Source: Polyangiaceae bacterium
GTDB lineage: Bacteria; Myxococcota_A; Polyangia; Polyangiales; Polyangiaceae
DNA: 64,000 bases
NCBI GenBank assembly: GCA_019637295.1
Contig: JAHBVX010000005.1
Coordinates: 186,001 to 250,000, forward strand
Direction: 5' to 3'
Shown: piece after piece, positions 1 through 64,000 of the stretch
Position numbering within the stretch: position 1 is the first letter of the stretch
How the letters are laid out: every line of letters starts with the position of its first letter
Made by a program: the position numbers and the translations under genes
Notes under the pieces: generated by a model
Database searches by the model: none
What the model was told of the DNA's origin: nothing
Seen by the model: the letters and a program-made list of their open reading frames with translations, nothing else

Positions 1-1184
1 CGCTGGTCGTCACCACCTTCTTCGGCGCCGTGACGCTGTTCGCCCTGCTCGTCATCCCGGACGTCGTACGCGATCTGGTCGCCGTGGCCAAGGAGCTGCC
101 GCGACACGCCAAGCACTGGCTCAGCCAGGCCGAGCCGCTGCTCGAGCGCTACGGCGTGACCGTGCCGAAGACCGCCGAGGAGTGGCTCGCGCGACTGCAA
201 GCCAACACCGAGACGCTCTCCAAGGTGCCCCTCGAGCCCGTGGGTGACCTGCTGAAGAAGATCGTCGGCGGTACCGCGTCGGCGGTCGGAGCGGTGTTCG
301 CCGCGCTGATCGTGCCCATCCTCGCGATCTATCTGCTGAACGACTTCGACCGCATCGTGCAGGGGGTGAAGGAGCTGATCCCGCCGCGGCATCGGGCCAC
401 CGTGAGCGAAATCGCCTCCGAAGTGGACGGCACCCTCAGCCAGTTCATGCGCGGGCAGCTCACGGTCATGGCCATCCTGGCCGTCCTGTACGGCGGGGCC
501 TACTCCGCGCTGGGGATCCGGCTGGCCATCCCGATCGGCATCGCCGCCGGGATCTTGAACATCGTGCCGTACGTGGGCAGCGCCTTCGCGCTGCTGGCCG
601 GGCTGTTGATGGCGCTGATCGGGGGCGGTGGATGGTTTCAGATCGGCGGCGTCGTCGTCGCCTACGTCGTGGTGCAGACCCTCGAAGGCTTCGTCATCAC
701 GCCTCGCATCGTGGGGGAGAGCGTGGGCCTGCGCGAGGTGTGGGTGTTGCTGGCTTTGTTCATCGCGGGAGAGGTCTTCGGCTTCTTGGGGGTGCTGCTG
801 GCCGTGCCGGCTGCAGCGGTGCTGAAGATCTTCTTCCAGCGCGCCGTGGCGCAGTACAAGCGCTCCGGGTTGTTTGCAGAGCCAGCGGCCACGCCGGCTG
901 GCGGCGTCCAGGCGCGCGGCTCTCCCCCACCCGAGGAGGAAGACGCCTACGAGGAACAAACCGTCGCGCACACGCCGCGCTCCAAGTCTGCTCCGCCCGC
1001 GGATGTAGCGCCCGACCCGGAGCAACCCAGCAGACCTGGGCCTGACGCTCCGGCAGCGGAGGAGGACACGAATCCTGGCGGGCCTGCCTCCAAGCGGGCG
1101 GCCCAGAGCCCGAGCGAGGCGCCCGAGCCGTCGCCGGTCCAGGACGACGGCTCTACCCCGACCGGGGGCACCGAGCAGGTCTGA
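1..1184 (+). CDS. AI-2E family transporter (5' partial)
   Basis: Polytopic inner-membrane protein of the AI-2E/PerM exporter family. The open frame runs back to the first bases of the window without a stop, so the true start lies upstream; a GTG at 30 is internal. Several hydrophobic segments are visible, with the family-typical stretch IVPYVGSAFALLAGLLMALI followed by FVITPRIVGESVGL. These support the family, not a substrate. After the last membrane segment comes an unusual tail of about 90 residues rich in Pro, Glu, Ala and Ser that has no counterpart in the core family and is probably disordered. The family is named for autoinducer-2 but members export diverse solutes. It ends 10 bp before the convergent small gene on the other strand. 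Confidence 0.85.
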   Translation, partial: LVVTTFFGAVTLFALLVIPDVVRDLVAVAKELPRHAKHWLSQAEPLLERYGVTVPKTAEEWLARLQANTETLSKVPLEPVGDLLKKIVGGTASAVGAVFAALIVPILAIYLLNDFDRIVQGVKELIPPRHRATVSEIASEVDGTLSQFMRGQLTVMAILAVLYGGAYSALGIRLAIPIGIAAGILNIVPYVGSAFALLAGLLMALIGGGGWFQIGGVVVAYVVVQTLEGFVITPRIVGESVGLREVWVLLALFIAGEVFGFLGVLLAVPAAAVLKIFFQRAVAQYKRSGLFAEPAATPAGGVQARGSPPPEEEDAYEEQTVAHTPRSKSAPPADVAPDPEQPSRPGPDAPAAEEDTNPGGPASKRAAQSPSEAPEPSPVQDDGSTPTGGTEQV

Positions 1185-1194
1185 GGCTGCGCCC

Positions 1195-1416
1195 TCAGGC
1201 TGAGGCCGAGGGGGGCGTCCGCCGGTCGTCTTCCTCCGGCATGAGCGCAAAGACCAGGGCGGCACCCAGCACCGGCAAGAGCCAGATGACCTTCGACTGC
1301 AGCAGCTTCTGGCTGCGGTCGAAGACGCGGCTCTGCCAGACGCGGCGGGTGAGCCAGACCTGGAAGCCAATGACGGCCAGGATCAAGAGGGAGAAGACGA
1401 CGTCGCTCGGGTTCAT
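1195..1416 (-). CDS. Small two-TM membrane protein, function unknown
   Basis: A 73-residue protein starting at ATG 1416 (MNPSDVVFSLLILAVIGF). Two hydrophobic segments, around residues 6-23 and 43-59, flank a basic loop with WLTRR and QSRVFDRSQKLLQSK. The tail is acidic, MPEEDDRR. The layout of two helices with a Trp/Lys-rich loop resembles PLDc_N-type small inner-membrane proteins, but I cannot assign it to that family from sequence alone. It is convergent with the AI-2E gene and divergent from the helicase, whose start lies 110 bp away, so it has its own promoter region. Longer readings of this frame run antisense into the helicase and are not credible. Confidence 0.6.
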   Translation of the reverse strand: MNPSDVVFSLLILAVIGFQVWLTRRVWQSRVFDRSQKLLQSKVIWLLPVLGAALVFALMPEEDDRRTPPSASA

Positions 1417-1525
1417 GAAAGCTGCGGGGACTATGTGTCCGCCGCAGGGGATGCGCAAGTCCGCGCTGCGGCTCCTTTTCGCTGGCCTCGTCGCCCCAAG
1501 GGGACCAGAACCGAGTCTTGTCGCG

Positions 1526-3802
1526 ATGAACCGCCCCGCCGAGTCGTCCCCCGTGGTTCGAGCCCTGCTCGGTCCCACCAACACGGGGAAGACACACCGC
1601 GCGGTCGAAGCCATGCTCGAGCACGAGAGCGGCATGATCGGCCTGCCGCTGCGCCTGCTGGCCAGGGAGGTGTACGACCGCCTCGTCAACCGGCTCGGGG
1701 AGGGCGACGTGTCGCTCGTGACGGGCGAGGAGAAGCGCATCGCCCCCGGCGGCCGATACTGGGTTTGCACCGTCGAAGCCATGCCCGCGGACCGTGAGGT
1801 CGATTTCCTCGCGGTCGACGAGATCCAACTGGCCGCGCATCGCGAGCGCGGGCACGTCTTCACCGACCGACTGCTGCACGCCCGCGGCCGCCGCCAGACG
1901 TGGTTCTTGGGTGCTGAGACCGTGCGCGCGCTGCTCGAGCACCTCGTCCCCGAGGCGACCATCGAGCGGCATCCGCGGCTCTCTCGGCTCACCCGCGCGA
2001 CCCCGACCACGCTGGGTGGGCTGCCGCCGCGCAGCGCGGTGGTCGCGTTCAGCATGGAGCGCGTGTACGAGATCGCCGAGCGCCTACGCCGCAGGCGTGG
2101 GGGAGCGGCGGTGGTTCTGGGCGCGCTCAGCCCACGCGCCCGCAACGCGCAGGTCGCGCTATACCAAGCCGGCGAAGTCGACTACCTGGTCGCGACGGAC
2201 GCCATCGGGATGGGGTTGAACCTGGACGTGACTCACGTCGCCTTCGCGGACACCCGCAAGTTCGATGGTCAGCAGCAGCGCGCCCTCGAGCCGTCGGAGC
2301 TCGCGCAAATCGCAGGGCGGGCGGGTCGCCACCTGCGCGATGGCACATTCGGCACGCTGGCCAGCGCCGCTGCGCTGCCCGAGCGGGTGCTGCGCGACAT
2401 CGAACGACACCGCTTCTCGCCCGAGCAGCGGCTGGTGTGGCGCAACTCCGAGCTGGAGTTTTCCAGCGTGGACGCGCTGCTCCAGTCACTCTGTCGGCCC
2501 TCCCCCGACGCCTGTCTTCGCGTCGTCGAGCAGGCCGAGGATCACTCGACCTTGCTCGCGGTCGCGCGCAACGAGGACGTGCGGGCGCTGGCACGAGATC
2601 CCGAGCGCGTACGCCTGCTTTGGGAGGTCGTTCAGATCCCCGACTACCGGCAGCTCATGCTCAACCTACACGCCGGGCTCGTGACCGAAATCTATCTGGA
2701 GCTGTGCAAGGCGCCGGGCCGGCTCTCCGACGCCTTCGTCGATCGGCGCCTGCAGCGGCTCGACGACCCTGCCGGCGACATCGATACGCTGCTCGCCCGC
2801 ATGGCGGCCGTGCGAACATGGACCTACGTCACCAACCACGCCACTTGGGTGCAGAGCGCCGCCCAGTGGCGCGCCCGCGCACGGTCGATCGAGGACCGCC
2901 TGAGCGATGCGTTGCACCTGCGGCTCGTGGAGCGTTTCGCGCCGGCGGATGGCCGCATCCGTCGGCACGCGTCGGCGCCGAACTCCGAGGCTCACCCCTT
3001 CGCGAAGCTGGAGGAGCTGAAGCGCGAGTTGTTCGGCTCCAGCCATGACCTGAAGTCCAATCCCCGGCTCGAGGAGGTCGTCGAGCTCGACCCGACGGGC
3101 GCGCTGCGGGACGCGTCGGGTCGCAGGATCGGCGAGCTCGCCCCCGGCCCGCGCCTGCTCCGCCCGGCGCTGCGACTGGCTGCGGACGCGAGCACGGACT
3201 CGGGGACGCGGGCGCGCATCACTCGCTCGGCGAGCGCCCAGGTGCTGGTCTGGGTCGGCGAGCTGCTCGGACCGAGCTTCGACGACCTCGAGCGCGCGTC
3301 GCCGACGGTTCGCGGACTGCTCTACGGCTTGGCCGAGAACCTCGGCTGCATCGAACGGAGCGAGGTCGCCGTCGCACTGCGAGCGCTCGCACCCGAGGAC
3401 CGCCGCGATCTGCGCCGGCGAGGCGTCCGCGTCGGCAACCGCTGGCTGTTCGTGCCGGGTCGCGTCGGGCGGCGTTGGACCGACGCGCGCGCGGCCCTGC
3501 TGCGTGCCCATTACCCGCGCGAGCCCCTGTACGGGCCCGGAACGGACCGCCTCGTAGTCCGCGTCGAGGGCCGGGCCTCTCGGGTCCTGCAGCGCCGTCT
3601 CGGACACCCGCTGCTCGGCTCCCACGCCTTGCGGGTGGACGCAGCCGAACACCTGCTGCGGGCGAGCGGCCAGCCCGATGTCGTCGCCGAGTTGGCCCGC
3701 TGGCTCGCTCTGGAGCACAGCGAGGTAGCGACGCTTCTTCGCGCTGCGCGCAAGAAAAATCGCAAGCGGCGCGCTCGCGCTCGCGCGAGGCGCGCCTCGT
3801 AG
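1526..3802 (+). CDS. Suv3-like DExH-box RNA helicase
   Basis: About 758 residues. Superfamily 2 helicase of the Suv3 type, whose eukaryotic members unwind RNA for mitochondrial degradation. Motif I is GPTNTGKT (residues 16-23), motif II is DEIQ (98-101) rather than DEAD/DEAH, which is diagnostic of Suv3, motif V is ATDAIGMGLNLD (223-234), and motif VI is QIAGRAGR (261-268). A long Arg-rich C-terminal half follows and the last 20 residues are almost all Lys/Arg/Ala, likely nucleic-acid binding. The start ATG at 1526 was chosen because motif I begins 15 residues later, as in relatives; the frame stays open upstream but is weakly coding. In a bacterium the role is probably RNA turnover; this is inference. 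Confidence 0.85.
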   Translation: MNRPAESSPVVRALLGPTNTGKTHRAVEAMLEHESGMIGLPLRLLAREVYDRLVNRLGEGDVSLVTGEEKRIAPGGRYWVCTVEAMPADREVDFLAVDEIQLAAHRERGHVFTDRLLHARGRRQTWFLGAETVRALLEHLVPEATIERHPRLSRLTRATPTTLGGLPPRSAVVAFSMERVYEIAERLRRRRGGAAVVLGALSPRARNAQVALYQAGEVDYLVATDAIGMGLNLDVTHVAFADTRKFDGQQQRALEPSELAQIAGRAGRHLRDGTFGTLASAAALPERVLRDIERHRFSPEQRLVWRNSELEFSSVDALLQSLCRPSPDACLRVVEQAEDHSTLLAVARNEDVRALARDPERVRLLWEVVQIPDYRQLMLNLHAGLVTEIYLELCKAPGRLSDAFVDRRLQRLDDPAGDIDTLLARMAAVRTWTYVTNHATWVQSAAQWRARARSIEDRLSDALHLRLVERFAPADGRIRRHASAPNSEAHPFAKLEELKRELFGSSHDLKSNPRLEEVVELDPTGALRDASGRRIGELAPGPRLLRPALRLAADASTDSGTRARITRSASAQVLVWVGELLGPSFDDLERASPTVRGLLYGLAENLGCIERSEVAVALRALAPEDRRDLRRRGVRVGNRWLFVPGRVGRRWTDARAALLRAHYPREPLYGPGTDRLVVRVEGRASRVLQRRLGHPLLGSHALRVDAAEHLLRASGQPDVVAELARWLALEHSEVATLLRAARKKNRKRRARARARRAS

Positions 3803-3841
3803 CGACGCGGACGCCGAGTTTCGCGAAAATTCTTCACGCCA

Positions 3842-3867
3842 GGCCCGGCGCTCGCCAACGCCGGGTC
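3842..3867 (+). terminator. GC-rich hairpin between helicase and gltA
   Basis: Arms CCCGGCG (3844-3850) and CGCCGGG (3859-3865) are perfect reverse complements around an 8-nt loop. Two further outer pairs (one G-U) are possible. It lies 40 bp after the helicase stop and 120 bp before gltA. No T-run follows, so it is either a factor-assisted terminator or RNA-end structure, not a classical intrinsic terminator. Confidence 0.4.
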
Positions 3868-3887
3868 CGGGTCCGTGACGTTGTCGG

Positions 3888-3916
3888 TTACGACGCTCGA
3901 GAAAGTGTCCTAGGAT
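3888..3916 (+). promoter_or_regulatory. Candidate sigma-70-type promoter for gltA
   Basis: TTACGA (3888-3893) and TAGGAT (3911-3916) are separated by 17 bp, matching 3/6 and 4/6 of the housekeeping consensus. It is 70 bp upstream of the citrate synthase start and downstream of the hairpin. In such GC-rich DNA a chance match is possible. Confidence 0.3.
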
Positions 3917-3986
3917 GCCGGCCACTCGGAGTACCCCCTTCCCGGGTCCTCCTCTACCCACCCACCCTCTCAACGAGATGGAGCCC

Positions 3987-5258
3987 ATGACCGCCAAGCT
4001 CGTCTACGAAGGCAAAGAGTACGACCTCCCGGTGATCGAAGGCAGCGAGCAAGAACGCGCCATCGACATCCGAAACCTCCGCCGCGACACGGGGCTCATC
4101 ACCTACGACCCGGGCTATGGCAACTCGGGCTCGTGTGAGAGCTCCATCACCTTCATCGACGGCGAGAAGGGGATCCTGCGCTATCGGGGCTACCCCATCG
4201 AGGAGGTCGCCGAGCACGCTCGCTTCACCGAGGTCTGCTACATGCTGATCTACGGAGAGCGTCCCGAGCTCGCGGAACTGCAGCGCTTCCGTCAGCTGAT
4301 GACGATGCACACCCTCATCCACGAGGACATGAAGAAGTTCTACGAGGGGTATCCGCCCGGCGCGCACCCCATGGCCATCATGGCTGCCATGGTGGCGTCG
4401 CTGTCGTCGTTCTACCCGGACCACGACGACGAACTCGATCTGAACATCGTCCGTATCTTGGCCAAGAGCAAGACGCTCGCCGCGTTCGCCTACAAGAAGT
4501 CGGTAGGCCAGCCCTTCATCTACCCGCGCAACGACCTGTCTTGGCCGGCCAACTTCATGCGCATGATGTTCGCTGTACCCGCGGACGAGTACGACGTGCC
4601 CAAGGTCTACGAGGACGCGATGAACTTGCTCCTGATCCTGCACGCGGATCACGAGCAGAACTGCAGCACCTCGACCATGCGCATGGTCGGCTCGAGCGGG
4701 GCGAACCTCTTCGCCTCCATCTCGGCGGCCATCTGCGCGCTGTGGGGCCCGCTGCACGGCGGCGCCAACCAGGCCGTGATCGAGATGCTGCAGCAGATCT
4801 CCGATCAAGGCGGGGACTATCGCGACTTCCTGGACAAGGTGAAGCGCGGAGACGCCGGCGTGCGCCTCATGGGCTTCGGACACCGCGTCTACAAGAACTT
4901 CGATCCTCGCGCCAAGTTGCTGAAGACCGCGGCGGACCGCATCTTCGATCAGCTGGGAATCAATGATCCGCTGCTCGAGCTGGCCAAGAAGATCGAAGAA
5001 GCAGCCCTGAGCGAAGAGTACTTCGTGCAGCGCAAGCTGTATCCCAACGTAGACTTCTACAGCGGGATCATCTACCGAGCGATGGGCATCCCCACGGAGA
5101 TGTTCACCGTGATGTTCGCCCTCGGACGCCTGCCCGGGTGGATCGCGCACTGGATGGAGCAGCAGCGGGACAAGACCAGCCGCATTCACCGTCCCCGGCA
5201 GGTGTACACGGGCTCGCAGAAGCGCGTGTTCGAGGACCGCGGCACCAAGAAGCTCTGA
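3987..5258 (+). CDS. gltA: Type II citrate synthase
   Basis: About 423 residues, normal for bacterial type II (hexameric) citrate synthase, which condenses oxaloacetate and acetyl-CoA at the entry to the TCA cycle in the cytoplasm. Catalytic residues are recognisable: His257 in PLHGGAN, His299 in MGFGHRVYKNFDPRA and Asp356 in NVDFYSGIIY. The N-terminal beta domain typical of the Gram-negative enzyme is present (KLVYEGKEYDLP). The ATG at 3987 was chosen because the protein then begins like its family; an in-frame ATG at 3978 is the alternative. It is preceded by a plausible promoter and followed after 7 bp by a low-complexity gene. Confidence 0.95.
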   Translation: MTAKLVYEGKEYDLPVIEGSEQERAIDIRNLRRDTGLITYDPGYGNSGSCESSITFIDGEKGILRYRGYPIEEVAEHARFTEVCYMLIYGERPELAELQRFRQLMTMHTLIHEDMKKFYEGYPPGAHPMAIMAAMVASLSSFYPDHDDELDLNIVRILAKSKTLAAFAYKKSVGQPFIYPRNDLSWPANFMRMMFAVPADEYDVPKVYEDAMNLLLILHADHEQNCSTSTMRMVGSSGANLFASISAAICALWGPLHGGANQAVIEMLQQISDQGGDYRDFLDKVKRGDAGVRLMGFGHRVYKNFDPRAKLLKTAADRIFDQLGINDPLLELAKKIEEAALSEEYFVQRKLYPNVDFYSGIIYRAMGIPTEMFTVMFALGRLPGWIAHWMEQQRDKTSRIHRPRQVYTGSQKRVFEDRGTKKL

Positions 5259-5265
5259 ATCAGGC

Positions 5266-6147
5266 ATGAACTCCGACGAGCTCGACGGTTTGTGGGATGC
5301 CCCCGAGGACACGCCGCCGCCCCCCGCGGCGGCGGCCCCGGCGGCGGCGGCGGTCGAGTCGCCGCTCGCTCCCCGCCGCCCGCCCGCCGAGCGCGAGCCG
5401 GAGCCGGCCCCGCGCTCGCTGGCGCCGCTCAGCATCCCGCCCAAGCTGGACGCCCTCGACGAAGACTGGGGCGCGCCCGCGCCCCCCGCACGCACGGCAC
5501 CGGCTCCCGCAGCGGTCGTGCGCCCCCCGCCCGTTGCTTCGGTGCCAGCGAGAGCGAGCGTGTCGACGGCTGCACCGGCGAAGGCGAGCGGCCCGGCGCC
5601 GGCGCCGGCAGGTCGCGGCCTGGCGAAGGCCGCCGTGCTCGATCGCGCACCCGCCCCGTCGCCCTCGACGAGCCCAAAGCTCAAGCCGTCGAAGCGTGAG
5701 CTGCGCGCCTTCCAGCGCAAGCGTCAGAAGGAGGCGCGACGCTCGCGCTCCGAGTTGGCCGCCATCGAGAAGGCCGAACGCGAGGCCGTGCGTCGCCAGG
5801 AACAAGAGCGTCGCGCCGCCGACGAGCGCGCTCGCAGCGAGCAGCGCGCCGAAGCACGGGAACGAGCGCACCAGCGTAGAAGACAGCGACCGAGGCCGCG
5901 CGCGGAGCCGCTCGCACCGTCGAGCCCCCAGCGGCCCCCACGCCGCCAGAGCCCGCGTCCCCGGCCAGCGCCAACTGACCCCGACCGCGCAGAACCACGC
6001 GACTCGGCTCCGGGGCCATCGAGCGACACGCCCCGCGCGCGCGCCGGGGGTGCTGGCGAGCGCGCCAGCTGGAAATCGCTGCTGGTCCTGGTCGTGCTCG
6101 CGGCGCTCGCGGTGATCATTGCCGTCGCGATGGGCAAGAGCCGCTGA
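5266..6147 (+). CDS. Tail-anchored low-complexity protein, function unknown
   Basis: A 293-residue protein with no recognised domain. Residues 1-140 are Pro/Ala-rich. Residues 145-205 are a highly charged, probably helical or coiled-coil stretch (SKRELRAFQRKRQKEARRS and continuing). A Pro/Arg-rich segment follows, and a single hydrophobic helix near the C-terminus (SLLVLVVLAALAVIIAVAMG) leaves only KSR outside. This is the layout of a tail-anchored membrane protein with its bulk in the cytoplasm. The reading frame is supported by the clear TM end and the ATG 7 bp after gltA. Co-transcription with gltA is likely, but a functional link is not evident. Confidence 0.65.
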   Translation: MNSDELDGLWDAPEDTPPPPAAAAPAAAAVESPLAPRRPPAEREPEPAPRSLAPLSIPPKLDALDEDWGAPAPPARTAPAPAAVVRPPPVASVPARASVSTAAPAKASGPAPAPAGRGLAKAAVLDRAPAPSPSTSPKLKPSKRELRAFQRKRQKEARRSRSELAAIEKAEREAVRRQEQERRAADERARSEQRAEARERAHQRRRQRPRPRAEPLAPSSPQRPPRRQSPRPRPAPTDPDRAEPRDSAPGPSSDTPRARAGGAGERASWKSLLVLVVLAALAVIIAVAMGKSR

Positions 6148-6220
6148 CCGCTCGGGCATCGCGCGCCGGGCTGTCGCCGGCGGGCGGACCTTGGGATAGA
6201 GTGCGCGGCTCGGAGTGCCA

Positions 6221-8482
6221 GTGACGAGCGAGCCCCAGTCCCCTGCGCGGGACTTCATCCGCGAGATCATCGACGCCGATCTGCAGAGCGGCCGGGTTCG
6301 GCGCGTCATCACTCGGTTCCCCCCGGAGCCGAACGGGTATCTGCACATCGGCCACGCCAAGAGCATTTGCCTCAACTTCGGCATCGCCGAGCAGTACGGC
6401 GGCGAGTGTCACTTGCGCTTCGACGATAGCAACCCCACCACCGAGGACCAGGAGTACGTCGAGGCGATCCTGCGGGACGTGCGCTGGCTCGGCTTCGACG
6501 TCGGCGACCGGATCTTCTACGCCTCGGACTACTTCGAGCGGCTGTACGAGCTAGCCGAATCCTTGGTCGAGCGAGGCCACGCCTACGTCGACAGCAGCAG
6601 CGAGGAGGCGATCCGCGCTCACCGTGGCACCGTCACCGAGGCGGGGACCCCCACTCCCCATCGCCAGCGCTCGCCCGAGGAAAGCCTCGCGCTGCTGCGT
6701 CGAATGCGCGCGGGCGAGTTCCCGGACGGCGCGCACGTGCTGCGCGCGCGGATCGACCTCGCCTCGCCCAACATGAAGATGCGCGATCCGGTGCTCTACC
6801 GCATCCGACATGCTCACCACTATCGCACTGGCGACGCGTGGTGCATCTACCCGCTGTACGACTTCGTCCATCCCCTCTCCGACGCGCTCGAGTCCATCTC
6901 CCACTCCATCTGCACCCTCGAGTTCGAGAACAATCGGGAGCTGTACGACTGGGTGATCGAACACTGCGACCTCCCCGCGCGACCGCGCCAGTACGAGTTT
7001 GCGCGACTGAACTTGACGTACACCGTGATGAGCAAGCGCAAGCTGCTCGAGTTGGTCGCCGGCAAGCACGTCAGCGGCTGGGACGACCCGCGCATGCCAA
7101 CCCTGGCAGGCCTGCGGCGCCGGGGCGTGACGCCCGAAGCCCTGCGCGCGTTCGCCGCCAGGATCGGCGTGTCCAAACACAACAGCGTGGTGGACGTGGC
7201 GCTCTTCGAGCACACCCTGCGCGAGGATCTCAACCTGCGCTCGCCGCGCGTGATGTGCGTCCTCGAGCCGCTCAAGATCACCCTCGAGGACTGGGAGCCC
7301 GGCCACGAGGAGACCCTGGACGCGCCCTATTGGCCAGCCGATGTGGGCAAGCCCGGCTCCCGCTCGCTGCCCATCGATCGCGAGCTGTACATCGAACGCA
7401 GCGATTTCTCACTCACTCCGCCCAAGGGCTGGCGCCGGCTCGCGCCCGGGGCAGCGGTTCGCTTGCGACACGCCTTCGTGATCCGCTGCGAGCGCGTCGT
7501 GACCGACGCGGACGGGAACGTCAGCGAGCTCGTGTGTCGCCGCGAGCCGGACGCCGACGCGGATGGCTCCAAGACCATGGGCACCATTCACTGGGTCAGC
7601 GCGCGGCGGGGGGTGCCCCTCGAGGTGCGCCTCTACGACCGACTGTTCGAGAGCGAAGCGCCCGGCGCGGACGACTCGGACGCGCTAGCCGACTTGAACC
7701 GTGAGTCACTGCGACGCCTCGACGCCATCGCCGAGCCGAGCTTGCTCGACGCCGAGGCGGGCAGCCACTGGCAGCTCGAGCGCCTCGGCTTCTTCTTCGT
7801 CGACCCGGTCGAGGCGGAGCAGGGACGCCGCGTGCTCGGTCGCGTCGTCCCGCTGAAGGACTCTTGGGCCAAGCAGACCGAGCCGGCGCGCCCACGCGAG
7901 CCCGGCCGGGTCAAGCCTGCGGCGGCCGGTCGCGCTCGCGAGCCGCTGTCCGAGGCGGCGCGAGCCCTCGCGGCACGCCACGACCTGTCCGAGGAGGACG
8001 CGCGGGTACTCGCCGAGCAGCCCGAGCTGCAGGCGCTGCTGCAGGAGGCACTCACCGTCTGCCAGAACGCGCGCTCGGTGGCGAGCTGGCTCGTCAACGA
8101 GTTGCCCGCGCGCCATCGCGGCGCTGGCGCCGCGAGCTTGCCGTTTCGCGGCGACGAGCTGGGACGACTGGTACAAATGCTCGACCAATCACGGATCACG
8201 GCCGCTGCAGCGAAGCGGGCGCTGGCCGCCATGCTCGCGGGTGAAGGCACCGCGGAAGAGGTAGTGCGCGCTCGTGATCTGGAGCAGACCTCGGACGAGG
8301 GAGCGCTGGGCGCCTGGGTGGACGCGACGCTGGCGGAGAACGCCGACGTCGTCGCTCGGTTCCGCGCCGGCAACGAGAACGTCCTGGGAGCGCTGCTCGG
8401 GATGGTGATGCGCAAGGCCGCTGGCAAGGCCGATCCACAGCGTGTCCGGGCGCTGCTGGGCGAGCGGCTGCGAAGTGGCTGA
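6221..8482 (+). CDS. glnS: Glutaminyl-tRNA synthetase with C-terminal YqeY-like domain
   Basis: Class I aminoacyl-tRNA synthetase charging tRNA-Gln with glutamine. The signature FPPEPNGYLHIGHAKS contains HIGH (about residues 42-45), and VMSKR (about 269-273) is the KMSKS loop. The anticodon-binding beta-barrels follow to about residue 550. A linker leads to a further 170 residues ending in FRAGNENVLGALLGMVMRKA and GKADPQRVRALL, which match the GatB/YqeY tail domain otherwise found in GatB. A YqeY appendage is known on Deinococcus GlnRS and a few others, where it aids tRNA binding. The GTG at 6221 has a GGAG 5 nt upstream; an in-frame GTG at 6215 is the alternative. Confidence 0.93.
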   Translation: MTSEPQSPARDFIREIIDADLQSGRVRRVITRFPPEPNGYLHIGHAKSICLNFGIAEQYGGECHLRFDDSNPTTEDQEYVEAILRDVRWLGFDVGDRIFYASDYFERLYELAESLVERGHAYVDSSSEEAIRAHRGTVTEAGTPTPHRQRSPEESLALLRRMRAGEFPDGAHVLRARIDLASPNMKMRDPVLYRIRHAHHYRTGDAWCIYPLYDFVHPLSDALESISHSICTLEFENNRELYDWVIEHCDLPARPRQYEFARLNLTYTVMSKRKLLELVAGKHVSGWDDPRMPTLAGLRRRGVTPEALRAFAARIGVSKHNSVVDVALFEHTLREDLNLRSPRVMCVLEPLKITLEDWEPGHEETLDAPYWPADVGKPGSRSLPIDRELYIERSDFSLTPPKGWRRLAPGAAVRLRHAFVIRCERVVTDADGNVSELVCRREPDADADGSKTMGTIHWVSARRGVPLEVRLYDRLFESEAPGADDSDALADLNRESLRRLDAIAEPSLLDAEAGSHWQLERLGFFFVDPVEAEQGRRVLGRVVPLKDSWAKQTEPARPREPGRVKPAAAGRAREPLSEAARALAARHDLSEEDARVLAEQPELQALLQEALTVCQNARSVASWLVNELPARHRGAGAASLPFRGDELGRLVQMLDQSRITAAAAKRALAAMLAGEGTAEEVVRARDLEQTSDEGALGAWVDATLAENADVVARFRAGNENVLGALLGMVMRKAAGKADPQRVRALLGERLRSG

Positions 8483-8513
8483 GCCCGCGCGCCGATGGTG
8501 TAGTCTCGGGGTC

Positions 8514-9299
8514 ATGTTCAGTCTCCGCAGCCTGCTGCCTGCAGTTGGTCTCGTCGCCACGCTCGGATGCGACGACCCCCCCAAACCCGCGCCTCAGCCC
8601 ATCGCGAGCGCGGCCGCTGCCCCGGCGCCCGAGCCCGAGCCCGCCGCCGAGGCCAAGCCCGCAGCCAAGAAGCCGCGCAAGTCGCGGGCGGACTGCCCCA
8701 AGAGCGGCGAGGTGACCCTCGAGCCCAGTGAGCTCCTGGCGCAGGTTCGGCTCAAGCTCCAGAAGCCCACCGGCACCATCACCCGCGCCGATCTCGGCAA
8801 GCTCCGATCCCTCAATCTCGCTAGCGTCAAGCTGGACGAGCTCGACCCGTGCCTGTTCGCGCTCACGCCCAACCTCAAGGAGCTGTTCCTCGGCCAGGGC
8901 GAGATCGACGATCTGTCGCCCATCGCGGAGCTCGAGAAGCTCGAGTCGCTGCGCGCTTCCCTCAACCCGATTCGGGATCTGGCGCCGCTCGCCAAGATGA
9001 AGAAGCTCGACCGGCTCGACCTCGGACGCACCCAAGTACAGAGCCTGACGCCGCTGGCCGAGCTGACGAGCCTCACGGAGCTGGCGCTCGACGACGCCCC
9101 CGTGAGCGATCTGTCTCCGCTGGCCAACCTGAAGAAGCTCGAGCGGCTGAGCTTGCAGCGCACCCGCGTGAAGGATCTCACGCCGCTCAAGGGACTCGAG
9201 TCGCTGCGGTTCCTCTACGTGCAGGAGACGCCCGCAGCCGACGACACCAGCGCGCTCGCGCCCCTGCGCGCGAAGGGCCTGAAGATCTTCGAGCTCTGA
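8514..9299 (+). CDS. Leucine-rich-repeat lipoprotein
   Basis: About 261 residues. The signal peptide MFSLRSLLPAVGLVATLGC ends in a lipobox with Cys19. A Pro/Ala/Lys-rich linker follows, and from residue 80 there are about seven 21-22-residue leucine-rich repeats of the bacterial SDS22/internalin pattern, for example LDRLDLGRTQVQSLTPLAEL and LERLSLQRTRVKDLTPL. LRR domains are protein-binding scaffolds, so a periplasmic or surface adaptor role is likely; no enzyme motif is present. It starts 31 bp after glnS on the same strand and is convergent with the OmpA-family gene 24 bp downstream. Confidence 0.85.
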   Translation: MFSLRSLLPAVGLVATLGCDDPPKPAPQPIASAAAAPAPEPEPAAEAKPAAKKPRKSRADCPKSGEVTLEPSELLAQVRLKLQKPTGTITRADLGKLRSLNLASVKLDELDPCLFALTPNLKELFLGQGEIDDLSPIAELEKLESLRASLNPIRDLAPLAKMKKLDRLDLGRTQVQSLTPLAELTSLTELALDDAPVSDLSPLANLKKLERLSLQRTRVKDLTPLKGLESLRFLYVQETPAADDTSALAPLRAKGLKIFEL

Positions 9300-9323
9300 C
9301 GCCCTGCCGCGCCGGCCGCGCGC

Positions 9324-10151
9324 TCAGCGCTGGAGCAGCACACGCAAGACGACGCGTCGCTGGTTCGGATCTTGCGGCGGAGGCGCCGAGCCCGTGCCGT
9401 ACACGGCCTGCGTCACCGCGATCGTCAGCAGACGACTGCCGTCCACCCCCTGACTGACGAGCAGGTCCTTCACGACGCGCGCGCGGTCGTTGGCGACCTG
9501 CAGGGACTCGCCGACGGTGGTCTGTCCCACGACCGCGATGCACTCCACGTTGGGCGCTGCCTGCAGTTTGGCCACGAGGGACTGGACCGCGGCGCTGCTC
9601 TCGGCCCCGAGCTGGGAAGACCCCTGCTCGAATCGGAACTCCTCGGGGTAGGTGTGGGCGGCCTGCAGCTGGCCTTGCACCTGATCTTGGGTGGCCTGCG
9701 ACTCGATCCTGGCGCACCCGCTCGGGCCTGTGGGCGTGCTGGTCGAGGCCTGGGCCGGATCGAACGGCGTGATGCGCAGGGTCATGCGACCGGGCGTGCA
9801 GCTGCCCGGCGCGGGCGGCTCGAGCCGACACTGTACCGCGCCGTGGCGCTCGAGGTGATCCCGCGCGAGTTGCTCGTGCGCCGCCAGGAGTTGGATTTCT
9901 TCGCGGTACTCGGGTGGGGTGAACGATGGATAGTTCGGGTTCTGCTGCGGCGCGTAGAGCACTTCGAGCACGACGTGCGGCGCCGGAAGCTCGGCCTCCC
10001 GGATCTTCGTCACCGCGCGCAGCGTACAGAAGCCCTCCCAGGCCTCGGCGGCGCAGGCCGTCTCACTCGGACCACCGCACGCGCCGAGCCACGCCAGCAG
10101 CGCGATGGGTAACGTCGACAGCACGCGACGAGGGATCATGCGCAGCGTCAT
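9324..10151 (-). CDS. OmpA-family lipoprotein
   Basis: About 275 residues, or 271 if the in-frame ATG at 10139 is used. The signal peptide ends in LLAWLGAC. The C-terminal 110 residues form an OmpA/MotB-like peptidoglycan-associating domain: it opens with FRFEQGSSQL, carries ANDRARVVKDLL (helix before the NxxL/RA motif), and ends with DPNQRRVVLRVLL. The usual asparagine-rich diaminopimelate loop is weaker than in Pal. The middle of the protein contains two Cys and is unclassified. It is the last gene of the minus-strand run that begins with the LamG lipoprotein; the 30-bp gap to the C39-like gene suggests the same transcript. Confidence 0.8.
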   Translation of the reverse strand: MTLRMIPRRVLSTLPIALLAWLGACGGPSETACAAEAWEGFCTLRAVTKIREAELPAPHVVLEVLYAPQQNPNYPSFTPPEYREEIQLLAAHEQLARDHLERHGAVQCRLEPPAPGSCTPGRMTLRITPFDPAQASTSTPTGPSGCARIESQATQDQVQGQLQAAHTYPEEFRFEQGSSQLGAESSAAVQSLVAKLQAAPNVECIAVVGQTTVGESLQVANDRARVVKDLLVSQGVDGSRLLTIAVTQAVYGTGSAPPPQDPNQRRVVLRVLLQR

Positions 10152-10181
10152 ACTACGAAACGGCCCCGTCGGCAGGACAGC

Positions 10182-11171
10182 TCAACGACCCGCGAGGCGG
10201 GCGTCCCCGGACAGCTCCAGCGCCACGACCCCGTCGATCACCGCCAGATCGCCGGCGTGCTTCACGAGGACCTCGCCGAGCAGGTGGTGATGACCCGTTG
10301 ACGGGAAGGCCCCGTCCTCCGTCAACAAGAACCCGTCCGCCAGCGGAGCCATCTTCGCGACGTGACGCGCCGGCACATTCCCGGCCCAGGGCGCCGGGTC
10401 GTGAACCACGAGCACGCCGGGGGCGGCGTTGCCGGCCGCGTCCACGCCGTGCCCCACCGCCGTGAGCCAGTGGCCACCGCGACGCCGGAAGTAGGGCCCT
10501 CGGGCGCTCGGTTGATACCAGCCCACGTTGATGAACACGCTCTGACCGGCGTCCAGGGCGCTGGTGATGAACTCCAGGCGCGGGGCGCTGATCCCGGTCG
10601 AGAAGCGACGCGGATGACCCCGCCAGCCCTGGTAGCGCAGCGCGCCGACGCGATAGCCCCGATCGCGCACGAAGCGCTCCAGCCCCACCATCAGGCCGGC
10701 GGCGCCAGTGCCGCTATTGGCGCTGGTGCCCATGTATCGACTCGAGCCGAGCCGTCGCACCAGCGCGATCTGCTGCGAGCGCTCGCTGCCCTCGTCGCCC
10801 AGCAGACCCGCGAAACCACGCTCCGCCCACCACATCAGCGCGTTGGAGACCGCCACCGGGCCACAGTAGGAGTTGCCCCCGCCGGGCGCGCCGAGCTCGG
10901 GATCCGTCTGCGTCAGATCGGGCATGCGCGCGACCGCGCGCTCGAGCGCGAGCGCGCGGCTATCGCGCTCCACGTCCCTCGCCAGCTGCCGCTCGGTGCG
11001 CCGGGCCAGGTCGGCGAGCGGACCCAGCGGCGCGCGCTCGAGCGCCGGCTCCGCCGCCCCCCGCGCGGACGCCCGGGGGCCCACCGCCACCGCGACGGCG
11101 CCGACCGCCAGCGCCACGGGCATCAGGCCGCTGAGCGCGCGCCGGGCGCGACGTGGGGGGGGGCTGGTCAC
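10182..11171 (-). CDS. Exported C39-like (papain-fold) peptidase
   Basis: About 329 residues from GTG 11171. An Arg-rich n-region followed by LSGLMPVALAVGAVAVAVGP acts as signal or anchor. The papain-like fold is indicated by NSYCGPVAVSNALMWW (nucleophile Cys after Asn-x-x) and, 130 residues later, GGHWLTAVGHGVD with the catalytic His and then VLVVHDPAP, consistent with peptidase C39-like proteins. It lacks the ABC transporter domains of bacteriocin exporters, so a free-standing envelope protease or cysteine-fold enzyme is likely. It begins 7 bp after the Nudix stop and is therefore probably co-transcribed with it. Confidence 0.75.
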   Translation of the reverse strand: MTSPPPRRARRALSGLMPVALAVGAVAVAVGPRASARGAAEPALERAPLGPLADLARRTERQLARDVERDSRALALERAVARMPDLTQTDPELGAPGGGNSYCGPVAVSNALMWWAERGFAGLLGDEGSERSQQIALVRRLGSSRYMGTSANSGTGAAGLMVGLERFVRDRGYRVGALRYQGWRGHPRRFSTGISAPRLEFITSALDAGQSVFINVGWYQPSARGPYFRRRGGHWLTAVGHGVDAAGNAAPGVLVVHDPAPWAGNVPARHVAKMAPLADGFLLTEDGAFPSTGHHHLLGEVLVKHAGDLAVIDGVVALELSGDARLAGR

Positions 11172-11178
11172 CCCTTGC

Positions 11179-11595
11179 TCATAGATCAGACCGCGCCAAA
11201 TCGCGACCTTCCGTCATCCAGCGGCCCACCTCCGCCGCGATGGGCACGTCGAGCTCGGCCCAGGCGAGGGTTCGAAGCTCCTCCGCGGCGAGCCAGCGCA
11301 GCTCCGCGTGCTCGAGCGGCGCCGGCTCGCCCCGCTCCAGGGTGGCGGCGTACACGGTGAGCCTGAGGTGCCTCACGCCGGCGAGGCCCTCGGCGCAAGC
11401 GATGGCGGGACCGACGGTGATGTCGACGCCGAGCTCCTCGCGGATCTCACGGATGAGCGCCTGCGTCGGCTGCTCGCCCGGCTCGACCTTGCCGCCCGGG
11501 AACTCCCACGCGAGCGCCGCCCGCTGCGCTGGCCCGCGCCGGGCCGCCAGGCACTTGCCCGCTCGGAAGATCGCGGCGCCCACGACCTCGATCAC
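11179..11595 (-). CDS. Nudix hydrolase, MutT-like
   Basis: About 138 residues. The full Nudix box is present: GGKVEPGE followed by REIREELGV, which fits GX5EX7REUXEEXGU, the Mg-binding pyrophosphohydrolase motif. The preceding LAWEFPGGKVE is typical of MutT-type 8-oxo-dGTP sanitising enzymes. The GTG at 11595 overlaps the LamG gene stop as GTGA, which gives a start right at the first beta-strand (VIEVVGAAIF) and implies translational coupling. Longer readings would run far into the upstream gene. Substrate cannot be fixed from sequence. Confidence 0.88.
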   Translation of the reverse strand: MIEVVGAAIFRAGKCLAARRGPAQRAALAWEFPGGKVEPGEQPTQALIREIREELGVDITVGPAIACAEGLAGVRHLRLTVYAATLERGEPAPLEHAELRWLAAEELRTLAWAELDVPIAAEVGRWMTEGRDLARSDL

Positions 11596-12488
11596 AGCAC
11601 GCAGAGCGAGCTGCCGGAGTCGAAGGTGCCGCCCGCGCTGGCGCAAACCTGAGCGGGGCTGCGCGCGCTGCTCCACAGTCGCACCTCGTCGAGTACCCCG
11701 CTGAACGCGGTGTCGGCGCTGTCGTTCTTACCCAAGACGAGCGGCGCGGAGCAGCTCCCGAGGTAGCCGCCCTGGGTCGACGTGCGCAGCGTCCCGCCCA
11801 CGTAGAGCGAGAGCTTGAGCCCGTCGTTGACGATCGCCACGTGCTTCCAGCTCGAGCCGAGCAGGTCCGGATCCGTCGTCAGGATGGTCGAACCCTGTCC
11901 GGCCCGCGAGAACACGACCTGCAGATTGCCCTGGCTGGTGCGCACCCGCACGGAGTTGTCCCCCAACCCGAGCCCGCGGCTGAGGATGGTGCCCGCGCCG
12001 AAGCTGCTCAGCTGGATCCAGAACTCGACGGTGGCTGCGGTCGTGAAGTCGAGCTTGGCGCTCGAGGACACGTGGATGGAGCCGCCGCCGCCGGAGAACG
12101 CAGCGCCTTCGCCGACCCGGCCGCTGGCCTCGATCGAGACGCCGCTGCCTTGCACCGTGCCGTGGTTGGCGTTGCCCGACAGGTCGAAGGCGTAGCCGAG
12201 CGGCGCGTCGAAGTCGTAGAAGGCCAGGAGGCCCGTCTCGGGCTTCGGGGTTGGCGTGGGGCCGGGGCCCTCGCCGCCAGCGCCCGCGAGGCCACCGCTC
12301 GAGCCCTCCCCGCCCGCGCCGCCCTGGCCGGGCAGGTCCGTGGCCACGTTACCCTCGTAGCCGCCCTTCACCGGCGGCGGAGCGAGGCTGACCCCGTCTG
12401 CCTCTTCGGCTTGCCCTAGATCGTCGACGGGGGCCGCACACCCGACCGCCCAGCACAGGAACCCAAGACCGAACAGCTGCGCTCGCAT
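11592..12488 (-). CDS. LamG/concanavalin-like lipoprotein
   Basis: About 298 residues from ATG 12488. The signal peptide MRAQLFGLGFLCWAVGC carries a lipobox with Cys17. A Gly/Pro-rich linker of about 80 residues leads to a LamG-type jelly-roll domain: LLAFYDFDAPLGYAFDLSGN, then WKHVAIVNDGLKLSLYV and LDEVRLWSSARS are signature strands. LamG folds bind carbohydrate or protein at the surface. First gene of a minus-strand run; its stop overlaps the Nudix start. Upstream lies a short AT-rich region with a 10-bp direct repeat. Confidence 0.83.
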   Translation of the reverse strand: MRAQLFGLGFLCWAVGCAAPVDDLGQAEEADGVSLAPPPVKGGYEGNVATDLPGQGGAGGEGSSGGLAGAGGEGPGPTPTPKPETGLLAFYDFDAPLGYAFDLSGNANHGTVQGSGVSIEASGRVGEGAAFSGGGGSIHVSSSAKLDFTTAATVEFWIQLSSFGAGTILSRGLGLGDNSVRVRTSQGNLQVVFSRAGQGSTILTTDPDLLGSSWKHVAIVNDGLKLSLYVGGTLRTSTQGGYLGSCSAPLVLGKNDSADTAFSGVLDEVRLWSSARSPAQVCASAGGTFDSGSSLCVL

Positions 12489-12521
12489 GGGTAGGCTAGT
12501 AGCGCACTTAAGGCGCGGCGC

Positions 12522-12539
12522 ACGCACAAAAACGCACAA
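12522..12539 (-). repeat. Direct repeat upstream of LamG lipoprotein
   Basis: ACGCACAA occurs at 12522-12529 and again at 12532-12539, exactly 10 bp apart, 34 bp upstream of the LamG gene start. Helical phasing suggests a protein-binding site, but only two copies are present. Confidence 0.3.
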
Positions 12540-12606
12540 TGTAGGTGCGATGGCAACTTTTTGGCGCCGCTCATCAGAATGTTCCACCTGTGCTGAAAAT
12601 TGACGC

Positions 12607-13935
12607 CTACTCCGATCTCCCCAGCCCTGCCTTCTCGAGCAGTCGATACAGGTGCTTGCGCTCCACGCCGCTCAGCCGTGAGGCTTGCGAGACGTTGTCG
12701 CCAGCGCGCTGCATCAGGTCCCGCAGGTAGTCGCGTTCGAAGCGCGCCACGAGCTCGGTCTTCGCTTCTTGAAACGGTCGATCGGCTCGCGCTGTCCACT
12801 CGGTGTCGCGCTTGCTGGTGGTGCCGCCGAGGAGGATGGGCATGTCGGAGAACGGGGTCGCCGGCGGGGAGAGCGCGGCGGCGCGCGCCACGATGTTGCG
12901 AAGCTCGCGCACGTTGCCGGGAAAGTGGTAGCGGCATAGACGCTCGAAGTTGGCCGAGCGAACGCCGGTGGTCGGCCGACCCTCGCGTGCGAGCAGCACC
13001 GTCACGAGCTCCTCTAGATCCTCGAGCCGCTGGCGCAGGGGCGGCAGATGCACCTCGACGACCGCCAAGCGGTAGTAGAGATCGCCGCGGAACGTCCCCC
13101 GCTCCACCTCGTGCTCCAGATCCCGGTGCGTAGCTGCGATGATGCGCACGTCGAAATGCTGAGGCTTGCGCGCGCCGAGTCGGGTCACCTCCCCCGCCTC
13201 GAGCATGCGCAGCAGTTTGGGCTGGAGCGCCAGGGGCAGATCCCCGATTTCGTCCAGGAACAACGTCCCACCGTGGGCCAACTCGAACGCGCCGGGGCGA
13301 TCCGCGTGCGCGCCCGTGAACGCACCCTTGACGTGCCCGAACAGGTCGCTCTCGATGAGCGTCTCCGTGGACGCGCCGCAGTCGAACACGACGAAGGGCT
13401 GCTCTCGGCGGCGACTGTGCTCGTGTACTGCGCGAGCGGCGAGCTCCTTGCCGGTACCGCTCTCGCCCAGCAGCAGGATGGACGCGTCCGAGCCCGACGC
13501 GCGTTCGAGGACGGAGTACACGGTGCGCATCGCCAGACTGCTGCCCACCAGCGCTCCGAACGAACTGCGCTCGCTGGGCGGAATGGTCAGGTGCTCCTCG
13601 CCGGGCACGAGGCCGACCAGAGTGCCGCCGAGGCGCAGCACGGAACCCACCGGCACCGTCGCTCGCTGGATGGCGACCCCATCGATCAGCGTCCCGTTAC
13701 GCGAGTCGAGATCCGTCACCTCGAAGCCCTCGACCCGCGGCACGACAGTGCAGTGGCGGCGCGAGACCGACGGGTCGTTGATCACGAAGTCGGCCGAGCC
13801 GTCGGCTCCGAGGGTCAGGCCCACCGCGGGCACGGCCACCTCGACGCCCGCGTCGGGGCCGTGCAGCACTCTCAGGCGCGCCCCGCGGGCCACGCTGCTC
13901 TCGACCTGGCGGTTGGTGGTCCGGGTCAGCCTCAT
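12607..13935 (-). CDS. FHA-domain sigma-54-dependent transcriptional activator
   Basis: 442 residues. Residues 20-110 are an FHA domain (DPSVSRRHC, then DLDSRNGTLIDG, the phosphothreonine-binding signature). Residues 128-370 form the AAA+ sigma-54 interaction domain with Walker A GESGTGKE (157-164), GAFTGA (204-209) contacting sigma-54, and Walker B GGTLFLDEIGDLPL. The C-terminus is a Fis-type helix-turn-helix (DNVSQASRLSGVERKHLYRL). FHA replaces the usual receiver domain, so activation probably follows Thr phosphorylation by a Ser/Thr kinase; such regulators are common in myxobacteria. It is divergent from a kinase gene 102 bp away, which makes that kinase a natural partner. Confidence 0.93.
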   Translation of the reverse strand: MRLTRTTNRQVESSVARGARLRVLHGPDAGVEVAVPAVGLTLGADGSADFVINDPSVSRRHCTVVPRVEGFEVTDLDSRNGTLIDGVAIQRATVPVGSVLRLGGTLVGLVPGEEHLTIPPSERSSFGALVGSSLAMRTVYSVLERASGSDASILLLGESGTGKELAARAVHEHSRRREQPFVVFDCGASTETLIESDLFGHVKGAFTGAHADRPGAFELAHGGTLFLDEIGDLPLALQPKLLRMLEAGEVTRLGARKPQHFDVRIIAATHRDLEHEVERGTFRGDLYYRLAVVEVHLPPLRQRLEDLEELVTVLLAREGRPTTGVRSANFERLCRYHFPGNVRELRNIVARAAALSPPATPFSDMPILLGGTTSKRDTEWTARADRPFQEAKTELVARFERDYLRDLMQRAGDNVSQASRLSGVERKHLYRLLEKAGLGRSE

Positions 13936-14037
13936 CCGCCGGGGAGCTTAGCGCACTCCGCCCCGAGCGATTTCAACGAATGCCGCTCCAGCGCCCTCTC
14001 CGTTGCCCCGCTGCCCGAGTTCGATAATCCTTCGCCC

Positions 14038-15357
14038 ATGCCGGGCGCAGCCCAACAGGACGGGCCGATCTCCATCGCGGGCTACGCGATCGAGGGCGTG
14101 CTCGGCGAAGGCGGCAGCGCCATCGTGTACGCCGCGACGAGGGACGGCCGAGCAGTCGCGCTCAAGGTGCCGCGGACCGCCGCCCTCACCGTCCGGGAGC
14201 AAGCTCGCTTCCTGTCCGAGGCCGAGATGCTCAGGCGGGTCGAGCACCCGTCCATCGCCCGCGTGCTCGACGCGGGCTGCTGCGATGACGGGACGCCCTA
14301 CCTCGCGATGCAGCAGCTGTCGGGAGTGACTCTCGCCGGGCGCATCACGGACCGCCCGCTGCCCCTCGCGCAGGCGCTGGAGTTGTTCGAGCAGATCGTG
14401 GACGCCACGGCGGCGCTGCACGACGCTGGGCTCGTACATCGCGACCTCAAGCCCGAGAACGTGATGCTCGTGGATGACGAGCGCCGAGCCGTGCTGATCG
14501 ACTTCGGCATCGCCAAGGACGCCGACGCGCCCGCGTCCACGACCACGCAGGCAGGGGTGGCGCGGGGCACGCCAGCCACCATGGCGCCGGAGCGCTTCTT
14601 CGGCGCCGCGGCGACCGTGTCGAGCGACGTCTACGAGCTCAGCGTGCTCTTGTACGCCATGCTCGTGGGACGACTGCCCTGGTCCGACGTGACGAACGTC
14701 GAGGCGCGGCTGAACCCCCAGCCCCCCGGCGACGGGGTCCCCGCCGCGCTCGCGACCGTGATCCTGCGTGCCCTCTCCACGCGCCCGGAGCGGCGTCCCC
14801 GCACCGCCCGCGAGCTGCTGGCGGCGGCGAAGCAGGCAGCCGCGGGCGCCGAGGACGGCACGCGCGTGACCGCCGAGACCCCTGTCGCTCCGTTGCCGCC
14901 CGAGCTCGAGGCGGCGCCGGCGTCGTCCCCCCTGGAGAGCGCGACGTCGGACGGCGCCCAGGTCCTCGACGGCCCTGCGGGCACGGCCCTGCCCGCGGTG
15001 CGCGCGCGGGGACCGCTGTTGGCCGCCGCGGCGCTCTTCGGCGGTCTGGTGATCGGTCTTGCCAGCACGCAGTTGATGGCGGGGCGCCCGGTCCCGCTCG
15101 AGCGCGCGCTCGGTGCCGTCAACCTGAAGCTCGGCGCCCCCGCGCCCAGGGAGGCCCCCGAGCTGCCGCCCGCAGCGCCGCCCGCCAAGGAACACGAGCT
15201 CGCGCCCACGGCACGCGCCACCTCCCCGCGCTCCGCGCCCCGCGCCAACGCCACCACCAGCGCCCCACCGCCGCCCCGGGGCAAACCGCGCGGCGCACCC
15301 TGTGTGCGCTCCAGCGAGTGCGCCAGCATGCTTTGCGCCGCCGAGATCTGTCAGTGA
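14038..15357 (+). CDS. Membrane Ser/Thr protein kinase with Cys-containing extracytoplasmic tail
   Basis: About 439 residues from ATG 14038. Hanks-type kinase domain at residues 16-265: Gly loop GEGGSAIVY (23-31), Lys43 in VALKVP, catalytic HRDLKPEN (134-141), DFG (155-157), and APE at MAPERF. One TM helix at about 325-347 is followed by a Pro/Ala-rich segment and a short tail with four Cys (CVRSSECASMLCAAEIC) resembling a small disulfide knot outside the membrane. A GATAAT at 14023-14028 lies only 9 bp before the start. The stop overlaps the next start as TGATG. A longer upstream reading runs antisense through the FHA activator and is rejected. Confidence 0.92.
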   Translation: MPGAAQQDGPISIAGYAIEGVLGEGGSAIVYAATRDGRAVALKVPRTAALTVREQARFLSEAEMLRRVEHPSIARVLDAGCCDDGTPYLAMQQLSGVTLAGRITDRPLPLAQALELFEQIVDATAALHDAGLVHRDLKPENVMLVDDERRAVLIDFGIAKDADAPASTTTQAGVARGTPATMAPERFFGAAATVSSDVYELSVLLYAMLVGRLPWSDVTNVEARLNPQPPGDGVPAALATVILRALSTRPERRPRTARELLAAAKQAAAGAEDGTRVTAETPVAPLPPELEAAPASSPLESATSDGAQVLDGPAGTALPAVRARGPLLAAAALFGGLVIGLASTQLMAGRPVPLERALGAVNLKLGAPAPREAPELPPAAPPAKEHELAPTARATSPRSAPRANATTSAPPPPRGKPRGAPCVRSSECASMLCAAEICQ

Positions 15358-16379
15358 TGCGCGTGCGCTGTCGGTTCGATGCGCTGCTGTTCGCCGCGGC
15401 GCTGCTGCTCACGCCAGCCCTCGGCTTGGCTGACGCGTATGACGCCGCGTTCGCCCGCGCCATCGCCGCCAAGGAACGAGCGCTGGACGAGAACGATCCG
15501 GCCGCCTGGGAAGAAGCGCTGGACCGCTTCGAGCAAGCCGACCGACTCCGCGCGACGCCCGAGTGCAAGTACGAGCTGGCGCAAGCCGCGCTTCGGCTGA
15601 GGCAAGACGACCTCGCCGTCGAAGCGCTACGAGCCGCCCTCGAGCTCGGGCTGGTGGGCGCTGCCCGAGACAAGGCCCAGGCGGCGGTCGACGAGCGTCT
15701 GCCGAAGCTCGCGCGGCTCGCGCTCCGCGGACCCGAGCGCACCGAGGTGCGCGTGCGCGGTCGCGTCCGTGGCGTACTGCCGCTAGCGCGACCCTTGCTG
15801 CTCTTCGCAGGGGACAGCCGCATCGAGCTGCGGCGCGACGGTCAGCGCGTCGAGCGTGTCGTGGCCCTCAGCGGCGGCGCCACGAGCGAGCTCGACGTCA
15901 GTGACGCCTTCGGCGCGGCTCCCCCGCCGCCCGCCCCGTGGGCTCCCGCCGCGCCGCCCTGGACGCCGCCGCCAGCCGAACCACGGCCTGCCGACCCGAG
16001 CGTCGATCGCACCGGCCACTGGCTGCTGGGGGTGGGTCTCGGGGTCGCCGTCTCGGGCGTGGTGACGGCCATCGCCGCCCAGTCGGCGGTCAGCTCCTCC
16101 CGCAGCTCCCTCGCCTCCCGCTGCGCGAAGCTCGACGGTACGGACGCGTGCGCGGTCGCCAACCCCGGCGAGCGGGACCGCGCTCAGTCCGACGTGGACG
16201 CGATCGCCACCTACAAGTCCGTTCGCCTCACCGGATACCTCGCGACCGGCGTCGGCACGGCGACGGCGATCATCGGCATTGCGCTGTGGCCTCGCTCCGG
16301 CGAGCGTGCGCGACCGAGTCCAGTGAGCATCAGCGTGACCTCCGCCGGCCCCGGAGTCTGGGCGAGCGGCAGCTTCTGA
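15357..16379 (+). CDS. Exported TPR/PEGA-like envelope protein coupled to kinase
   Basis: About 340 residues from ATG 15357, overlapping the kinase stop by one base. The signal peptide (LLFAAALLLTPALGLADAY) is followed by a helical tetratricopeptide-like region (AWEEALDRFEQADRL, then ALRLRQDDLAVEALRAALEL). Next is a beta-rich stretch resembling PEGA-type surface repeats, a Pro-rich linker, and two C-terminal hydrophobic segments (LLGVGLGVAVSGVVTAIAA and TGYLATGVGTATAIIGIALW). Kinase plus TPR/PEGA-like pairs are frequent in Polyangiales. A sensor or effector partner of the kinase is inferred from coupling only. Confidence 0.78.
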   Translation: MRVRCRFDALLFAAALLLTPALGLADAYDAAFARAIAAKERALDENDPAAWEEALDRFEQADRLRATPECKYELAQAALRLRQDDLAVEALRAALELGLVGAARDKAQAAVDERLPKLARLALRGPERTEVRVRGRVRGVLPLARPLLLFAGDSRIELRRDGQRVERVVALSGGATSELDVSDAFGAAPPPPAPWAPAAPPWTPPPAEPRPADPSVDRTGHWLLGVGLGVAVSGVVTAIAAQSAVSSSRSSLASRCAKLDGTDACAVANPGERDRAQSDVDAIATYKSVRLTGYLATGVGTATAIIGIALWPRSGERARPSPVSISVTSAGPGVWASGSF

Positions 16380-16428
16380 GCGCGAGCAGCAGGCGCCGGC
16401 GTCGCCGGAAGACTGCCCGAGTCGAAGG

Positions 16429-16899
16429 CTAGTCGTGGATCTGCTCGGCGAGGTAATGCTCCTTGCCGATCTCGCCAATGATGTGCAGCTGCGCTTCGAG
16501 CCAGTCGATTCCACTCTCTTCTTCGTTCAGGATCGACTCGAGTAGCTCGCGCGTGCCGTTGTCCCCCTTGTCGAGCGCGAGGCGAATGGAGCGGTTGAGC
16601 CGCTCGCGCGCGTCGAGCTCGAGCGCCAAGTCCAAGCGATGCTGTTCGACCGCGTCCTCGCCGACCTTCACGGGGTTGAGGCGCTGCATGTTCGGCGTCC
16701 CATCCAGGAACAAGATGCGTTCGATCACCGCGTCCGCGTGCTTCATCTCGCTGATCGACTCGGCGCGCTTCTGCTTGGCCAGCCGCCGGTAGCCCCAGTT
16801 GGCGCACATCTTGGAGTGAATGAAGTACTGGTTGATCGCGGTCAGCTCGGCCGTGAGCAGCTCGTTCAGCGCGTCGATCACCTCGGGGTCACCCTGCAT
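16429..16899 (-). CDS. bfr: Bacterioferritin with altered ferroxidase site
   Basis: 156 residues, standard length for the 24-mer iron store. Start ATG 16899 has a strong AAGGAGA 7 nt upstream. By counting against the well-known numbering, Glu18, Glu51, His54, Glu94 and Glu127 of the diiron ferroxidase centre and Met52, the heme ligand, are all present. The position of His130 is Gly (LNEEESGIDWLE), so one iron ligand is missing. Heme binding is therefore expected, but oxidation of Fe(II) in this subunit may be impaired. It is divergent from bfd, with an AT-rich region bearing a Fur-like site between them, which fits iron control. Confidence 0.93.
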   Translation of the reverse strand: MQGDPEVIDALNELLTAELTAINQYFIHSKMCANWGYRRLAKQKRAESISEMKHADAVIERILFLDGTPNMQRLNPVKVGEDAVEQHRLDLALELDARERLNRSIRLALDKGDNGTRELLESILNEEESGIDWLEAQLHIIGEIGKEHYLAEQIHD

Positions 16900-17005
16900 C
16901 GCGGTCTCCTTGGGCCCAGCCTACCCCAGCGCGAGCCGGCGGCGGGCACGGACCGGGGTCAAAATTTATAACTATTGGTAAGAATTATGTTTTGTGCGAC
17001 GCGAC

Positions 17006-17018
17006 AACGATTATCGTT
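17006..17018. promoter_or_regulatory. Second palindrome in bfr-bfd promoter region
   Basis: AACGAT-T-ATCGTT is a perfect 6-1-6 inverted repeat 7 bp from the larger Fur-like site. It sits on the bfr side of the divergent region and may be an auxiliary operator; it matches the Fur consensus less well. Confidence 0.3.
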
Positions 17019-17025
17019 CGTCGAT

Positions 17026-17044
17026 ATTGAAAGTCACTTTCAAT
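17026..17044. promoter_or_regulatory. Fur-box-like 19-bp perfect palindrome
   Basis: ATTGAAAGTCACTTTCAAT is a perfect 9-1-9 inverted repeat. Its 7-1-7 core TGAAAGT-C-ACTTTCA fits the Fur pattern TGAWAATnATTWTCA used in delta-proteobacterial lineages. It lies in the only strongly AT-rich patch of the region, between bfr and bfd, and covers the -35 element proposed for bfd. Iron-dependent repression of bfd, and perhaps effects on bfr, are expected from the family. Confidence 0.75.
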
Positions 17045-17054
17045 TGGCTAGGCT
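17027..17054 (+). promoter_or_regulatory. Candidate bfd promoter overlapped by Fur-like site
   Basis: TTGAAA (17027-17032) and TAGGCT (17049-17054) are separated by 16 bp. The -35 lies inside the palindrome, so a bound repressor would block polymerase. The start codon at 17081 leaves a short leader of about 20 nt. Confidence 0.4.
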
Positions 17055-17080
17055 TCTCTCACCGCCCGGAGCCGCTGCCC

Positions 17081-17302
17081 ATGATCGTCTGTCACTGCCG
17101 TCGCGTCAGCCATCATCGCATCCTCGAGGTCGTGCGCGAGGGCGCGCACACGGTACAGGACGTCTCCGCGGCGTGTGGAGCGGGTAGCGGCTGCGGCGGC
17201 TGCCTGCCACACGTCAGCGAGCTGATCGCAGAGGCGGAGCTCGCTCAGGAAGACGACGTCCCCGCGCTGCACTCCGAACGCGCAGCCGTCGCCACGATCT
17301 GA
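17081..17302 (+). CDS. bfd: Bacterioferritin-associated ferredoxin
   Basis: 73 residues from ATG 17081. Bfd-type [2Fe-2S] protein that passes electrons to bacterioferritin heme to release stored iron. The four cluster Cys are at VCHC (residues 4 and 6) and CGGC near residues 41-44, the CxC-x(n)-CxxC spacing of Bfd. The C-terminal extension is acidic. It is divergent from bfr 181 bp away, the classical partner gene. Upstream reading of the frame continues through the AT-rich promoter and is not coding. Confidence 0.9.
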   Translation: MIVCHCRRVSHHRILEVVREGAHTVQDVSAACGAGSGCGGCLPHVSELIAEAELAQEDDVPALHSERAAVATI

Positions 17303-17411
17303 GCATCACCGGCGCGCTTCCCTCGCTAGTCACGTGCAGGGAGCGTGAAGATTCCGGGCAATTCGGCAGTTACTCCTTGCGTGTTCGGCCAAAGCGCGGC
17401 AAAGGCCGCAC

Positions 17412-18698
17412 ATGGCACGTTCCAAAGTCGCGATCGTCCGTACCTCCCCCGCCACCGTGCTCGAGGACTACCACCGAGTCATGAACCTCGGCGGCTATCA
17501 AGAGGTCGTCGACAAGTCTGCGGACACCGCCCTCAAGGTCAATATCTCTTGGCACTTCTTCTACCCGGGCTCGTCCACGACCCCGTGGCAACTCGAGGGA
17601 GTGATCGCGGGCATGCTCCGCGACGGTTACTCCAAGGACCTGATCCACGCCTGCCACAACCGCACGGTCGTCATCGACGCTCACCTCGGCGAGCGCGAGA
17701 ACAAGCAGCTCGACGTGGTCGAGGCTCACGGCCTGCGCAACGTCCATCTGTACGAGGGTGAAGACTGGATCGACGTGCGCGACGCGGTCGGCGATCTGAC
17801 CCAGAAGTTCCTGTGCTTGAACGATGTGTACCCGAAGGGCTTCAGCATCCCGAAGCGCTTCATCGGCGAGAACATCGTGCATCTGCCCACGGTCAAGACC
17901 CACATCTTCACCACCACGACCGGGGCCATGAAGAACGCCTTCGGTGGCCTGCTCAACGAGCACCGGCACTGGACGCACCCCGTCATCCACGAGACGCTGG
18001 TGGATCTGCTGATGATCCAGAAGAAGATCCATCGCGGCGTGTTCGCCGTGATGGACGGAACCTTCGTGGGGGACGGCCCTGGCCCGAGGTGCATGATCCC
18101 GCACGTCAAGAACGTGCTCTTGGCGTCCGCTGACCAGGTGGCGATCGACGCCGTCGCCGCCAAGCTGATGGGCTTCGACCCCATGGCCGACCTCAAGTTC
18201 GTACGGCTGGCGCACGAGCAGGGGCTGGGCGTCGGCGACCCGCGGGACATCGAGATCGTGGGTGACGTCGACGCGGCCAGCGAGAACTGGAACTTCGAGG
18301 GTCCGTTCAAGAACATGACCTTCGCGTCCAAGAACCAGCACCGCATCTACTGGGGCCCGTTGAAGAAGCCCATCGAGTGGTCGCTCAAGACCTGGCTCGC
18401 GCCCTGGGCCTACGTCGCCAGCGTGACCTACCACGACCTCTACTGGTACCCGGTGATCGGCAAGTCTCGCGTGGAGCAAGCGCTCGAGAGCGACTGGGGC
18501 CGCTTGTTCGCCAACTGGGGTCACGTGCAGCCGGACGCGGACGGCCGCGGCTACCCCGACGTGGGCGGCAAGAGCGCCGAGCTGGTCCGCACCGGCGTCA
18601 AGCACTTCCTGGAAGGCGCACGCCTCGCCAGCATGGCCATCATGGAGTCGCCGGAGCTGCAGGCCCGCAAACGTCGCCGGGATCTGGAAGCGCGCTGA
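17412..18698 (+). CDS. DUF362 domain protein
   Basis: 428 residues from ATG 17412. The sequence matches the DUF362 family: VAIVRTSPATVLEDYHRVM at the start, LKVNISWHFFYPGSSTTPWQLEGVI, then IVHLPTVKTHIFTTTTGAMKN and DQVAIDAVAAKLMGFDP. Members are cytoplasmic and often linked to Fe-S ferredoxin domains, but none is seen here; no Cys cluster motif is present. The biochemical role of the family is unsettled. It follows bfd by 110 bp on the same strand but has its own upstream gap. A small GGCGCC inverted repeat (18704-18719) lies just after the stop. Confidence 0.85.
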   Translation: MARSKVAIVRTSPATVLEDYHRVMNLGGYQEVVDKSADTALKVNISWHFFYPGSSTTPWQLEGVIAGMLRDGYSKDLIHACHNRTVVIDAHLGERENKQLDVVEAHGLRNVHLYEGEDWIDVRDAVGDLTQKFLCLNDVYPKGFSIPKRFIGENIVHLPTVKTHIFTTTTGAMKNAFGGLLNEHRHWTHPVIHETLVDLLMIQKKIHRGVFAVMDGTFVGDGPGPRCMIPHVKNVLLASADQVAIDAVAAKLMGFDPMADLKFVRLAHEQGLGVGDPRDIEIVGDVDAASENWNFEGPFKNMTFASKNQHRIYWGPLKKPIEWSLKTWLAPWAYVASVTYHDLYWYPVIGKSRVEQALESDWGRLFANWGHVQPDADGRGYPDVGGKSAELVRTGVKHFLEGARLASMAIMESPELQARKRRRDLEAR

Positions 18699-18791
18699 CC
18701 GACGGCGCCGCATGGCGCCAGGGCACCGTTCGTGAGACCGTCGGGGCGCGTGTCTCGCCCGCCGCCCTCGCGCAGTTGGTCCACCTCTCGC

Positions 18792-19790
18792 ATGGCCGCG
18801 GTGGACTACGACGTGCTGTCGGCTGCGCGCCGAGTCATCGAGGGCTCGCTCGGGCTCGTGCGCGGGGAGCGCGTCGTCGTCGTGCTCGACAGTGAGCGCC
18901 AGGATCTGGCCGATGCCTTGGTCGAAGCTGCCCAGTGGGCGAACGCGACGGCGGTCTGCTTCAACCTCGACGACCTCGCCGCTCCGCTGCACGAGCTGCC
19001 CAGCGCCGTCGCCGACGCCCTGGCCAAGTCCCAGGCCAGCATCTACGTCGCGCGCAGCGACAGCGCCGAGGTGGGCTTCCGCCGGGCGCTGATCGAGACG
19101 GCCGCGAGACTGGGCCTGAGGCACGCCCACTTGCTGGGCATGACCCGGGCGACGATGGCGCTCGGGCTTGCCGCGGATCCCCAGCGCATGGCGGCGACGG
19201 CGCGCGCCCTGCGCGCGCGCTTGCGCGCGGACTCCACCGTCGCGCTGCGCAGCGCGGCAGGCTCCGAGCTGACCGTGAGCTTCGTGCCCAGCCACCGTTG
19301 GGTCGAGAACAGCGGCATCATTCGACCCGGGCGCTGGCTGAACGTCCCCGCCGGCGAGCTGCTCACGGCGCCGGGAAGCGTCGACGGAACCTTCGTCGCG
19401 GACGCATCCATGACCCGACTCGGCGGGGTAGCCGACGAACGCCTGGCCGAGGCGCCGCTCAGCCTGACGCTCGCGGCAGGTCGCGTGCGGCACTTCGACT
19501 CGCCGTCCTCCACCGTGAAGAGCGCCGTGGAGGCGTACCTGAGCGGCGGCAGGAACCACGACCGGGTGGGGCTGGTGAGCTTCGGGACCAACATCGGGCT
19601 CAGCGAGCCGAGCGGGACGTTGATCGTGGACCAGACCCTGCCCGGCCTGCACCTGTGCCTGGGCATGACCTTGCCGGATCTCACCGGGGCGGACTGGGAC
19701 GCGGGTGGACAGATCGTGCTCACCGGCAGCCGCGCGGACATCGACATCGACGGGCACGCCGTGATGCGGCGCGGTCGCTATCTGATCTGA
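18792..19790 (+). CDS. M29-like aminopeptidase family protein with degenerate metal site
   Basis: About 332 residues from ATG 18792. The C-terminal half resembles the M29 (AmpS/PepS) metallopeptidase domain: LNVPAGELLTAPGSVDGTF with the conserved Glu, then LIVDQTLPGLHLCLGMT with a His and DIDIDGHAVMRRG at the end. However, the place where AmpS has a GlyGlu-x-GlyxGlyxAsn motif reads VSFGTN, and the usual His-Trp-Asp reads Asp-Trp-Asp. Two metal ligands therefore seem replaced, so activity is doubtful. The protein is shorter than typical M29 enzymes (about 400). Its 3' end overlaps the convergent uvrA end by 13 bp. Confidence 0.65.
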   Translation: MAAVDYDVLSAARRVIEGSLGLVRGERVVVVLDSERQDLADALVEAAQWANATAVCFNLDDLAAPLHELPSAVADALAKSQASIYVARSDSAEVGFRRALIETAARLGLRHAHLLGMTRATMALGLAADPQRMAATARALRARLRADSTVALRSAAGSELTVSFVPSHRWVENSGIIRPGRWLNVPAGELLTAPGSVDGTFVADASMTRLGGVADERLAEAPLSLTLAAGRVRHFDSPSSTVKSAVEAYLSGGRNHDRVGLVSFGTNIGLSEPSGTLIVDQTLPGLHLCLGMTLPDLTGADWDAGGQIVLTGSRADIDIDGHAVMRRGRYLI

Positions 19791-22651
19791 GCGCTCGCCG
19801 TCCGGGCCGCTGGCCGTCGGCGACGACGGGCTGACGACGCGGGCAGCACTCGACGCAGGTACCGCCCAGTGTGGGACGCCGCCACCTCGGCGACCTCCTC
19901 CGGCGTGCCCTGGGCGATGACCTGGCCACCGCCGGGCCCCCCCTCGGGACCGAGGTCGATCACGTGGTCGGCGCACTTGATCACATCCAGGTTGTGCTCG
20001 ATCACCACCACGGTATTGCCCGCGTCCACCAGCCGCGACAGCACGCCGAGCAGCTTGCTCACGTCGTGAAAGTGCAGGCCCGTGGTGGGTTCATCGAGTA
20101 CGTAGAGCGTGCGGTCCCTCGCTTGCCGACCGAGCTCCCGCGACAGCTTGATGCGCTGCGCTTCTCCACCGCTGAGCGTGGGCGAGGGTTGACCCAGGTG
20201 CAGATAGCCGACGCCCACCTCGGCGAGTAGGCTCAGGGGACCTCGGATCTTCGGGTGCGCCGCGAACAGCTCGAGCGCCTCGTCGACGGTCGACTCGAGC
20301 ACGTCGGCGATCGAGCGCTCCCGGTACTTGATGGCCAGCGTCGCCTCGTTGAAGCGGCGCCCCTGACAGTCCTCGCAGCGCACGTAGACGTCCGCCAAGA
20401 AGTGCATCTCGACCTTGCGTACGCCATCCCCCTCGCAAGCCTCGCAGCGACCGCCGGCCACGTTGAAGGAGAAGCGGCCCGGCTTCATGCCGGCCAGGCG
20501 CGCCTCCGGCAGCTCGGCGAACAGCGTGCGGATCTCGTCGAAAGCCTTGACGTAGGTCGCCGGGTTGCTGCGGGGGGTACGGCCGATGGGGCGCTGGTCG
20601 ACGGCGACGACGCGACTGACCGCGTGTCCACCGGTGATCCGGTCGTGCGCGCCGGCGGCTCGACCCTCGCTCTCGCCCAGCGCGGCGAGCAGAATGTCGC
20701 TGACCAGGGTGGACTTGCCGGCGCCGCTCACGCCGGTGACGGCGGTGAGGGTACCGAGCGGGAACGCTACGTCCAGGTGCTTCAGGTTGTTCTCCCGCGC
20801 GCCGTGGATGGTGACGTGACCCTGAGCGGGCCGACGTGCGCGAGGGACGTCGATGCCGAGGCGGCCAGCCAGGTAACCGCCCGTGAGGCTGGCCTCGCAC
20901 TCGGCCAGCGCCCTCGGACTGCCCGCGAACACGACCTGACCACCCTTCACGCCGGCCCCGGGACCGAAGTCGACGACCCAGTCGGCTGCGCGAATGGTCT
21001 CCTCGTCGTGCTCCACCACCAGCACCGAGTTGCCGATGTCTCTGAGCTTCTCCAGGGTACGGATCAGGCGCTCGTTGTCGCGCTGGTGCAGGCCAATGCT
21101 CGGCTCATCGAGGATGTACAGCACGCCGGTCAACTCCGAACCCACCTGGCTGGCGAGCCGGATGCGCTGCGCCTCACCACCGGACAGGCTGGGGCCGCCC
21201 CGGTCCAGGGTCAGGTACCCAAGGCCCACCGCCTCCAGGAACGACAGGCGCGAGCGCACCTCCTTCAGCACCTCGCTCGCCACCTCTTGCTCCGCTCCGA
21301 CGAGCGACAACGAAGCGAAGAAGCGCGCTGCTTCGTCGATCGTCATCGCCCCGACCTCGACCAGACTCTTGCCGGCCACGCGCACGGCCGCGCTCTCCTT
21401 GCGCAACCGAGCTCCTCCGCACTCGCGACACGAGGCGTCGCTCAGGTACTGGGCGTACCATCGCTTGGCTCGCTCGGACTGGGTCGAGGACAAGCGCCGC
21501 AACAGGCGCGGGATCAGCCCCTCCCAGGTCACGTTCAACTTGCCTGACCCGCCCGAGCCCGACTTCCAACGCACCGGGTAGCGCACGTCCCCGGTGCCGA
21601 AGAACAGCACCTCACGCTGTTTCGCCGTGAGCTTGCGGAACGGGCGGTCCGTCGGCAGCCGCAGGTGCTGCAGTAGCTGACCCCGAAAGTCGTGCGCCCA
21701 GCCGGTCTTCTTCGACGCCTCGGGGCCCCACACCACGACGGCGCCCTCGTCGATGGTCAGGCTCTCGTCCGGGACCAACCGACTCGGGTCGATGGTGGCG
21801 TGGGTGCCGAGCCCGCTGCAGGCGGGGCACATGCCCTGCGGGTTGTTGAACGAGAACGACTGCGGCGACAGGGCGCCGAAGGACACCTCGCAGCGCAAGC
21901 AGGCGTTGTTGCGACTGAAGAGTCGTTCGCTCGTTCCCCAGCTGACCCGCAGCGTACCGCCTCCCATCTGCAGCGCCTGCTCCACGCTCTCGCCCAGGCG
22001 GCGCTTGGCGGCGGCGTCCACGCGCACGCGATCGACGACGACGTCCACGACGTGCTTGCGCCGTTTGTCCAGGCTCGTCACCTCGCCGAGTCGCACGAGC
22101 TCGCCGTCGATCCGAGCGCGCACGTGGCCCTGCGCGGTCAACCGGGCGAGAAGCTCTCGATGCTCACCCTTGCGCCCTTCGAGCACGCGCGCCAAGAGGA
22201 GCACGTGCTCGCCGGCGGCTTGCGACAGCAGCGCCTTGGTTATCCGTTCTGGTGTTTGCGGCGCGACTTCGTCGCCGCAGCTCGGGCAGTGCTGCACGCC
22301 GATCCGCGCCCAGAGCACCCTCAGGTAGTCCGCGATCTCCGTGATGGTCGCCACCGTGGACCGGGGGTTCACGTTGCCGGCCTTCTGCTCGATCGACACG
22401 GCGGGGGCGAGGCCGCGGATGGTGTCGAACTTGGGTTTGTCGAGCCGACCCAAGAACTGGCGGGCGTAGGCGGAGAGGGACTCCACGTAGCGTCGCTGGC
22501 CTTCCGCGTACAGCGTATCGAAGGCGAGCGATGACTTGCCAGAGCCGCTGACGCCGGTGAAGATCACGAGCTTCTTCTTCGGGATCCGCGCGGTGACCCC
22601 CTTGAGGTTGTGCTCGCGCGCACCGGTCACGAGGATGTGGTCGAGCTCCAT
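19778..22651 (-). CDS. uvrA: Excinuclease ABC subunit A
   Basis: 957 residues. Damage-recognition ATPase of nucleotide excision repair. Two ABC ATPase modules: first Walker A GVSGSGKSS near residue 33, second GVSGAGKST near 640, each with a GGEAQRI signature. Zinc-binding Cys pairs occur in CLRCEVSFG and MCPACSG in the first half, and CEACEGDG and CEDCQG in the second. The order N-terminal ABC, UvrB-binding segment, insertion, second ABC is normal. The C-terminus has an extra short Arg-rich tail. ATG 22651 opens with ELDHILVTGAREHNL as expected. Confidence 0.97.
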   Translation of the reverse strand: MELDHILVTGAREHNLKGVTARIPKKKLVIFTGVSGSGKSSLAFDTLYAEGQRRYVESLSAYARQFLGRLDKPKFDTIRGLAPAVSIEQKAGNVNPRSTVATITEIADYLRVLWARIGVQHCPSCGDEVAPQTPERITKALLSQAAGEHVLLLARVLEGRKGEHRELLARLTAQGHVRARIDGELVRLGEVTSLDKRRKHVVDVVVDRVRVDAAAKRRLGESVEQALQMGGGTLRVSWGTSERLFSRNNACLRCEVSFGALSPQSFSFNNPQGMCPACSGLGTHATIDPSRLVPDESLTIDEGAVVVWGPEASKKTGWAHDFRGQLLQHLRLPTDRPFRKLTAKQREVLFFGTGDVRYPVRWKSGSGGSGKLNVTWEGLIPRLLRRLSSTQSERAKRWYAQYLSDASCRECGGARLRKESAAVRVAGKSLVEVGAMTIDEAARFFASLSLVGAEQEVASEVLKEVRSRLSFLEAVGLGYLTLDRGGPSLSGGEAQRIRLASQVGSELTGVLYILDEPSIGLHQRDNERLIRTLEKLRDIGNSVLVVEHDEETIRAADWVVDFGPGAGVKGGQVVFAGSPRALAECEASLTGGYLAGRLGIDVPRARRPAQGHVTIHGARENNLKHLDVAFPLGTLTAVTGVSGAGKSTLVSDILLAALGESEGRAAGAHDRITGGHAVSRVVAVDQRPIGRTPRSNPATYVKAFDEIRTLFAELPEARLAGMKPGRFSFNVAGGRCEACEGDGVRKVEMHFLADVYVRCEDCQGRRFNEATLAIKYRERSIADVLESTVDEALELFAAHPKIRGPLSLLAEVGVGYLHLGQPSPTLSGGEAQRIKLSRELGRQARDRTLYVLDEPTTGLHFHDVSKLLGVLSRLVDAGNTVVVIEHNLDVIKCADHVIDLGPEGGPGGGQVIAQGTPEEVAEVAASHTGRYLRRVLPASSARRRRRPAARTASAQIR

Positions 22652-22767
22652 CGGGCCCGGCTATATCATCGGCCCAGAACCGGGTAAAACGCGGCGACCA
22701 CGGCCCGCGGCTCCGCCTGCGCGCCGACGTGACGGCCCCGGCCACATCGTGTATGCGTCCTGTCGTC

Positions 22768-23478
22768 ATGAGAAACGCTTTGCTGACTAGCCTCCTTCTG
22801 ATTTCCACCGTCGGCTGCAACGCGGACAAGCCGCCCGAGCCCTCGAGTCGCCGCGCGCCGAGCCAGCCCGCGGTCACCCCGACCGCGGCCCCGACGGCCG
22901 AGCCTGGGCTGGCAGCCGCCAGCGGCATGCTCGGCCCGGACCAGGCCAAGGAGCAAGCACCCGACAAGTACAAGGCCAAGTTCGCCACCTCCGTCGGCGA
23001 CTTCGTCGTGGAGGTGACCCGAGCCTCGGCCCCCGGCGGAGCCGACCGCTTCTACAACCTGGTCAAGATCGGCTTCTTCGACGAGACGCGCTTCTTCCGC
23101 GTCATGCCCGGCTTCGTCGTGCAGTGGGGCATCCACGGCGCTGGTGAGTCCGTCATGAGCAAGTGGCGCAACGCGAGCATCCCGGACGATCCGGTCAAGG
23201 AGTCGAACCTCGAGGGCACGATCACCTTCGCGACCAGCGGACCCAACTCCCGCAGTACGCAAGTCTTCATCAACTTCGCGGACAACAAGAACCTGGACGG
23301 CATGGGCTTCGCGCCCTTCGGCAAGGTGGTCGAGGGCATGGATGTGGTGAAGAAGATCCACTCCGGGTACGGCCAAACGGCCAACCAGGGGCGCATCCAG
23401 TCCGAAGGCAACGCCTACCTCGCGCGCGAGTACCCGAAGATGGACTACATCAAGAAGGCCGAAATCTTGGAGCCGTGA
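22768..23478 (+). CDS. Cyclophilin-type peptidyl-prolyl isomerase lipoprotein
   Basis: About 236 residues from ATG 22768 (an ATG at 22753 is in frame). The lipoprotein signal MRNALLTSLLLISTVGC ends at Cys17. A low-complexity linker precedes a cyclophilin domain of about 155 residues with TRFFRVMPGFVVQWG (catalytic Arg), SRSTQVFINFADN and GFAPFGKVVEGMDVV, the typical peptide-binding motifs. Periplasmic or outer-membrane folding catalyst. The following HAD gene starts 4 bp after the stop, so this gene probably leads the four-gene run to 26090. Confidence 0.9.
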   Translation: MRNALLTSLLLISTVGCNADKPPEPSSRRAPSQPAVTPTAAPTAEPGLAAASGMLGPDQAKEQAPDKYKAKFATSVGDFVVEVTRASAPGGADRFYNLVKIGFFDETRFFRVMPGFVVQWGIHGAGESVMSKWRNASIPDDPVKESNLEGTITFATSGPNSRSTQVFINFADNKNLDGMGFAPFGKVVEGMDVVKKIHSGYGQTANQGRIQSEGNAYLAREYPKMDYIKKAEILEP

Positions 23479-23482
23479 CTCG

Positions 23483-24166
23483 TTGAGCGTCAAGCGGACC
23501 ACCATCGTGCTGTTCGACGTGGACGGCACGCTCCTGTCGTGTGGCGGCGCGGGGCGCGCGGCCATGCGCTCCGCGGCGAACGCGCTGCTGGGCCGCGAGG
23601 ACGTGTTCGACTTTCGCTTCGACGGCCTGACCGACTACGTCATCGCGCGCCGGGCTCTGGTGGCCGCCGGGCGGGAGCCGAGCCCCGCCGCCCTCGACGC
23701 GTTGATAGACCGCTATCTCGAGTCCCTCGACCCGGCTCTCGAACGCGCCCCAGCGTTCCGAGTATTGCCGGGCGTGACCAGCTTGCTCGACGCGCTGCAG
23801 GGCAGAGGCGCGCTGGTCGGCCTGGGCACGGGCAACGTGGAGCGCGGCGCGCGCGCCAAGCTGGCACGAGCGGGGCTCGCCGAGCGCTTCGCGTTCGGTG
23901 GCTTTGGCTGCGACCACGAGGAGCGCGCCAAGCTGCTCGAGGCTGGTGCGCGGCGTGGTCGTGCGCTGGCCGCGGGCGGCGCCTGCCAGGTGGTCGTGGT
24001 GGGCGACACGCCCCACGACGTCACCGCGGCGCGCGCGATCGGCGCGCGCGTCGTCGCCGTCGCCACGGGTCGCCACGACGAGTCGGCCCTGGAGGGCGCC
24101 GCGCCGGACGCCGTCCTGTCCAACTTGGAGCACACCCGCGCGCTGGACGCGATCCTGGCCGCATGA
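23483..24166 (+). CDS. HAD-superfamily hydrolase
   Basis: 227 residues from TTG 23483, 4 bp after the cyclophilin gene. HAD motif I is FDVDGTLL (nucleophile Asp and general acid Asp), motif II the Thr of GLGTGN, and motif IV GDTPHDVTAARAIGA. The alpha-helical cap between motifs I and II is of the phosphoglycolate-phosphatase type. Cytoplasmic phosphatase of unknown substrate. The stop overlaps the next start as ATGA, so it is translationally coupled to the ArsA-like gene. Confidence 0.88.
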   Translation: MSVKRTTIVLFDVDGTLLSCGGAGRAAMRSAANALLGREDVFDFRFDGLTDYVIARRALVAAGREPSPAALDALIDRYLESLDPALERAPAFRVLPGVTSLLDALQGRGALVGLGTGNVERGARAKLARAGLAERFAFGGFGCDHEERAKLLEAGARRGRALAAGGACQVVVVGDTPHDVTAARAIGARVVAVATGRHDESALEGAAPDAVLSNLEHTRALDAILAA

Positions 24167-25014
24167 CGGGGCACGTCCGCCAGCGAGTGGTCTTCGTGAC
24201 CGGCAAGGGCGGCGTCGGCAAGACGACCGTCGCCGCCGCCTTGGCGCACCGAGCCGCGGCGCGAGACGGTCGCGCGATCCTGCTTGAAATCGAGGATGGT
24301 CGCGCGGCAGAGCGCGCCTTGACGGGCTCTCCCCGGGTCGAGCTCGTGACGTTGACGTTCGCGGACGCGCTCGTCGGCGCCATCGGTCGCCTGCTCGGTA
24401 GCCGCCTGCTGGGCCGGGCTTTGGTCAAGCAGCGGTCCATGGCGCGCCTGCTCGACACGGTTCCAGCGGTGAGGGAGCTCGTCGTGCTCGACGAGGTGCG
24501 GACCCTGGCCGCGAATGACCCCGAGGCGACGGTGGTCGTGGATCTCCCGGCCACCGGTCACGCGGTGGACTTCCTGCGGGTGCCCTTGGCCGGAGCGCGC
24601 TTCTTGCGAGTCGGTCCCGCCGCTCGCATGTGCGAGGCCATCCTGGACGAGCTCGTGCTCTCGCCGAGCACGGACATCGTCGTGGTGGGGACCGCCGAGC
24701 CGGTCGTGGCGCGGGAGACCCTGGAGCTGTGCCAGCGGCTACTCTCGGGGCTCGGCCGCTCACCCGCGCTGATCGTGCAGAACCGGGTCCCGCGGGTGCC
24801 CACCCAAGCGGAGCTCGACGCCGCCCACCTCCACGCTGCGGCGGATCCCGCCCTGCTACCGCTGCTCGAGCTGCTCGCGGAGCGCAAGCAGCTCGCGCTC
24901 CTGGCGGCTCGAGCGCGCGAAGAGCTACAGCTCGCCTCCGGCGCAACGTTGCGCGTAGTGGCAGATTTCATCGTGGATCCAAGCGCTGCACAGATTGCCG
25001 AGGCGCTCGCATGA
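24163..25014 (+). CDS. ArsA/GET3-family ATPase, first of a pair
   Basis: 283 residues from ATG 24163. The deviant Walker A GKGGVGKTTVAAAL (residues 14 onward) retains the signature Lys of the SIMIBI class. A TVVVDLPATGHAVDFLRVP segment holds the switch II Asp, and the A-type LLEIE strand follows the P-loop. The pattern, including GRAILLEIED, resembles mycobacterial Rv3679 rather than arsenite-pump ArsA; no arsB/arsD genes are nearby. ATGA overlaps on both sides place it inside a coupled HAD-ArsA-ArsA operon. Confidence 0.87.
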   Translation: MTGHVRQRVVFVTGKGGVGKTTVAAALAHRAAARDGRAILLEIEDGRAAERALTGSPRVELVTLTFADALVGAIGRLLGSRLLGRALVKQRSMARLLDTVPAVRELVVLDEVRTLAANDPEATVVVDLPATGHAVDFLRVPLAGARFLRVGPAARMCEAILDELVLSPSTDIVVVGTAEPVVARETLELCQRLLSGLGRSPALIVQNRVPRVPTQAELDAAHLHAAADPALLPLLELLAERKQLALLAARAREELQLASGATLRVVADFIVDPSAAQIAEALA

Positions 25015-26090
25015 GCGCGGGGCTCACCGTGGTCATCGGCGGTGGTGGCGTCGGCAAGACGACCACGAGCGCTGCGCTGGGGCTGGCCCTGGCGCGCAGC
25101 GGGCGGCGGGTGTTGGTCGTCACCGTGGACCCGGCCAGGCGCTTGGCCGACGCCCTGGGCGTCTCCCTGCACGAGGAGGCGTCGACGATCGACATCGACG
25201 GCGCGCCGCTGTGGGCACGCATGCCGGACAGCAGTCGCTCGCTCGATCGTTTCGTCGACTGGCTGTTGCCCGAGCCCGAGGCGCGAGCGCGCCTGCGGAG
25301 CAACGCCATGTATCGCGAGCTGGGCGACGCGCTCGCGGGGGTCCACGAGCTGGTCGCCGTCGGCCAGCTCGAGCAGGACGTCGCCAGCGGAGGGTTCGAC
25401 GAGGTCGTGCTCGACACGGCACCGTCGCGCCACGCCCTCGAGCTGTTCGACTACCCGGGGAAGATCGGCCGTATGCTCGAGGCCAGGACCATGGCCTTCG
25501 CGGCGGGGCTCGGTCGCCTGGCGGAGAGCACCCTCGAGACGCGGCCCGACGAGCGGGGGCTGTTCGCCTGGGGCAAGCGTCGAGCGGGCGAGCTGGTCTC
25601 CGGGCTGCTGGGCAAGGAGGCCGTGCTCGCGACCGGAGCTCTGTTCTTGGAGCTGCAGGGTGCCCGCGAGCGCTGGCTCGAGCTGGTGCAGCAATCCGAG
25701 GCCCGGCTCGCGTCGGCGTCCACTCGCTACGTCGTCGTGTCGGCGACCTCGGGTGCTGCCCTCGACGACGCGTCGTATCTCGCGCGGCAGCTGCGGGAGC
25801 GCAAGCTCGCCACCACGGCGTTGGTGCTCAATCGCTGTCGTGATGGCTCCCGTGCGTTGCCCGTGCTCGACGCTGCTCACCCGCTCGCCGCCATGGTCGG
25901 CGAGTTGCGCGACGAGGATGCGCGCCTCGGCGCGCAGACCGCCGCGGCACGACGCCGCCTCGAGCGCGAGCGACGCTCACCCACCGTGCTGACGTGCTTG
26001 CCCTCCCTCGATGCCTCCGACCCGCGACGCATCTTGCTCGAGCTCGCCTCCGCCCTCGAGCGCGAGGCCTGGGTCCCCCGCGCCCGCTGA
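25011..26090 (+). CDS. ArsA/GET3-family ATPase, second of a pair
   Basis: 359 residues from ATG 25011, overlapping the first ATPase as ATGA. The P-loop reads GGGGVGKTTTSAAL (residues 10 onward), lacking the signature Lys that its partner has; VTVDPARRLADALG and VLDTAPSRHALELFDYPG are the A'-strand and switch II regions. This resembles mycobacterial Rv3680 (BagB), whose partner is Rv3679 (BagA). The pair is expected to form an asymmetric complex. No membrane segment is seen. Function in this host is unknown; not an arsenic pump by context. Confidence 0.87.
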   Translation: MSAGLTVVIGGGGVGKTTTSAALGLALARSGRRVLVVTVDPARRLADALGVSLHEEASTIDIDGAPLWARMPDSSRSLDRFVDWLLPEPEARARLRSNAMYRELGDALAGVHELVAVGQLEQDVASGGFDEVVLDTAPSRHALELFDYPGKIGRMLEARTMAFAAGLGRLAESTLETRPDERGLFAWGKRRAGELVSGLLGKEAVLATGALFLELQGARERWLELVQQSEARLASASTRYVVVSATSGAALDDASYLARQLRERKLATTALVLNRCRDGSRALPVLDAAHPLAAMVGELRDEDARLGAQTAAARRRLERERRSPTVLTCLPSLDASDPRRILLELASALEREAWVPRAR

Positions 26091-26114
26091 AGCTCGACCC
26101 AGGGCGCTGAGCGC

Positions 26115-26678
26115 TCAGGGTTCGGTTCCGCGTCGGGCCAACAGCAAGGCGCGGCCTTCGCGCTCCTCCAGGCGTTCGGTCGTGAGTCTAGGCAGGCTCC
26201 TGAGCTCGCCGCGGCGCAGGCGAAAGCGACGCGAGGGGTGGGGTCCCGGAAGATCGTCGGTGAAGGTGCACACGAGCGCTACGCCGCCGGGGGCCAGCAA
26301 CGCGTGGAGCCGTCCGTGCAGCGCGGGGTCGAGGTAGTCGACGACCAGCACCAGGTCGCGCGGCGGCACCTCGGGCAGCTCCTGCGAGAGATCCAGCACC
26401 CGCGTGCCGACCTCGAGCCCCCGCGCGGCCGCGCGCTGCGCGAGCAGCCCGAGGCCGACAGGGCTGAGGTCCCAGGCCTCCACGCGCACGCCGCGCGCGG
26501 CGAGCCAGAGGCTGTGCCGCCCGCTGCCGGCCGCGAGATCGAAGGCGCTGCGTGGAGCCGGCACGAGGCGCGAGAGGGCCTCGGTCACGCGGGGCTCCGG
26601 CGCGCGCTCGGCGTCGGGCGCTTCGGAGGCGTAGCGGGCGTCCCAACGTTCGCGCTCCGTCGGCCGAGCCTCGGTCAT
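26115..26678 (-). CDS. Class I SAM-dependent methyltransferase
   Basis: About 187 residues from ATG 26678, which overlaps the UbiA stop as ATGA. SAM-binding motif I is FDLAAGSGRHSLWLAARG, followed by acidic loop VEAWDLSPVGL and motif post I; LVLVVDYLDP is motif II. The small TehB/MerR-type Rossmann fold without extra domains suggests a small-molecule substrate. Last gene of the oxidoreductase-peptidase-UbiA-methyltransferase run; a methylation step on a prenylated product is plausible but unproved. Longer readings of this frame pass antisense to nothing but lose coding character. Confidence 0.85.
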   Translation of the reverse strand: MTEARPTERERWDARYASEAPDAERAPEPRVTEALSRLVPAPRSAFDLAAGSGRHSLWLAARGVRVEAWDLSPVGLGLLAQRAAARGLEVGTRVLDLSQELPEVPPRDLVLVVDYLDPALHGRLHALLAPGGVALVCTFTDDLPGPHPSRRFRLRRGELRSLPRLTTERLEEREGRALLLARRGTEP

Positions 26679-27730
26679 GGGTTGCTCTCCCGCGCGAAGG
26701 CGCGGACCACGAGCACGAGCACCACCGCGACCACGCCGCCGAAGCTGGGCCCCAGCCAGCCCAGGGCAGGAGCCAGCATCATCGCCGCGGCGCCGCACAC
26801 CGCCAGCCCGTAGCCTCGGAAGGCAGCCGTCGGCCGACCCAAGCGCACCACCCCCAGAGCCGAGAGCGCGACGGCCAGGGCTCCGCCGAGCGCGAGGCCG
26901 CGCGCCAGCGGGGCCTGCAGCCACGGCGCCGCCAGGGCAACGAGACAGAGCACCCCGCTCGATATCAGTCGCAGCCCGGCGCTCGCGCGCGGACCGAGCA
27001 CGTGCGCCAAGGTTCGGTAGCCGGCTCGACCATCCCCGGTCATGTCCTTCTCGTAGTTCGCCTGCAGATAGGTGGCCGCGACGACGCCCGCGTAGGCCAG
27101 CGCACCCGCGCTGTGCTCCAGCGCCCCGCCGATCCCCGCGCCGCTCTGGGCGAGCGCGCCCAGCAGGGCGGCAACCGCGATCAGCGCGCCGTGCGCCACG
27201 TTGCCAACCAGCGGCCAGCCCTTGGCGACGTTGTAGCAGAGGAGCAGCCCGACCGCCGCCGGCACGAGCCACACGCCCCGCGGCGCGCTCAGCACGGTGA
27301 CCGCGAGCACCACCAGGCCGAGACCCAAGGCCAGCAACAGCGTCGGGCCTTCGGGCAGCAGGCCGCGGGGAGCCGGGCGCCCAGGCGCGTCCACGCGGTC
27401 GGCGTCGACGTCGAGCAGATCGTTGACGAGCTGGCCGACGCCCCAGCCGAGCGCGGCGGCGACCGCGACGCCCCACACCTCGCGCCTGACTTCGCCGCCC
27501 ACGGCTGCGGCGCCAACCAACGCCGCGCCGCCCGGGAGGAAGAAGAAGTGGGGCCGCAGGGCGCCGCACACGGTCCACAGGTACCGCCCGCGGCTCGTCG
27601 GCAGCGCGGGTGCAGCGCCGGTCATCGCGGCGCGCAGGTACTCGGCGGTAGCGCGGGTCACGGACCCCAGGTTGCGAGTGCGAGCGGCGGACACGGCCCG
27701 GAGGATCTCAATTGGATGGGCTGCCGACAA
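26675..27730 (-). CDS. UbiA-family prenyltransferase
   Basis: Integral membrane prenyltransferase with about nine helices. The two Asp-rich motifs are NDLLDVDADRVDAPGRP (Mg/polyprenyl-diphosphate site) and ANYEKDMTGDGRAGYRT. The family transfers prenyl chains to quinone, heme, chlorophyll or phosphoribose acceptors; which acceptor is used cannot be read here. TTG 27730 lies 3 bp after the peptidase stop; ATG 27625, 35 codons in, is the alternative and would start just before the first helix. Absence of quinone-pathway neighbours argues against a routine UbiA/MenA assignment. Coupled by ATGA to the methyltransferase. Confidence 0.85.
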   Translation of the reverse strand: MSAAHPIEILRAVSAARTRNLGSVTRATAEYLRAAMTGAAPALPTSRGRYLWTVCGALRPHFFFLPGGAALVGAAAVGGEVRREVWGVAVAAALGWGVGQLVNDLLDVDADRVDAPGRPAPRGLLPEGPTLLLALGLGLVVLAVTVLSAPRGVWLVPAAVGLLLCYNVAKGWPLVGNVAHGALIAVAALLGALAQSGAGIGGALEHSAGALAYAGVVAATYLQANYEKDMTGDGRAGYRTLAHVLGPRASAGLRLISSGVLCLVALAAPWLQAPLARGLALGGALAVALSALGVVRLGRPTAAFRGYGLAVCGAAAMMLAPALGWLGPSFGGVVAVVLVLVVRAFARESNP

Positions 27731-27733
27731 TGC

Positions 27734-29572
27734 TCAGCGACCGCCGCCGAGCACCGTATCGAGCAGATCACCGAGCGAAGTGCCCCCCGAGTCGCCGCCA
27801 GCGCCGAGTCGCAGCAAGAGCTTCATCGCGAGCTCGAGCTCCGGACCCATCTGCGCGGCGGCTTCGGGGCCGACCCAGGCGCCGATCAGGGCTCTCAGAT
27901 CCGGGGTCCCCAGATCCGCGTCCCCGTGACTCTCGTCCAGCCAGCGTCGGGCGAGGGCGCGCACCTCCGCTCGCTTCTGCCCCCGGGCGAGCTCGTCGAC
28001 CAGCGCGCGGGGTGGCGCATCCGCGAAGCGGTGGCGATCCACCAACCGGCGCAGCGCCGCGAAGAAGGCCTCGTCCCCGACGAGCGCCCGCAGCTCCCGA
28101 TAGAACAGCGGTCCCTTGCCGTAGACGATGCCGGCGTAGGCGATCTCCGAGCCAAACTCCGCTACCGGGCGGTCGACCGCACCGTCGGGTGTGCCGAGCA
28201 GCCGCATCAGGTGGTAGTTCGACGTGACCTGCTTGCCCGCTTCGCGCGCGGCGCGCTCGGGCCCGTAGCGATCTTCGAGGTACAGCAGGGCCGACCACTG
28301 GGCCAGGGACTCGTCCACGTACGGGTGGCGTCGCACGTCGCTGCCCACGAGCCCCGGGAACCACTGGTGCGCGACCTCGTGCGCGGTGACGAACTCGAGC
28401 ATGTCGTGGGTCATGCTCGTCAGCTCGGTCTCCGCGGGTCCCCCCAACGCGCCGAGCAGAGTGCCGAGCACGCCATCGCCCAGGCGAGGTCGATACAGCA
28501 TGCTCGCGACGGTGACCAGGCCGCTGAACTCGACGCCCCCAGCGCCGCCGACGAGGGGTGCTTCCACCACGTCGAGATCCCGGTACGGGTAGCGACCGAA
28601 GCGCTTCTCGAACACCGCCAGCGCGCTCGCGGCCGCGTCGAGCACCTTCTCGCCCCCGGCGCGATCGGCGCTCAGGAAGTGCGAGCGCACGGTGACGTCC
28701 CCCACCTTCCGCTCCTCCTGCTCGAAGCGCGGACTGACGAGGAACGAGAAGTCTCGCACCAGGCCCGCCTGGATCGTCAAGCGCAGGGCTCCGGGCGCCT
28801 CGGCGCTCCCGGTGGCCACAATCAACCCCGAGGTCGCTACCGACGCCGCACCGGCGACGCTCAGCTCGAGGGAGACGTGGCTGAGGCGCTCGGCGCTCAG
28901 ATCGCCGAGCGTGCTCGCCTCGCTCCGCTCCCATGTTCCACCGCCGAAGCGCGCGAGCACCGGGTAGAAGCTGGCGAACGAGGCGATGCCATCGCCGTGA
29001 GCCAAGAGCCCGTAGTCACCGCCCCCCTGCCCGCTCTTCAAGCGGTCGAGGGACTCGAGCCCCTGCGCCAACATCGACGTGCGCGACTTGGCGATCTGCG
29101 ACAGCCGGCCGTCCAGGGCCAAGTCGACCACGACGCGACCGCCGACAGGCAGGGGCTGACCCAAGGCGACCACGATGACGCTCGGCTCGGGCTGCGTCAC
29201 GGTGCAGGCCACGTCGTCCGCGCAGCTGCCGGTCCGCAGCGTCACCAGCGGCTTGTCTGCCGTCGCGTTCACGTACACGCGCAGCACCAGCTCGTCGAGC
29301 GCTCGCCCCAGCTGGTTCTCGAAGTACACCCGCTGCGCGAGGTCGAAGCTCTCGAAGCTCTCGCCCAGCCGAACCGTGAGGGCATAGTGCGGGAGGGTGT
29401 CCAGAGCGCGGCCCACCCGCTGCTTGGCGCCCGCGACCTCCGCCGCGCGGACGGACTGCAGCAGCGGGGCGACGTCGTACCAGGTCTTGGCTGGGGGTGA
29501 GGCCCGCCGGCAGCCGACGAGGGTCGCGCACGACAAGCACAAGAACAAGACCCAGAGGCGCGACACGGTCAA
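27734..29572 (-). CDS. M1-family (gluzincin) aminopeptidase-like lipoprotein
   Basis: 612 residues. The lipoprotein signal ends in LSCATLVGC. The zinc motif is HEVAH (398-402) with Glu421 exactly 18 residues further (VDESLAQW), the HExxH-x18-E of M1 peptidases. The GxMEN-like exopeptidase motif is reduced to GGVEFSGLV. An N-terminal beta-domain of about 270 residues and a helical C-terminal part complete the fold. Zinc aminopeptidase anchored in the envelope. TTG 29572 or GTG 29566 are possible starts. The gene is 5 bp downstream of the FAD oxidoreductase and 3 bp upstream of UbiA, so co-transcribed. Confidence 0.85.
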   Translation of the reverse strand: MTVSRLWVLFLCLSCATLVGCRRASPPAKTWYDVAPLLQSVRAAEVAGAKQRVGRALDTLPHYALTVRLGESFESFDLAQRVYFENQLGRALDELVLRVYVNATADKPLVTLRTGSCADDVACTVTQPEPSVIVVALGQPLPVGGRVVVDLALDGRLSQIAKSRTSMLAQGLESLDRLKSGQGGGDYGLLAHGDGIASFASFYPVLARFGGGTWERSEASTLGDLSAERLSHVSLELSVAGAASVATSGLIVATGSAEAPGALRLTIQAGLVRDFSFLVSPRFEQEERKVGDVTVRSHFLSADRAGGEKVLDAAASALAVFEKRFGRYPYRDLDVVEAPLVGGAGGVEFSGLVTVASMLYRPRLGDGVLGTLLGALGGPAETELTSMTHDMLEFVTAHEVAHQWFPGLVGSDVRRHPYVDESLAQWSALLYLEDRYGPERAAREAGKQVTSNYHLMRLLGTPDGAVDRPVAEFGSEIAYAGIVYGKGPLFYRELRALVGDEAFFAALRRLVDRHRFADAPPRALVDELARGQKRAEVRALARRWLDESHGDADLGTPDLRALIGAWVGPEAAAQMGPELELAMKLLLRLGAGGDSGGTSLGDLLDTVLGGGR

Positions 29573-29577
29573 CCAGC

Positions 29578-30732
29578 TTAGCCGATGATCATGCCCTCGG
29601 ACAGCAGGCGACCCTCACGGAAACGCCGTAGGTTCCACTGGTCGAACAACGGCTGCCGCTCGCCCGTCGCGACGTGGTGCGCCATCAACTTGCCCATCAC
29701 CGGAGCCATCATGAAGCCGTGACCCATGAATCCGCACACCAGATGGAAGCCTCCCACGCCGTCCACGCTGCCGACGATTGGGTTGCGATCCGGAGTCAGA
29801 TCGTAGAGCCCCGACCACTGGCGCAGGATCTTGGCGTCCGCCATGCGCGGTATGACCCGCACGAGGGCGCGCGCGTACAGCGACAGGAAGCGATTGGAGC
29901 TGTCCTGGTTGGCCCCCGGGGGCACGCGCTCGTTCGACACTCCGCCCACGATCTCTCCGCGCGTGGACTGGGAGAAGTACAGGCCGTTCGACAGATCCGC
30001 CACCAGGGGGCCCAGCCACGGCTTGAGCGGCTCGCTCGAGCAGATCTCGTGCCGATGCGGCTGATTGGGCAGCTCGATGCCGACCTTCGCGGCCAGCGCG
30101 GGGCTGTGCGCCCCGGTCGCGTTGATCACGCAGCTCGTCGCCACCCGACCCCGGGTGGTCTCGACCGCGCTGACGCGGCCCGCCGACAACTCGATGTCGA
30201 GCACCTCGGTGAAGGGTGCTACCTCGACACCGAGCGCACGAGCGCCCTCGGCATAGCCCCACACGAACGGCCAAGGAAAGACGACCGCGTCATCGGGGTT
30301 GTAGCTCGCCGCCACGACCCCGTCGAGCGACAGCTCTGGGACGATGCGCGTCACCTCGCGCAGCTCGAGCAGGCGCGTCGAGACGCCGCACTCGTTCTGC
30401 AGCTTCACGCTCTGCGCCAGCGTCTCGCAGGTGGCCGGATCTCGGGCCAGGAACAAGTAGCCACCTTGCCGAAACCAGGTGTTGATGCGGTGCTCTTGGG
30501 CGAACGCCTTGCACAGGCGCAGGGACTCCTGCATCAGCCGAATGTTCACCTCGCTCGACCACTGAGCACGGATCCCTCCCCCGTTGCGGCCACTGGCGCC
30601 GCTGCACAGGTAGCTGGCCTCGCACACCAGCACGTCCCTCAGCCCGTGATCTTTCGCGAGGTGGTAGGCGATGGCCAAGCCCTGGATCCCGCCGCCGACG
30701 ATCACGACCTCGCTGCGGGTCCGCACGCCCAA
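29578..30732 (-). CDS. FAD-dependent oxidoreductase, DAO/sarcosine-oxidase-beta-like
   Basis: 384 residues. The Rossmann FAD motif is VVIVGGGIQGLAIAYHLA at the N-terminus. The next block SGASGRNGGGIRAQWSSEVN is typical of D-amino-acid oxidase fold enzymes related to sarcosine oxidase subunit beta and glycerol-3-phosphate dehydrogenases; GGFHLVCGFMGHGFMMAPVMG is the C-terminal FAD contact. Soluble flavoenzyme oxidising an amine or related substrate. TTG 30732 or GTG 30726 could be the start. First gene of the four-gene minus-strand run and divergent from the unknown membrane protein to its right. Confidence 0.87.
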   Translation of the reverse strand: MGVRTRSEVVIVGGGIQGLAIAYHLAKDHGLRDVLVCEASYLCSGASGRNGGGIRAQWSSEVNIRLMQESLRLCKAFAQEHRINTWFRQGGYLFLARDPATCETLAQSVKLQNECGVSTRLLELREVTRIVPELSLDGVVAASYNPDDAVVFPWPFVWGYAEGARALGVEVAPFTEVLDIELSAGRVSAVETTRGRVATSCVINATGAHSPALAAKVGIELPNQPHRHEICSSEPLKPWLGPLVADLSNGLYFSQSTRGEIVGGVSNERVPPGANQDSSNRFLSLYARALVRVIPRMADAKILRQWSGLYDLTPDRNPIVGSVDGVGGFHLVCGFMGHGFMMAPVMGKLMAHHVATGERQPLFDQWNLRRFREGRLLSEGMIIG

Positions 30733-30798
30733 GACCTTAGCTCAGCTTCGGACCCGACCGACCCCGCCGCGCCGGCGCTGGACATATTCTCAGTTTGT

Positions 30799-30826
30799 GT
30801 GACGATGAAGTGACGCTCCAGTGACG
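30799..30826 (+). repeat. Three GTGACG repeats with 11-bp period
   Basis: GTGACG occurs at 30799, 30810 and 30821, each 11 bp apart, in the 88-bp divergent gap between the flavoenzyme and the membrane protein. The third copy includes the GTG start of the latter. Helical phasing suggests an operator, though only six bases are conserved. Confidence 0.35.
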
Positions 30827-32398
30827 AATCAGCCCCTCTTCCACGAGTCCGTCCCCGACCCGAGCGCTCCGCTGAGCGTCCGCCCAGGTCCGGATCGACC
30901 CAGTGACTGGGGCTCCCTGGTCGCGGATCTGTCACGCCGTCCAGCCGACACCACGTTCCGCATCCACGACCGCACCCACGTGGAGTTTGCGGTCGACTAT
31001 CGAGTCGGCCCCGGGGCGCGCACCACGTCCTACGTGTGGGAAGTGTTCTTCTTCGCCCCCGAGAGCTTGCGACTGCACAGTCGCACCTACGACAAGAGCG
31101 ATCTGTACACGGACCTGCAGAGCTACGTGCGCTTCGAGGTGCCGGAGGTAGAGTTTCACGCGCTCGCAGGCGAGCCCATCAACACCCTGGCGGACGCGCT
31201 CGATGTGGGCGATGACGAGCGGGCGATGCGCGAGATGCGTCTGTTCGCGTGCCAGGTGCGCTCGGCGGGCGCCGAGCTCCGAGCGCGGATCTTCGCTGCG
31301 CTGTCGGCACCGGACGACGAGCCGCGTCGCGCGCTGCACCTCGCCGCCCGCCTCGCGGCCGACGCCCAACGCATCACCTCGCGCCTGCGCGAAGTGCTCG
31401 CCCGCGCGGACGGCAGGAGCGACTCGCTGCGCACGGCGGCCCGCTGGGTGGACGAGGACGTCTCGCGGCTGCTCGAGACGCTGCTCGCGTTCGTCGCGCG
31501 ACGGCTCACCAAGCATGGCGCGCCACCCGGCCTGATCGAGACCCTCGAGCGCGCCGCGCTGGCCGAGGCGAGCTACCGGGTGCAGACGGGCATCGCTGGC
31601 GTCGGCACCGTGGGAATGAAGCGGCGGGAGGTCGAGGCCCTCGAGTTTCGTCGCCACGTGCTCAAGCGTTTCACCTCGAGCGTGCTGTGGCTCTCGCCGC
31701 AGGTCCGCCCGGCCTCGACCTGGGTGCTGCAGCTCCTGTATGCCATCGCTGCGGGCCTGGCGATGGCGTTCGCCATCGCGGCCGCCTTCTGGAACGGGTT
31801 CGAGGTGGGCGCCCAGGGCTGGGTCACCTGGGTGCTGATCGCCGTGGTCGCCTACGCCATCAAGGATCGCATGAAGGCGGTGCTGCAAACGGCGTTCTCC
31901 AACGTGGTCGACCGCCACTTCCCGGACCGACGCTGGCGCATCGACGACCGCGAGCGCGGGGTCACCCTCGGCACGATGAAGGAGCAGAGCGGGTTCACGC
32001 CGTTCGCAGCGCTGCCCCCTGCGGTGCTCGCCGCGCGTCGGGTCACGCGGCAGCACCCGCTCGAGGAGCAGGCGCGGCCCGAGACGGTCATCTACCACAA
32101 GAAGGAGGTCGACATTCGCCCCGAGCGTGTCGCCGAGGCCGACCCGCGCTTCTCCGCCTTGACCGAGATCTTCCGCCTGGACTTCAGCCGCTGGCTCGCC
32201 CACACCGACGATCCCAAGCGTGACATCCTGTTCGCGGATCCGATCGCGCAGACCCTCGGCTCCGCCGAAGCGCCACGGGTCTACAACATCGCGGCGGTCT
32301 ACCGGCTGCGCCTGGCGGATGACGAGGATGCCGCCTGGCATCGGCTGCGCATCGTGGTCTCGCGTAAGGGCATCCGGCGCATCGAGCACATCAGCTAG
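30821..32398 (+). CDS. Membrane protein of unknown function
   Basis: 525 residues from GTG 30821; I do not recognise the family. Residues 1-290 are soluble and mostly helical, with acidic and Arg-rich stretches. Two adjacent hydrophobic helices follow (residues about 302-325, LQLLYAIAAGLAMAFAIAAAF, and 333-350, WVTWVLIAVVAYAI), then a soluble C-terminal domain of 170 residues with DRHFPDRRWRIDDRERGVT and a Lys/Arg-rich end. The topology is a hairpin with both ends on the same side, probably cytoplasmic. It stands alone, with divergent flavoenzyme upstream and a small lipoprotein 108 bp downstream. Confidence 0.7.
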   Translation: MTNQPLFHESVPDPSAPLSVRPGPDRPSDWGSLVADLSRRPADTTFRIHDRTHVEFAVDYRVGPGARTTSYVWEVFFFAPESLRLHSRTYDKSDLYTDLQSYVRFEVPEVEFHALAGEPINTLADALDVGDDERAMREMRLFACQVRSAGAELRARIFAALSAPDDEPRRALHLAARLAADAQRITSRLREVLARADGRSDSLRTAARWVDEDVSRLLETLLAFVARRLTKHGAPPGLIETLERAALAEASYRVQTGIAGVGTVGMKRREVEALEFRRHVLKRFTSSVLWLSPQVRPASTWVLQLLYAIAAGLAMAFAIAAAFWNGFEVGAQGWVTWVLIAVVAYAIKDRMKAVLQTAFSNVVDRHFPDRRWRIDDRERGVTLGTMKEQSGFTPFAALPPAVLAARRVTRQHPLEEQARPETVIYHKKEVDIRPERVAEADPRFSALTEIFRLDFSRWLAHTDDPKRDILFADPIAQTLGSAEAPRVYNIAAVYRLRLADDEDAAWHRLRIVVSRKGIRRIEHIS

Positions 32399-32506
32399 GC
32401 TCGCGTCGTGCGGCCCCTGCAAAGACCGCCCAAGTCGAGGCTGCCCGCGGCGTCGCCATTCGCCGCTTTGCCGTAAGCTCGGTTCGCGGTAGGCCGTTGT
32501 GAGCTC

Positions 32507-33004
32507 ATGACTCGCTTCACCTCGTCGCTCTTGCTGTCGTTGCCCCTGGCCTGCGCGGCGGCGCCCGGCGCTCCGCCGGCGGAGCCCGACGGCCCCCGGG
32601 CCTGCACCGAGATTGGCTGCAACGACGGCCTCGAGCTCGAGTTCGCGCGCCAGACGCCCTGGCCGGCCGGCAGCTATCGCGTCACGCTGCGCGTCGACGG
32701 CAAGTCGATGGCCTGCCAAGGCGAGCTGCCGCTGCGGGCGTGCGACGCCGGGCCCTCGTTCCAGTGTGACGACCCGTCACTCACCTTGGGGGAGAGCGGC
32801 TGCGCCCTGCCCGCCGAGCAACACGGGCTCAGTGGGCTGCACATCGCCGTCAGCGCGGCGACCGACGTCTCGCTGGTGATCGAGCATCAGGGTGCGCTGC
32901 AGGCGACGGCCAAGCTCAGCCCCACGTTCCAGACCTCCCAGCCGAACGGGCCGGGGTGCGAGCCGGTTTGCCGGAACGCGGCGATGCGGCTCAACCTACG
33001 CTGA
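32507..33004 (+). CDS. Small Cys-containing lipoprotein, function unknown
   Basis: 165 residues from ATG 32507. The short signal MTRFTSSLLLSLPLAC has a lipobox with Cys16. The mature part has eight further Cys, several in pairs such as IGC and CEPVC, and looks like a compact beta domain with disulfides (YRVTLRVDGKSMACQGELPL). No family is recognised. It ends 3 bp before the convergent ConA-like lipoprotein gene. Confidence 0.7.
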   Translation: MTRFTSSLLLSLPLACAAAPGAPPAEPDGPRACTEIGCNDGLELEFARQTPWPAGSYRVTLRVDGKSMACQGELPLRACDAGPSFQCDDPSLTLGESGCALPAEQHGLSGLHIAVSAATDVSLVIEHQGALQATAKLSPTFQTSQPNGPGCEPVCRNAAMRLNLR

Positions 33005-33007
33005 CGG

Positions 33008-34015
33008 TCACGGACAGGCGGGGACGTTCACCCCGAGGTACGGCTCGTCGTCCAAGTTGGGCAATGGCGCGTGCAGCTTCCAGATACTGATGTCGTCCTC
33101 GTACAGCACGACGTCGTCGTTGTCCTGATTCGCGTAGGCGCCCCAGTGCCACTGACAGATGGTCTTGGTCGGCCGGGTGAAGGTCGACTCGCTGACCTTG
33201 GCGCCATCTTGCCAGATGACCATCACTCCGCTGTGATAGTTGATGTACAGCGTCGTGCGCGCCCAGGTGTCCATCGGGAAGCTCGGTGCGTTCGGCGCGA
33301 AGGTCACCGTGCCGCCAGTGCTCTTGATGTGGGCGGGCGTCAGCCGGTTGCTGGCGTCCTCGAGCCCGAGGGTGATGACGTTCTCTTGCCACCCGCAGTG
33401 GCTGTTGACCGTCCAGAAGCTGAACCACTTGCCGTTGGCGAACGCATAGGGAGCCGACAGTCGGCTCCAGTAGGTGTTGACGACGCCGTGGGGCGCGTCG
33501 ATGCCGCTGCCCTGGTTGGTGTAGGCCGGAACCAGCTGGTCACCGGAGAACTGAAGTCCCCCGTAGCCGCGGTGCGACTCGTCGCTGGCGCAGGTGATCT
33601 CCGAACGATGAGCGTGGGTCGGGCTGACCGCGTGAGCGCTGGAGAAGCCGTTGTCGTGGCAGTAGCCGTTCTTCCAGTCCTTGCCGTAGGTCTTGCTCGT
33701 CCAGCGGTCGTAGTTGCCTGTCTCGAAGTCCTCGAACCACAGCCGCGTCGCCGGCTGGCAGTTGGTGGTCCCGCCGCTGCCCGCGCTGCCACCCGCCGCG
33801 GTGCCGCCGCTGCCCGAGCCGCCACCCGCAGCGGTGCCACCGCCGCCCGAGCTCCCGCCAACCGCGCTGCCGCCGCTGCCTGAGCCGCCGCCGCTGCCCG
33901 CGCTGCCGCCGCCCCCGCCCGCGGGCCCGTCCTCTCCTCCGCAACCGGTGAGCACCATCGCCGACGCCAAGAGCCAGCAGCTACCTCGTCCGAGCACGCG
34001 CACCTCCAGCCTCAC
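33008..34015 (-). CDS. ConA-like/polysaccharide-lyase-like lipoprotein with Gly-rich spacer
   Basis: 335 residues. Signal peptide ends in AMVLTGC. Residues 28-85 are a Gly/Ser/Ala spacer made of imperfect GGSGSGGTAAG units. The rest begins LWFEDFETGNYDRW and contains SPTHAHRSEITC, FSFWTVNSHCGWQENV, TTLYINYHSGVMVIWQDG and VLYEDDISIW, a jelly-roll pattern shared with polysaccharide-lyase and laminarinase-like folds. Binding or cleavage of a polysaccharide is a reasonable guess; catalytic residues are not identified. It lies downstream of the TlpA-lipoprotein cluster on the same strand. Confidence 0.72.
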   Translation of the reverse strand: MRLEVRVLGRGSCWLLASAMVLTGCGGEDGPAGGGGGSAGSGGGSGSGGSAVGGSSGGGGTAAGGGSGSGGTAAGGSAGSGGTTNCQPATRLWFEDFETGNYDRWTSKTYGKDWKNGYCHDNGFSSAHAVSPTHAHRSEITCASDESHRGYGGLQFSGDQLVPAYTNQGSGIDAPHGVVNTYWSRLSAPYAFANGKWFSFWTVNSHCGWQENVITLGLEDASNRLTPAHIKSTGGTVTFAPNAPSFPMDTWARTTLYINYHSGVMVIWQDGAKVSESTFTRPTKTICQWHWGAYANQDNDDVVLYEDDISIWKLHAPLPNLDDEPYLGVNVPACP

Positions 34016-34105
34016 GCTATCACGACGGCTGGGCGGGCGCCGCCCGCCTTCCTCGTCGGCACGGCGGGGGCACTGCGAGTCCAGGGGCCGGAGCAGCCTG
34101 CAGGA

Positions 34106-34477
34106 TCAGTGCTTGTGCGGGTCGCCCTTCTTCTTCTCTGCGGGCGTGCAGCTCGGATCGCCGAGGTTCTTGCAGAGAAGCCCCAGCATGGCCTTCTCGC
34201 GCTCGGACAGGGTCCCCCCGTCCTGCTTCTCGAGCAGCGCTTCCTTCAGCTCGAGCATGTTCTTGCGGCGCTCGGCGGCGTTGGCGCCGGCGCTCGCGCT
34301 TGGGCTCGCCGGCGCGTACCGCCAAACGGACGGCATCACGCGCGCCGTCGCGGACGGCTGCGCGGTCGCCCCCGCTGCCTCTTCGGCGGCCTGCTCCGGG
34401 GACTTCTTGGCGCAGCTCGGCGCGAACAGCAGCACCGCGACGAGCGTCGTGGTGCGAGCCCCGGCGCCAAGGTGCAA
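34106..34477 (-). CDS. Small lipoprotein, function unknown
   Basis: About 123 residues from TTG 34477, 20 bp after the preceding lipoprotein. A short hydrophobic stretch with lipobox LLFAPSC gives a lipidated Cys; the mature protein is Ala/Ser-rich, then charged and helical (NMLELKEALLEKQDGG, SEREKAMLGLLCKNLG) and ends in a Lys/His-rich tail. No family is recognised. The start is uncertain because no ribosome-binding site is visible; the frame is supported by the signal sequence and by GC3 bias. Longer readings of the frame run antisense to nothing useful. Confidence 0.5.
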   Translation of the reverse strand: MHLGAGARTTTLVAVLLFAPSCAKKSPEQAAEEAAGATAQPSATARVMPSVWRYAPASPSASAGANAAERRKNMLELKEALLEKQDGGTLSEREKAMLGLLCKNLGDPSCTPAEKKKGDPHKH

Positions 34478-34497
34478 GCACCGCGCTGATCTCAATC

Positions 34498-35061
34498 TCA
34501 CTGACCCACCACCGGGCAGTCCGTCGGGGGCGTACCCGAGGTGTTGTTGATGTCGACGAACCAGATGGCGACCGCCGTGTCCCGATTCGAGCTCGGCCGA
34601 TTGGCTTCGTTCAGGTTCGAGCGGTGGGTCAACACCAGCGCGAGCTGACGGCAACCGCTCAGCTGCGGCGGCACCTGCCAGCGTAGGGCTACGCTCCGAT
34701 CGTCGGTGAACTTGCCCGGCGAGATGAACGCGAGCGGCGCGAGCACTTCCTCCGTGTCCAGCGCGTAGTCGAGGTAAAGTCGCGCGATCAGCTCGTCCCC
34801 CGCGTCGTCCTGAGATCGAAAGGGCACGTTCAGGTCGATCCGATCGCCCGTGCTGACGCCCAGCAGCGTGGTCACCTGGGGCGCCGCATCGAGGAGGAAC
34901 ATCACCGGCGGCGTTTGTGCCGTACCCTCGTATACGGGCGGATCCGACACGAGGCAGCTGCCGACCCCAGCCGCGATCCCGAGCAGGGCCCAGCCCGCCG
35001 GCGACCGTGGCCGCGGCCGTGGCCCAGCGGTCTCGTGGGTCGGGGGGATCACCTGACGCAT
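34498..35061 (-). CDS. Lipoprotein of unknown function
   Basis: 187 residues from ATG 35061. An Arg/Pro-rich n-region leads to a hydrophobic segment and lipobox AAGVGSC. The mature domain of about 150 residues is beta-rich (DRIDLNVPFRSQDDAGDELI, LYLDYALDTEEVLAPLAF) with two more Cys, one near the C-terminus (TDCPVVGQ). I do not recognise it. It is 12 bp downstream of the TlpA-like gene and 20 bp upstream of the small lipoprotein, so the three form a probable operon. Confidence 0.65.
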   Translation of the reverse strand: MRQVIPPTHETAGPRPRPRSPAGWALLGIAAGVGSCLVSDPPVYEGTAQTPPVMFLLDAAPQVTTLLGVSTGDRIDLNVPFRSQDDAGDELIARLYLDYALDTEEVLAPLAFISPGKFTDDRSVALRWQVPPQLSGCRQLALVLTHRSNLNEANRPSSNRDTAVAIWFVDINNTSGTPPTDCPVVGQ

Positions 35062-35073
35062 GGTCTACCCAGT

Positions 35074-35598
35074 CTACTGCGATGCCCTCTGGATGGCCCG
35101 AGCCAAGTCCGTCTCGTCGTGACGCCCGTCGCCCACCCAGACCACGTTGCCACGCCGGTCCGCGACGAAGGTCATCGGCAGCTCGTCCACACGGAAGCGG
35201 CCACGCAAGACATGGCCTCGGTCCAGCACGACGGGGAAACCGAGACCGTAGCGCCGCACCTGCGCGATGGCGGCCTCGAGGGTCTCGTCCTCCGAGATCC
35301 CGAGCCAGACCACGTCGGGGTGCTGCTGACGCAGCACTTCCGCGGCGGGCAGCGTCTGCTGACACGGCTTGCAGTACTCGGCGAAGAACTTCACGACCAC
35401 GACCTTGCCGGAGCCGCCGCTCACCGCGACGCTGGCGCCCTGAACGGTTGGCCGGCGGACCTCCGGCAGCGGTCGGTCGAGCAGCGCGCTGGGCGCCGAC
35501 GGGCTCGGCGCCTCCAGCTGCGCCGAGCCGCAGCCGAGGGTCATCACTGCGATGGCGAGGAGCCAGCCCTGGCGACGAGAGCACGAGGAAGCGAACAC
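35074..35598 (-). CDS. TlpA-like thioredoxin-fold lipoprotein
   Basis: 174 residues from GTG 35598. The signal ends in VMTLGC. A TlpA/ResA-type thioredoxin fold follows: GKVVVVKFFAEYCKPCQQTLP has the redox CxxC (Cys-Lys-Pro-Cys) and ELPMTFVADRRGNVVWVG the cis-Pro loop. Membrane-anchored disulfide reductase or oxidase of the envelope, of the sort used for cytochrome maturation or oxidative folding. It heads the small operon of lipoproteins, several of which carry paired Cys that could be its substrates; that is inference. Confidence 0.85.
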   Translation of the reverse strand: MFASSCSRRQGWLLAIAVMTLGCGSAQLEAPSPSAPSALLDRPLPEVRRPTVQGASVAVSGGSGKVVVVKFFAEYCKPCQQTLPAAEVLRQQHPDVVWLGISEDETLEAAIAQVRRYGLGFPVVLDRGHVLRGRFRVDELPMTFVADRRGNVVWVGDGRHDETDLARAIQRASQ

Positions 35599-35679
35599 GC
35601 GGATCCGGCTATATCACGGGGCGGTTCTCGAGGGTCTCGCCGATGGCCCGGGGCCGACTCCCGTGGCAGTATTGGAGTG

Positions 35680-36252
35680 ATGAGGGTTCCCGATTGGGTC
35701 GTAGCGGCAGGTAGCGTCGCGCTGCTCGGCGCCTGCACGAACGAGTACGATGACTTCCAGTTTCGCGACGACGCGGGCGGAAGCGGCACCGGGGGCGCTG
35801 TCAGCGCGGGCGGCGGGGGCAGCGGCGGGACGGGGGGCGGCGACCCGACCGGCGGGACGGGGGGCGGCAGTCCGACCGGCGGGACCGGGGGCAGCGGCGG
35901 TGGCGCTGCGGGCAACGCGCCCGGCGCCGTACACTGCGAAGGCAGCAACGACTGCTCGCTCAGCGGGAACTTCTGCTGCGTGCGAAGCTCGGGCTCGACC
36001 TGCCAGGCGAGCGGCTCGTCCTGCGTCCCGGGGCTCGACGTGATGTGCGACGGGCCCGAAGACTGCAGCGGCAATCAAGTCTGCTGCCACTCGTCCACGA
36101 CCGGGGGCGCCATGGCGTGCCGCTCGGCGAGCCAGTGTAGCTCTTCGCTCGGCCGGAGCATCGTGTGCGGCTCGACGCCCGCGGCGTGCCCGGGGGGCAC
36201 GACCTGCGCGCCGCTGAGCGCGGGCTCGCCCTACAACGTCTGCGGCTCCTGA
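35680..36252 (+). CDS. Cys-rich lipoprotein with Gly-rich spacer
   Basis: 190 residues from ATG 35680, with GGAG upstream (TTGGAGTG). The signal MRVPDWVVAAGSVALLGAC gives a lipidated Cys19. A Gly/Thr/Pro spacer with GGDPTGGTGG-type repeats follows, then a C-terminal half with 12 Cys in short spacing (CEGSNDCSLSGNFCC, DGPEDCSGNQVCC), which looks like two small disulfide-stabilised modules. No family name is certain. It precedes the second ConA-like lipoprotein by 50 bp on the same strand. Confidence 0.72.
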   Translation: MRVPDWVVAAGSVALLGACTNEYDDFQFRDDAGGSGTGGAVSAGGGGSGGTGGGDPTGGTGGGSPTGGTGGSGGGAAGNAPGAVHCEGSNDCSLSGNFCCVRSSGSTCQASGSSCVPGLDVMCDGPEDCSGNQVCCHSSTTGGAMACRSASQCSSSLGRSIVCGSTPAACPGGTTCAPLSAGSPYNVCGS

Positions 36253-36302
36253 GCTGCGCTGGGCGGCTTTTCACGGGCCGCGAGCTGTTCTACCGTGAGG
36301 GC

Positions 36303-37424
36303 ATGTCGAAGCTCGCGCTCCTGGCTCTGGTGGCAGCCGTGACCGGTTGCGGTGGGGATGACGAGAAGGGCGACGCCAGCGCGGGCGGCAGCACCAGCTC
36401 CGGCGGCAGCACCAGCTCCGGCGGCAGCACCAGCTCCGGCGGCAGCACCAGCTCCGGCGGCAGCACCAGCTCCGGCGGCAGCACCAGCTCCGGCGGCAGC
36501 GGCGGGGGCGGCGCGACCCTGTCCGGCGAGTACCCGGGCGATCAGGGGATCGGCAGCGATCCCGACGTGGTCTGGTACGAGGACTTCGAAGCGGCCGACG
36601 TCGCTGCCGTCGTCAGCCGCTACAACGACGCCAAGAGCCAGGGGCTGAGCCTGGCGACGGACGTCGCGGCGGGGACCTCGGGGAGCAAGAGCGGTCGCTT
36701 CACCGCGAGCGGCGCGGGACCGAACGCGACGGATCTCTTCAAGCGTCTCGACCCCGGCTACGACGAGCTGTGGATCCGCTACTACGCCAAGTACCAAGGC
36801 GGCGTTGGTTGGCACCACACCGGCGTTTGGATCGGCGGCTACAACCCGCCCAGCAACTGGCCGAACCCGCAGGCCGGGACGAAGCCGAACGGCGACGACC
36901 GCTTCAGCGTGGCCATCGAGCCCATCTCGGCGGGGCCGAACCCGCGTCTCGACTTCTACAACTACTGGATGACGATGCACTCCTGGATGGACAACCCCTC
37001 CGGGAACACCGCTTACTATGGCAACTCGCTCATCCACGACGCGAACTTCCGTGTGGATGACGATGCTTGGATGTGTCTGGAGATCCACGTCAAGATCAAC
37101 CCCAATCCATCGAGCAAGGCCGGAGCAGAGCTGTCCGTTTGGAAGAACGACCAGAGCGTCATTCACTACACGGACAGCGCGCCGCTCGGCCGCTGGCTGA
37201 AAGACAAGTTCTGCCACCAGAACGCCAGCGCCAACTCGTGCACGGACTACCCCGCGCCAAGCGGCACCGAGTACATTCCGCTCGACCTGCGACTGCGCTC
37301 CAGCGCGGACCTGAAGCTCAACGCCTTCTGGCCGCAGAACTACATCTCGAGCGGCGCGGAGGGCAGCGTCTACTACGATCACATGGTGATCGCGAAGCGC
37401 CGAATCGGCTGCATGGTGCCGTAG
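36303..37424 (+). CDS. ConA-like lipoprotein with GGSTSS repeats
   Basis: About 373 residues from ATG 36303. Signal MSKLALLALVAAVTGC, then an acidic stretch and six perfect six-residue repeats, then a domain of about 300 residues: VVWYEDFEAADVAAVVSRYN, YDELWIRYYAKYQGGVGWHH, DDDAWMCLEIHVKIN and EGSVYYDHMVIAKR. The edge strands match the polysaccharide-lyase-like jelly roll seen also in the 33008-34015 protein, but the two are only distantly alike. Carbohydrate binding or cleavage at the surface is inferred. It ends 140 bp before the sulfatase-fold pair. Confidence 0.7.
   Translation: MSKLALLALVAAVTGCGGDDEKGDASAGGSTSSGGSTSSGGSTSSGGSTSSGGSTSSGGSTSSGGSGGGGATLSGEYPGDQGIGSDPDVVWYEDFEAADVAAVVSRYNDAKSQGLSLATDVAAGTSGSKSGRFTASGAGPNATDLFKRLDPGYDELWIRYYAKYQGGVGWHHTGVWIGGYNPPSNWPNPQAGTKPNGDDRFSVAIEPISAGPNPRLDFYNYWMTMHSWMDNPSGNTAYYGNSLIHDANFRVDDDAWMCLEIHVKINPNPSSKAGAELSVWKNDQSVIHYTDSAPLGRWLKDKFCHQNASANSCTDYPAPSGTEYIPLDLRLRSSADLKLNAFWPQNYISSGAEGSVYYDHMVIAKRRIGCMVP
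36387..36494 (+). repeat. Six perfect 18-bp tandem repeats in coding sequence
   Basis: The 18-bp unit GGCAGCACCAGCTCCGGC, encoding GSTSSG, occurs six times without a single difference. Copy number can change by slippage without altering the frame, so the spacer between lipid anchor and domain could vary in length. Confidence 0.9.
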
Positions 37425-37565
37425 TCGGCGCGCGGGCGGCTCGTCGGCTCGAGGGCAACGCGCGAGCTTCACGCGCTGTTCCCCGCGCGTGTCCGAACGC
37501 CGATTTCAGCCGATTCCAGGGGTGATTTCCTTCCGACCCCGGTCAAGCTGCGCTAAGCGAAGCGA

Positions 37566-38945
37566 ATGCGTCGCTTAGCCCTCCTGACCCTCCTCGCCGC
37601 CACCGTCGCCTGCGACAAGAAGAGCGACCCCGCCCCCGCTGGCGGCGATGTGCCGGCGGCCTCCGCCGCGGCGCCGACCGAGCCCCCGGCGAGCGCCGAG
37701 CCTCCGCCCCCGCCACCCCCCAAGGGGCCCGGCCGTCCGCTCAACGTGCTGATGATCACCATCGACAGCTTGCGCGCTGACATGCCCTGGCTCGGCTACG
37801 AGCGCGACATCGCGCCCCACCTCACCAAGCTGGCCAAAGAGAGCACGGTGTACGAGCGTTCTTACTCGCCGTCGTCCTACACGGCGCAGACCGTCGCCGC
37901 GTGGCTGAGTGGTCAATATGCGAGCACCTTGTACCGCGCGGGCTGGTTCTTCGCGGCGTACTCCAAGGCGAACACCTTCTTCCCCACCGTTCTGCAGGAG
38001 AAGGGTATCCGCACCATCGGCTGGCAGGGCCACATGTACTTCGCCCGAGGCAAGGGGCTCGACCAAGGTTTCGACGTCTGGCAGCTCGCCCCCGGCATCC
38101 GCTTCGACCCCAACACGGACAACGAGATCACCAGCGAGAAGATGACCAAGCTCGGCATCGAGCTCCTGGGCAACCCGGAGAACACGGGCAAGCAGTTCTT
38201 CGCGTGGGCCCACTACATGGACCCGCACGATCAGTACAACAAGCACGCGACTTCCCCGGACTTCGGCAACAAGAACCGCGATCGGTACGACAACGAGGTT
38301 CACCACACCGACTTCTGGATCAACGAGCTGTTCGAGTTCTGCCGAAAGCAACCTTGGTGGAAAGACACCGCCGTGATCATCACTGGCGACCATGGCGAAG
38401 CCTTCGGCGAGCACTCGATGTGGAAGCACGCCTTCGAGATCTGGGAGGTGCTCATCCGCGTCCCGCTGATCATCAAGGCGCCCGGCGCCGAGCCGCGACG
38501 CATCAGCGAGCGCCGCTCGACCATCGACCTCGCGCCGACCATCATGGAGCTGATGGGCCAGGAGCCACTCGAGCAGTTTCAAGGCAAGAGCCTGGTCAAG
38601 GAGGTCTATGGCGCGGAGCCTCCGGGCAACCGCGAGCCCATCGTCGCGGAGCTCGCGGAGGACAGCCACAATCCACCCCGGCGCGCCGTGGTTCAGGGCG
38701 ACTACAAGCTGATCGTGTGGGGCAAGGGCTGGAAGTACCTGCTCTTCAACCTGAAGAACGATCCCGAGGAGAAGGAGGAGCTGTCCAAGAAGGAGCCCGA
38801 GAAGCTCGAGGAGATGAAGAAGGTGCTGGACGACGCCTTCGCCAAGCTGCCGTTTCGAGAGCCCTATGGCGGCATGAAGCTCAAGGGCGGCGGCACCGCC
38901 AAGGGCCTCGTGGGTCCGATCAAGAAGCCGGAGCCGAAACCGTGA
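37566..38945 (+). CDS. Sulfatase-fold (alkaline phosphatase superfamily) lipoprotein, first of pair
   Basis: 459 residues from ATG 37566. Lipoprotein signal with LAATVAC, then a Pro/Ala linker, then the alkaline-phosphatase-superfamily domain: NVLMITIDSLRADMPW holds the first metal Asp, and ITGDHGEAFGEH the second metal Asp-His pair. The place of the C/S-x-P-x-R formylglycine motif reads YTAQTVAA, with Thr in the nucleophile position, so it is not a formylglycine sulfatase; LtaS and EptA-type transferases also use Thr. Hydrolase or transferase of phospho- or sulfo-groups in the envelope. Its stop overlaps the next start as GTGA. Confidence 0.85.
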   Translation: MRRLALLTLLAATVACDKKSDPAPAGGDVPAASAAAPTEPPASAEPPPPPPPKGPGRPLNVLMITIDSLRADMPWLGYERDIAPHLTKLAKESTVYERSYSPSSYTAQTVAAWLSGQYASTLYRAGWFFAAYSKANTFFPTVLQEKGIRTIGWQGHMYFARGKGLDQGFDVWQLAPGIRFDPNTDNEITSEKMTKLGIELLGNPENTGKQFFAWAHYMDPHDQYNKHATSPDFGNKNRDRYDNEVHHTDFWINELFEFCRKQPWWKDTAVIITGDHGEAFGEHSMWKHAFEIWEVLIRVPLIIKAPGAEPRRISERRSTIDLAPTIMELMGQEPLEQFQGKSLVKEVYGAEPPGNREPIVAELAEDSHNPPRRAVVQGDYKLIVWGKGWKYLLFNLKNDPEEKEELSKKEPEKLEEMKKVLDDAFAKLPFREPYGGMKLKGGGTAKGLVGPIKKPEPKP

Positions 38946-40294
38946 GGCGCGGCCTCGCCCCGCTCGTCCTGCTGGCGATGGGCTGCGGCGGGCCAGGGGA
39001 GCCCGCGGTCGCGCCGGCCCAACCTGCCGCGTCCCCCCCGCTCGCGCCGGCCGCGCCACCGGTCGCCGCGCCGCCCGCCGAGGTCGCCTCGCCGGCGCCC
39101 GAGCCGAAGCCGCCCGCAGGCCCCTTCAACGTGCTCTTGATCCTGGTGGACAGCATGCGCGCGGACATGCCCTGGGCCGGCTACCCGCGCGCCATCGCCC
39201 CGAACTTGACCAAGCTCGAAGCCGAGAGCGTCAGCTACACGCGCGCCTACTCCACCTCCAGCTACACCGCCAAGAGCGTAGCGGCGCTGCTCGCCGCCCA
39301 GTACCCCTCGAGCCTCAAGCGCAGCGGCTTCTTCTTCACCAAGTACCCCGAGAGCAACCTGTTCATCGCCGAGCTGCTGCAACAGGCCGGGGTGTACACG
39401 GCCAGCGCACATGGCCACATGTACATGAAGCGCGGCAACGGCATGGACCAGGGCTTCGCCGAGTGGGACGTGGTCTCGGGCATCAGCTTCGACAACACCA
39501 CCGATCGCCACGTGACGAGCGACAAGCTCACCGCGCTGGCCATCTCTCAGCTCCAGAAGAAGCCCGAGGGCCAGCGCTTCTTCATGTACTTGCACTACAT
39601 GGATCCCCACGACCAGTACGTGAAGCACAAGGAGTCTCCGGATTTCGGCAATTCGCTCCGAGATCGCTATGACTCGGAGATGTTCTTCACGGATCTGTGG
39701 ATCGGAAAGCTGCTCGAGTGGTGCGCGGGGCAGCCCTGGTGGAAGGACACCGCCATCATGGTCAGCGCCGACCACGGCGAGGCCTTCGGCGAGCACAAGA
39801 TGTATCGCCACGCCTTCGAGCTCTGGAACGTGCTGACCCACGTGCCCATGTTCGTCCGGGTGCCTGGTGCCACGCCGCGACGGATCGACACCCCGCGAGG
39901 CAACATCGATCTGGGCAAGACCACGCTGGAGCTGCACGGCGTGCCCGTGGATCCGCGCTTCGTCGGCGAGAGCCTGGTACCGGAGATCCGCGGCGCCGAT
40001 CCGAAGCCACGGCCGGTGCTGCTGGACCTGCCACCGGACAGCAACAACTCCGAGCGCCGCGCGCTGATCGACGGGGACTACAAGCTGCTGATCTTCGGCA
40101 ATGACTGGAAGTTCTCCCTGTACGACTTGAAGCACGACCCGCAAGAGCGCACGGATCTGGCCAAGAAGGACCCGGCCAAGCTCGCCGAGCTGAAGGAGAC
40201 CTACCGGCGCGTGTGGGACGCCATCCCGAAGGTCAAACCCTACGGCGGCAACAAACTGATGGGCGGCGGCGTCGCCAATGGCCCGATGAACTGA
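38942..40294 (+). CDS. Sulfatase-fold lipoprotein, second of pair
   Basis: 450 residues from GTG 38942, overlapping the previous stop. Short signal RRGLAPLVLLAMGC, Pro/Ala linker, then a close paralogue of the preceding protein: NVLLILVDSMRADMPWAGY, MYLHYMDPHDQYVKHKESPD and VSADHGEAFGEH are shared nearly word for word. The nucleophile region reads YTAKSVAALLA, again Thr and no formylglycine signature. A recent duplication followed by retained coupling suggests both act together, perhaps on two positions of one polymer or as hetero-oligomer. The longer reading into the first gene is another frame. Confidence 0.85.
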   Translation: MRRGLAPLVLLAMGCGGPGEPAVAPAQPAASPPLAPAAPPVAAPPAEVASPAPEPKPPAGPFNVLLILVDSMRADMPWAGYPRAIAPNLTKLEAESVSYTRAYSTSSYTAKSVAALLAAQYPSSLKRSGFFFTKYPESNLFIAELLQQAGVYTASAHGHMYMKRGNGMDQGFAEWDVVSGISFDNTTDRHVTSDKLTALAISQLQKKPEGQRFFMYLHYMDPHDQYVKHKESPDFGNSLRDRYDSEMFFTDLWIGKLLEWCAGQPWWKDTAIMVSADHGEAFGEHKMYRHAFELWNVLTHVPMFVRVPGATPRRIDTPRGNIDLGKTTLELHGVPVDPRFVGESLVPEIRGADPKPRPVLLDLPPDSNNSERRALIDGDYKLLIFGNDWKFSLYDLKHDPQERTDLAKKDPAKLAELKETYRRVWDAIPKVKPYGGNKLMGGGVANGPMN

Positions 40295-40427
40295 CGCCAG
40301 GCTCGACTTGGGCAGCCTTGGCGCGGTCAGATGTCTCCAGAGCCGCCGCAGCTTCGGGTCGTGCCCGTGACAGCAGGCCGAAACGCGACGAATGCGGGGG
40401 CCATCGGGCGCTGGTAGGCTCGGGGTG

Positions 40428-40943
40428 ATGCGAAGTCCGGTGACGCTCGGGACGCACGCCCTGACGGTCGCGATGATCGCTAGCGCGTGCGCACCGGCGA
40501 CCTCGTCGCCGCCCGCGAGCCCTCACCCCGGCGTCGTGACGGTGCCGAGCGCTTCGCCGCGTGCCGAGGCGGAGCCGGGCGGGGGGAGCTTACCCGACGC
40601 CGTCCGCAGGCCCCCGCCTACGCCACCGGAGGATCCCTTCGAGTACTACGTCGGCCGCTGGGAGGGCACCGTCAACGAGACGCTCCAGACCCGCCTCTGG
40701 GTCAAGCCGAACGGCGCGTTCGTGGTGACCTCCGAGGCGCACCCGAACCAGCGTGCGTGTGAGCTGAACGGACGCCTACGGGCTGAGCCCGAGGTGATCT
40801 TCATGGAGGTGGCCGAGAGCACTTGCTCGGTGCAGAGCGTAGGGACCACCCTCGAACGCCGCGTGGTGACCAAGCGCCCACACGAGTTCGTCGTCGCGAG
40901 CCCCACGCACGATCTCACCGTGCACTATCGACGCCTACCCTGA
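40428..40943 (+). CDS. Small lipoprotein, lipocalin-like C-terminal region
   Basis: About 171 residues from ATG 40428. Signal ends in VAMIASAC. A Pro/Ser/Ala-rich segment leads to a domain of about 100 residues starting FEYYVGRWEGTVNETLQTRLWV and containing a Cys pair, in which the Gly-x-Trp and alternating beta strands recall lipocalin-like folds. The assignment is only suggestive. It is convergent with the diguanylate cyclase 14 bp away. Confidence 0.65.
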   Translation: MRSPVTLGTHALTVAMIASACAPATSSPPASPHPGVVTVPSASPRAEAEPGGGSLPDAVRRPPPTPPEDPFEYYVGRWEGTVNETLQTRLWVKPNGAFVVTSEAHPNQRACELNGRLRAEPEVIFMEVAESTCSVQSVGTTLERRVVTKRPHEFVVASPTHDLTVHYRRLP

Positions 40944-40957
40944 GCCCTGACCGCGCT

Positions 40958-42265
40958 TCAGCCGCCGGGCGGCTTGGTCGAGTGTACCGGTCGCTCGGTG
41001 TCATGGCGACGCATCCAGATCAGGAACTGGTCCTTGCCATGCTGCTTGGCGAGATACATCGCCGTGTCCGCGCGGCGGATCAGCTCACGCGCGGAGGCTC
41101 GCTCGCTGCTCTTCGAGATCGCGACCCCCACGCTCACGGTGACCCGCAGCTCGAGATCGCCGACCGTGAGCGGCGCGCGCAGCGCGGTGACGACACGCTC
41201 GGCCACCCGGGTGACGTCCGCATGGGACTCCACGCTGTCGATCAAGAGCACGAACTCGTCGCCACCGAGCCGCGCGGCGGTGTCCCCGACCCGCGCGAGG
41301 GAGCTCAGGCGCTCCGCAACCTGGACCAGCACCGCGTCACCCACGTCGTGGCCCCAGTCGTCGTTGATGGTCTTGAAGCCATCCAGATCGACGAAGTAGA
41401 CGGCGCTCATGCCGCCCATGCGCGAGCGCTGCGCTTGGGCGTGGTCCAAGCGCTCCATCAGGAGCACCCGGTTGGGCAGGCCCGTCAGCGCGTCGAAGAA
41501 CGCCTGACGGGTGAGCATCTCCTCCAGCTCGTGGCGGTCCGTCACGTCGCGAGCGTTGACCACGATTCCGGCCACTGCGGGGTAGCCGACCAGGTTGTCG
41601 GCGATCACCTCCAGGCGACGCCACTCGCCGTTGGCATGGCGGACCCGAAACTCTGCCCGGGCGCTCACGCCGGGGGTGCGGCTCTCGGCCAGCGCGGCGC
41701 TCGCGTCCGGCAGATCGTCCGGGTGCACCAGTGCGCTCAGGGTATCTCCCCGGAGTTGGTGCGGCGCGAGCCCGAGCACGCGCTCGATCGCCGGAGACAC
41801 GTAGCGGACTTTGCCGCGGTCATCGACGACTCCGATGATGTCGAGCGTATTGCGGACCAGCGCGCGATAGCGCGCCCGACTGCGCCGCAGCGCTTGATTG
41901 ACCCCGTCACGGTGAGCGTTGCAGCGCGCTCGCTTCAGCGCCACCGCGAGAGCGAGCGCGAGCTGGTCCGACTCGAGCGGGCCACACCACAGATCCGGGG
42001 CGGAGTCCGCGAGCCAAGCGCGGCGCTCCTCAGCGCTCGGCAAATCGGCCAACCAGACGACCCAGCTGACCTGGCCCGACTCGGCGCTGCTCCCCCCCGC
42101 CCTAGCGCCCCGCGCGGCGCACCAGACGACCAAGGTCGGGCGACCCTCCGCGATCACCTGAGCTCTCGTGTCGACGGCGGTGATCTCCAAGCCTTCCCCC
42201 CTGGGCAGCGCGGCGATGACCTGCTCGGCTCTCGCGCGATCCTCGGCCACCACGATGACTCGCAT
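40958..42265 (-). CDS. PAS-GGDEF diguanylate cyclase
   Basis: 435 residues from ATG 42265. An N-terminal 110-residue segment resembles a degenerate receiver domain. A PAS domain follows (about 135-245; DIIGVVDDRGKVRYVSPAIERVLG), ending in the usual ARDVTDRHELEE. The cyclase domain begins FDALTGLPNR, has the intact GGDEF motif, and five residues before it the RVGD inhibitory I-site (RxxD). It should therefore make c-di-GMP from two GTP and be product-inhibited. PAS ligand is unknown. No phosphodiesterase is nearby. Promoter region to its right is short (79 bp to the DUF4340 gene end). Confidence 0.92.
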   Translation of the reverse strand: MRVIVVAEDRARAEQVIAALPRGEGLEITAVDTRAQVIAEGRPTLVVWCAARGARAGGSSAESGQVSWVVWLADLPSAEERRAWLADSAPDLWCGPLESDQLALALAVALKRARCNAHRDGVNQALRRSRARYRALVRNTLDIIGVVDDRGKVRYVSPAIERVLGLAPHQLRGDTLSALVHPDDLPDASAALAESRTPGVSARAEFRVRHANGEWRRLEVIADNLVGYPAVAGIVVNARDVTDRHELEEMLTRQAFFDALTGLPNRVLLMERLDHAQAQRSRMGGMSAVYFVDLDGFKTINDDWGHDVGDAVLVQVAERLSSLARVGDTAARLGGDEFVLLIDSVESHADVTRVAERVVTALRAPLTVGDLELRVTVSVGVAISKSSERASARELIRRADTAMYLAKQHGKDQFLIWMRRHDTERPVHSTKPPGG

Positions 42266-42344
42266 GGCTCAGCGCTCTCTCCCAGGGACCGTTCGTCCGA
42301 TGTCACGAGGCGAGCGAGACGACCACATGCGCGCGAGCTTCAGC

Positions 42345-43409
42345 CTACTTCAGCACGCTCGACAGGTCCTGCTCGATCTGCTCGCCCGCGCTGCTGAGCA
42401 CCTCCGCGTACCAGCGGGTGTGGGACGTGCGGGCCAGGAAGCGGGCCTTGCCGTCGGGTCCTGGGGCCTTGAACAGCCCGAGCTCACCCAAGCGCCTCCC
42501 TCCTTTGGCGAAGTAAGTCACGTTCACCACGGCCACCGGCGACGACGTCTGCGCCTTGTCGTCGTAGTTCAGGATACGAAGTCGCGCGAGCTTGCTCATC
42601 CAGTTACCCGCGGTCTCGTCCTGGACGGTCGGCGTGGCCGCGTCGGCCCAGCCCTCCTTCTTCTCTTCGAGCCGCACCAACTCGCGGGCCTTGTCTCCGA
42701 GCGCGACGCGCACCTTGATGGCGTCCTCGGCCTCGAACTCGAACAGGTCCCGTTCGACCAGGCGGGACTCGGCGAACAGCAGGTTCTGGGCCAGACTACC
42801 GGGCACGGCGTACGCCTCGCCGCTCTCTAGCCGCGCGTAGCGATCCCCGCCGCCGGGGGTCGTGCCACCGAGGACTAGCGTCCGCGTGGTCGCGCCGAAG
42901 GAGACCTTGAGCGTGCCCTCCGACTTGTCGAAGCCGAACTCCTCGTCCCGAGCTCCCTCCACCTTGCCGAGCGCGCGCAACGCCAGCAGCGGCGCTACGC
43001 TCTCTGCCAGCTTCTGCGCCTGCTTGACGCCCACGAAGCGGATGGTCTCCTGCTTGGGCTCGGCCACGGGTGGCGGCGGCGGCACGACGGACGCCGCATC
43101 CGCGCCGCCGTCAGCGCTGCCGGCGTCTGCGGGTGCCGGCTTGGGCGGTGGCGCAGGCGGCCGGGTGGTCTTCTCGACGGTGCCCTCGAACCAGATCCCC
43201 GCGGCGTCCTTGTTGGCCACGAGCTTGACTTGCCGGTCGTCCGCCGAGAACTCGATGCTGGTGATGTCGCCCGGCCTGCCGCCCCAGACCTCGACCTCGG
43301 CGCCCTTGGCGACGCGGGGTGCGTCCTTCTGGGTCCAGACCACCAAGGCCACCGTGATCGCGACCGCGAGCGTGACCAGGTGCGCCGTCAGACCTCGATA
43401 GGCGATCAT
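42345..43409 (-). CDS. DUF4340 protein of GldG-type ABC operon
   Basis: 354 residues from ATG 43409. One N-terminal TM helix (LVTLAVAITVALVVW), then a periplasmic part interrupted by a Pro/Ala/Asp linker at about 85-115; the DUF4340 pattern is seen in ITSIEFSADDRQVKLVAN, FGFDKSEGTLKVSFG and WYAEVLSSAGEQI. DUF4340 proteins usually sit next to GldF/GldG-type transporters, as here. Start overlaps the GldG-like stop as ATGA. Last gene of the operon. Confidence 0.83.
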   Translation of the reverse strand: MIAYRGLTAHLVTLAVAITVALVVWTQKDAPRVAKGAEVEVWGGRPGDITSIEFSADDRQVKLVANKDAAGIWFEGTVEKTTRPPAPPPKPAPADAGSADGGADAASVVPPPPPVAEPKQETIRFVGVKQAQKLAESVAPLLALRALGKVEGARDEEFGFDKSEGTLKVSFGATTRTLVLGGTTPGGGDRYARLESGEAYAVPGSLAQNLLFAESRLVERDLFEFEAEDAIKVRVALGDKARELVRLEEKKEGWADAATPTVQDETAGNWMSKLARLRILNYDDKAQTSSPVAVVNVTYFAKGGRRLGELGLFKAPGPDGKARFLARTSHTRWYAEVLSSAGEQIEQDLSSVLK

Positions 43410-45487
43410 GTTCGCTCTCCCTTCTTGCCGGTCCGCCGCGCGCGTCGCACACCGAACAAGCCAAGACCCAGGATGAGCGCGGGGGCGCCGAAGATGGTGG
43501 CATAAAACCAGATCGCGTCCTTCTGCTTGGTGTGCTCCAGCCTCACGTCCTCTTCGGTGTTCACCTCGCCCGCGAAGCTCTCCTCGCCACCGAGCCAGCG
43601 CAGGGCATCGAGCAACAGCACCTGATTGCCGAGCACATTGCTGAGCACCACGTCGGTGAAGGCGTCAGCGTCCGCCAGCACGAAGGCGCGCAGCTCGTCC
43701 GTCGGCGGCTTCTTCTCGTCCTTCTTCGCGTCCGGGTCGGGCTTGGCGGCGGGCGGATTCTTGGCCTTGGCGCTCACCGCGGCGGCGAGGTTGAACGTCG
43801 AAGGCTTCTCGTCCGGGTCCGCTCGGTAGTTTCGGTTGGCGTCCTGGAACGTGCCTGCCATGGACCGCAACGCGAAATCGACGGTCTGGGTCGCGCCGCT
43901 GGCGCGCTCCAGGCTGCCAGCGCCGAAGGTGACCACCACGGCTCGCGCCGAGTTGCGGCTCAGAGTCGAGACCGAGGCGTGGGAGGAGAAGCGATTGGTC
44001 ACGAGCAAGGTCCGATCCGAGTCATTGAAGCGACGGCGGACGTGGCTCTTCTCGTTCGCCAGGAGCACGGGCGAGTAGGCCAGGCCCACCAGCTCGGCGA
44101 GCTCGGCGTGGCCCGCCAGCGCCGGGGCCATAGCCGGGGGCGCCGGGTCGGGCAGCGCGCCGGCGTCCCCGCCGTTGGGCGCTGGAGTCGGTGCGAGCTC
44201 GGCCTCGGCTCCTTGGCGCACGACCTCGGGATCCAGCGCCATCAGCAGCTTGCCGCCCCGATCGAGGTAGCGGCGAAGGGCCCCGAGCTCTTCCGCGGCG
44301 AACGGCTCGCTGGGGCCGAGGATCATCACGACGTCGGCGTCTTCGGGCACATCGTTACCGAGACCCTGGCCGAGCCCGAGGTCCTTGATCAGGTAGTTCT
44401 GCTTCTGCAGCAACGTTCTCAGGATGCTGACCTTGCGATCCCCCTCGTCACCGAAGGTGCCCACGTCGTTCAGCTCTCCGTGGCCCACCGTCAGGTACAC
44501 GGTGCGGCGGGAGCGGACGAGCTTCAGCAGCTTCTCCTGGAAGTCCCGATCCAACGTCTTGAGCTTGGGCCTGGCGTTGCGCTCCTCGGTGCCGATGTTG
44601 AGCGACTCGGTGACCGTGCCCCGCGCCAGCACGATCACGCCATCCTGAGTCGCTCGCAGCTCCCTGGCGCGCTTGGGGATCAGCAGCCGATCGGCCACCT
44701 CGAGCTTCAGGTTCGGCGTCGCGGCGGCAACGTCCCGGAGGTAGCGCTCCACCTCCGTTCGCACCTCGTTGACCTCGGGGAAGAACGCGACCACATCCAC
44801 CGGCTCGCTCAGCGCCTTGGCGACGTTCTTCGTGCTGTCGCTGGCGGCGCTGGTCTTGAAGTAGCTGTAGTCCGCCTTGATGTCCGCGCCGTCAGCGGCG
44901 TACACGAAGAGCGCGCCGTACAGCGCGGCGATGACCAGTGAGAGGCCGCTCACCGTCGCCGCGCGCACCCGCCGCCCCTCCGGTCGCTCTGCGCGCCGCA
45001 TGGGCCAGAGCGCACCCTCCGCGAACAACATCGGCACGACGCTGAGACCAAGCAGGGCGATCCAGGCGATGGTCAGGATCCCGAGCCAGCGCTCCCGCGC
45101 CTCGGTCTCGAGCGACGCGAGCCCCAGCCGCTCGGCGCCGCCGTCCGTGGTTGCCGCGTAGAGGCCCAGGGCGACCACGCCGACCACCGACAGCACCGCG
45201 AGCAGCCGCTCGATCCCCGCGCGCTCGCCCGCCGTGCGGTAGCGCGGCAGAAAGCGCATGGTGGTGGCGGCCACCACGAGCAGCCCGCCCAGCGCCGTGA
45301 AGGCCCAGCGCCCGCTGTCCAGGGTGGAGAGCACGCGTTCCCCGAGGAACACCAGCACCAGCCCCGCGAGATACGCCGGCGCCACCCACACGGGCATCAG
45401 CTCCTGCGTCGAAGTGGCCGGCGGCGAGGGTGACACCCCAGCCGTTGGCTTCTCGTCGGGCGGGGCAGCGTCGTCCTTCAGCGCCAT
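43406..45487 (-). CDS. GldG-like ABC-associated membrane protein
   Basis: About 693 residues from ATG 45487. Four or five N-terminal hydrophobic helices, then the large periplasmic domain of the GldG/ABC-type uncharacterised transport family (YSYFKTSAASDSTKNVAKAL, VVAFFPEVNEVRTEVERYL, YLTVGHGELND, VVMILGPSEPFAAEE), then a single C-terminal TM with an Arg-rich end. A low-complexity Ala/Pro insert lies between. With the permease and ATPase upstream this forms a complete GldAFG-type system. Function in gliding is known only for Bacteroidota; here it is unproved. Overlaps at both ends show coupling. Confidence 0.85.
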   Translation of the reverse strand: MALKDDAAPPDEKPTAGVSPSPPATSTQELMPVWVAPAYLAGLVLVFLGERVLSTLDSGRWAFTALGGLLVVAATTMRFLPRYRTAGERAGIERLLAVLSVVGVVALGLYAATTDGGAERLGLASLETEARERWLGILTIAWIALLGLSVVPMLFAEGALWPMRRAERPEGRRVRAATVSGLSLVIAALYGALFVYAADGADIKADYSYFKTSAASDSTKNVAKALSEPVDVVAFFPEVNEVRTEVERYLRDVAAATPNLKLEVADRLLIPKRARELRATQDGVIVLARGTVTESLNIGTEERNARPKLKTLDRDFQEKLLKLVRSRRTVYLTVGHGELNDVGTFGDEGDRKVSILRTLLQKQNYLIKDLGLGQGLGNDVPEDADVVMILGPSEPFAAEELGALRRYLDRGGKLLMALDPEVVRQGAEAELAPTPAPNGGDAGALPDPAPPAMAPALAGHAELAELVGLAYSPVLLANEKSHVRRRFNDSDRTLLVTNRFSSHASVSTLSRNSARAVVVTFGAGSLERASGATQTVDFALRSMAGTFQDANRNYRADPDEKPSTFNLAAAVSAKAKNPPAAKPDPDAKKDEKKPPTDELRAFVLADADAFTDVVLSNVLGNQVLLLDALRWLGGEESFAGEVNTEEDVRLEHTKQKDAIWFYATIFGAPALILGLGLFGVRRARRTGKKGERT

Positions 45488-46200
45488 CGGCGTGCCTCCA
45501 AGGTCTTGGTCGCCGCGAGCAGGAAGAAGTACGTGACGGCGAGGTAGAACGCGACCGCGCGAAGCTCCAGGATCCCGACCATGAACGGCCGGTAGTTCTC
45601 GTGGTGCAACGCGAGCGCGGACAGGAAGGTGTTCAGGGGTGGGTCCACGGCGCGTGCCACGACCCAGAGCAAGAGCAGCGGGACCAGGATGACCACGCCC
45701 ACGATCGCTGCCACCACTTGGCTCTTGGCCAGCGCCGACGCGAACAGCCCGATCGCGATGCAGGCGGCTCCCAGGAGCAGCAGCCCGAGGTAGCCCACCG
45801 CGATGTGCGCGACGCTCACCTTGCCGTTCACGAAGATGAGCAGCGGCATGTACAGCGTGAGCAGCGTCATGACCGCCAGGATGCCGAACGCGGAGATGAA
45901 CTTTCCGACGATGATCTCTCCGTCGCGCACGGGCGAGGTGTTGAGCAGCGTGAGCGTGCCGAGCTGACGCTCTTCCGCGAGGAGTCGCATGCTGAGCACG
46001 ATGGCCGCGACCATGGTGGTGCCGCTCGCACCATAGAAGAACTCCTGGAGCACCTGCGCGCTGACGAGCTTCTCGGTCAGCCCCTTCCAGTAGAAGTAGA
46101 TGCCGTCCACCAAGAGCGCCGCGGCGACCACGCTCGCTCCCAGCGGTGAGCGCACGTACGCCAAGAGCTCCCGACGAGCGATGAGCATGGCCGCGCTCAT
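45478..46200 (-). CDS. GldF-like ABC-2-type permease
   Basis: 240 residues from ATG 46200. Six hydrophobic helices, with EERQLGTLTLLNTSPVRDGE in the first cytoplasmic loop, the signature of ABC-2/GldF permeases. It overlaps the ATPase stop (ATGA) and the GldG-like start (10 bp). Membrane channel of the ABC module. Substrate cannot be inferred. Confidence 0.9.
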   Translation of the reverse strand: MSAAMLIARRELLAYVRSPLGASVVAAALLVDGIYFYWKGLTEKLVSAQVLQEFFYGASGTTMVAAIVLSMRLLAEERQLGTLTLLNTSPVRDGEIIVGKFISAFGILAVMTLLTLYMPLLIFVNGKVSVAHIAVGYLGLLLLGAACIAIGLFASALAKSQVVAAIVGVVILVPLLLLWVVARAVDPPLNTFLSALALHHENYRPFMVGILELRAVAFYLAVTYFFLLAATKTLEARRWR

Positions 46201-47201
46201 GGCGCCTCCTCGATGGGCTCGGGCGCGGGCTTCTTCTTGACCTTCTTCCGGGCTGCCGTGCCCGCGCTGCGGGACAGCTCGAGGAACACGCTCTCGAGCT
46301 CGCGCTCGCCGCGGCGAAGCTCGAGCAGTCCGTGACCCGCACCCACCAGCGCCCGGGAGAGCTCCTCGCGCACGTCGCCATCCGCCGTCACGGTCAGATC
46401 CACGGCCCGCGGCTCACGGCTGGGCACTGCGGCGTGCTCGACCGAGGTGACCCCGGACACCGCGCGCATCGCCTCGAGCGCAGCATCGAGACCGTCGCCG
46501 GCGCGCAGCGTGACCTCGAGCCGCATGCCCCGCAAGAAGCGCGAGCTGAGCTCCGCCTCGCTGCCCGAGGCGACGATTTCGCCGTCGCGAATGACGAAGA
46601 TGCGATCACAGGTCTCGCTGATCTCGCTCAAGATGTGGCTGGAGACGACCACCGTGTGCTCACCGCCGAGCCCGCGCACCAGGTCGCGCATCTCGACGAT
46701 CTGAACCGGATCGAGGCCGCTGATGGGCTCATCGAGCACCACGAACTCGGGACGATGGACGATGGCTTGCGCGATGCCGACGCGTTGTCTGAAGCCGTGG
46801 GACAGCGCGAAGATCGGCGTGCTGCGCTCCACGGCGGTCTGGGTGAGCTCGAGCGCTTCGCCCACGCGCTTTTGAACCTGCGCGGCGCCCACGCCCCGCA
46901 GCTTCGCGGCGAAGACCAGGTACTCTTCGACGGTCATCTCCGGGTACACCGGCGGCGTGTCCGGCAGGTACCCCACCTTCTTGCGCACCTCGTGAGGGGA
47001 CTCCACCACGTCGATGCCGCCCACACGGACCGTGCCGCTGGTGGGCAGCAGGTCGCAGGCCAAGACGCGCAGGGTGGTCGTCTTGCCGGCGCCATTCAGC
47101 CCGAGCAGACCTACGATCTCCCCCTTGTCGATCGTGGCCGTCACGGGCCCGACCGCTCGCCGGTCCCCGTAGTACTTGTACAGTTCGCTGATTTCGATCA
47201 C
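46197..47201 (-). CDS. GldA-like ABC transporter ATPase
   Basis: 334 residues from ATG 47201. Walker A GLNGAGKTT (34-42), Q-loop YLPDTPPVYPEMTV, signature LSHGFRQRVGIAQ (Ser-His instead of Ser-Gly-Gly, a known variant in ABC-2 ATPases), Walker B FVVLDEPISGLDP. The C-terminal 100 residues are a separate beta domain typical of GldA/CcmA-type ATPases, ending in a Lys/Pro tail. It leads the four-gene operon. The wide gap to the right (47202-47576) is its promoter region, shared divergently with queG. Confidence 0.92.
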   Translation of the reverse strand: MIEISELYKYYGDRRAVGPVTATIDKGEIVGLLGLNGAGKTTTLRVLACDLLPTSGTVRVGGIDVVESPHEVRKKVGYLPDTPPVYPEMTVEEYLVFAAKLRGVGAAQVQKRVGEALELTQTAVERSTPIFALSHGFRQRVGIAQAIVHRPEFVVLDEPISGLDPVQIVEMRDLVRGLGGEHTVVVSSHILSEISETCDRIFVIRDGEIVASGSEAELSSRFLRGMRLEVTLRAGDGLDAALEAMRAVSGVTSVEHAAVPSREPRAVDLTVTADGDVREELSRALVGAGHGLLELRRGERELESVFLELSRSAGTAARKKVKKKPAPEPIEEAP

Positions 47202-47576
47202 GGCTTTCGCCCAGTTCTGCCAGTTTGTTCGCGATCCTCGGGACGTCGGTCACGAGCGCGGCTAGCGCGATTACCATGAAATGGCCGGCACTTGGACCAA
47301 GAGTGACTGCAGCGGCTCTCCAGTGCATGGAACGGCGGCGGCGCGGGGTCGGCGTCCCCGCGCGGGGTGTGGGGCGGCAGCCCCACCGGGAATTTCCGGC
47401 GGGGCCGTCGCCGGCTGCGCGCCGGTCGCGTCAGTCGCAGGACACACGCACGTTACGACCCAATGAAAGCCGCTGTAAGGTCTATTCCCGAGCCCCGCAT
47501 GGCCCGCCGAAAGCCGTCCCCCACCCCAGCCCCGGCCGAACACTCGAGCGGCATCACCCGCCACGAGCCCGCGGCG
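47202..47576. other. Divergent non-coding region with stacked hairpins
   Basis: 375 bp between the ABC operon and queG without a credible gene. Three inverted repeats follow one another: GCGCGGGG/CCCCGCGC (47341-47363, 7-nt loop), GTGGGGC/GCCCCAC (47369-47386, 4-nt loop GGCA) and CCGGC/GCCGG (47396-47414). The first two are perfect. If transcription of queG starts before 47341, this would form a structured leader. Candidate upstream starts for queG at ATG 47463 and 47499 fall in this stretch, so part of it may code. Confidence 0.45.
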
Positions 47577-48776
<1,200 letters not shown>

Positions 48777-48810
48777 CGCCTGGCCGGGCTCCACGCTGTA
48801 CTGGCGAGTG

Positions 48811-49068
48811 ATGAAGCGCGCGGCTGCCCTGGCCCTACTGACGCTCTGGCTCGGGTGGCCCGCGGTGGCGACCGCGGACGTCCCCTCCGACGAGCCGCCG
48901 GCGACCGCGCCTGCCGCGCCAGCGCCAGCGACAACCGAGACGGCGGCGAGTGGCGGGTTGCGTCGTCCGATCGTGTTCGGCCTGCTCGCGGCGGCGTTCT
49001 TGATCATCTGCGGAGCAGCCGGCGCCAACGATCGGCTCCACGGGGACAAGCCCAAGCCGTCACCCTGA
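48811..49068 (+). CDS. Small secreted or membrane protein, function unknown
   Basis: 85 residues from ATG 48811 (GTG 48808 is adjacent). Signal peptide AAALALLTLWLGWPAVATADV, Pro/Ala/Thr linker, one hydrophobic helix (RPIVFGLLAAAFLIICGAAG) and a short charged end. The result is a small envelope protein with one TM after cleavage. No family is recognised. It lies between queG and the ferritin-like gene. Confidence 0.6.
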   Translation: MKRAAALALLTLWLGWPAVATADVPSDEPPATAPAAPAPATTETAASGGLRRPIVFGLLAAAFLIICGAAGANDRLHGDKPKPSP

Positions 49069-49090
49069 CGGCGTCCGGAACGACGTTCCG

Positions 49091-49834
49091 ATGGCCACTC
49101 CTGCACCCCGCGCGCCAAGGGCTCCTGCAGCGAGCGAGCGCGCCCGCAACGAGTGGTTGCGACGGGTCGAGGCGGAGTATCGCTCTGCCGCCATCACCCA
49201 GGAGCTGACGCTGTGGTTGATCCGCATCGCCGCCAGCCCAGATCTGATCCTGGATGGACTGCGCATCGTGAAGGACGAGCTGAAGCACGCCGAGCTCAGC
49301 CACGCCGTCTATGTCGCGGGCGGCGGCAGCGAGCCACCCCGGATCCTGCGCGAGACCCTGGGCGCACCGCGCCGGGCCCGCGATGCCCTGGAGCACGACG
49401 TGCTGCGAACTGGGGTGGAGGTGTTCTGTCTGGGGGAGACCGTCGCGGTGCGGCTGTTCCGCGAGCTGCGCGCGCAGTGCGTGGTGCCGCCCGCGCGCCG
49501 CGCTCTCGACCGCATCCTGCGCGACGAGGTGCGCCATCGAGACTTCGGCTGGACCTTGCTGCAGTGGCTCAGCGAGACCGCGCTGGGGGACGAGCTCGTG
49601 GCGCTCGCTGGGCGGGAGCTGCCCTCGATGTTCAAGCGTCTGCGGGCGTCCTACGCGCCCCGCGGCGCGGAGCAGGAACGGGAGCTGCCGCCTGCGGAGC
49701 GCGCGTGGGGCCTGATGCCCACCGCGACCTACGGCTCGATCCTCGCCCAGGTCCTGGAGCGGGACTATGTCCCCCGCTTCGCGCGCTTCGGCATCGACGC
49801 GGCGGCCGCCTGGGACTCCGCTGCGCGCGGTTGA
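49091..49834 (+). CDS. Ferritin-like diiron protein
   Basis: 247 residues from ATG 49091. The pattern Glu38, ExxH at 63-66 (DELKHAELS), Glu116 (CLGETVAVRLF) and ExxH at 146-149 (DEVRHRDFGW) is the four-helix-bundle diiron site of ferritin-like oxidases and storage proteins. The rest has no further domain; the C-terminal third continues the helical fold. Members of this group in myxobacteria are of unknown function; an oxidase or oxygenase is possible. The preceding small exported protein ends 22 bp upstream. Confidence 0.75.
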   Translation: MATPAPRAPRAPAASERARNEWLRRVEAEYRSAAITQELTLWLIRIAASPDLILDGLRIVKDELKHAELSHAVYVAGGGSEPPRILRETLGAPRRARDALEHDVLRTGVEVFCLGETVAVRLFRELRAQCVVPPARRALDRILRDEVRHRDFGWTLLQWLSETALGDELVALAGRELPSMFKRLRASYAPRGAEQERELPPAERAWGLMPTATYGSILAQVLERDYVPRFARFGIDAAAAWDSAARG

Positions 49835-49890
49835 GCAGGCGGAGCCGGAGGACTCGTGACGGGCCGCCCGAGCCGTCCTATCCTCCGGTC

Positions 49891-51006
49891 ATGCGCCTGA
49901 CTCTCGCCTTACCGTTCGCGCTCTTTGCCTTCGCCTGTTCGTCCGACGATGACTCGCCGAAGGGCGGCACCGGGGGCGGCGCGGGCGCCGGCGGTAGCGC
50001 GGCCTCGGGGGGCCAAGCTGGCTACGGCGGCTCCAGCGGCGGAGCGGCCGGCAGCGGCGGAGCGGCCGGCAGCGGCGGAGCGGCCGGCAGCGGCGGAGCG
50101 GCCGGCAGCGGCGGCGGCTCGTCGGTCCCCACCTTGCTCAGCGAGACCGGCCTCTACTCCGACATCGCGAGCGAGACCCTCGCCCCGGGCGTCGAGTTCT
50201 ATCAACCCGCCCACGTGCTGTGGACGGACGACGCGAGCAAGAAGCGTTGGGCGTTGGTGCCGACTGGAGCCCAGATCGACACGAGCGACATGGACTACTG
50301 GGTGTACCCGGTGGGCACCAAGTTCTTCAAGGAGTTCAGCCGCGACGGCACCCGGGTGGAGACGCGGATGCTGCACAAGACCGCCACGGACAAGTGGGTG
50401 ATGATCGCCTACCAGTGGAACACCGACCAGAAAGACGCCGTCGCGGTGCCGAACGGCGTACAAAACGCCTCGGGCACGCCTCACGACATCCCGAGCACCG
50501 CCGACTGCGACACGTGTCACGGCAAGATGACCGACCGCGGGCTGTCCTTCACCGCGATCCAGCTGTCTCACGGCCTGACGGGTACGAAGCTCAGCGACCT
50601 CATCGCGCAGAACCGGCTGACCCACCCGCCGGCGGGCCACTTCACGCTGCCTGGCACGGCTGCCCAGCAGGCCGCCCTCGGCTACATGCACGCCAACTGC
50701 GGCACGTGTCACAACGACTACTCGTTCGTGTTCTCTCTGGTGGACATGCGCCTCTGGCTCGGGACGGCGAGCCTTTCTACCGTGGCGGACACCTTCACCA
50801 CGAAGACGACCGTCAACAAGCCGCTGACGGCCGCGGGAGCGTCCGCGGGCGCGACGGCGCGCATCGTGCCCGGGGATAGCTCGACCAGCGACGTCTTTCT
50901 GCGCATGAACGAGCGCGGCACCGCCCGTCAGATGCCGCCGCTGGGCACCGAAGACGTGCACGCCGACGGCTCCGCGCTGATCAAAGCCTTCATCGAGTCG
51001 CTGTGA
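49891..51006 (+). CDS. Lipoprotein with two CXXCH motifs (TIGR03806-like)
   Basis: About 371 residues from ATG 49891. Signal ends in LFAFAC, then a Gly/Ser/Ala spacer with four perfect hexapeptide repeats. The domain has the phrases [50 protein letters not shown] and two heme-type motifs, CDTCH (206-210) and CGTCH (270-274). This matches proteins known as TIGR03806-like that are thought to bind c-type heme. Redox role at the surface is inferred. It is convergent with the sulfatase-fold membrane protein 7 bp away. Confidence 0.82.
50041..50112 (+). repeat. Four perfect 18-bp tandem repeats in coding sequence
   Basis: Unit GGAGCGGCCGGCAGCGGC (GAAGSG) is repeated four times without change, in the spacer of the CXXCH lipoprotein. 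Slippage in units of 18 bp would keep the frame. Confidence 0.9.
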
Positions 51007-51013
51007 TCCCCGC

Positions 51014-53206
51014 TCAGCGTTTGGGCTGCAGGCTGAGCTCTGCTTGTTCGCGCAGCTTCAGATCGTCTTTGGTCCGCGGAAACAATGGCGAGCGCACAAG
51101 CTCGGACAGCAACGACAACGTCTCCGCCGGCCGCTCGTCAGCCAGGTTCACCCAGTCCGGATCCGGATCGCGCACGTCGTAGAGCTCCGGCGCGCCCGTC
51201 TCGAGCGGAACGATCAGCTTGTACGGCAGCCCCGGGCGCAGCAGTCCGATGCGAAGCAGCGTCTCGTGGGACGAGCCAGCGAACAGCAGGGGCAGCCGTC
51301 GCGGCGGACGGCCGGGCACCAGATAGCCGAGCAGGTCCTCGCCCTGATACCCGCGGGTGTCGGGCGTGGGGGTGATGTAACGCGCCAAGGTGGGCGCCAG
51401 ATCCACGAGCGACACCTCGTCGTACACCACCTTCGGCTCCACCCCCGGGATCCGCAGCAACAGCGGCACCCGCAGCAGCGACTCCCACAAGAAGATGGAG
51501 TGAACCCAGAACCCGTCACGCCCGAGAGCCTCGCCGTGGTCGCTGACGAATACGACGATCACGTCGTCGCGCATCCCGAGCGAGTCTATGCCCGCCAAGA
51601 ACCGTCCGAATTCGGCGTCGACGGAGCGGGCGACGACCCGGTAGCGCCAGTTCAGCGATGCTTCGTCGGGTACGCCGTAGCGGTCCGCCGTCTCGTGCAT
51701 CCAGGCCGAGTCGAGCTCTCGCCAGTTGTGCTGATCGAAGTTGAACATCCACAGCAAGAAGCGATCACCGCGGCGGACCTTCAGCCAGTCGAGCGCGTGG
51801 TCCACCATCTTGCCGGCGGTTGGCTGGTCCGCGCCGTAACCCCACACGTCGTCCCGATTCGGCTCGTAGTCCCGCACCGTCAGCGCCTCCTGGAACGAGA
51901 AGCTCGGGCGCATCTTGGCCATGAACTCCTGCGCGGACTGCGCTACGGCCACCGCCGTCGTCATGTCGTTCTTCTCGGCCACCCGCAGCAGGTCGTTCTC
52001 GCGCACGCCACCGATCTCGTAGTTTCCGCCGGTGATCGCCGGCAGCGAGCGCATCGTGTCCGAACCGGTGGCGTAGGCTCGGGTGAACGTCACGCTCTCG
52101 CGGGAGAGCCGACTGACGTTGGGCATGATGCTGGGATCCGAGGCCACGTCGTAGCGGAGCGTGTCGACGTAGTAGACGATGATCGACAGGTCCCGGCGCT
52201 CGCCGCGCAGCCGCTCGAGCTTCTGCCGGAAGGCCGGCGGCTCCGCTAGGGGCTCGTCCCAGGCCGGGGACAGGGACGTGGTCGCCAGATCGAAGCGCTC
52301 GCGAAGCTGAACCATGCGCGACATCTCCGCGCCCTGCCAGCCCTGCGGATCGGCCAGGTAGGCCCGCGCCGTCTGCAGCCGACCGAGCACGCGGCCTACG
52401 TAGGCGGGCTCGAGCCAGACGTGCCGAAGCGCCTTGTCCACGGCGCCGTGGGCGGACGGGAGCGTCAGGTAGGCAGCCGACCAGGCGACGGCCACCGCTG
52501 CGATCCCCCGGAGCCAGCGTCCGCGCTCCCGCCCGAACGCGTGGAGCAGGAGCGTCGCGCTGCTGGTCCACACCACGGCCACCGACACCTCGAGCAAGGT
52601 GTGCAGTCGTCCGTACAGCGCCACGTAGACGGTGAGATCGACGTAGGCGAGACCCGCGCCCAGGACCAGCCCCAGGAGCCCCACCGCGACGGCCACCTTG
52701 ATGGCGCCGCGCTCGATGCGACGCCAGCTCCACACGAACAGCAGGTGCGTGACCAGCGCCCCGCATGCGATCACCGCCACCATCAACGTCGGCCCGTGCT
52801 CGGCGAATCGCTCGGCCTGAGCGCCAGAGAAGGTGAAGCGCGCCGTGGGCAGCGCCAGATGGGCGGCCAGCGCCGCGGACGACCCCGCCGCCAGCAGCAG
52901 CGCCCACTTCGGCGAGCGCCGCTCGACGCGTCGCAGGGCGACCTCCAGCGCCCAGGTCACGAGCACGACCGCGAGCGCGACGAGCGCGGCCGTCGCCGCG
53001 TACATGCCGAGCGCGGCGCTCAGGTGACGCCACATCGGGGGCCGGCGCCCCGTCGCACGGCGCACCACGTCAGCGACCAGGAATCCAAGTCCCGTCGCGA
53101 CGGACGCGGTCACGATCAGCGCCGCACGGTCCGCGAGGCGAATTGAGGCCAATTTGCTGAGGGTGGGAGGACTTCTCGCGTGAGAAATCAGGTGTGGGCC
53201 CCTCAA
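51014..53206 (-). CDS. Polytopic sulfatase-fold membrane protein
   Basis: Up to 730 residues from TTG 53206; the start overlaps the upstream stop as TTGA. About six N-terminal TM helices (to residue 250) are followed by a periplasmic alkaline-phosphatase-superfamily domain: LSIIVYYVDTLRYDVASDPS with the first metal Asp and VVFVSDHGEALGRDG the second. Between them TGSDTMRSLPAITGG has Thr in the nucleophile region and no CxPxR, as in phosphoethanolamine or phosphoglycerol transferases. Topology matches LtaS/EptA-like enzymes, so transfer of head groups to an envelope polymer is plausible. It is the third of three coupled genes. Confidence 0.78.
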   Translation of the reverse strand: MRGPHLISHARSPPTLSKLASIRLADRAALIVTASVATGLGFLVADVVRRATGRRPPMWRHLSAALGMYAATAALVALAVVLVTWALEVALRRVERRSPKWALLLAAGSSAALAAHLALPTARFTFSGAQAERFAEHGPTLMVAVIACGALVTHLLFVWSWRRIERGAIKVAVAVGLLGLVLGAGLAYVDLTVYVALYGRLHTLLEVSVAVVWTSSATLLLHAFGRERGRWLRGIAAVAVAWSAAYLTLPSAHGAVDKALRHVWLEPAYVGRVLGRLQTARAYLADPQGWQGAEMSRMVQLRERFDLATTSLSPAWDEPLAEPPAFRQKLERLRGERRDLSIIVYYVDTLRYDVASDPSIMPNVSRLSRESVTFTRAYATGSDTMRSLPAITGGNYEIGGVRENDLLRVAEKNDMTTAVAVAQSAQEFMAKMRPSFSFQEALTVRDYEPNRDDVWGYGADQPTAGKMVDHALDWLKVRRGDRFLLWMFNFDQHNWRELDSAWMHETADRYGVPDEASLNWRYRVVARSVDAEFGRFLAGIDSLGMRDDVIVVFVSDHGEALGRDGFWVHSIFLWESLLRVPLLLRIPGVEPKVVYDEVSLVDLAPTLARYITPTPDTRGYQGEDLLGYLVPGRPPRRLPLLFAGSSHETLLRIGLLRPGLPYKLIVPLETGAPELYDVRDPDPDWVNLADERPAETLSLLSELVRSPLFPRTKDDLKLREQAELSLQPKR

Positions 53207-55176
53207 TAGCAGGAGGGACGAACTGGGAGCGGGTCGGGTTGATTCGTCGGCAAGATCGCCTGCAGATACAGATACTCGTCGTCGCAGAAGACCGCAGGCC
53301 CCTTGCCCTCGAGCTCGGCTCGTTCCGCGAAGGTACGTGCGGCCCCGCCGTCCATCAAGCGATTGGGCAAATCCCCTGGGTTGTGGAAGGCCTCACCCTC
53401 CGGATCAGCCAGGCCGAGCGAGTGCGCGACCTCGTGCGACGTGGTGGTTCCGACCAGTGAGCCGAGCACCCACACCGCACAAGCGATGCGATCCGCGCGG
53501 TTCTTGGCCGGGCAGCGGGAACTCTCGCTGAGCACGGGGATGTTGAGGTCCGCGAGGTCTTCCGCGCGCACCGGGCTGCCGCCGCGGTCGGGCCGAAACG
53601 GATCGAAGATTTGATCGAACAAGGGCGTGGCGACCTCCAGCTTGTCCGCCAGCTTGCCCGGGTGCTCGCTGAAACCGAACAAGCTCTCCACGAACACGCC
53701 CCCGTAGCCGGGCTGGCCTGTCTCTTGGATCGTCTTGGCGTTGACGCCACCGATGCGATCCGCGAGGCGCAGGTTTCCTTTGTCCTTGCCCGGAGTGTTG
53801 TCGTAGCCGAGCAGGCCGTAGCCGTTCGGATCGCCGCCGCCCACTTCCACCAGCGCGAAGAGCGCGAAGTCCGTCGGCTTCTCCAGCCGGAACTCGGCGT
53901 TGACGCCTTGATAGTCCCGGCGCAGCACCTCGAGCACGCGATCCCGAATCCGCTTGTCCACCGCTCGCAAGCCGAAGTGCCGCAAGCTCTCGACGAAGCT
54001 GGGCAGAAACGTGACCTCCACCACCTGCTTGACTGGGACGATCCCGAGCTTGACGTTGGTCGGCACGCCGGTGACCGTCGTTGTGCCGTAGGTGTGGATG
54101 GGCGTCGCGCTGCCGGTGAACTGCCCGGTGACCGCCCGTAGATCGACCAGCTGACCGAGGGCGTCCTGCTCGTTCAAGACGTAGCGCGCTCGCTGCCCCT
54201 CGACGTACTCCAGGATGAGGTCCAGGGACACGCTGCTGCCGGACGGCGCGCCGGTGGGGCTGAAGGTACCCTCGAGCCGTACGGTGGACACCTGGGTCGT
54301 GTCGTCCACCACCAATGGATCCGGGCCGACGAAGCCACCACCATCGATGTTCACGTATTGGCCCAGGCTCGCGCTCTCGGGAGAGAACGAGAAGATCACC
54401 GGCGTGAGCAGCTCCATGTCGACCGGGATCTGCTTGGTCTCGAGCGTCGGGCCGGACTGGGTGATGTCGTTACGCAGCCGGACGGTCCCTGTGAAGCTCC
54501 CCTTCTCGATGCCCGCGATCTTCGGGGCGAACGCGAACTCAGCCTGCTCCCGAGAGAACTCCGAGCGCTGCCGCATGGGGATCTCGACGTCGGGGATGGG
54601 CGTGCAGCCCGTCTGCCCCTGCTTCTGAAAGCATCCCTCGAGGATCGCGACGGTCCGGCCCTCCCCGCCGCCGAGCAGCAGGTTGTTCCCTTCGACGGTG
54701 ATCCAATCGTTCACGAAGACGTTGCCCTCGTACACGCCGAACAGCTTCGGCTCGATGCTGGTGGCCACCGCGAAGGTCACGTCGCGAGGGAGCGACAGGT
54801 GGGTGCGGCCGTCGATGGGTCCGGTGGCCAGCACCCGCAGCGTGCCGGTGAACGCCCCGTCGTTGGCCGGTAGGCCCGCGCCAACTCCACCCTTCCAATC
54901 GAGCTCGACGCGGCCCTCGGGCGTGAGCTGGGCGGGCAACAGCAGCTTCACGGGCTGACCATCGAAGCTACCCAGGAGCTCTACGAACGGCACCGTCACG
55001 TCGCCGAAGGTGCCCGTGACCACGAGCCGCGAGCCGGGTAGGAGCGTGGACGGATAGGCCCCAGACACGCTCAGATCCGTGAGTGAGCTCGGCCCCCGAT
55101 CCTCACGCGGATCGGCGCCGCAGGCATGCAGCAGCACGAGGCTCGCGAGCAGCACCAGGCGCGCGGCCCGGGTCAT
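53203..55176 (-). CDS. Metzincin-like lipoprotein with IPT-like domains
   Basis: About 657 residues from ATG 55176, which overlaps the upstream stop as ATGA. Signal ends in LVLLHAC. The N-terminal 350 residues are beta-rich with repeated Ser-Gly-x-Tyr-Pro-Ser-type and FSFSPESASLGQYVNIDGGGF segments resembling IPT/TIG folds. The C-terminal part carries HEVAHSLGLAD (581-591), the HExxHxxGxxD form of the zinc motif, followed by FHNPGDLPNRLMDGG, a likely Met-turn. A surface metalloprotease is proposed. The third zinc ligand is Asp, as in snapalysin, not His. No propeptide or secretion partner is seen. Confidence 0.75.
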   Translation of the reverse strand: MTRAARLVLLASLVLLHACGADPREDRGPSSLTDLSVSGAYPSTLLPGSRLVVTGTFGDVTVPFVELLGSFDGQPVKLLLPAQLTPEGRVELDWKGGVGAGLPANDGAFTGTLRVLATGPIDGRTHLSLPRDVTFAVATSIEPKLFGVYEGNVFVNDWITVEGNNLLLGGGEGRTVAILEGCFQKQGQTGCTPIPDVEIPMRQRSEFSREQAEFAFAPKIAGIEKGSFTGTVRLRNDITQSGPTLETKQIPVDMELLTPVIFSFSPESASLGQYVNIDGGGFVGPDPLVVDDTTQVSTVRLEGTFSPTGAPSGSSVSLDLILEYVEGQRARYVLNEQDALGQLVDLRAVTGQFTGSATPIHTYGTTTVTGVPTNVKLGIVPVKQVVEVTFLPSFVESLRHFGLRAVDKRIRDRVLEVLRRDYQGVNAEFRLEKPTDFALFALVEVGGGDPNGYGLLGYDNTPGKDKGNLRLADRIGGVNAKTIQETGQPGYGGVFVESLFGFSEHPGKLADKLEVATPLFDQIFDPFRPDRGGSPVRAEDLADLNIPVLSESSRCPAKNRADRIACAVWVLGSLVGTTTSHEVAHSLGLADPEGEAFHNPGDLPNRLMDGGAARTFAERAELEGKGPAVFCDDEYLYLQAILPTNQPDPLPVRPSCY

Positions 55177-57287
55177 GGCGGCGGGCACCCGTTCGTCGTC
55201 TTGCTGCTGCTGGTGTAGTCGATGCAGAGGTCGTAGCCGTTCTGGGAGCCTTCCCAGCCGTGGACCACGACGTAGTAGTTGCCCGTGGTCGGGATCTGGA
55301 AGCTGAGCTTCTCGTTCGAGCTGCCGCTCTGGCCGTTGCTGGAGTCGCAGTCCCAGATCGTGTCGGGCGTGCAGCCGACGAGCAACGCTCCGGTTGGCCC
55401 TCGCAGGTAGAGATCGAGATCCTGGCTCGAGTTGGTCTGGGTGAACTTGGCCGTGGCGTGCAGGGTCTCGTCCTTGACCATGAACACCTCGAAGAAGTCG
55501 TCGTTACCCGAGCAGATCATCAGCGCGTTCCGCTTGTAGGCGGCGGCGCTCACGTCGGCGTCGGTGGCCTGCGACGTGCTGTTGTTGGGTTCCAGGTTGT
55601 CGTCGCTGCAGGAGGAGCATGCGCCCAAGTTCGACCAGCTCAGGGTGTAGCTCGAGTCCGCGTCCAAGAACTCCCACACGGCGATGTAGTAGCGGCCCGG
55701 ATCGACGCACGCCTCGAAGGTCTCGTTGGACGTGGGCCCTGCGGAGCTGGCTACCAGCGCGTTGCTGGAGTCCCGCAGATACAGGTTGAGGTTGCTGCCT
55801 GGGGTGCTCGACGTGAGCGTGACCTTGACCTTGCTCTTGGTGTTGATCTGGATCGGATAGTAGTCGTCGTTCCAGTCTTTGGCCGAGCAGCTCTTCAAGC
55901 TGTAGGTGCCCGGCGGCAGCGCCGGCGCGGTGGCCACCTGGGCGATGGTGTCGTTCGGCTCGTATTGGTCGTCGACGCACTGACCGCCGCTGGAAGCCTC
56001 ACAGCTCTGGGAGTTGGGAATGCACTGGCGGGAGCTGGCCCCGCTGACGCTGGCCACCGGGGTCGGGGAGCAGCTGTAGCCGCTGGGACAGTCGCTGGCG
56101 CCGCTGCACGCCTTCCCGCAGTGGTTCTTGCCTCCGAGGGTGATGCAGGTGTCGGCGCCGCCGCCGCACTGCACGTCGCTCGAGCACGCCTTGCAGGGCC
56201 CGAGGTTGCCGGCGCCGCCCGGGTTGGTGACCGTCATCTGGTGCATGCCGGTCGCGGGTGAGTAGGTGACGTGATCGCAGTCGCCTTGGTCGTCATCGTC
56301 GTCGTTGGCCACGATGCGGTAGTAGAGCGTCGCGCTCGAACCCGCGGCCTGGTTCGCGACGGGGTTCGGGATGTCCGCCGCCCAGGTTCCGCTGGTCAGA
56401 TCCCCGTCGATCTGGAGCATCGTCACCTGCGTGAGCGTGGACGGATCCGGGGCCGCCCCAGGGTTCGTCAGCGCGTACTGCACCAGGGGCTTGAACTTGA
56501 GACCCTTGTCGTCACTGATGTGCGCGTCGATGGTCAGGTCCACGATCGTCGCCTCGTTCGACGGCTGATGCACGACCACCGGGGGGTCGCCCGGACAGTC
56601 GCCCTTGCTCTGCTTCTGCAGGACAATCAGGTAGTCCTTCAGGACCTTGGGGTTCTCGTAGTCATGCGCGGAGAGCACCACCTTGTAGATGTCCTTGGCC
56701 GCGATCTGCTCGGCCGTGGGGCACCACTCCCACACGCCCTCGTGGCCGCCGGTCTGCTGCACGCTGGAGCCCTCGATGAGGGGCGGCTCCTGCGCCAGAC
56801 TCACGTCGGAGGTGTCCGAGTCCTGCACCTCGATCGGGATCTGGATGCACTTCTTCAGACTCAGGTCGAGGGTGGTGCCGGTACCGAGGGGCTGAATGAA
56901 CAGCGGCGCCGTCGCCGACCCGACGGCCGAACGCACGTCGACGTTCACGGTGCGCTTGGCCTCGGCTTGCCCGTCCGAGACGACGAAATCCACGCTCTGC
57001 TGTCCGAGGTCCGCCGCGATGGGCGTCCAGCGGAAGACCGCGTTGCCCGCGGGTCCCTTCTGGAGCGTCGCGCGGTCGCTGATGTTGCCCCCACTATAGC
57101 GGTACTTGAACGTCAGCGGATCGCCGTCCGGATCCCTCGCGATGATGGCCACCGTCAGTTCCTGGCCGACCGCTACGGTCTGGTCGCTGATGGGTTCGAT
57201 GATGGGCTTCTGGTTGTCGTCCGACGAGCACGCGCCCATCGTGGCCAAACCACCTGCAAGCCAGCACAAGCTCAGAAAGCGCCTCAT
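55173..57287 (-). CDS. Lipoprotein with Ig-like and PPC-like domains
   Basis: 704 residues from ATG 57287. Signal MRRFLSLCWLAGGLATMGAC. Residues 25-120 contain a cadherin/Ig-like module (VAVGQELTVAIIARDPDGDPLTF). A second beta region spans 210-350. A Cys-rich spacer of about 70 residues holds 14 Cys (CKACSSDVQC, CSGASDCPSGYSC). Two PPC-like domains follow, each starting DxxEPNNT-like (DDQYEPNDTIAQVATAPAL; DDNLEPNNSTSQATDADV) and ending with a ...GYDLCIDY strand. PPC domains are common on secreted proteases. First gene of the three-gene coupled set; 170 bp from the divergent papain-like gene. Confidence 0.8.
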   Translation of the reverse strand: MRRFLSLCWLAGGLATMGACSSDDNQKPIIEPISDQTVAVGQELTVAIIARDPDGDPLTFKYRYSGGNISDRATLQKGPAGNAVFRWTPIAADLGQQSVDFVVSDGQAEAKRTVNVDVRSAVGSATAPLFIQPLGTGTTLDLSLKKCIQIPIEVQDSDTSDVSLAQEPPLIEGSSVQQTGGHEGVWEWCPTAEQIAAKDIYKVVLSAHDYENPKVLKDYLIVLQKQSKGDCPGDPPVVVHQPSNEATIVDLTIDAHISDDKGLKFKPLVQYALTNPGAAPDPSTLTQVTMLQIDGDLTSGTWAADIPNPVANQAAGSSATLYYRIVANDDDDDQGDCDHVTYSPATGMHQMTVTNPGGAGNLGPCKACSSDVQCGGGADTCITLGGKNHCGKACSGASDCPSGYSCSPTPVASVSGASSRQCIPNSQSCEASSGGQCVDDQYEPNDTIAQVATAPALPPGTYSLKSCSAKDWNDDYYPIQINTKSKVKVTLTSSTPGSNLNLYLRDSSNALVASSAGPTSNETFEACVDPGRYYIAVWEFLDADSSYTLSWSNLGACSSCSDDNLEPNNSTSQATDADVSAAAYKRNALMICSGNDDFFEVFMVKDETLHATAKFTQTNSSQDLDLYLRGPTGALLVGCTPDTIWDCDSSNGQSGSSNEKLSFQIPTTGNYYVVVHGWEGSQNGYDLCIDYTSSSKTTNGCPPP

Positions 57288-57361
57288 GAAAGTTCCCTTT
57301 AGTCGGCAAGTCTAGGGCGAACGCCAGGTCGAAGCAGCCAACATCGGCAGAATCGACGCTC

Positions 57362-57384
57362 GGCCGGCGTATCAGCAGCCGGCC
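57362..57384. promoter_or_regulatory. Inverted repeat in divergent region
   Basis: GGCCGGC (57362-57368) and GCCGGCC (57378-57384) are perfect reverse complements around 9 nt. It lies in the 171-bp gap between the PPC lipoprotein and the papain-like protease; a smaller CCGGA/TCCGG repeat lies at 57407-57419. Confidence 0.35.
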
Positions 57385-57418
57385 AATGGATTACTCTTGC
57401 ACCTATCCGGATCTTCCG

Positions 57419-57448
57419 GTAGGTCACTGTAAGTTGCTGTAGGTAAAG
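57419..57448 (+). repeat. Three imperfect 10-bp direct repeats before protease start
   Basis: GTAGGTCACT, GTAAGTTGCT and GTAGGTAAAG follow one another at 10-bp steps, ending 10 bp before ATG 57459. GTA at the same place in each and near-helical phase suggest an operator. An AAAGAGG Shine-Dalgarno lies in the last copy. Confidence 0.35.
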
Positions 57449-57458
57449 AGGCTACCCC

Positions 57459-59306
57459 ATGACCCGTCTAGCTATCCTGTCCCTCCCGGTCCTCGCGCTC
57501 TCCCTCGGCTGTTCGGGCACGGACGACGGCGGCGGGCCGGCGGGGAGCTTCGACAACGACTTCCCGCTCTCGGACGTCGACGCGCTGTTTCAGGACGCGC
57601 CCACCAACGCGAAGCTCGACGAGCTCGGCAAGGCCGACGCGGTGTACCCCAAGCAGTTCTTCGAACTGGTGCCCCAGCAGTCACCGGTGCGAAACCAGGC
57701 GAGCCGCGGCGTGTGCTCCATCTTCGCCGCTCTCGGTCTGGTCGAGCACCTCTACATCAAGGAAGGCACCGTCACCAGCCCGGACTTCTCCGAGCAGTAC
57801 CTGCAGTGGTCGGTCAAGGCGCAGGTTGGCGCGTTCACCTACACGGAAGGGTCGAGCTCCCAGAAGAACCTCGAGGCCGTGAGCCGCTTCGGCGTCGTGG
57901 ACGAGACCGAGTGGCCCTACCAGACGACCCGCTGGAACTCGAGCAACGACCCGGCCTGCGTCGGCGGCGAGTCCCAGCCGATCCAGTGCTACACCAACGG
58001 TAGCCCGCCCGAGAGCGCGCTCGCGGCGAAGAAGTGGTTCATCCCGGCCGGGCGCTACGTCAACTCGCGCACCTCCAGCGTCAAGGCGTTCATGACGTCG
58101 AAGAAGCAAGCCGTCACCGTCGGCTTGTCGTTCTTCTATCAGTCCTGGAACCACGGCGGCTCGACCCTGCCGGTCAGCGCGGACATGTCGCGCAAGGGCT
58201 TCGTGCCCTACCCCAACGCCAAAGATCGCGAAGAGAGCCAGAAGAAGCCGGCCGGTCACGCCATCCTGATCGTCGGCTGGGACGACGACGCCGAGATCGC
58301 GCCGCTCGACGCCGAAGGCAACCCGCTGCCCGAGAAGGAGAAGGGTTTCTGGATCATCAAGAACAGCTGGGGCAGCGCCAAGTTCGGCGTGGAGAACCCG
58401 CACGGGGCTGGCTACGGCTACCTGTCCTACAAGTACGTCGAACAGTACGGCACCGTGTACGGCAGCGATCTGCCCAAGCTCGAGCCGGCCGTCGAGCTGT
58501 GCAACGACGGCAAAGACAACGATGGCGACGGCAAGGTCGACTGCGAGGACAGCGACTGTTCCGCCGACGCGGCCTGCACCGGCACCGGCAACACCTACAG
58601 CGCCTCGCCGGGTGTCTCCATCCCGGACAACAACAGCACCGGCGTGTCGAGCAGCATCACGGTGCCCACCGGCGGCACGCTGTCCGCGGTCACCGTCGGC
58701 GTGGACATCACTCACCCCTTCCGCGGGGACTTGCACGTCAAGCTCGTGCGCGACGGTGGTGGCGAGGTCGTGCTGCACGATCGTGACGGCGGCAGCGCCA
58801 AGGATCTGAAGAAGACCTACTCGGTCACCGCGTTCGACGGCCAAGACGCCGCGGGCGTCTGGACGCTGGTGGTCAGCGACCGGGCTGCCGCGGACGTCGG
58901 CAAGCTCAACTCCTGGACGCTCGACGTGACCACCTGCGCGAGCTGCGGTGATGGCGCGCAGACCTACTCGAACAGCAGCAGCCAGGGCATCCCCGACAAC
59001 AACTCCAGCGGCATCCAGAGCGACATCTCGGTGCCGGAAGCCGGCAAGATCAAGGCGCTGAACGTGACGGTGAACATCAACCACCCCGCGAAAGGCGACC
59101 TGACCATCGCGCTGCAGAAGCTTGGCCTGTCCGACGCTGTGCTCGTGGAAGCCGACGCGGCCGACGGCGCCTTCGGGACCCGCACCTTCAGCGTGCCCAC
59201 CTTCATCGGCGAAGAAGGGGCGGGCACCTGGCGCCTCGTGGTCAAGGACGTGCTCGCCGGAGACGTCGGCACGCTGCAGAGCTGGAGCTTGGAGATCAAG
59301 CGCTGA
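57459..59306 (+). CDS. Papain-like (C1A) protease lipoprotein with two P-domain-like modules
   Basis: 615 residues from ATG 57459. Signal MTRLAILSLPVLALSLGC. Papain domain: Gln80 and Cys86 in VRNQASRGVCSIFAALG, His267 in PAGHAILIVGWDD, Asn302 in WIIKNSWGS, that is the complete Gln-Cys-His-Asn set. A short acidic Cys-containing linker with DNDGDGKVDCEDSDC resembles a calcium loop. Two similar C-terminal modules (SIPDNNSTGVSSSITVPTGG and GIPDNNSSGIQSDISVPEAG, each ending WxLVVxD) resemble proprotein-convertase P-domains. A surface cysteine protease is strongly suggested. It is divergent from the three-gene run that contains the metzincin-like lipoprotein. Confidence 0.88.
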   Translation: MTRLAILSLPVLALSLGCSGTDDGGGPAGSFDNDFPLSDVDALFQDAPTNAKLDELGKADAVYPKQFFELVPQQSPVRNQASRGVCSIFAALGLVEHLYIKEGTVTSPDFSEQYLQWSVKAQVGAFTYTEGSSSQKNLEAVSRFGVVDETEWPYQTTRWNSSNDPACVGGESQPIQCYTNGSPPESALAAKKWFIPAGRYVNSRTSSVKAFMTSKKQAVTVGLSFFYQSWNHGGSTLPVSADMSRKGFVPYPNAKDREESQKKPAGHAILIVGWDDDAEIAPLDAEGNPLPEKEKGFWIIKNSWGSAKFGVENPHGAGYGYLSYKYVEQYGTVYGSDLPKLEPAVELCNDGKDNDGDGKVDCEDSDCSADAACTGTGNTYSASPGVSIPDNNSTGVSSSITVPTGGTLSAVTVGVDITHPFRGDLHVKLVRDGGGEVVLHDRDGGSAKDLKKTYSVTAFDGQDAAGVWTLVVSDRAAADVGKLNSWTLDVTTCASCGDGAQTYSNSSSQGIPDNNSSGIQSDISVPEAGKIKALNVTVNINHPAKGDLTIALQKLGLSDAVLVEADAADGAFGTRTFSVPTFIGEEGAGTWRLVVKDVLAGDVGTLQSWSLEIKR

Positions 59307-59344
59307 GTCGGCCCGGGCACGACTGCGGGTTTCTGCCCCGCCGG

Positions 59345-60187
59345 GTGACGACCCTCGGAGGGTTGACCCTGAACGTGTTGGAGGCCGGCGCGGGGCGCGA
59401 ACACACGCTGCTCTTGATCCACGGCTTCCTCGACTGCGCCTGGACCTGGGAGCCGCTGCTCGAGCACGGCCTCGGCGCTCGCTTCCACGTCCTGGCGCCG
59501 GATCTGCGAGGGCACGGCGACAGCGACCGCGTCGGGGCGGGCGGCTACTATCATTTCTTCGACTACCTGCCCGACCTCGCCGCGGTGGTGGAGCAGCTCG
59601 CGCCCGGACGGCTCAGCGTCGTGGGTCACTCCATGGGCGGCACACTGGCAGGATACTTCGCGGGTCTGTGGCCCGAGCGCGTGAGTCGGCTGGTGCTGCT
59701 CGAGGGGCTCGGCCCACCCGAGGACCCGACCGCGCTGCCGGACCGGGTGCGCGGGTGGGTCGACGGCTGGCAGCGCCGACTCGCCGCGCCGCCCAAGCGC
59801 TACCCGAGCGTGGCAGCGGCAGAGGAGCGTATGATGGCCTTCGATCCGCTGCTGGACGCGGCGCGCGCGCGCCGCTTGGCCGAGCTGTCCACCCGGCGAC
59901 TGGCCGACGGCCAGTTCGAGTTCAAGCACGACCCGCTGCACCTCACTCGGGGTCCGCACGCGTTTCGCGTGGAGGCTGCCGCCGAGCTGTGGGCTCGCGT
60001 CACCTGCCCGGTGCTCTACGTCGAAGGCGCAGAGTCGAGCTATCGCGCCATGGGCGACGAGCTCGAGCGTCGTCTCGCGCACTTCTCTCACATCGAACGC
60101 CAGCTCCTGCCGGCTGCTGGACACATGATGCAGCGGCACGCTCCGGCGGAGCTGGCCGAGCTCATCACCCGTCACGTCGGCGAGTGA
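59345..60187 (+). CDS. Alpha/beta hydrolase
   Basis: 280 residues from GTG 59345. Alpha/beta-hydrolase fold: LLLIHGFLDCAWTW (oxyanion), GHSMGGTLAGYFAG (nucleophile Ser), LLPAAGHMMQRHAP (catalytic His); the acid is probably in LYVEGAESSY. Cytoplasmic, single domain, unknown ester or amide substrate. It begins 38 bp after the papain-like gene. Confidence 0.87.
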   Translation: MTTLGGLTLNVLEAGAGREHTLLLIHGFLDCAWTWEPLLEHGLGARFHVLAPDLRGHGDSDRVGAGGYYHFFDYLPDLAAVVEQLAPGRLSVVGHSMGGTLAGYFAGLWPERVSRLVLLEGLGPPEDPTALPDRVRGWVDGWQRRLAAPPKRYPSVAAAEERMMAFDPLLDAARARRLAELSTRRLADGQFEFKHDPLHLTRGPHAFRVEAAAELWARVTCPVLYVEGAESSYRAMGDELERRLAHFSHIERQLLPAAGHMMQRHAPAELAELITRHVGE

Positions 60188-60229
60188 CGCCTTGCACCGT
60201 GCCCTACGCTCTGCCATGACAGACGGCGC

Positions 60230-60847
60230 TTGCCGCCGCAGCCCTCTCCCCTCGCCGACCGCGAGACACGCGCCGCTCGCGCGCCCTCGTTCTCGGCCTC
60301 GAGCGCGCAGCTGCTGCTCATCGTCACCCTGGCTTCGCTCACGATGTTGTTTGGCGCCGCGCTGGTCGGGGTCGGGGTCACTCGCGCGCAGAACGACCTG
60401 TGGCGCACTGCCGCGACTCCCGGGCTGACGTTGTCGCTCGTGTCGAGCTCCATCTTGCTCGCTTTGCTCAGCGCGGCGCTCGAGGCTGCCAAGCGTGCGC
60501 TGGCGAGGAACGCGTCGTCGCGACTGGTGAGTTGGCTCACCGGCGCGGGCCTCCTCGCGCTCGCCTTTCTCGCCAGTCAGGGCGTCGGCTTCCGGATCAT
60601 GCTGGACGCCCACGCGCTGGCCGAATCGAAGACGCTCCATCCGTTCAGCCACAACTTCTTGGTGGGACTCCACGCCGCGCACGTGCTCGGCGGCCTCGTC
60701 CCGCTCGGCATCGTGCTCGTGCGCGCGCGTCGCGGTGAGTACTCGAGCTCCCGCAGGGAGGGCGTGCGGCTGCTCGCGCAGTACTGGCACTATCTGGGCG
60801 TCGTGTGGCTGGTGCTGCTGATCGCCCTGTGGCGCTTGAGCGGGTGA
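60230..60847 (+). CDS. Cytochrome c oxidase subunit III-like protein
   Basis: 205 residues from TTG 60230. Five hydrophobic helices, with FLVGLHAAHVLGGLVPL and AQYWHYLGVVWLVLL, the HxxH and YWH phrases of heme-copper oxidase subunit III. It is shorter than full subunit III (about 260) and closer to the five-helix forms. No subunits I or II are in the window, so it may be an orphan or belong to another operon. An ATG at 60217 is in another frame. Confidence 0.75.
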   Translation: MPPQPSPLADRETRAARAPSFSASSAQLLLIVTLASLTMLFGAALVGVGVTRAQNDLWRTAATPGLTLSLVSSSILLALLSAALEAAKRALARNASSRLVSWLTGAGLLALAFLASQGVGFRIMLDAHALAESKTLHPFSHNFLVGLHAAHVLGGLVPLGIVLVRARRGEYSSSRREGVRLLAQYWHYLGVVWLVLLIALWRLSG

Positions 60848-60932
60848 CTCCTGCGCTTCGCAAGGCGACACGGACCGAGGTTACGCTAGCGCCTGCAGAG
60901 GCGCTGCACTAGGGTCGCGGCCGGAGAACTGG

Positions 60933-61778
60933 ATGGCGTCCCTCTCGTCCCGAGCAACCTGCGCTGTGCTGCTGCTGACCGGTCTCGCTCACGTCGCGTG
61001 CGCGACAGGTGATTCACTGGAGACTGGGTCCGGCGCGTTCGGCGGCACGGGAGCGGACGACAGCGGGCTCGCCGGGAGCGGCGCGACCGGGCTCGGCGGC
61101 GCCGGCACCGGCGGCTTCGGCGCGCTCGGCGGAAGCGCCGGCCTGGCGGGCGCGAGCGGCGACGCCGGGATGAGCGGGATGGGCGCGACGGGCGGAGCGG
61201 GCGGTGCGACAGGCGGCTTTGGCGGCACTGGCGCCGCCGGCGGGACAGGCGGCGCCAGCGGCGGCACCGGCGCCGCCGGCGGGACAGGCGGCGCCAGCGG
61301 CGGCACCGGCGGCTCCACCGGCGGCTTCGGCGGCGCGACAGGCGGCTTCGGCGGCGCGACAGGCGGCTTCGGCGGCACCGGCGGGACAGGCGGCGGCACG
61401 GGCGGCTTCGGCGGCGGAGGCGGGTGCCCTGGCGCCGTGGTGAGCGGCACGTGCGTGTACATGGCGAACAAGTCCGCGATGCAGGTAGCCACCGCGCAAG
61501 CGACCTGTCAGGCGCTCGGTGCAGGCTGGGGTCTGTGCAGCAGCTCGATCCTGTGCACCCCGGCGACGCTGACCTACCTGGGCGCCGCGGGCTGCGACTG
61601 CAACGGCGGCGCCACCGCCTGCGCGTGCGGCACGTCGAAGAACCTCTACATCCACGTGCAGGGCTCGAGCGTGCCTCACTACATCCGGACCACGTTGGTA
61701 CCCAACTGCGACTGGTCGGGCGACGCGTGTACCGGCTCGGTTTCAGAGACCTGCGGCGCCGCGCTGTGCTGCCTGTGA
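60933..61778 (+). CDS. Gly-rich repeat lipoprotein with Cys-rich C-terminal domain
   Basis: 281 residues from ATG 60933. Signal ends in LAHVAC. Residues 30-170 are nearly all Gly, Ala, Thr, Ser and Phe in GGFGGTG-like repeats. The last 110 residues hold 15 Cys in a probable disulfide-bonded domain (CQALGAGWGLCSSSILC, CDCNGG, CACGTSKN). The C-terminus ends ALCCL. No family recognised. It is convergent with the DUF2914 gene. Confidence 0.72.
   Translation: MASLSSRATCAVLLLTGLAHVACATGDSLETGSGAFGGTGADDSGLAGSGATGLGGAGTGGFGALGGSAGLAGASGDAGMSGMGATGGAGGATGGFGGTGAAGGTGGASGGTGAAGGTGGASGGTGGSTGGFGGATGGFGGATGGFGGTGGTGGGTGGFGGGGGCPGAVVSGTCVYMANKSAMQVATAQATCQALGAGWGLCSSSILCTPATLTYLGAAGCDCNGGATACACGTSKNLYIHVQGSSVPHYIRTTLVPNCDWSGDACTGSVSETCGAALCCL
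61221..61298 (+). repeat. 39-bp tandem duplication in coding sequence
   Basis: 61221-61259 and 61260-61298 are identical except for one synonymous base, encoding the 13-residue unit GGTGAAGGTGGAS twice. Immediately after, a 21-bp unit encoding GGFGGAT repeats at 61320-61340 and 61341-61361. Confidence 0.85.
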
Positions 61779-61794
61779 CCGACGCGCGGGTGAA

Positions 61795-62415
61795 TCAGCT
61801 CTGCACCTCGAAGGCCTGACGCGCCAACTCGGCTCCAGAGGCGTCGCGCACCACGGCCGTCCAGTTGCCGGACTTCTTCACGTTTGCCGAGCGCGCCCAG
61901 GTGCGCCACCGGGACGACTGCTTGGGGATGTCGAGCTTCACGAAGCCAACCCTCTCCCCGGTCGAGTGTTCGAAGGTGACGACGATCTGCCCCGAGTCGT
62001 CGCCCTCGTTCTTGGCCTCGATGAAGGCGAACACCTGTCCCGCGCCCGCGGAGATCGAGGCGGCGGGAACCGGCTCCCGGTCGGCGATCGCGTGGGTCAC
62101 CACCAGGCGCTTGATCCCGAGCGCGGCGGAGGTCGCGGCGGCGGGCTCGCCGCCAGCGCTGCCGGCGACCGGGTCCGTGGCGGCGGTGGCGACCGGCGCG
62201 AGCTGCTGCACGGTCGGTGAGGTCGCCGGCCGCGCCTCGGGCGCCAGCGCGCGCTCGACGGTCGCGCCCGGACCGGCGTTGGCCTCTGCCTGCTCCGCAG
62301 CGGTGCGGGCTGGCTCGGCCTCCACCGAGCCGCGCTCCCGCTGGCACCCGGCTGCAGCGAGCAGGAGACCGAGCGCGAGAAGGGATGCAAAACGAGTGGA
62401 CCGTGCTGATGTCAT
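61795..62415 (-). CDS. DUF2914 lipoprotein
   Basis: 206 residues from ATG 62415. Signal ends in LLLAAAGC. A Pro/Ala linker of 80 residues precedes the DUF2914 domain: IKRLVVTHAIADREPVPAAS, VFAFIEAKNEGDD, VGFVKLDIPKQSSRWRTW and WTAVVRDASGAELARQAF. DUF2914 occurs in envelope proteins of unknown role. It follows the 62542 gene with a hairpin between. Confidence 0.8.
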   Translation of the reverse strand: MTSARSTRFASLLALGLLLAAAGCQRERGSVEAEPARTAAEQAEANAGPGATVERALAPEARPATSPTVQQLAPVATAATDPVAGSAGGEPAAATSAALGIKRLVVTHAIADREPVPAASISAGAGQVFAFIEAKNEGDDSGQIVVTFEHSTGERVGFVKLDIPKQSSRWRTWARSANVKKSGNWTAVVRDASGAELARQAFEVQS

Positions 62416-62491
62416 GGGACTCCTCACCCACCCTAGGAGCAAGCCCCTGGCCAGCCAACTTTCCGGCGTTTCCTTGACCGAACGGCGCTGA

Positions 62492-62513
62492 GCCGTGGCT
62501 CGGGGCCCACGGC
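62492..62513 (-). terminator. Hairpin between two minus-strand genes
   Basis: GCCGTGG (62492-62498) and CCACGGC (62507-62513) are perfect reverse complements around 8 nt, 29 bp downstream of the stop of the 62542 gene. No T-run follows, so terminator function is uncertain. Confidence 0.35.
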
Positions 62514-62541
62514 GCCGCGGCCGGCTGGACGCGCGCAGTCG

Positions 62542-62913
62542 CTACCCGTCTCGGGCCTGGGCCCGGGCGAGGTGGCTGAGCGCGGCGGTGATCGCCGTCG
62601 CGAGCTCGGCCAGCGGGGGCCCGTCGGCCGAGACGAGCGCCAGGTAGGTCTTGGGCAGCACCTCGTAGCGTGGCATGAACTCGAATCGCACCAGCGCGGC
62701 GCCGTCCGGCAGGACAAGCCGCGCCCCCGCGGGGGGCACGTCGAGGGGCCGACCGTAGCGGCGGAAGACGGCGGGCAGGGCCCCCGGGGGCAGCGCGCGC
62801 CCGGGCTCGCCAGGCTCGAGCAGGCTCAGCCCGGAGCCGTCCAGCACGAGCCAGGTGGCCTGCACGGCGCCGTCCGGCGCCAAGCGCTCGAAGACGCGCA
62901 ACCGATTCGCCAT
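62542..62913 (-). CDS. Small cytoplasmic protein, function unknown
   Basis: About 123 residues from ATG 62913 (an in-frame ATG at 62946 is possible). No signal or membrane segment. Two beta hairpins and an amphipathic C-terminal helix (LAELATAITAALSHLARAQA) are suggested. I do not recognise it. It is divergent from the exported His/Cys-rich protein and separated by a hairpin from the DUF2914 gene. Confidence 0.6.
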   Translation of the reverse strand: MANRLRVFERLAPDGAVQATWLVLDGSGLSLLEPGEPGRALPPGALPAVFRRYGRPLDVPPAGARLVLPDGAALVRFEFMPRYEVLPKTYLALVSADGPPLAELATAITAALSHLARAQARDG

Positions 62914-63024
62914 CAGTTCGTCACTGCCTTTGGAGTGCGAACGCATCCCAGTTGCATCTTACTGCCTGGGCGCGGCCTGCGCGACCTTGCGTACACCACC
63001 CGGCTGTGGGAGATTGCCGGCGTC

Positions 63025-63462
63025 GTGCACAAGCTGTGCTCCCGAGCTGCCTCCTTCCCGGCCCGCGCGCTCGCGGTGTGCGTGGTGGCGCTCGTGGCCC
63101 TCGGTCAGCTCAACGCGCTCGGCCACACCTGGCTGGTGCAGCACACGGTCTGCGCCGAGCACGGCGATGTCCATCACGAAGTGAGCGCAGGACCGCCCAG
63201 CTCGAGCGCAACGCCGGCCCCCGCCGTGCAGGTCACCGTCACCGCAGGCGGGGCTTCGGCCGGCGCGGACCATGAGCACTGCGATGGCTGGGTTCGCCTG
63301 CCACAGCCGCTCGCGCCGCCCGAGCCCCGCCTGAGCGCGGAGCTTGGCTCCCAGTCCCAGTCCATGCCGCGGGCCCCGGCACGCGCCGAGCACGCCCTCT
63401 CCATTCCGCTGCTCGCCGTCGCACCCAAGCTGCCGCCCCCGACCGCGCGCTCCTGGGCCTGA
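63025..63462 (+). CDS. Exported His/Cys-containing small protein
   Basis: About 145 residues from GTG 63025. Signal-like stretch ALAVCVVALVALGQLNALGH, then HTVCAEHGDVHHEV and DHEHCDGWVRL, giving a cluster of His and Cys that could bind a metal ion. The rest is Pro/Ala/Ser-rich. I do not recognise the family. It precedes the outer-membrane protein gene by 116 bp on the same strand. A metal-handling pair is suggested but not shown. Confidence 0.55.
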   Translation: MHKLCSRAASFPARALAVCVVALVALGQLNALGHTWLVQHTVCAEHGDVHHEVSAGPPSSSATPAPAVQVTVTAGGASAGADHEHCDGWVRLPQPLAPPEPRLSAELGSQSQSMPRAPARAEHALSIPLLAVAPKLPPPTARSWA

Positions 63463-63578
63463 CCCGAGACGCGTCGAGTCCCGACGCGGCCTGACCTGTA
63501 CCCGCACGGCGAGCTGGCCGGGCGATGGCGCGGGTCCCTCGCTCCGACTTGGATCCCCCTCGCGTGCAAGGCGCGCTC

Positions 63579-64000
63579 ATGCGACGGAATCGCTTCGCTA
63601 CACCCATCCTCATCGCACTCGCTCTCTGCTCGCCGCTGCGCGCGGCCGGGGACGAGTTTGACCGGCTCGCTCGCGAGCTCGAGACGGGCGAAGCGTCGGC
63701 TCCCGCGGGCGAGGCCGTGGGCGCGGGCCCGACGACACCCAGCGCCATGAACCCCGAGATCAGTCTGGTGCTCGACGTCGCCGCGGCGTGGTTCTCGAGC
63801 GACGAGAATGGGCAGACCGGCGCGCACGATCCCACGACCACCGGCTTCAACTTCCAGCAACTCGAGCTCGCCGTGCGTGCGCCCGTGGACCCCTACTTCC
63901 GGTTCGACGCCTATCTGGTGTTCGGACTGTTCGGCGTGGAGCTCGAGGAAGCGTACGGCACCACCCTCGCGCTCCCCGCTGGACTTCAGGCGCGGTTCGG
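63579..64000 (+). CDS. Outer-membrane beta-barrel/receptor-like protein (3' partial)
   Basis: At least 140 residues from ATG 63579, cut by the window end. Signal peptide MRRNRFATPILIALALCSPL with AxA-like site, then an acidic region, then amphipathic strands such as MNPEISLVLDVAAAWFSSDE, FNFQQLELAVRAPVDPYFRF and DAYLVFGLFGVELEEAYGTT. The alternating pattern and the phrase on the second strand fit a porin-like or zinc-regulated outer-membrane receptor family of myxobacteria. Because the barrel is truncated, the assignment is by pattern only. Confidence 0.65.
   Translation, partial: MRRNRFATPILIALALCSPLRAAGDEFDRLARELETGEASAPAGEAVGAGPTTPSAMNPEISLVLDVAAAWFSSDENGQTGAHDPTTTGFNFQQLELAVRAPVDPYFRFDAYLVFGLFGVELEEAYGTTLALPAGLQARF

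Follow-up and report, generated by a model that had tools for sequence, protein, structure and literature searches.

A predicted cell-surface proteolytic module of PPC/Ig, metzincin-like and papain-like lipoproteins in Myxococcota

Introduction

In the mtz-tim pair of Listeria, a secreted metzincin cleaves and releases a paired lipoprotein (PMC8235301). The locus analysed here, in a 64,000-nucleotide stretch of the genome of a Polyangiaceae bacterium (the window), likewise has a metzincin gene and a lipoprotein gene as a conserved pair. In the Listeria pair, from a Gram-positive, the partner is a TIMP-like protein of phage origin, whereas here the partner is a PPC/Ig protein, both proteins are lipoprotein-like and a papain-like protease is added. 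The zinc-protease family of this locus shares with the metzincin clan (adamalysins/reprolysins, archaemetzincins, matrixins) the HExxHxxG helix, the Met-turn methionine and a superposable model, but differs in the distance from the Gly to the third His (7–15 residues instead of two), in the lack of any Pfam or NCBIfam match of the window protein, with weak matches of its relatives, and in an extra block, GPDPNG ... YDNTPGKD ... GGVF. A precedent for a Gly–His insertion is leishmanolysin (M8), in which an insertion of 62 residues separates the Gly of the motif from the third His and leaves the active-site geometry intact (PMC5572447); here, the whole spacer is only 7–15 residues long and variable.

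A literature search that mostly covered sources other than subscription journals found no description of this metzincin family or of a papain/PPC/metzincin set. Two further proteins of the locus partly resemble described ones. In LapC/YejM, EptA and LtaS, the residue at the nucleophile position is Thr. The membrane enzyme of the window also has Thr there and has a sulfatase-fold domain and hydrophobic N-terminal segments in common with them, but it lies far below the NCBIfam cut-offs of all of them. Surface proteases like that of PDB 4d59, presumably Cwp84, resemble the papain-like protein in C1 family and surface location, from which the latter differs by two proprotein-convertase P-domains at the C-terminus. 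We propose, with a probability of about 0.53, that the PPC/Ig, metzincin and papain-like lipoproteins together make up a proteolytic module of the cell surface that is conserved in Myxococcota and to which the sulfatase-fold enzyme is incidental. The proposal is built on gene order, catalytic residues, co-inheritance, a metzincin-like fold model and a shifted histidine, all derived from sequence.

Results

Four ORFs were read in the region, and they confirmed the four genes of the initial annotation, with the residues claimed for them and 171 bp between the divergent starts (Table 1). The ORF of the zinc protein extends from 53203 to 55188 on the minus strand, and its ATGA overlap with the PPC gene holds only with the internal ATG at 55176, a plausible start that recurs in relatives. 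The TTGA overlap between the zinc-protein and sulfatase-fold genes, which had also been read as coupling, is present in the window sequence but not in the same-genus relative, where 62 bases separate the two genes when the most upstream ORF start is used. Given this gap and a possible alternative start of the sulfatase-fold gene at TTG codon 19 in the window, coupling to this gene is only putative. Lipoboxes were called by visual inspection, and membrane helices were predicted with a basic hydropathy scan.

Table 1. Features of the locus in window coordinates
Feature	Position	Strand	Basis
Sulfatase-fold gene	51014..53206	-	Pfam domain, genus-level neighbour
Metzincin-like lipoprotein gene (P0002)	53203..55176	-	probable ATG start at 55176, lipobox LHAC by eye
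P0002, predicted C-terminal metzincin-fold domain, residues 380-661	53206..54051	-	model pLDDT 95.1, pTM 0.93
P0002, Met-turn methionine M612	53353..53355	-	invariant 51/51
P0002, zinc site H585-E586-x2-H589-x2-G592 ... H602 (H602, proposed third ligand)	53383..53436	-	alignment of 51
P0002, Ig-like (IPT/TIG-like) domains, residues 34-384	54037..55089	-	AlphaFold2 model pLDDT 84.6
ATGA overlap, PPC stop and zinc-protease start	55173..55176		sequence; NTGA recurs in relatives
PPC lipoprotein gene (P0003)	55173..57287	-	lipobox MGAC by eye
Divergent intergenic region, PPC/papain genes	57288..57458		171 bases
Papain-like (C1) lipoprotein gene (P0004)	57459..59306	+	Pfam domains

Behind its lipobox (MGAC), P0003 contains an Ig-like Big_9 domain, a Cys-rich stretch and two PPC stretches, and no catalytic domain was found in it. 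Eleven Cys residues in its N-terminal part are invariant among 17 aligned sequences and a twelfth is nearly so. P0004 belongs to Peptidase_C1 (44.3 bits, Pfam cut-off 20.7) and carries two C-terminal P_proprotein stretches (P-domains); an acidic double-disulfide repeat scored 34.5 bits, under the cut-off of 41. All 10 aligned sequences share its Q80, C86, H267 and N302, which bears out the earlier description of a papain-like protease with two P-domain-like modules and a complete Gln-Cys-His-Asn set. The match to PDB 4d59, a cell-surface cysteine protease, covers residues 260–306 only (E 1.9e-4).

To follow these families, 377 Myxococcota genomes were searched with a limit of E <= 1e-20 that was set after the list had been seen and that excluded 27 of the 131 genomes with the zinc domain at E <= 0.001; PPC, papain and F12, a secreted lipoprotein family serving as control, were searched at E <= 1e-20 only. 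The searches scored the 3–6 best candidates per genome and the counts may miss some, the PPC profile was derived from PPC genes neighbouring that of the zinc protease, and the Fisher p-values ignore phylogeny. The zinc protease was found in 104 genomes, PPC in 90 and papain in 66. Zinc protease and PPC occurred together in 82 genomes and all three families in 56; papain was nearly confined to zinc-protease carriers (63 of its 66 genomes), 41 of the 104 carriers being without it. In family f1, among 59 relatives, PPC was present in 9/9 zinc-protease carriers and 0/28 non-carriers, and papain in 6/9 and 0/28; a comparison within one family limits shared ancestry as the cause.

The neighbourhoods were read as well. 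In 50 genomes the PPC gene is found no more than 6 kb from the zinc-protease gene, in 46 of them on the same strand, and 10 of the 13 same-strand pairs read closely have the four-base NTGA overlap, which was seen also in the loci L123 and L127. No PPC gene was found near the zinc protease in 15 of 20 loci fetched for diversity, some of which are cut by contig ends. Papain is beside PPC in 10 genomes, and the divergent arrangement of these two genes occurs in seven family f1 genomes among the 377. Where papain and zinc protease are both present, they are within 6 kb of each other in 10 of 63 genomes and not in the other 53, a number that contig breaks may inflate. In L123, from a genome of the same phylum in family f30 (G067), the papain, PPC and zinc-protease genes all run in one direction, with a possible PPC start 19 bases past the papain stop codon and a GTGA overlap of PPC and zinc protease; G090, of the same genus as G067, has the three genes in identical order and strand. 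This co-directional cluster is known from these two genomes, both of one genus distant from the window, which lowers our confidence in the module slightly.

The three proteins might instead be independent secreted digestive enzymes or adhesins kept by the same lineages or lifestyles, with a functional link limited to the PPC/zinc-protease operon. The control speaks in this direction: F12 overlaps with the zinc protease too (56 of the 79 F12 genomes in the phylum; among the 59 relatives, 12/17 carriers and 4/42 non-carriers), implying that part of the co-occurrence signal reflects lifestyle or ancestry, and the small share of genomes with papain close to the zinc protease agrees with it. However, papain is nested in zinc-protease carriers more tightly than F12 (63/66 versus 56/79), it separates carriers from non-carriers within family f1, and in two lineages far apart it is found next to the pair, differently arranged. 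Independent enzymes are thus a possible, though not the favoured, explanation. The combination of a zinc and a cysteine protease noted by the initial annotation survives as a co-inherited, often partly clustered set together with the PPC lipoprotein, but without the head-group-transferase-like enzyme as a member.

This enzyme had been described as a polytopic protein of the LtaS/EptA type. It does belong to the Sulfatase fold (PF00884, 75.8 bits, cut-off 25), but it scored 12.9–20.1 bits with the EptA, LtaS and YejM models of NCBIfam (cut-offs 500–1200; YejM, 20.1 against 825). An alignment of 11 rows, in which the window protein appears twice and which holds 10 different sequences, shows no variation at D348, T384, D556, H557 and H569, and Thr384 is likely the nucleophile of a polytopic enzyme of the sulfatase fold (alkaline phosphatase superfamily). 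Full-length orthologues were found in 11 of the 59 relatives, five of which lack the zinc protease (5/42 non-carriers), and in the loci read, some of them short, the gene adjoins the zinc protease only in the window genome and the same-genus relative G001. Synteny of the PPC/zinc/sulfatase trio across genera was accordingly not retained; by this distribution and lost adjacency the genes occur separately in relatives, the finding that the initial annotation itself had named as speaking against its trio. The sulfatase was rejected as a system member on distribution and synteny, by which it is an incidental, genus-level neighbour outside the conserved set.

An envelope-modification system, in which this transferase-like enzyme acts with the proteases, is therefore very unlikely. 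It could draw on the adjacency of the genes within the genus and on a weak association in family f1 (6/9 zinc-protease carriers versus 5/28 non-carriers, p 0.011), against which stand the orthologues in genomes without the zinc protease, the separation of the genes in those loci read that come from other genera and the loss of the TTGA overlap in the same-genus relative.

For the zinc protease, a fold search with the whole protein in effect probed the Ig-like part only, and the C-terminal domain was therefore modelled alone. The Ig-like region comprises three domains by our reading; it matched plexin A1 IPT3–IPT6 with Z 8.1, and the rmsd of 11.1 over 259 residues limits this likeness to that of a domain chain. 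The structure prediction suggested by the initial annotation gave a confident metzincin-like model of the C-terminal domain (pLDDT 95.1). Among the 50 matches listed with solved structures (Z 8.4–10.1, rmsd 3.0–4.9 over 132–164 residues), all 50 are, by our reading of the titles, metzincin-type peptidases or a pseudo-enzyme, including two at Z 10.1: adamalysin II (2aig; 3.6 Å over 152 residues) and an archaeal zinc peptidase (3lmc; 3.0 Å over 141). Foldseek returned no match of this domain at E <= 0.001 (best E 0.019), and the best sequence matches of the domain profile to solved structures, ADAM33 (E 0.0024) and adamalysin (E 0.012), are weak and lie around the HExxH helix. The zinc protein matched no Pfam or NCBIfam family at E <= 0.1, and the window domain matched none of Reprolysin, M10, M66, DUF4953 and M8 (Pfam) at E <= 1. 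Weak matches to the named Pfam metzincin families were obtained for as many as 34 of the 51 members, the best E ranging from 0.00025 to 0.24 between families; M8 matched two members, with a best E of 0.24. On sequence and model, P0002 looks like a metzincin lipoprotein with predicted zinc binding and peptidase activity.

The window protein literally reads HEVAHSLGLAD, as the HExxHxxGxxD motif first assigned to it requires, and its relatives point to a third ligand elsewhere. In an alignment of 51 domains (A4), HExxH with Gly three residues on, a later His and a Met are invariant (51/51), and the Met-turn methionine of metzincins is thus present throughout. The motif Gly and the later His are separated by 7–15 residues in all 51 domains instead of the two of other metzincins, and nine residues lie between this His and the Met in 48 (H602–M612 included) and eight in three. 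At Gly+3, where metzincins have a His or Asp as third ligand, D is found in 17 domains, N in 12, Q in six, A in six and other residues in 10, H being present in two domains. The HExxHxxG part of the motif is therefore conserved in homologues, within a confidently modelled domain, whereas the Asp ligand was rejected. The variable Asp, the invariant His and its spacing to the Met together suggest that the zinc protease probably represents a new family of metzincins in which the third ligand is displaced. A canonical site, with some other function for the conserved His, is most improbable, since the literal motif of the window protein is outweighed by the variable Asp position, the constant later His with its nine-residue spacing and an invariant Met-turn, which Asp-zincins are described as lacking (PMC3890501).

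A4 omits domains that represent the same locus under another identifier or close relatives of included rows; the rows left out of one domain set likewise show the motif. The alignments also omit L037 and L038, whose frames overran the gene or crossed a stop and which both have the motif and the later His, and the partial L027 is in alignment A1 and absent from A3 and A4. The zinc protein was also aligned in a set of 22.

Discussion

In the proposed proteolytic module, the PPC/Ig and metzincin lipoproteins would probably be made from one transcript, the four-base overlap perhaps matching their amounts, and the papain-like protein from a divergent one in the window. All three would be lipidated and located at the outer membrane. 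H602 would take over the role of the usual third ligand and so complete the zinc site. Co-inheritance suggests that the PPC lipoprotein is the cognate partner of the metzincin, which it might anchor, restrain or serve as substrate, and the papain-like protease may belong to this pathway too, where it could, for instance, activate the metzincin or extend its cleavage of surface or prey proteins. That these proteins form a cascade of surface proteases of two classes, zinc and cysteine, with a new displaced-His metzincin, a dedicated PPC partner and a dependent papain-family protease, is a tentative and rather doubtful extension.

If the module is real, 104 of the 377 sampled Myxococcota genomes would hold a widespread, undescribed metzincin family whose zinc site probes how far a third ligand can shift, and a three-part surface protease set, the membrane enzyme excluded, would be open to gene removal. 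A mobile origin of the zinc domain was rejected, no relatives having been found in viral contigs or plasmids. F12 was rejected as a fourth member on its looser association (56/79) and remains a lead as well as a control; a relationship of F12 to the transglutaminase-elicitor protein of L025 was rejected as well, hhalign giving no similarity. F12 has an invariant Cys150 and His306 and stands beside the PPC gene in two of the genomes read (G016 and G017).

A four-gene locus

The four open reading frames lie at the coordinates assigned in the initial annotation, three on the minus strand and one divergent from them (table below). Signal peptides with lipoboxes, read by eye, point to the PPC protein, the zinc protein and the papain being lipoproteins, probably located in the outer membrane. 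The genome is assembled in 25 contigs (7.65 Mb).

Positions of the locus genes and of other features (window positions unless a genome or locus is named)
Feature	Position	Strand	Description
P0001	51014-53206	-	polytopic sulfatase-fold enzyme
P0002	53203-55188	-	zinc protein; lipoprotein with HEVAHSLGLAD
P0003	55173-57287	-	PPC/Ig lipoprotein
P0004	57459-59306	+	papain-like lipoprotein with two P-domains
Extra block of P0002	53692-53838 (domain residues 72-120)		GxDPNGxGLLGYDNTPGKDxGN ... GYGGVF
Sulfatase-fold match	about 38361-38756	+	match to P0001, E 1.2e-16
Sulfatase-fold match	about 39032-40198	+	match to P0001, E 4.5e-20
Diheme cytochrome c lipoprotein	about 49888-51006	+	TIGR03806, 138.6 bits (cut-off 313)
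Transglutaminase-elicitor protein	L025:9370-11532		PF16683 fused to P-domains
Histidine kinase	L022:3136-5100		PAS hybrid histidine kinase
F12 member	G000:C1:941820-943526		window's genome, outside the window
F12 member	L033:13721-15466
F12 member	L031:4736-6904
F12 member	L024:10048-12213

Both extra sulfatase-fold matches are about 11-13 kb away from the locus. The cytochrome c lipoprotein gene adjoins the sulfatase gene in a same-genus relative (G001) too.

The zinc protein is read as a new metzincin

The zinc protein had no match at E <= 0.1 in Pfam and NCBIfam, and none at E <= 1 in a sequence search of solved structures. The full-length model (pLDDT 84.6) showed Ig-like domains at residues 34-384, a region read from the model as three domains, which align as a chain with plexin IPT domains. 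The C-terminal domain was modelled alone with 51 sequences (pLDDT 95.1, pTM 0.93). The result showed that its joint best solved matches were the archaeal zinc peptidase 3lmc (Z 10.1, 3.0 Å over 141 residues) and adamalysin II (Z 10.1, 3.6 Å over 152 residues), and that all of the best 50 structure matches listed were metzincin-type by title; the lowest E obtained for this domain from Foldseek alone was 0.019. At the sequence level, the domain profile matched ADAM33 (E 0.0024) and adamalysin (E 0.012) around the HExxH helix, and weak Pfam matches were scattered across many metzincin families (best E 0.00025).

Residues H206, E207, H210, G213, H223 and M233 of the domain (585, 586, 589, 592, 602 and 612 of the protein) did not vary in the 51 domains. 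The Asp of HExxHxxGxxD, which the initial annotation had taken as part of the zinc motif, is not a conserved site residue, as this position holds D in 17 domains, N in 12, Q in 6, A in 6 and others in 10, compared to His602 in 51/51. The spacer from the Gly to H223 is 7-15 residues, and that from H223 to the Met is nine residues in 48/51 domains and eight in 3. In leishmanolysin, according to an excerpt of PMC5572447, an insertion at the same place leaves the active-site geometry intact, and an excerpt of PMC3890501 describes Asp-zincins as being without a Met-turn. Taken together with the fold and the conservation, His602 is therefore read as the putative third zinc ligand, and the proteins as forming a new family of the metzincin clan. 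The domain also contains an extra block, in which D74, D90 and N93 are invariant in the 51 sequences and which perhaps binds metal.

Papain and PPC genes are found mainly with the metzincin

Close relatives of the zinc protein carry the labels Myxococcales, Polyangiaceae, Polyangia, Kofleriaceae or uncultured delta proteobacterium in their records. Among 59 relatives, 17 carry the zinc protein, and every genome with a long PPC match (15; E <= 2.5e-56) or a match covering the papain protease domain (14; E <= 4.2e-155) is one of these carriers. Short PPC domain matches alone occurred in another five genomes, and weak papain matches (E >= 1.7e-24) in 23 other relatives, mostly via the P-domains or an acidic repeat, with part of the protease domain involved in a few. 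The sulfatase-fold enzyme had a superfamily-level match in 59/59 relatives and full-length orthologues (E <= 2.5e-72; next genome 6.9e-28) in 11, namely 6/17 carriers and 5/42 non-carriers. Within family f1 (37 genomes, nine carriers), PPC was found in nine carriers and no non-carriers (hypergeometric 8.0e-9), papain in six and none (3.6e-5), the control lipoprotein family F12 in seven and four (9.0e-4), and the sulfatase in six and five (0.011).

A sample of 377 Myxococcota genomes (235 with completeness of 90% or more and contamination of 5% or less) was searched at E <= 1e-20 with three profiles, A3 for the zinc domain, A5 for the protease domain of the papain and A6 for the N-terminal part of the PPC protein. 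The zinc protein was found in 104 genomes, papain in 66 and PPC in 90, the PPC profile being biased towards genes near the zinc protease, from which it was built. With phylogeny ignored, zinc protein and PPC co-occurred in 82 genomes (Fisher p 3e-52), zinc protein and papain in 63 (1e-39), and PPC and papain in 58 (5e-36). PPC occurred without the zinc protein in eight genomes and papain in three (G143, G188 and G232); G188 and G232, assemblies 86 and 77% complete, both contain PPC. A rough check at family level gave 16 families with zinc protein and papain, 10 with zinc protein alone, one with papain alone and at least 10 with neither, a minimum from families named in the search lists (Fisher p 0.004). 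F12, of similar prevalence, showed a lower overlap with the zinc protease (56/79).

Gene order

In 50 genomes a PPC match and a zinc-domain match lay no more than 6 kb apart, with both on one strand in 46. Among 13 same-strand pairs read closely, 10 show an NTGA overlap between the stop codon of PPC and a possible start of the zinc-protease gene; of four further distinct pairs, L123 and L127 have the overlap, L138 lacks it and L142 was not resolved (L139, the same locus as L026, was left out). Papain adjoins PPC in 10 genomes, divergently in seven f1 genomes, co-directionally and ahead of PPC in G067 and G090 (a single genus of family f30), and convergently on contig C3 of G188, a genome in which no zinc protease was found, an absence that is uncertain because of the incomplete assembly. 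In G247, papain adjoins the zinc protease rather than PPC. Against a tight cluster, of the 63 genomes having both, 53 lack a papain gene within 6 kb of the zinc protease, and no PPC gene was seen near the zinc protease in 15/20 loci fetched for diversity, some of which end early.

The initial annotation had joined PPC, zinc protein and sulfatase in one system with a divergent papain. The association of PPC, zinc protease and papain holds, all three being present in 56/377 genomes; the sulfatase drops out, since full-length orthologues occur in non-carriers and, of the zinc-protease loci that were read (some being short), those of the window genome and G001 alone have it next to the PPC/zinc pair. 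The unit is better drawn from papain, PPC protein and metzincin, a putative partnership that is statistically supported.

Other arrangements were also seen. The transglutaminase-elicitor gene directly follows the PPC/zinc-protease pair in L025, and the histidine kinase gene separates the two in L022. Several genomes (G145, G333, G336, G362, G386 and others) have two or three zinc-protease-domain matches, and in L128 and L129 the copies adjoin each other.

Proposed working of the module

The frequent four-base overlap suggests that the PPC protein and the metzincin would be made in matched amounts. A known parallel is the Listeria pair in which, as an excerpt of PMC8235301 describes, a metzincin cleaves and releases its paired lipoprotein; the PPC lipoprotein might likewise serve the metzincin as restraint, anchor or substrate. 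The nesting of papain almost wholly in metzincin carriers suggests that papain may depend on the metzincin, for example as activator, substrate or next step of one pathway.

The F12 lipoproteins, found in 79/377 genomes and in some of them beside or near PPC/zinc-protease genes, have no Pfam match in their main part and at times bear a C-terminal PPC domain. Their Glu149-Cys150 and His306 are invariant, and F12 is a possible Cys-His enzyme.
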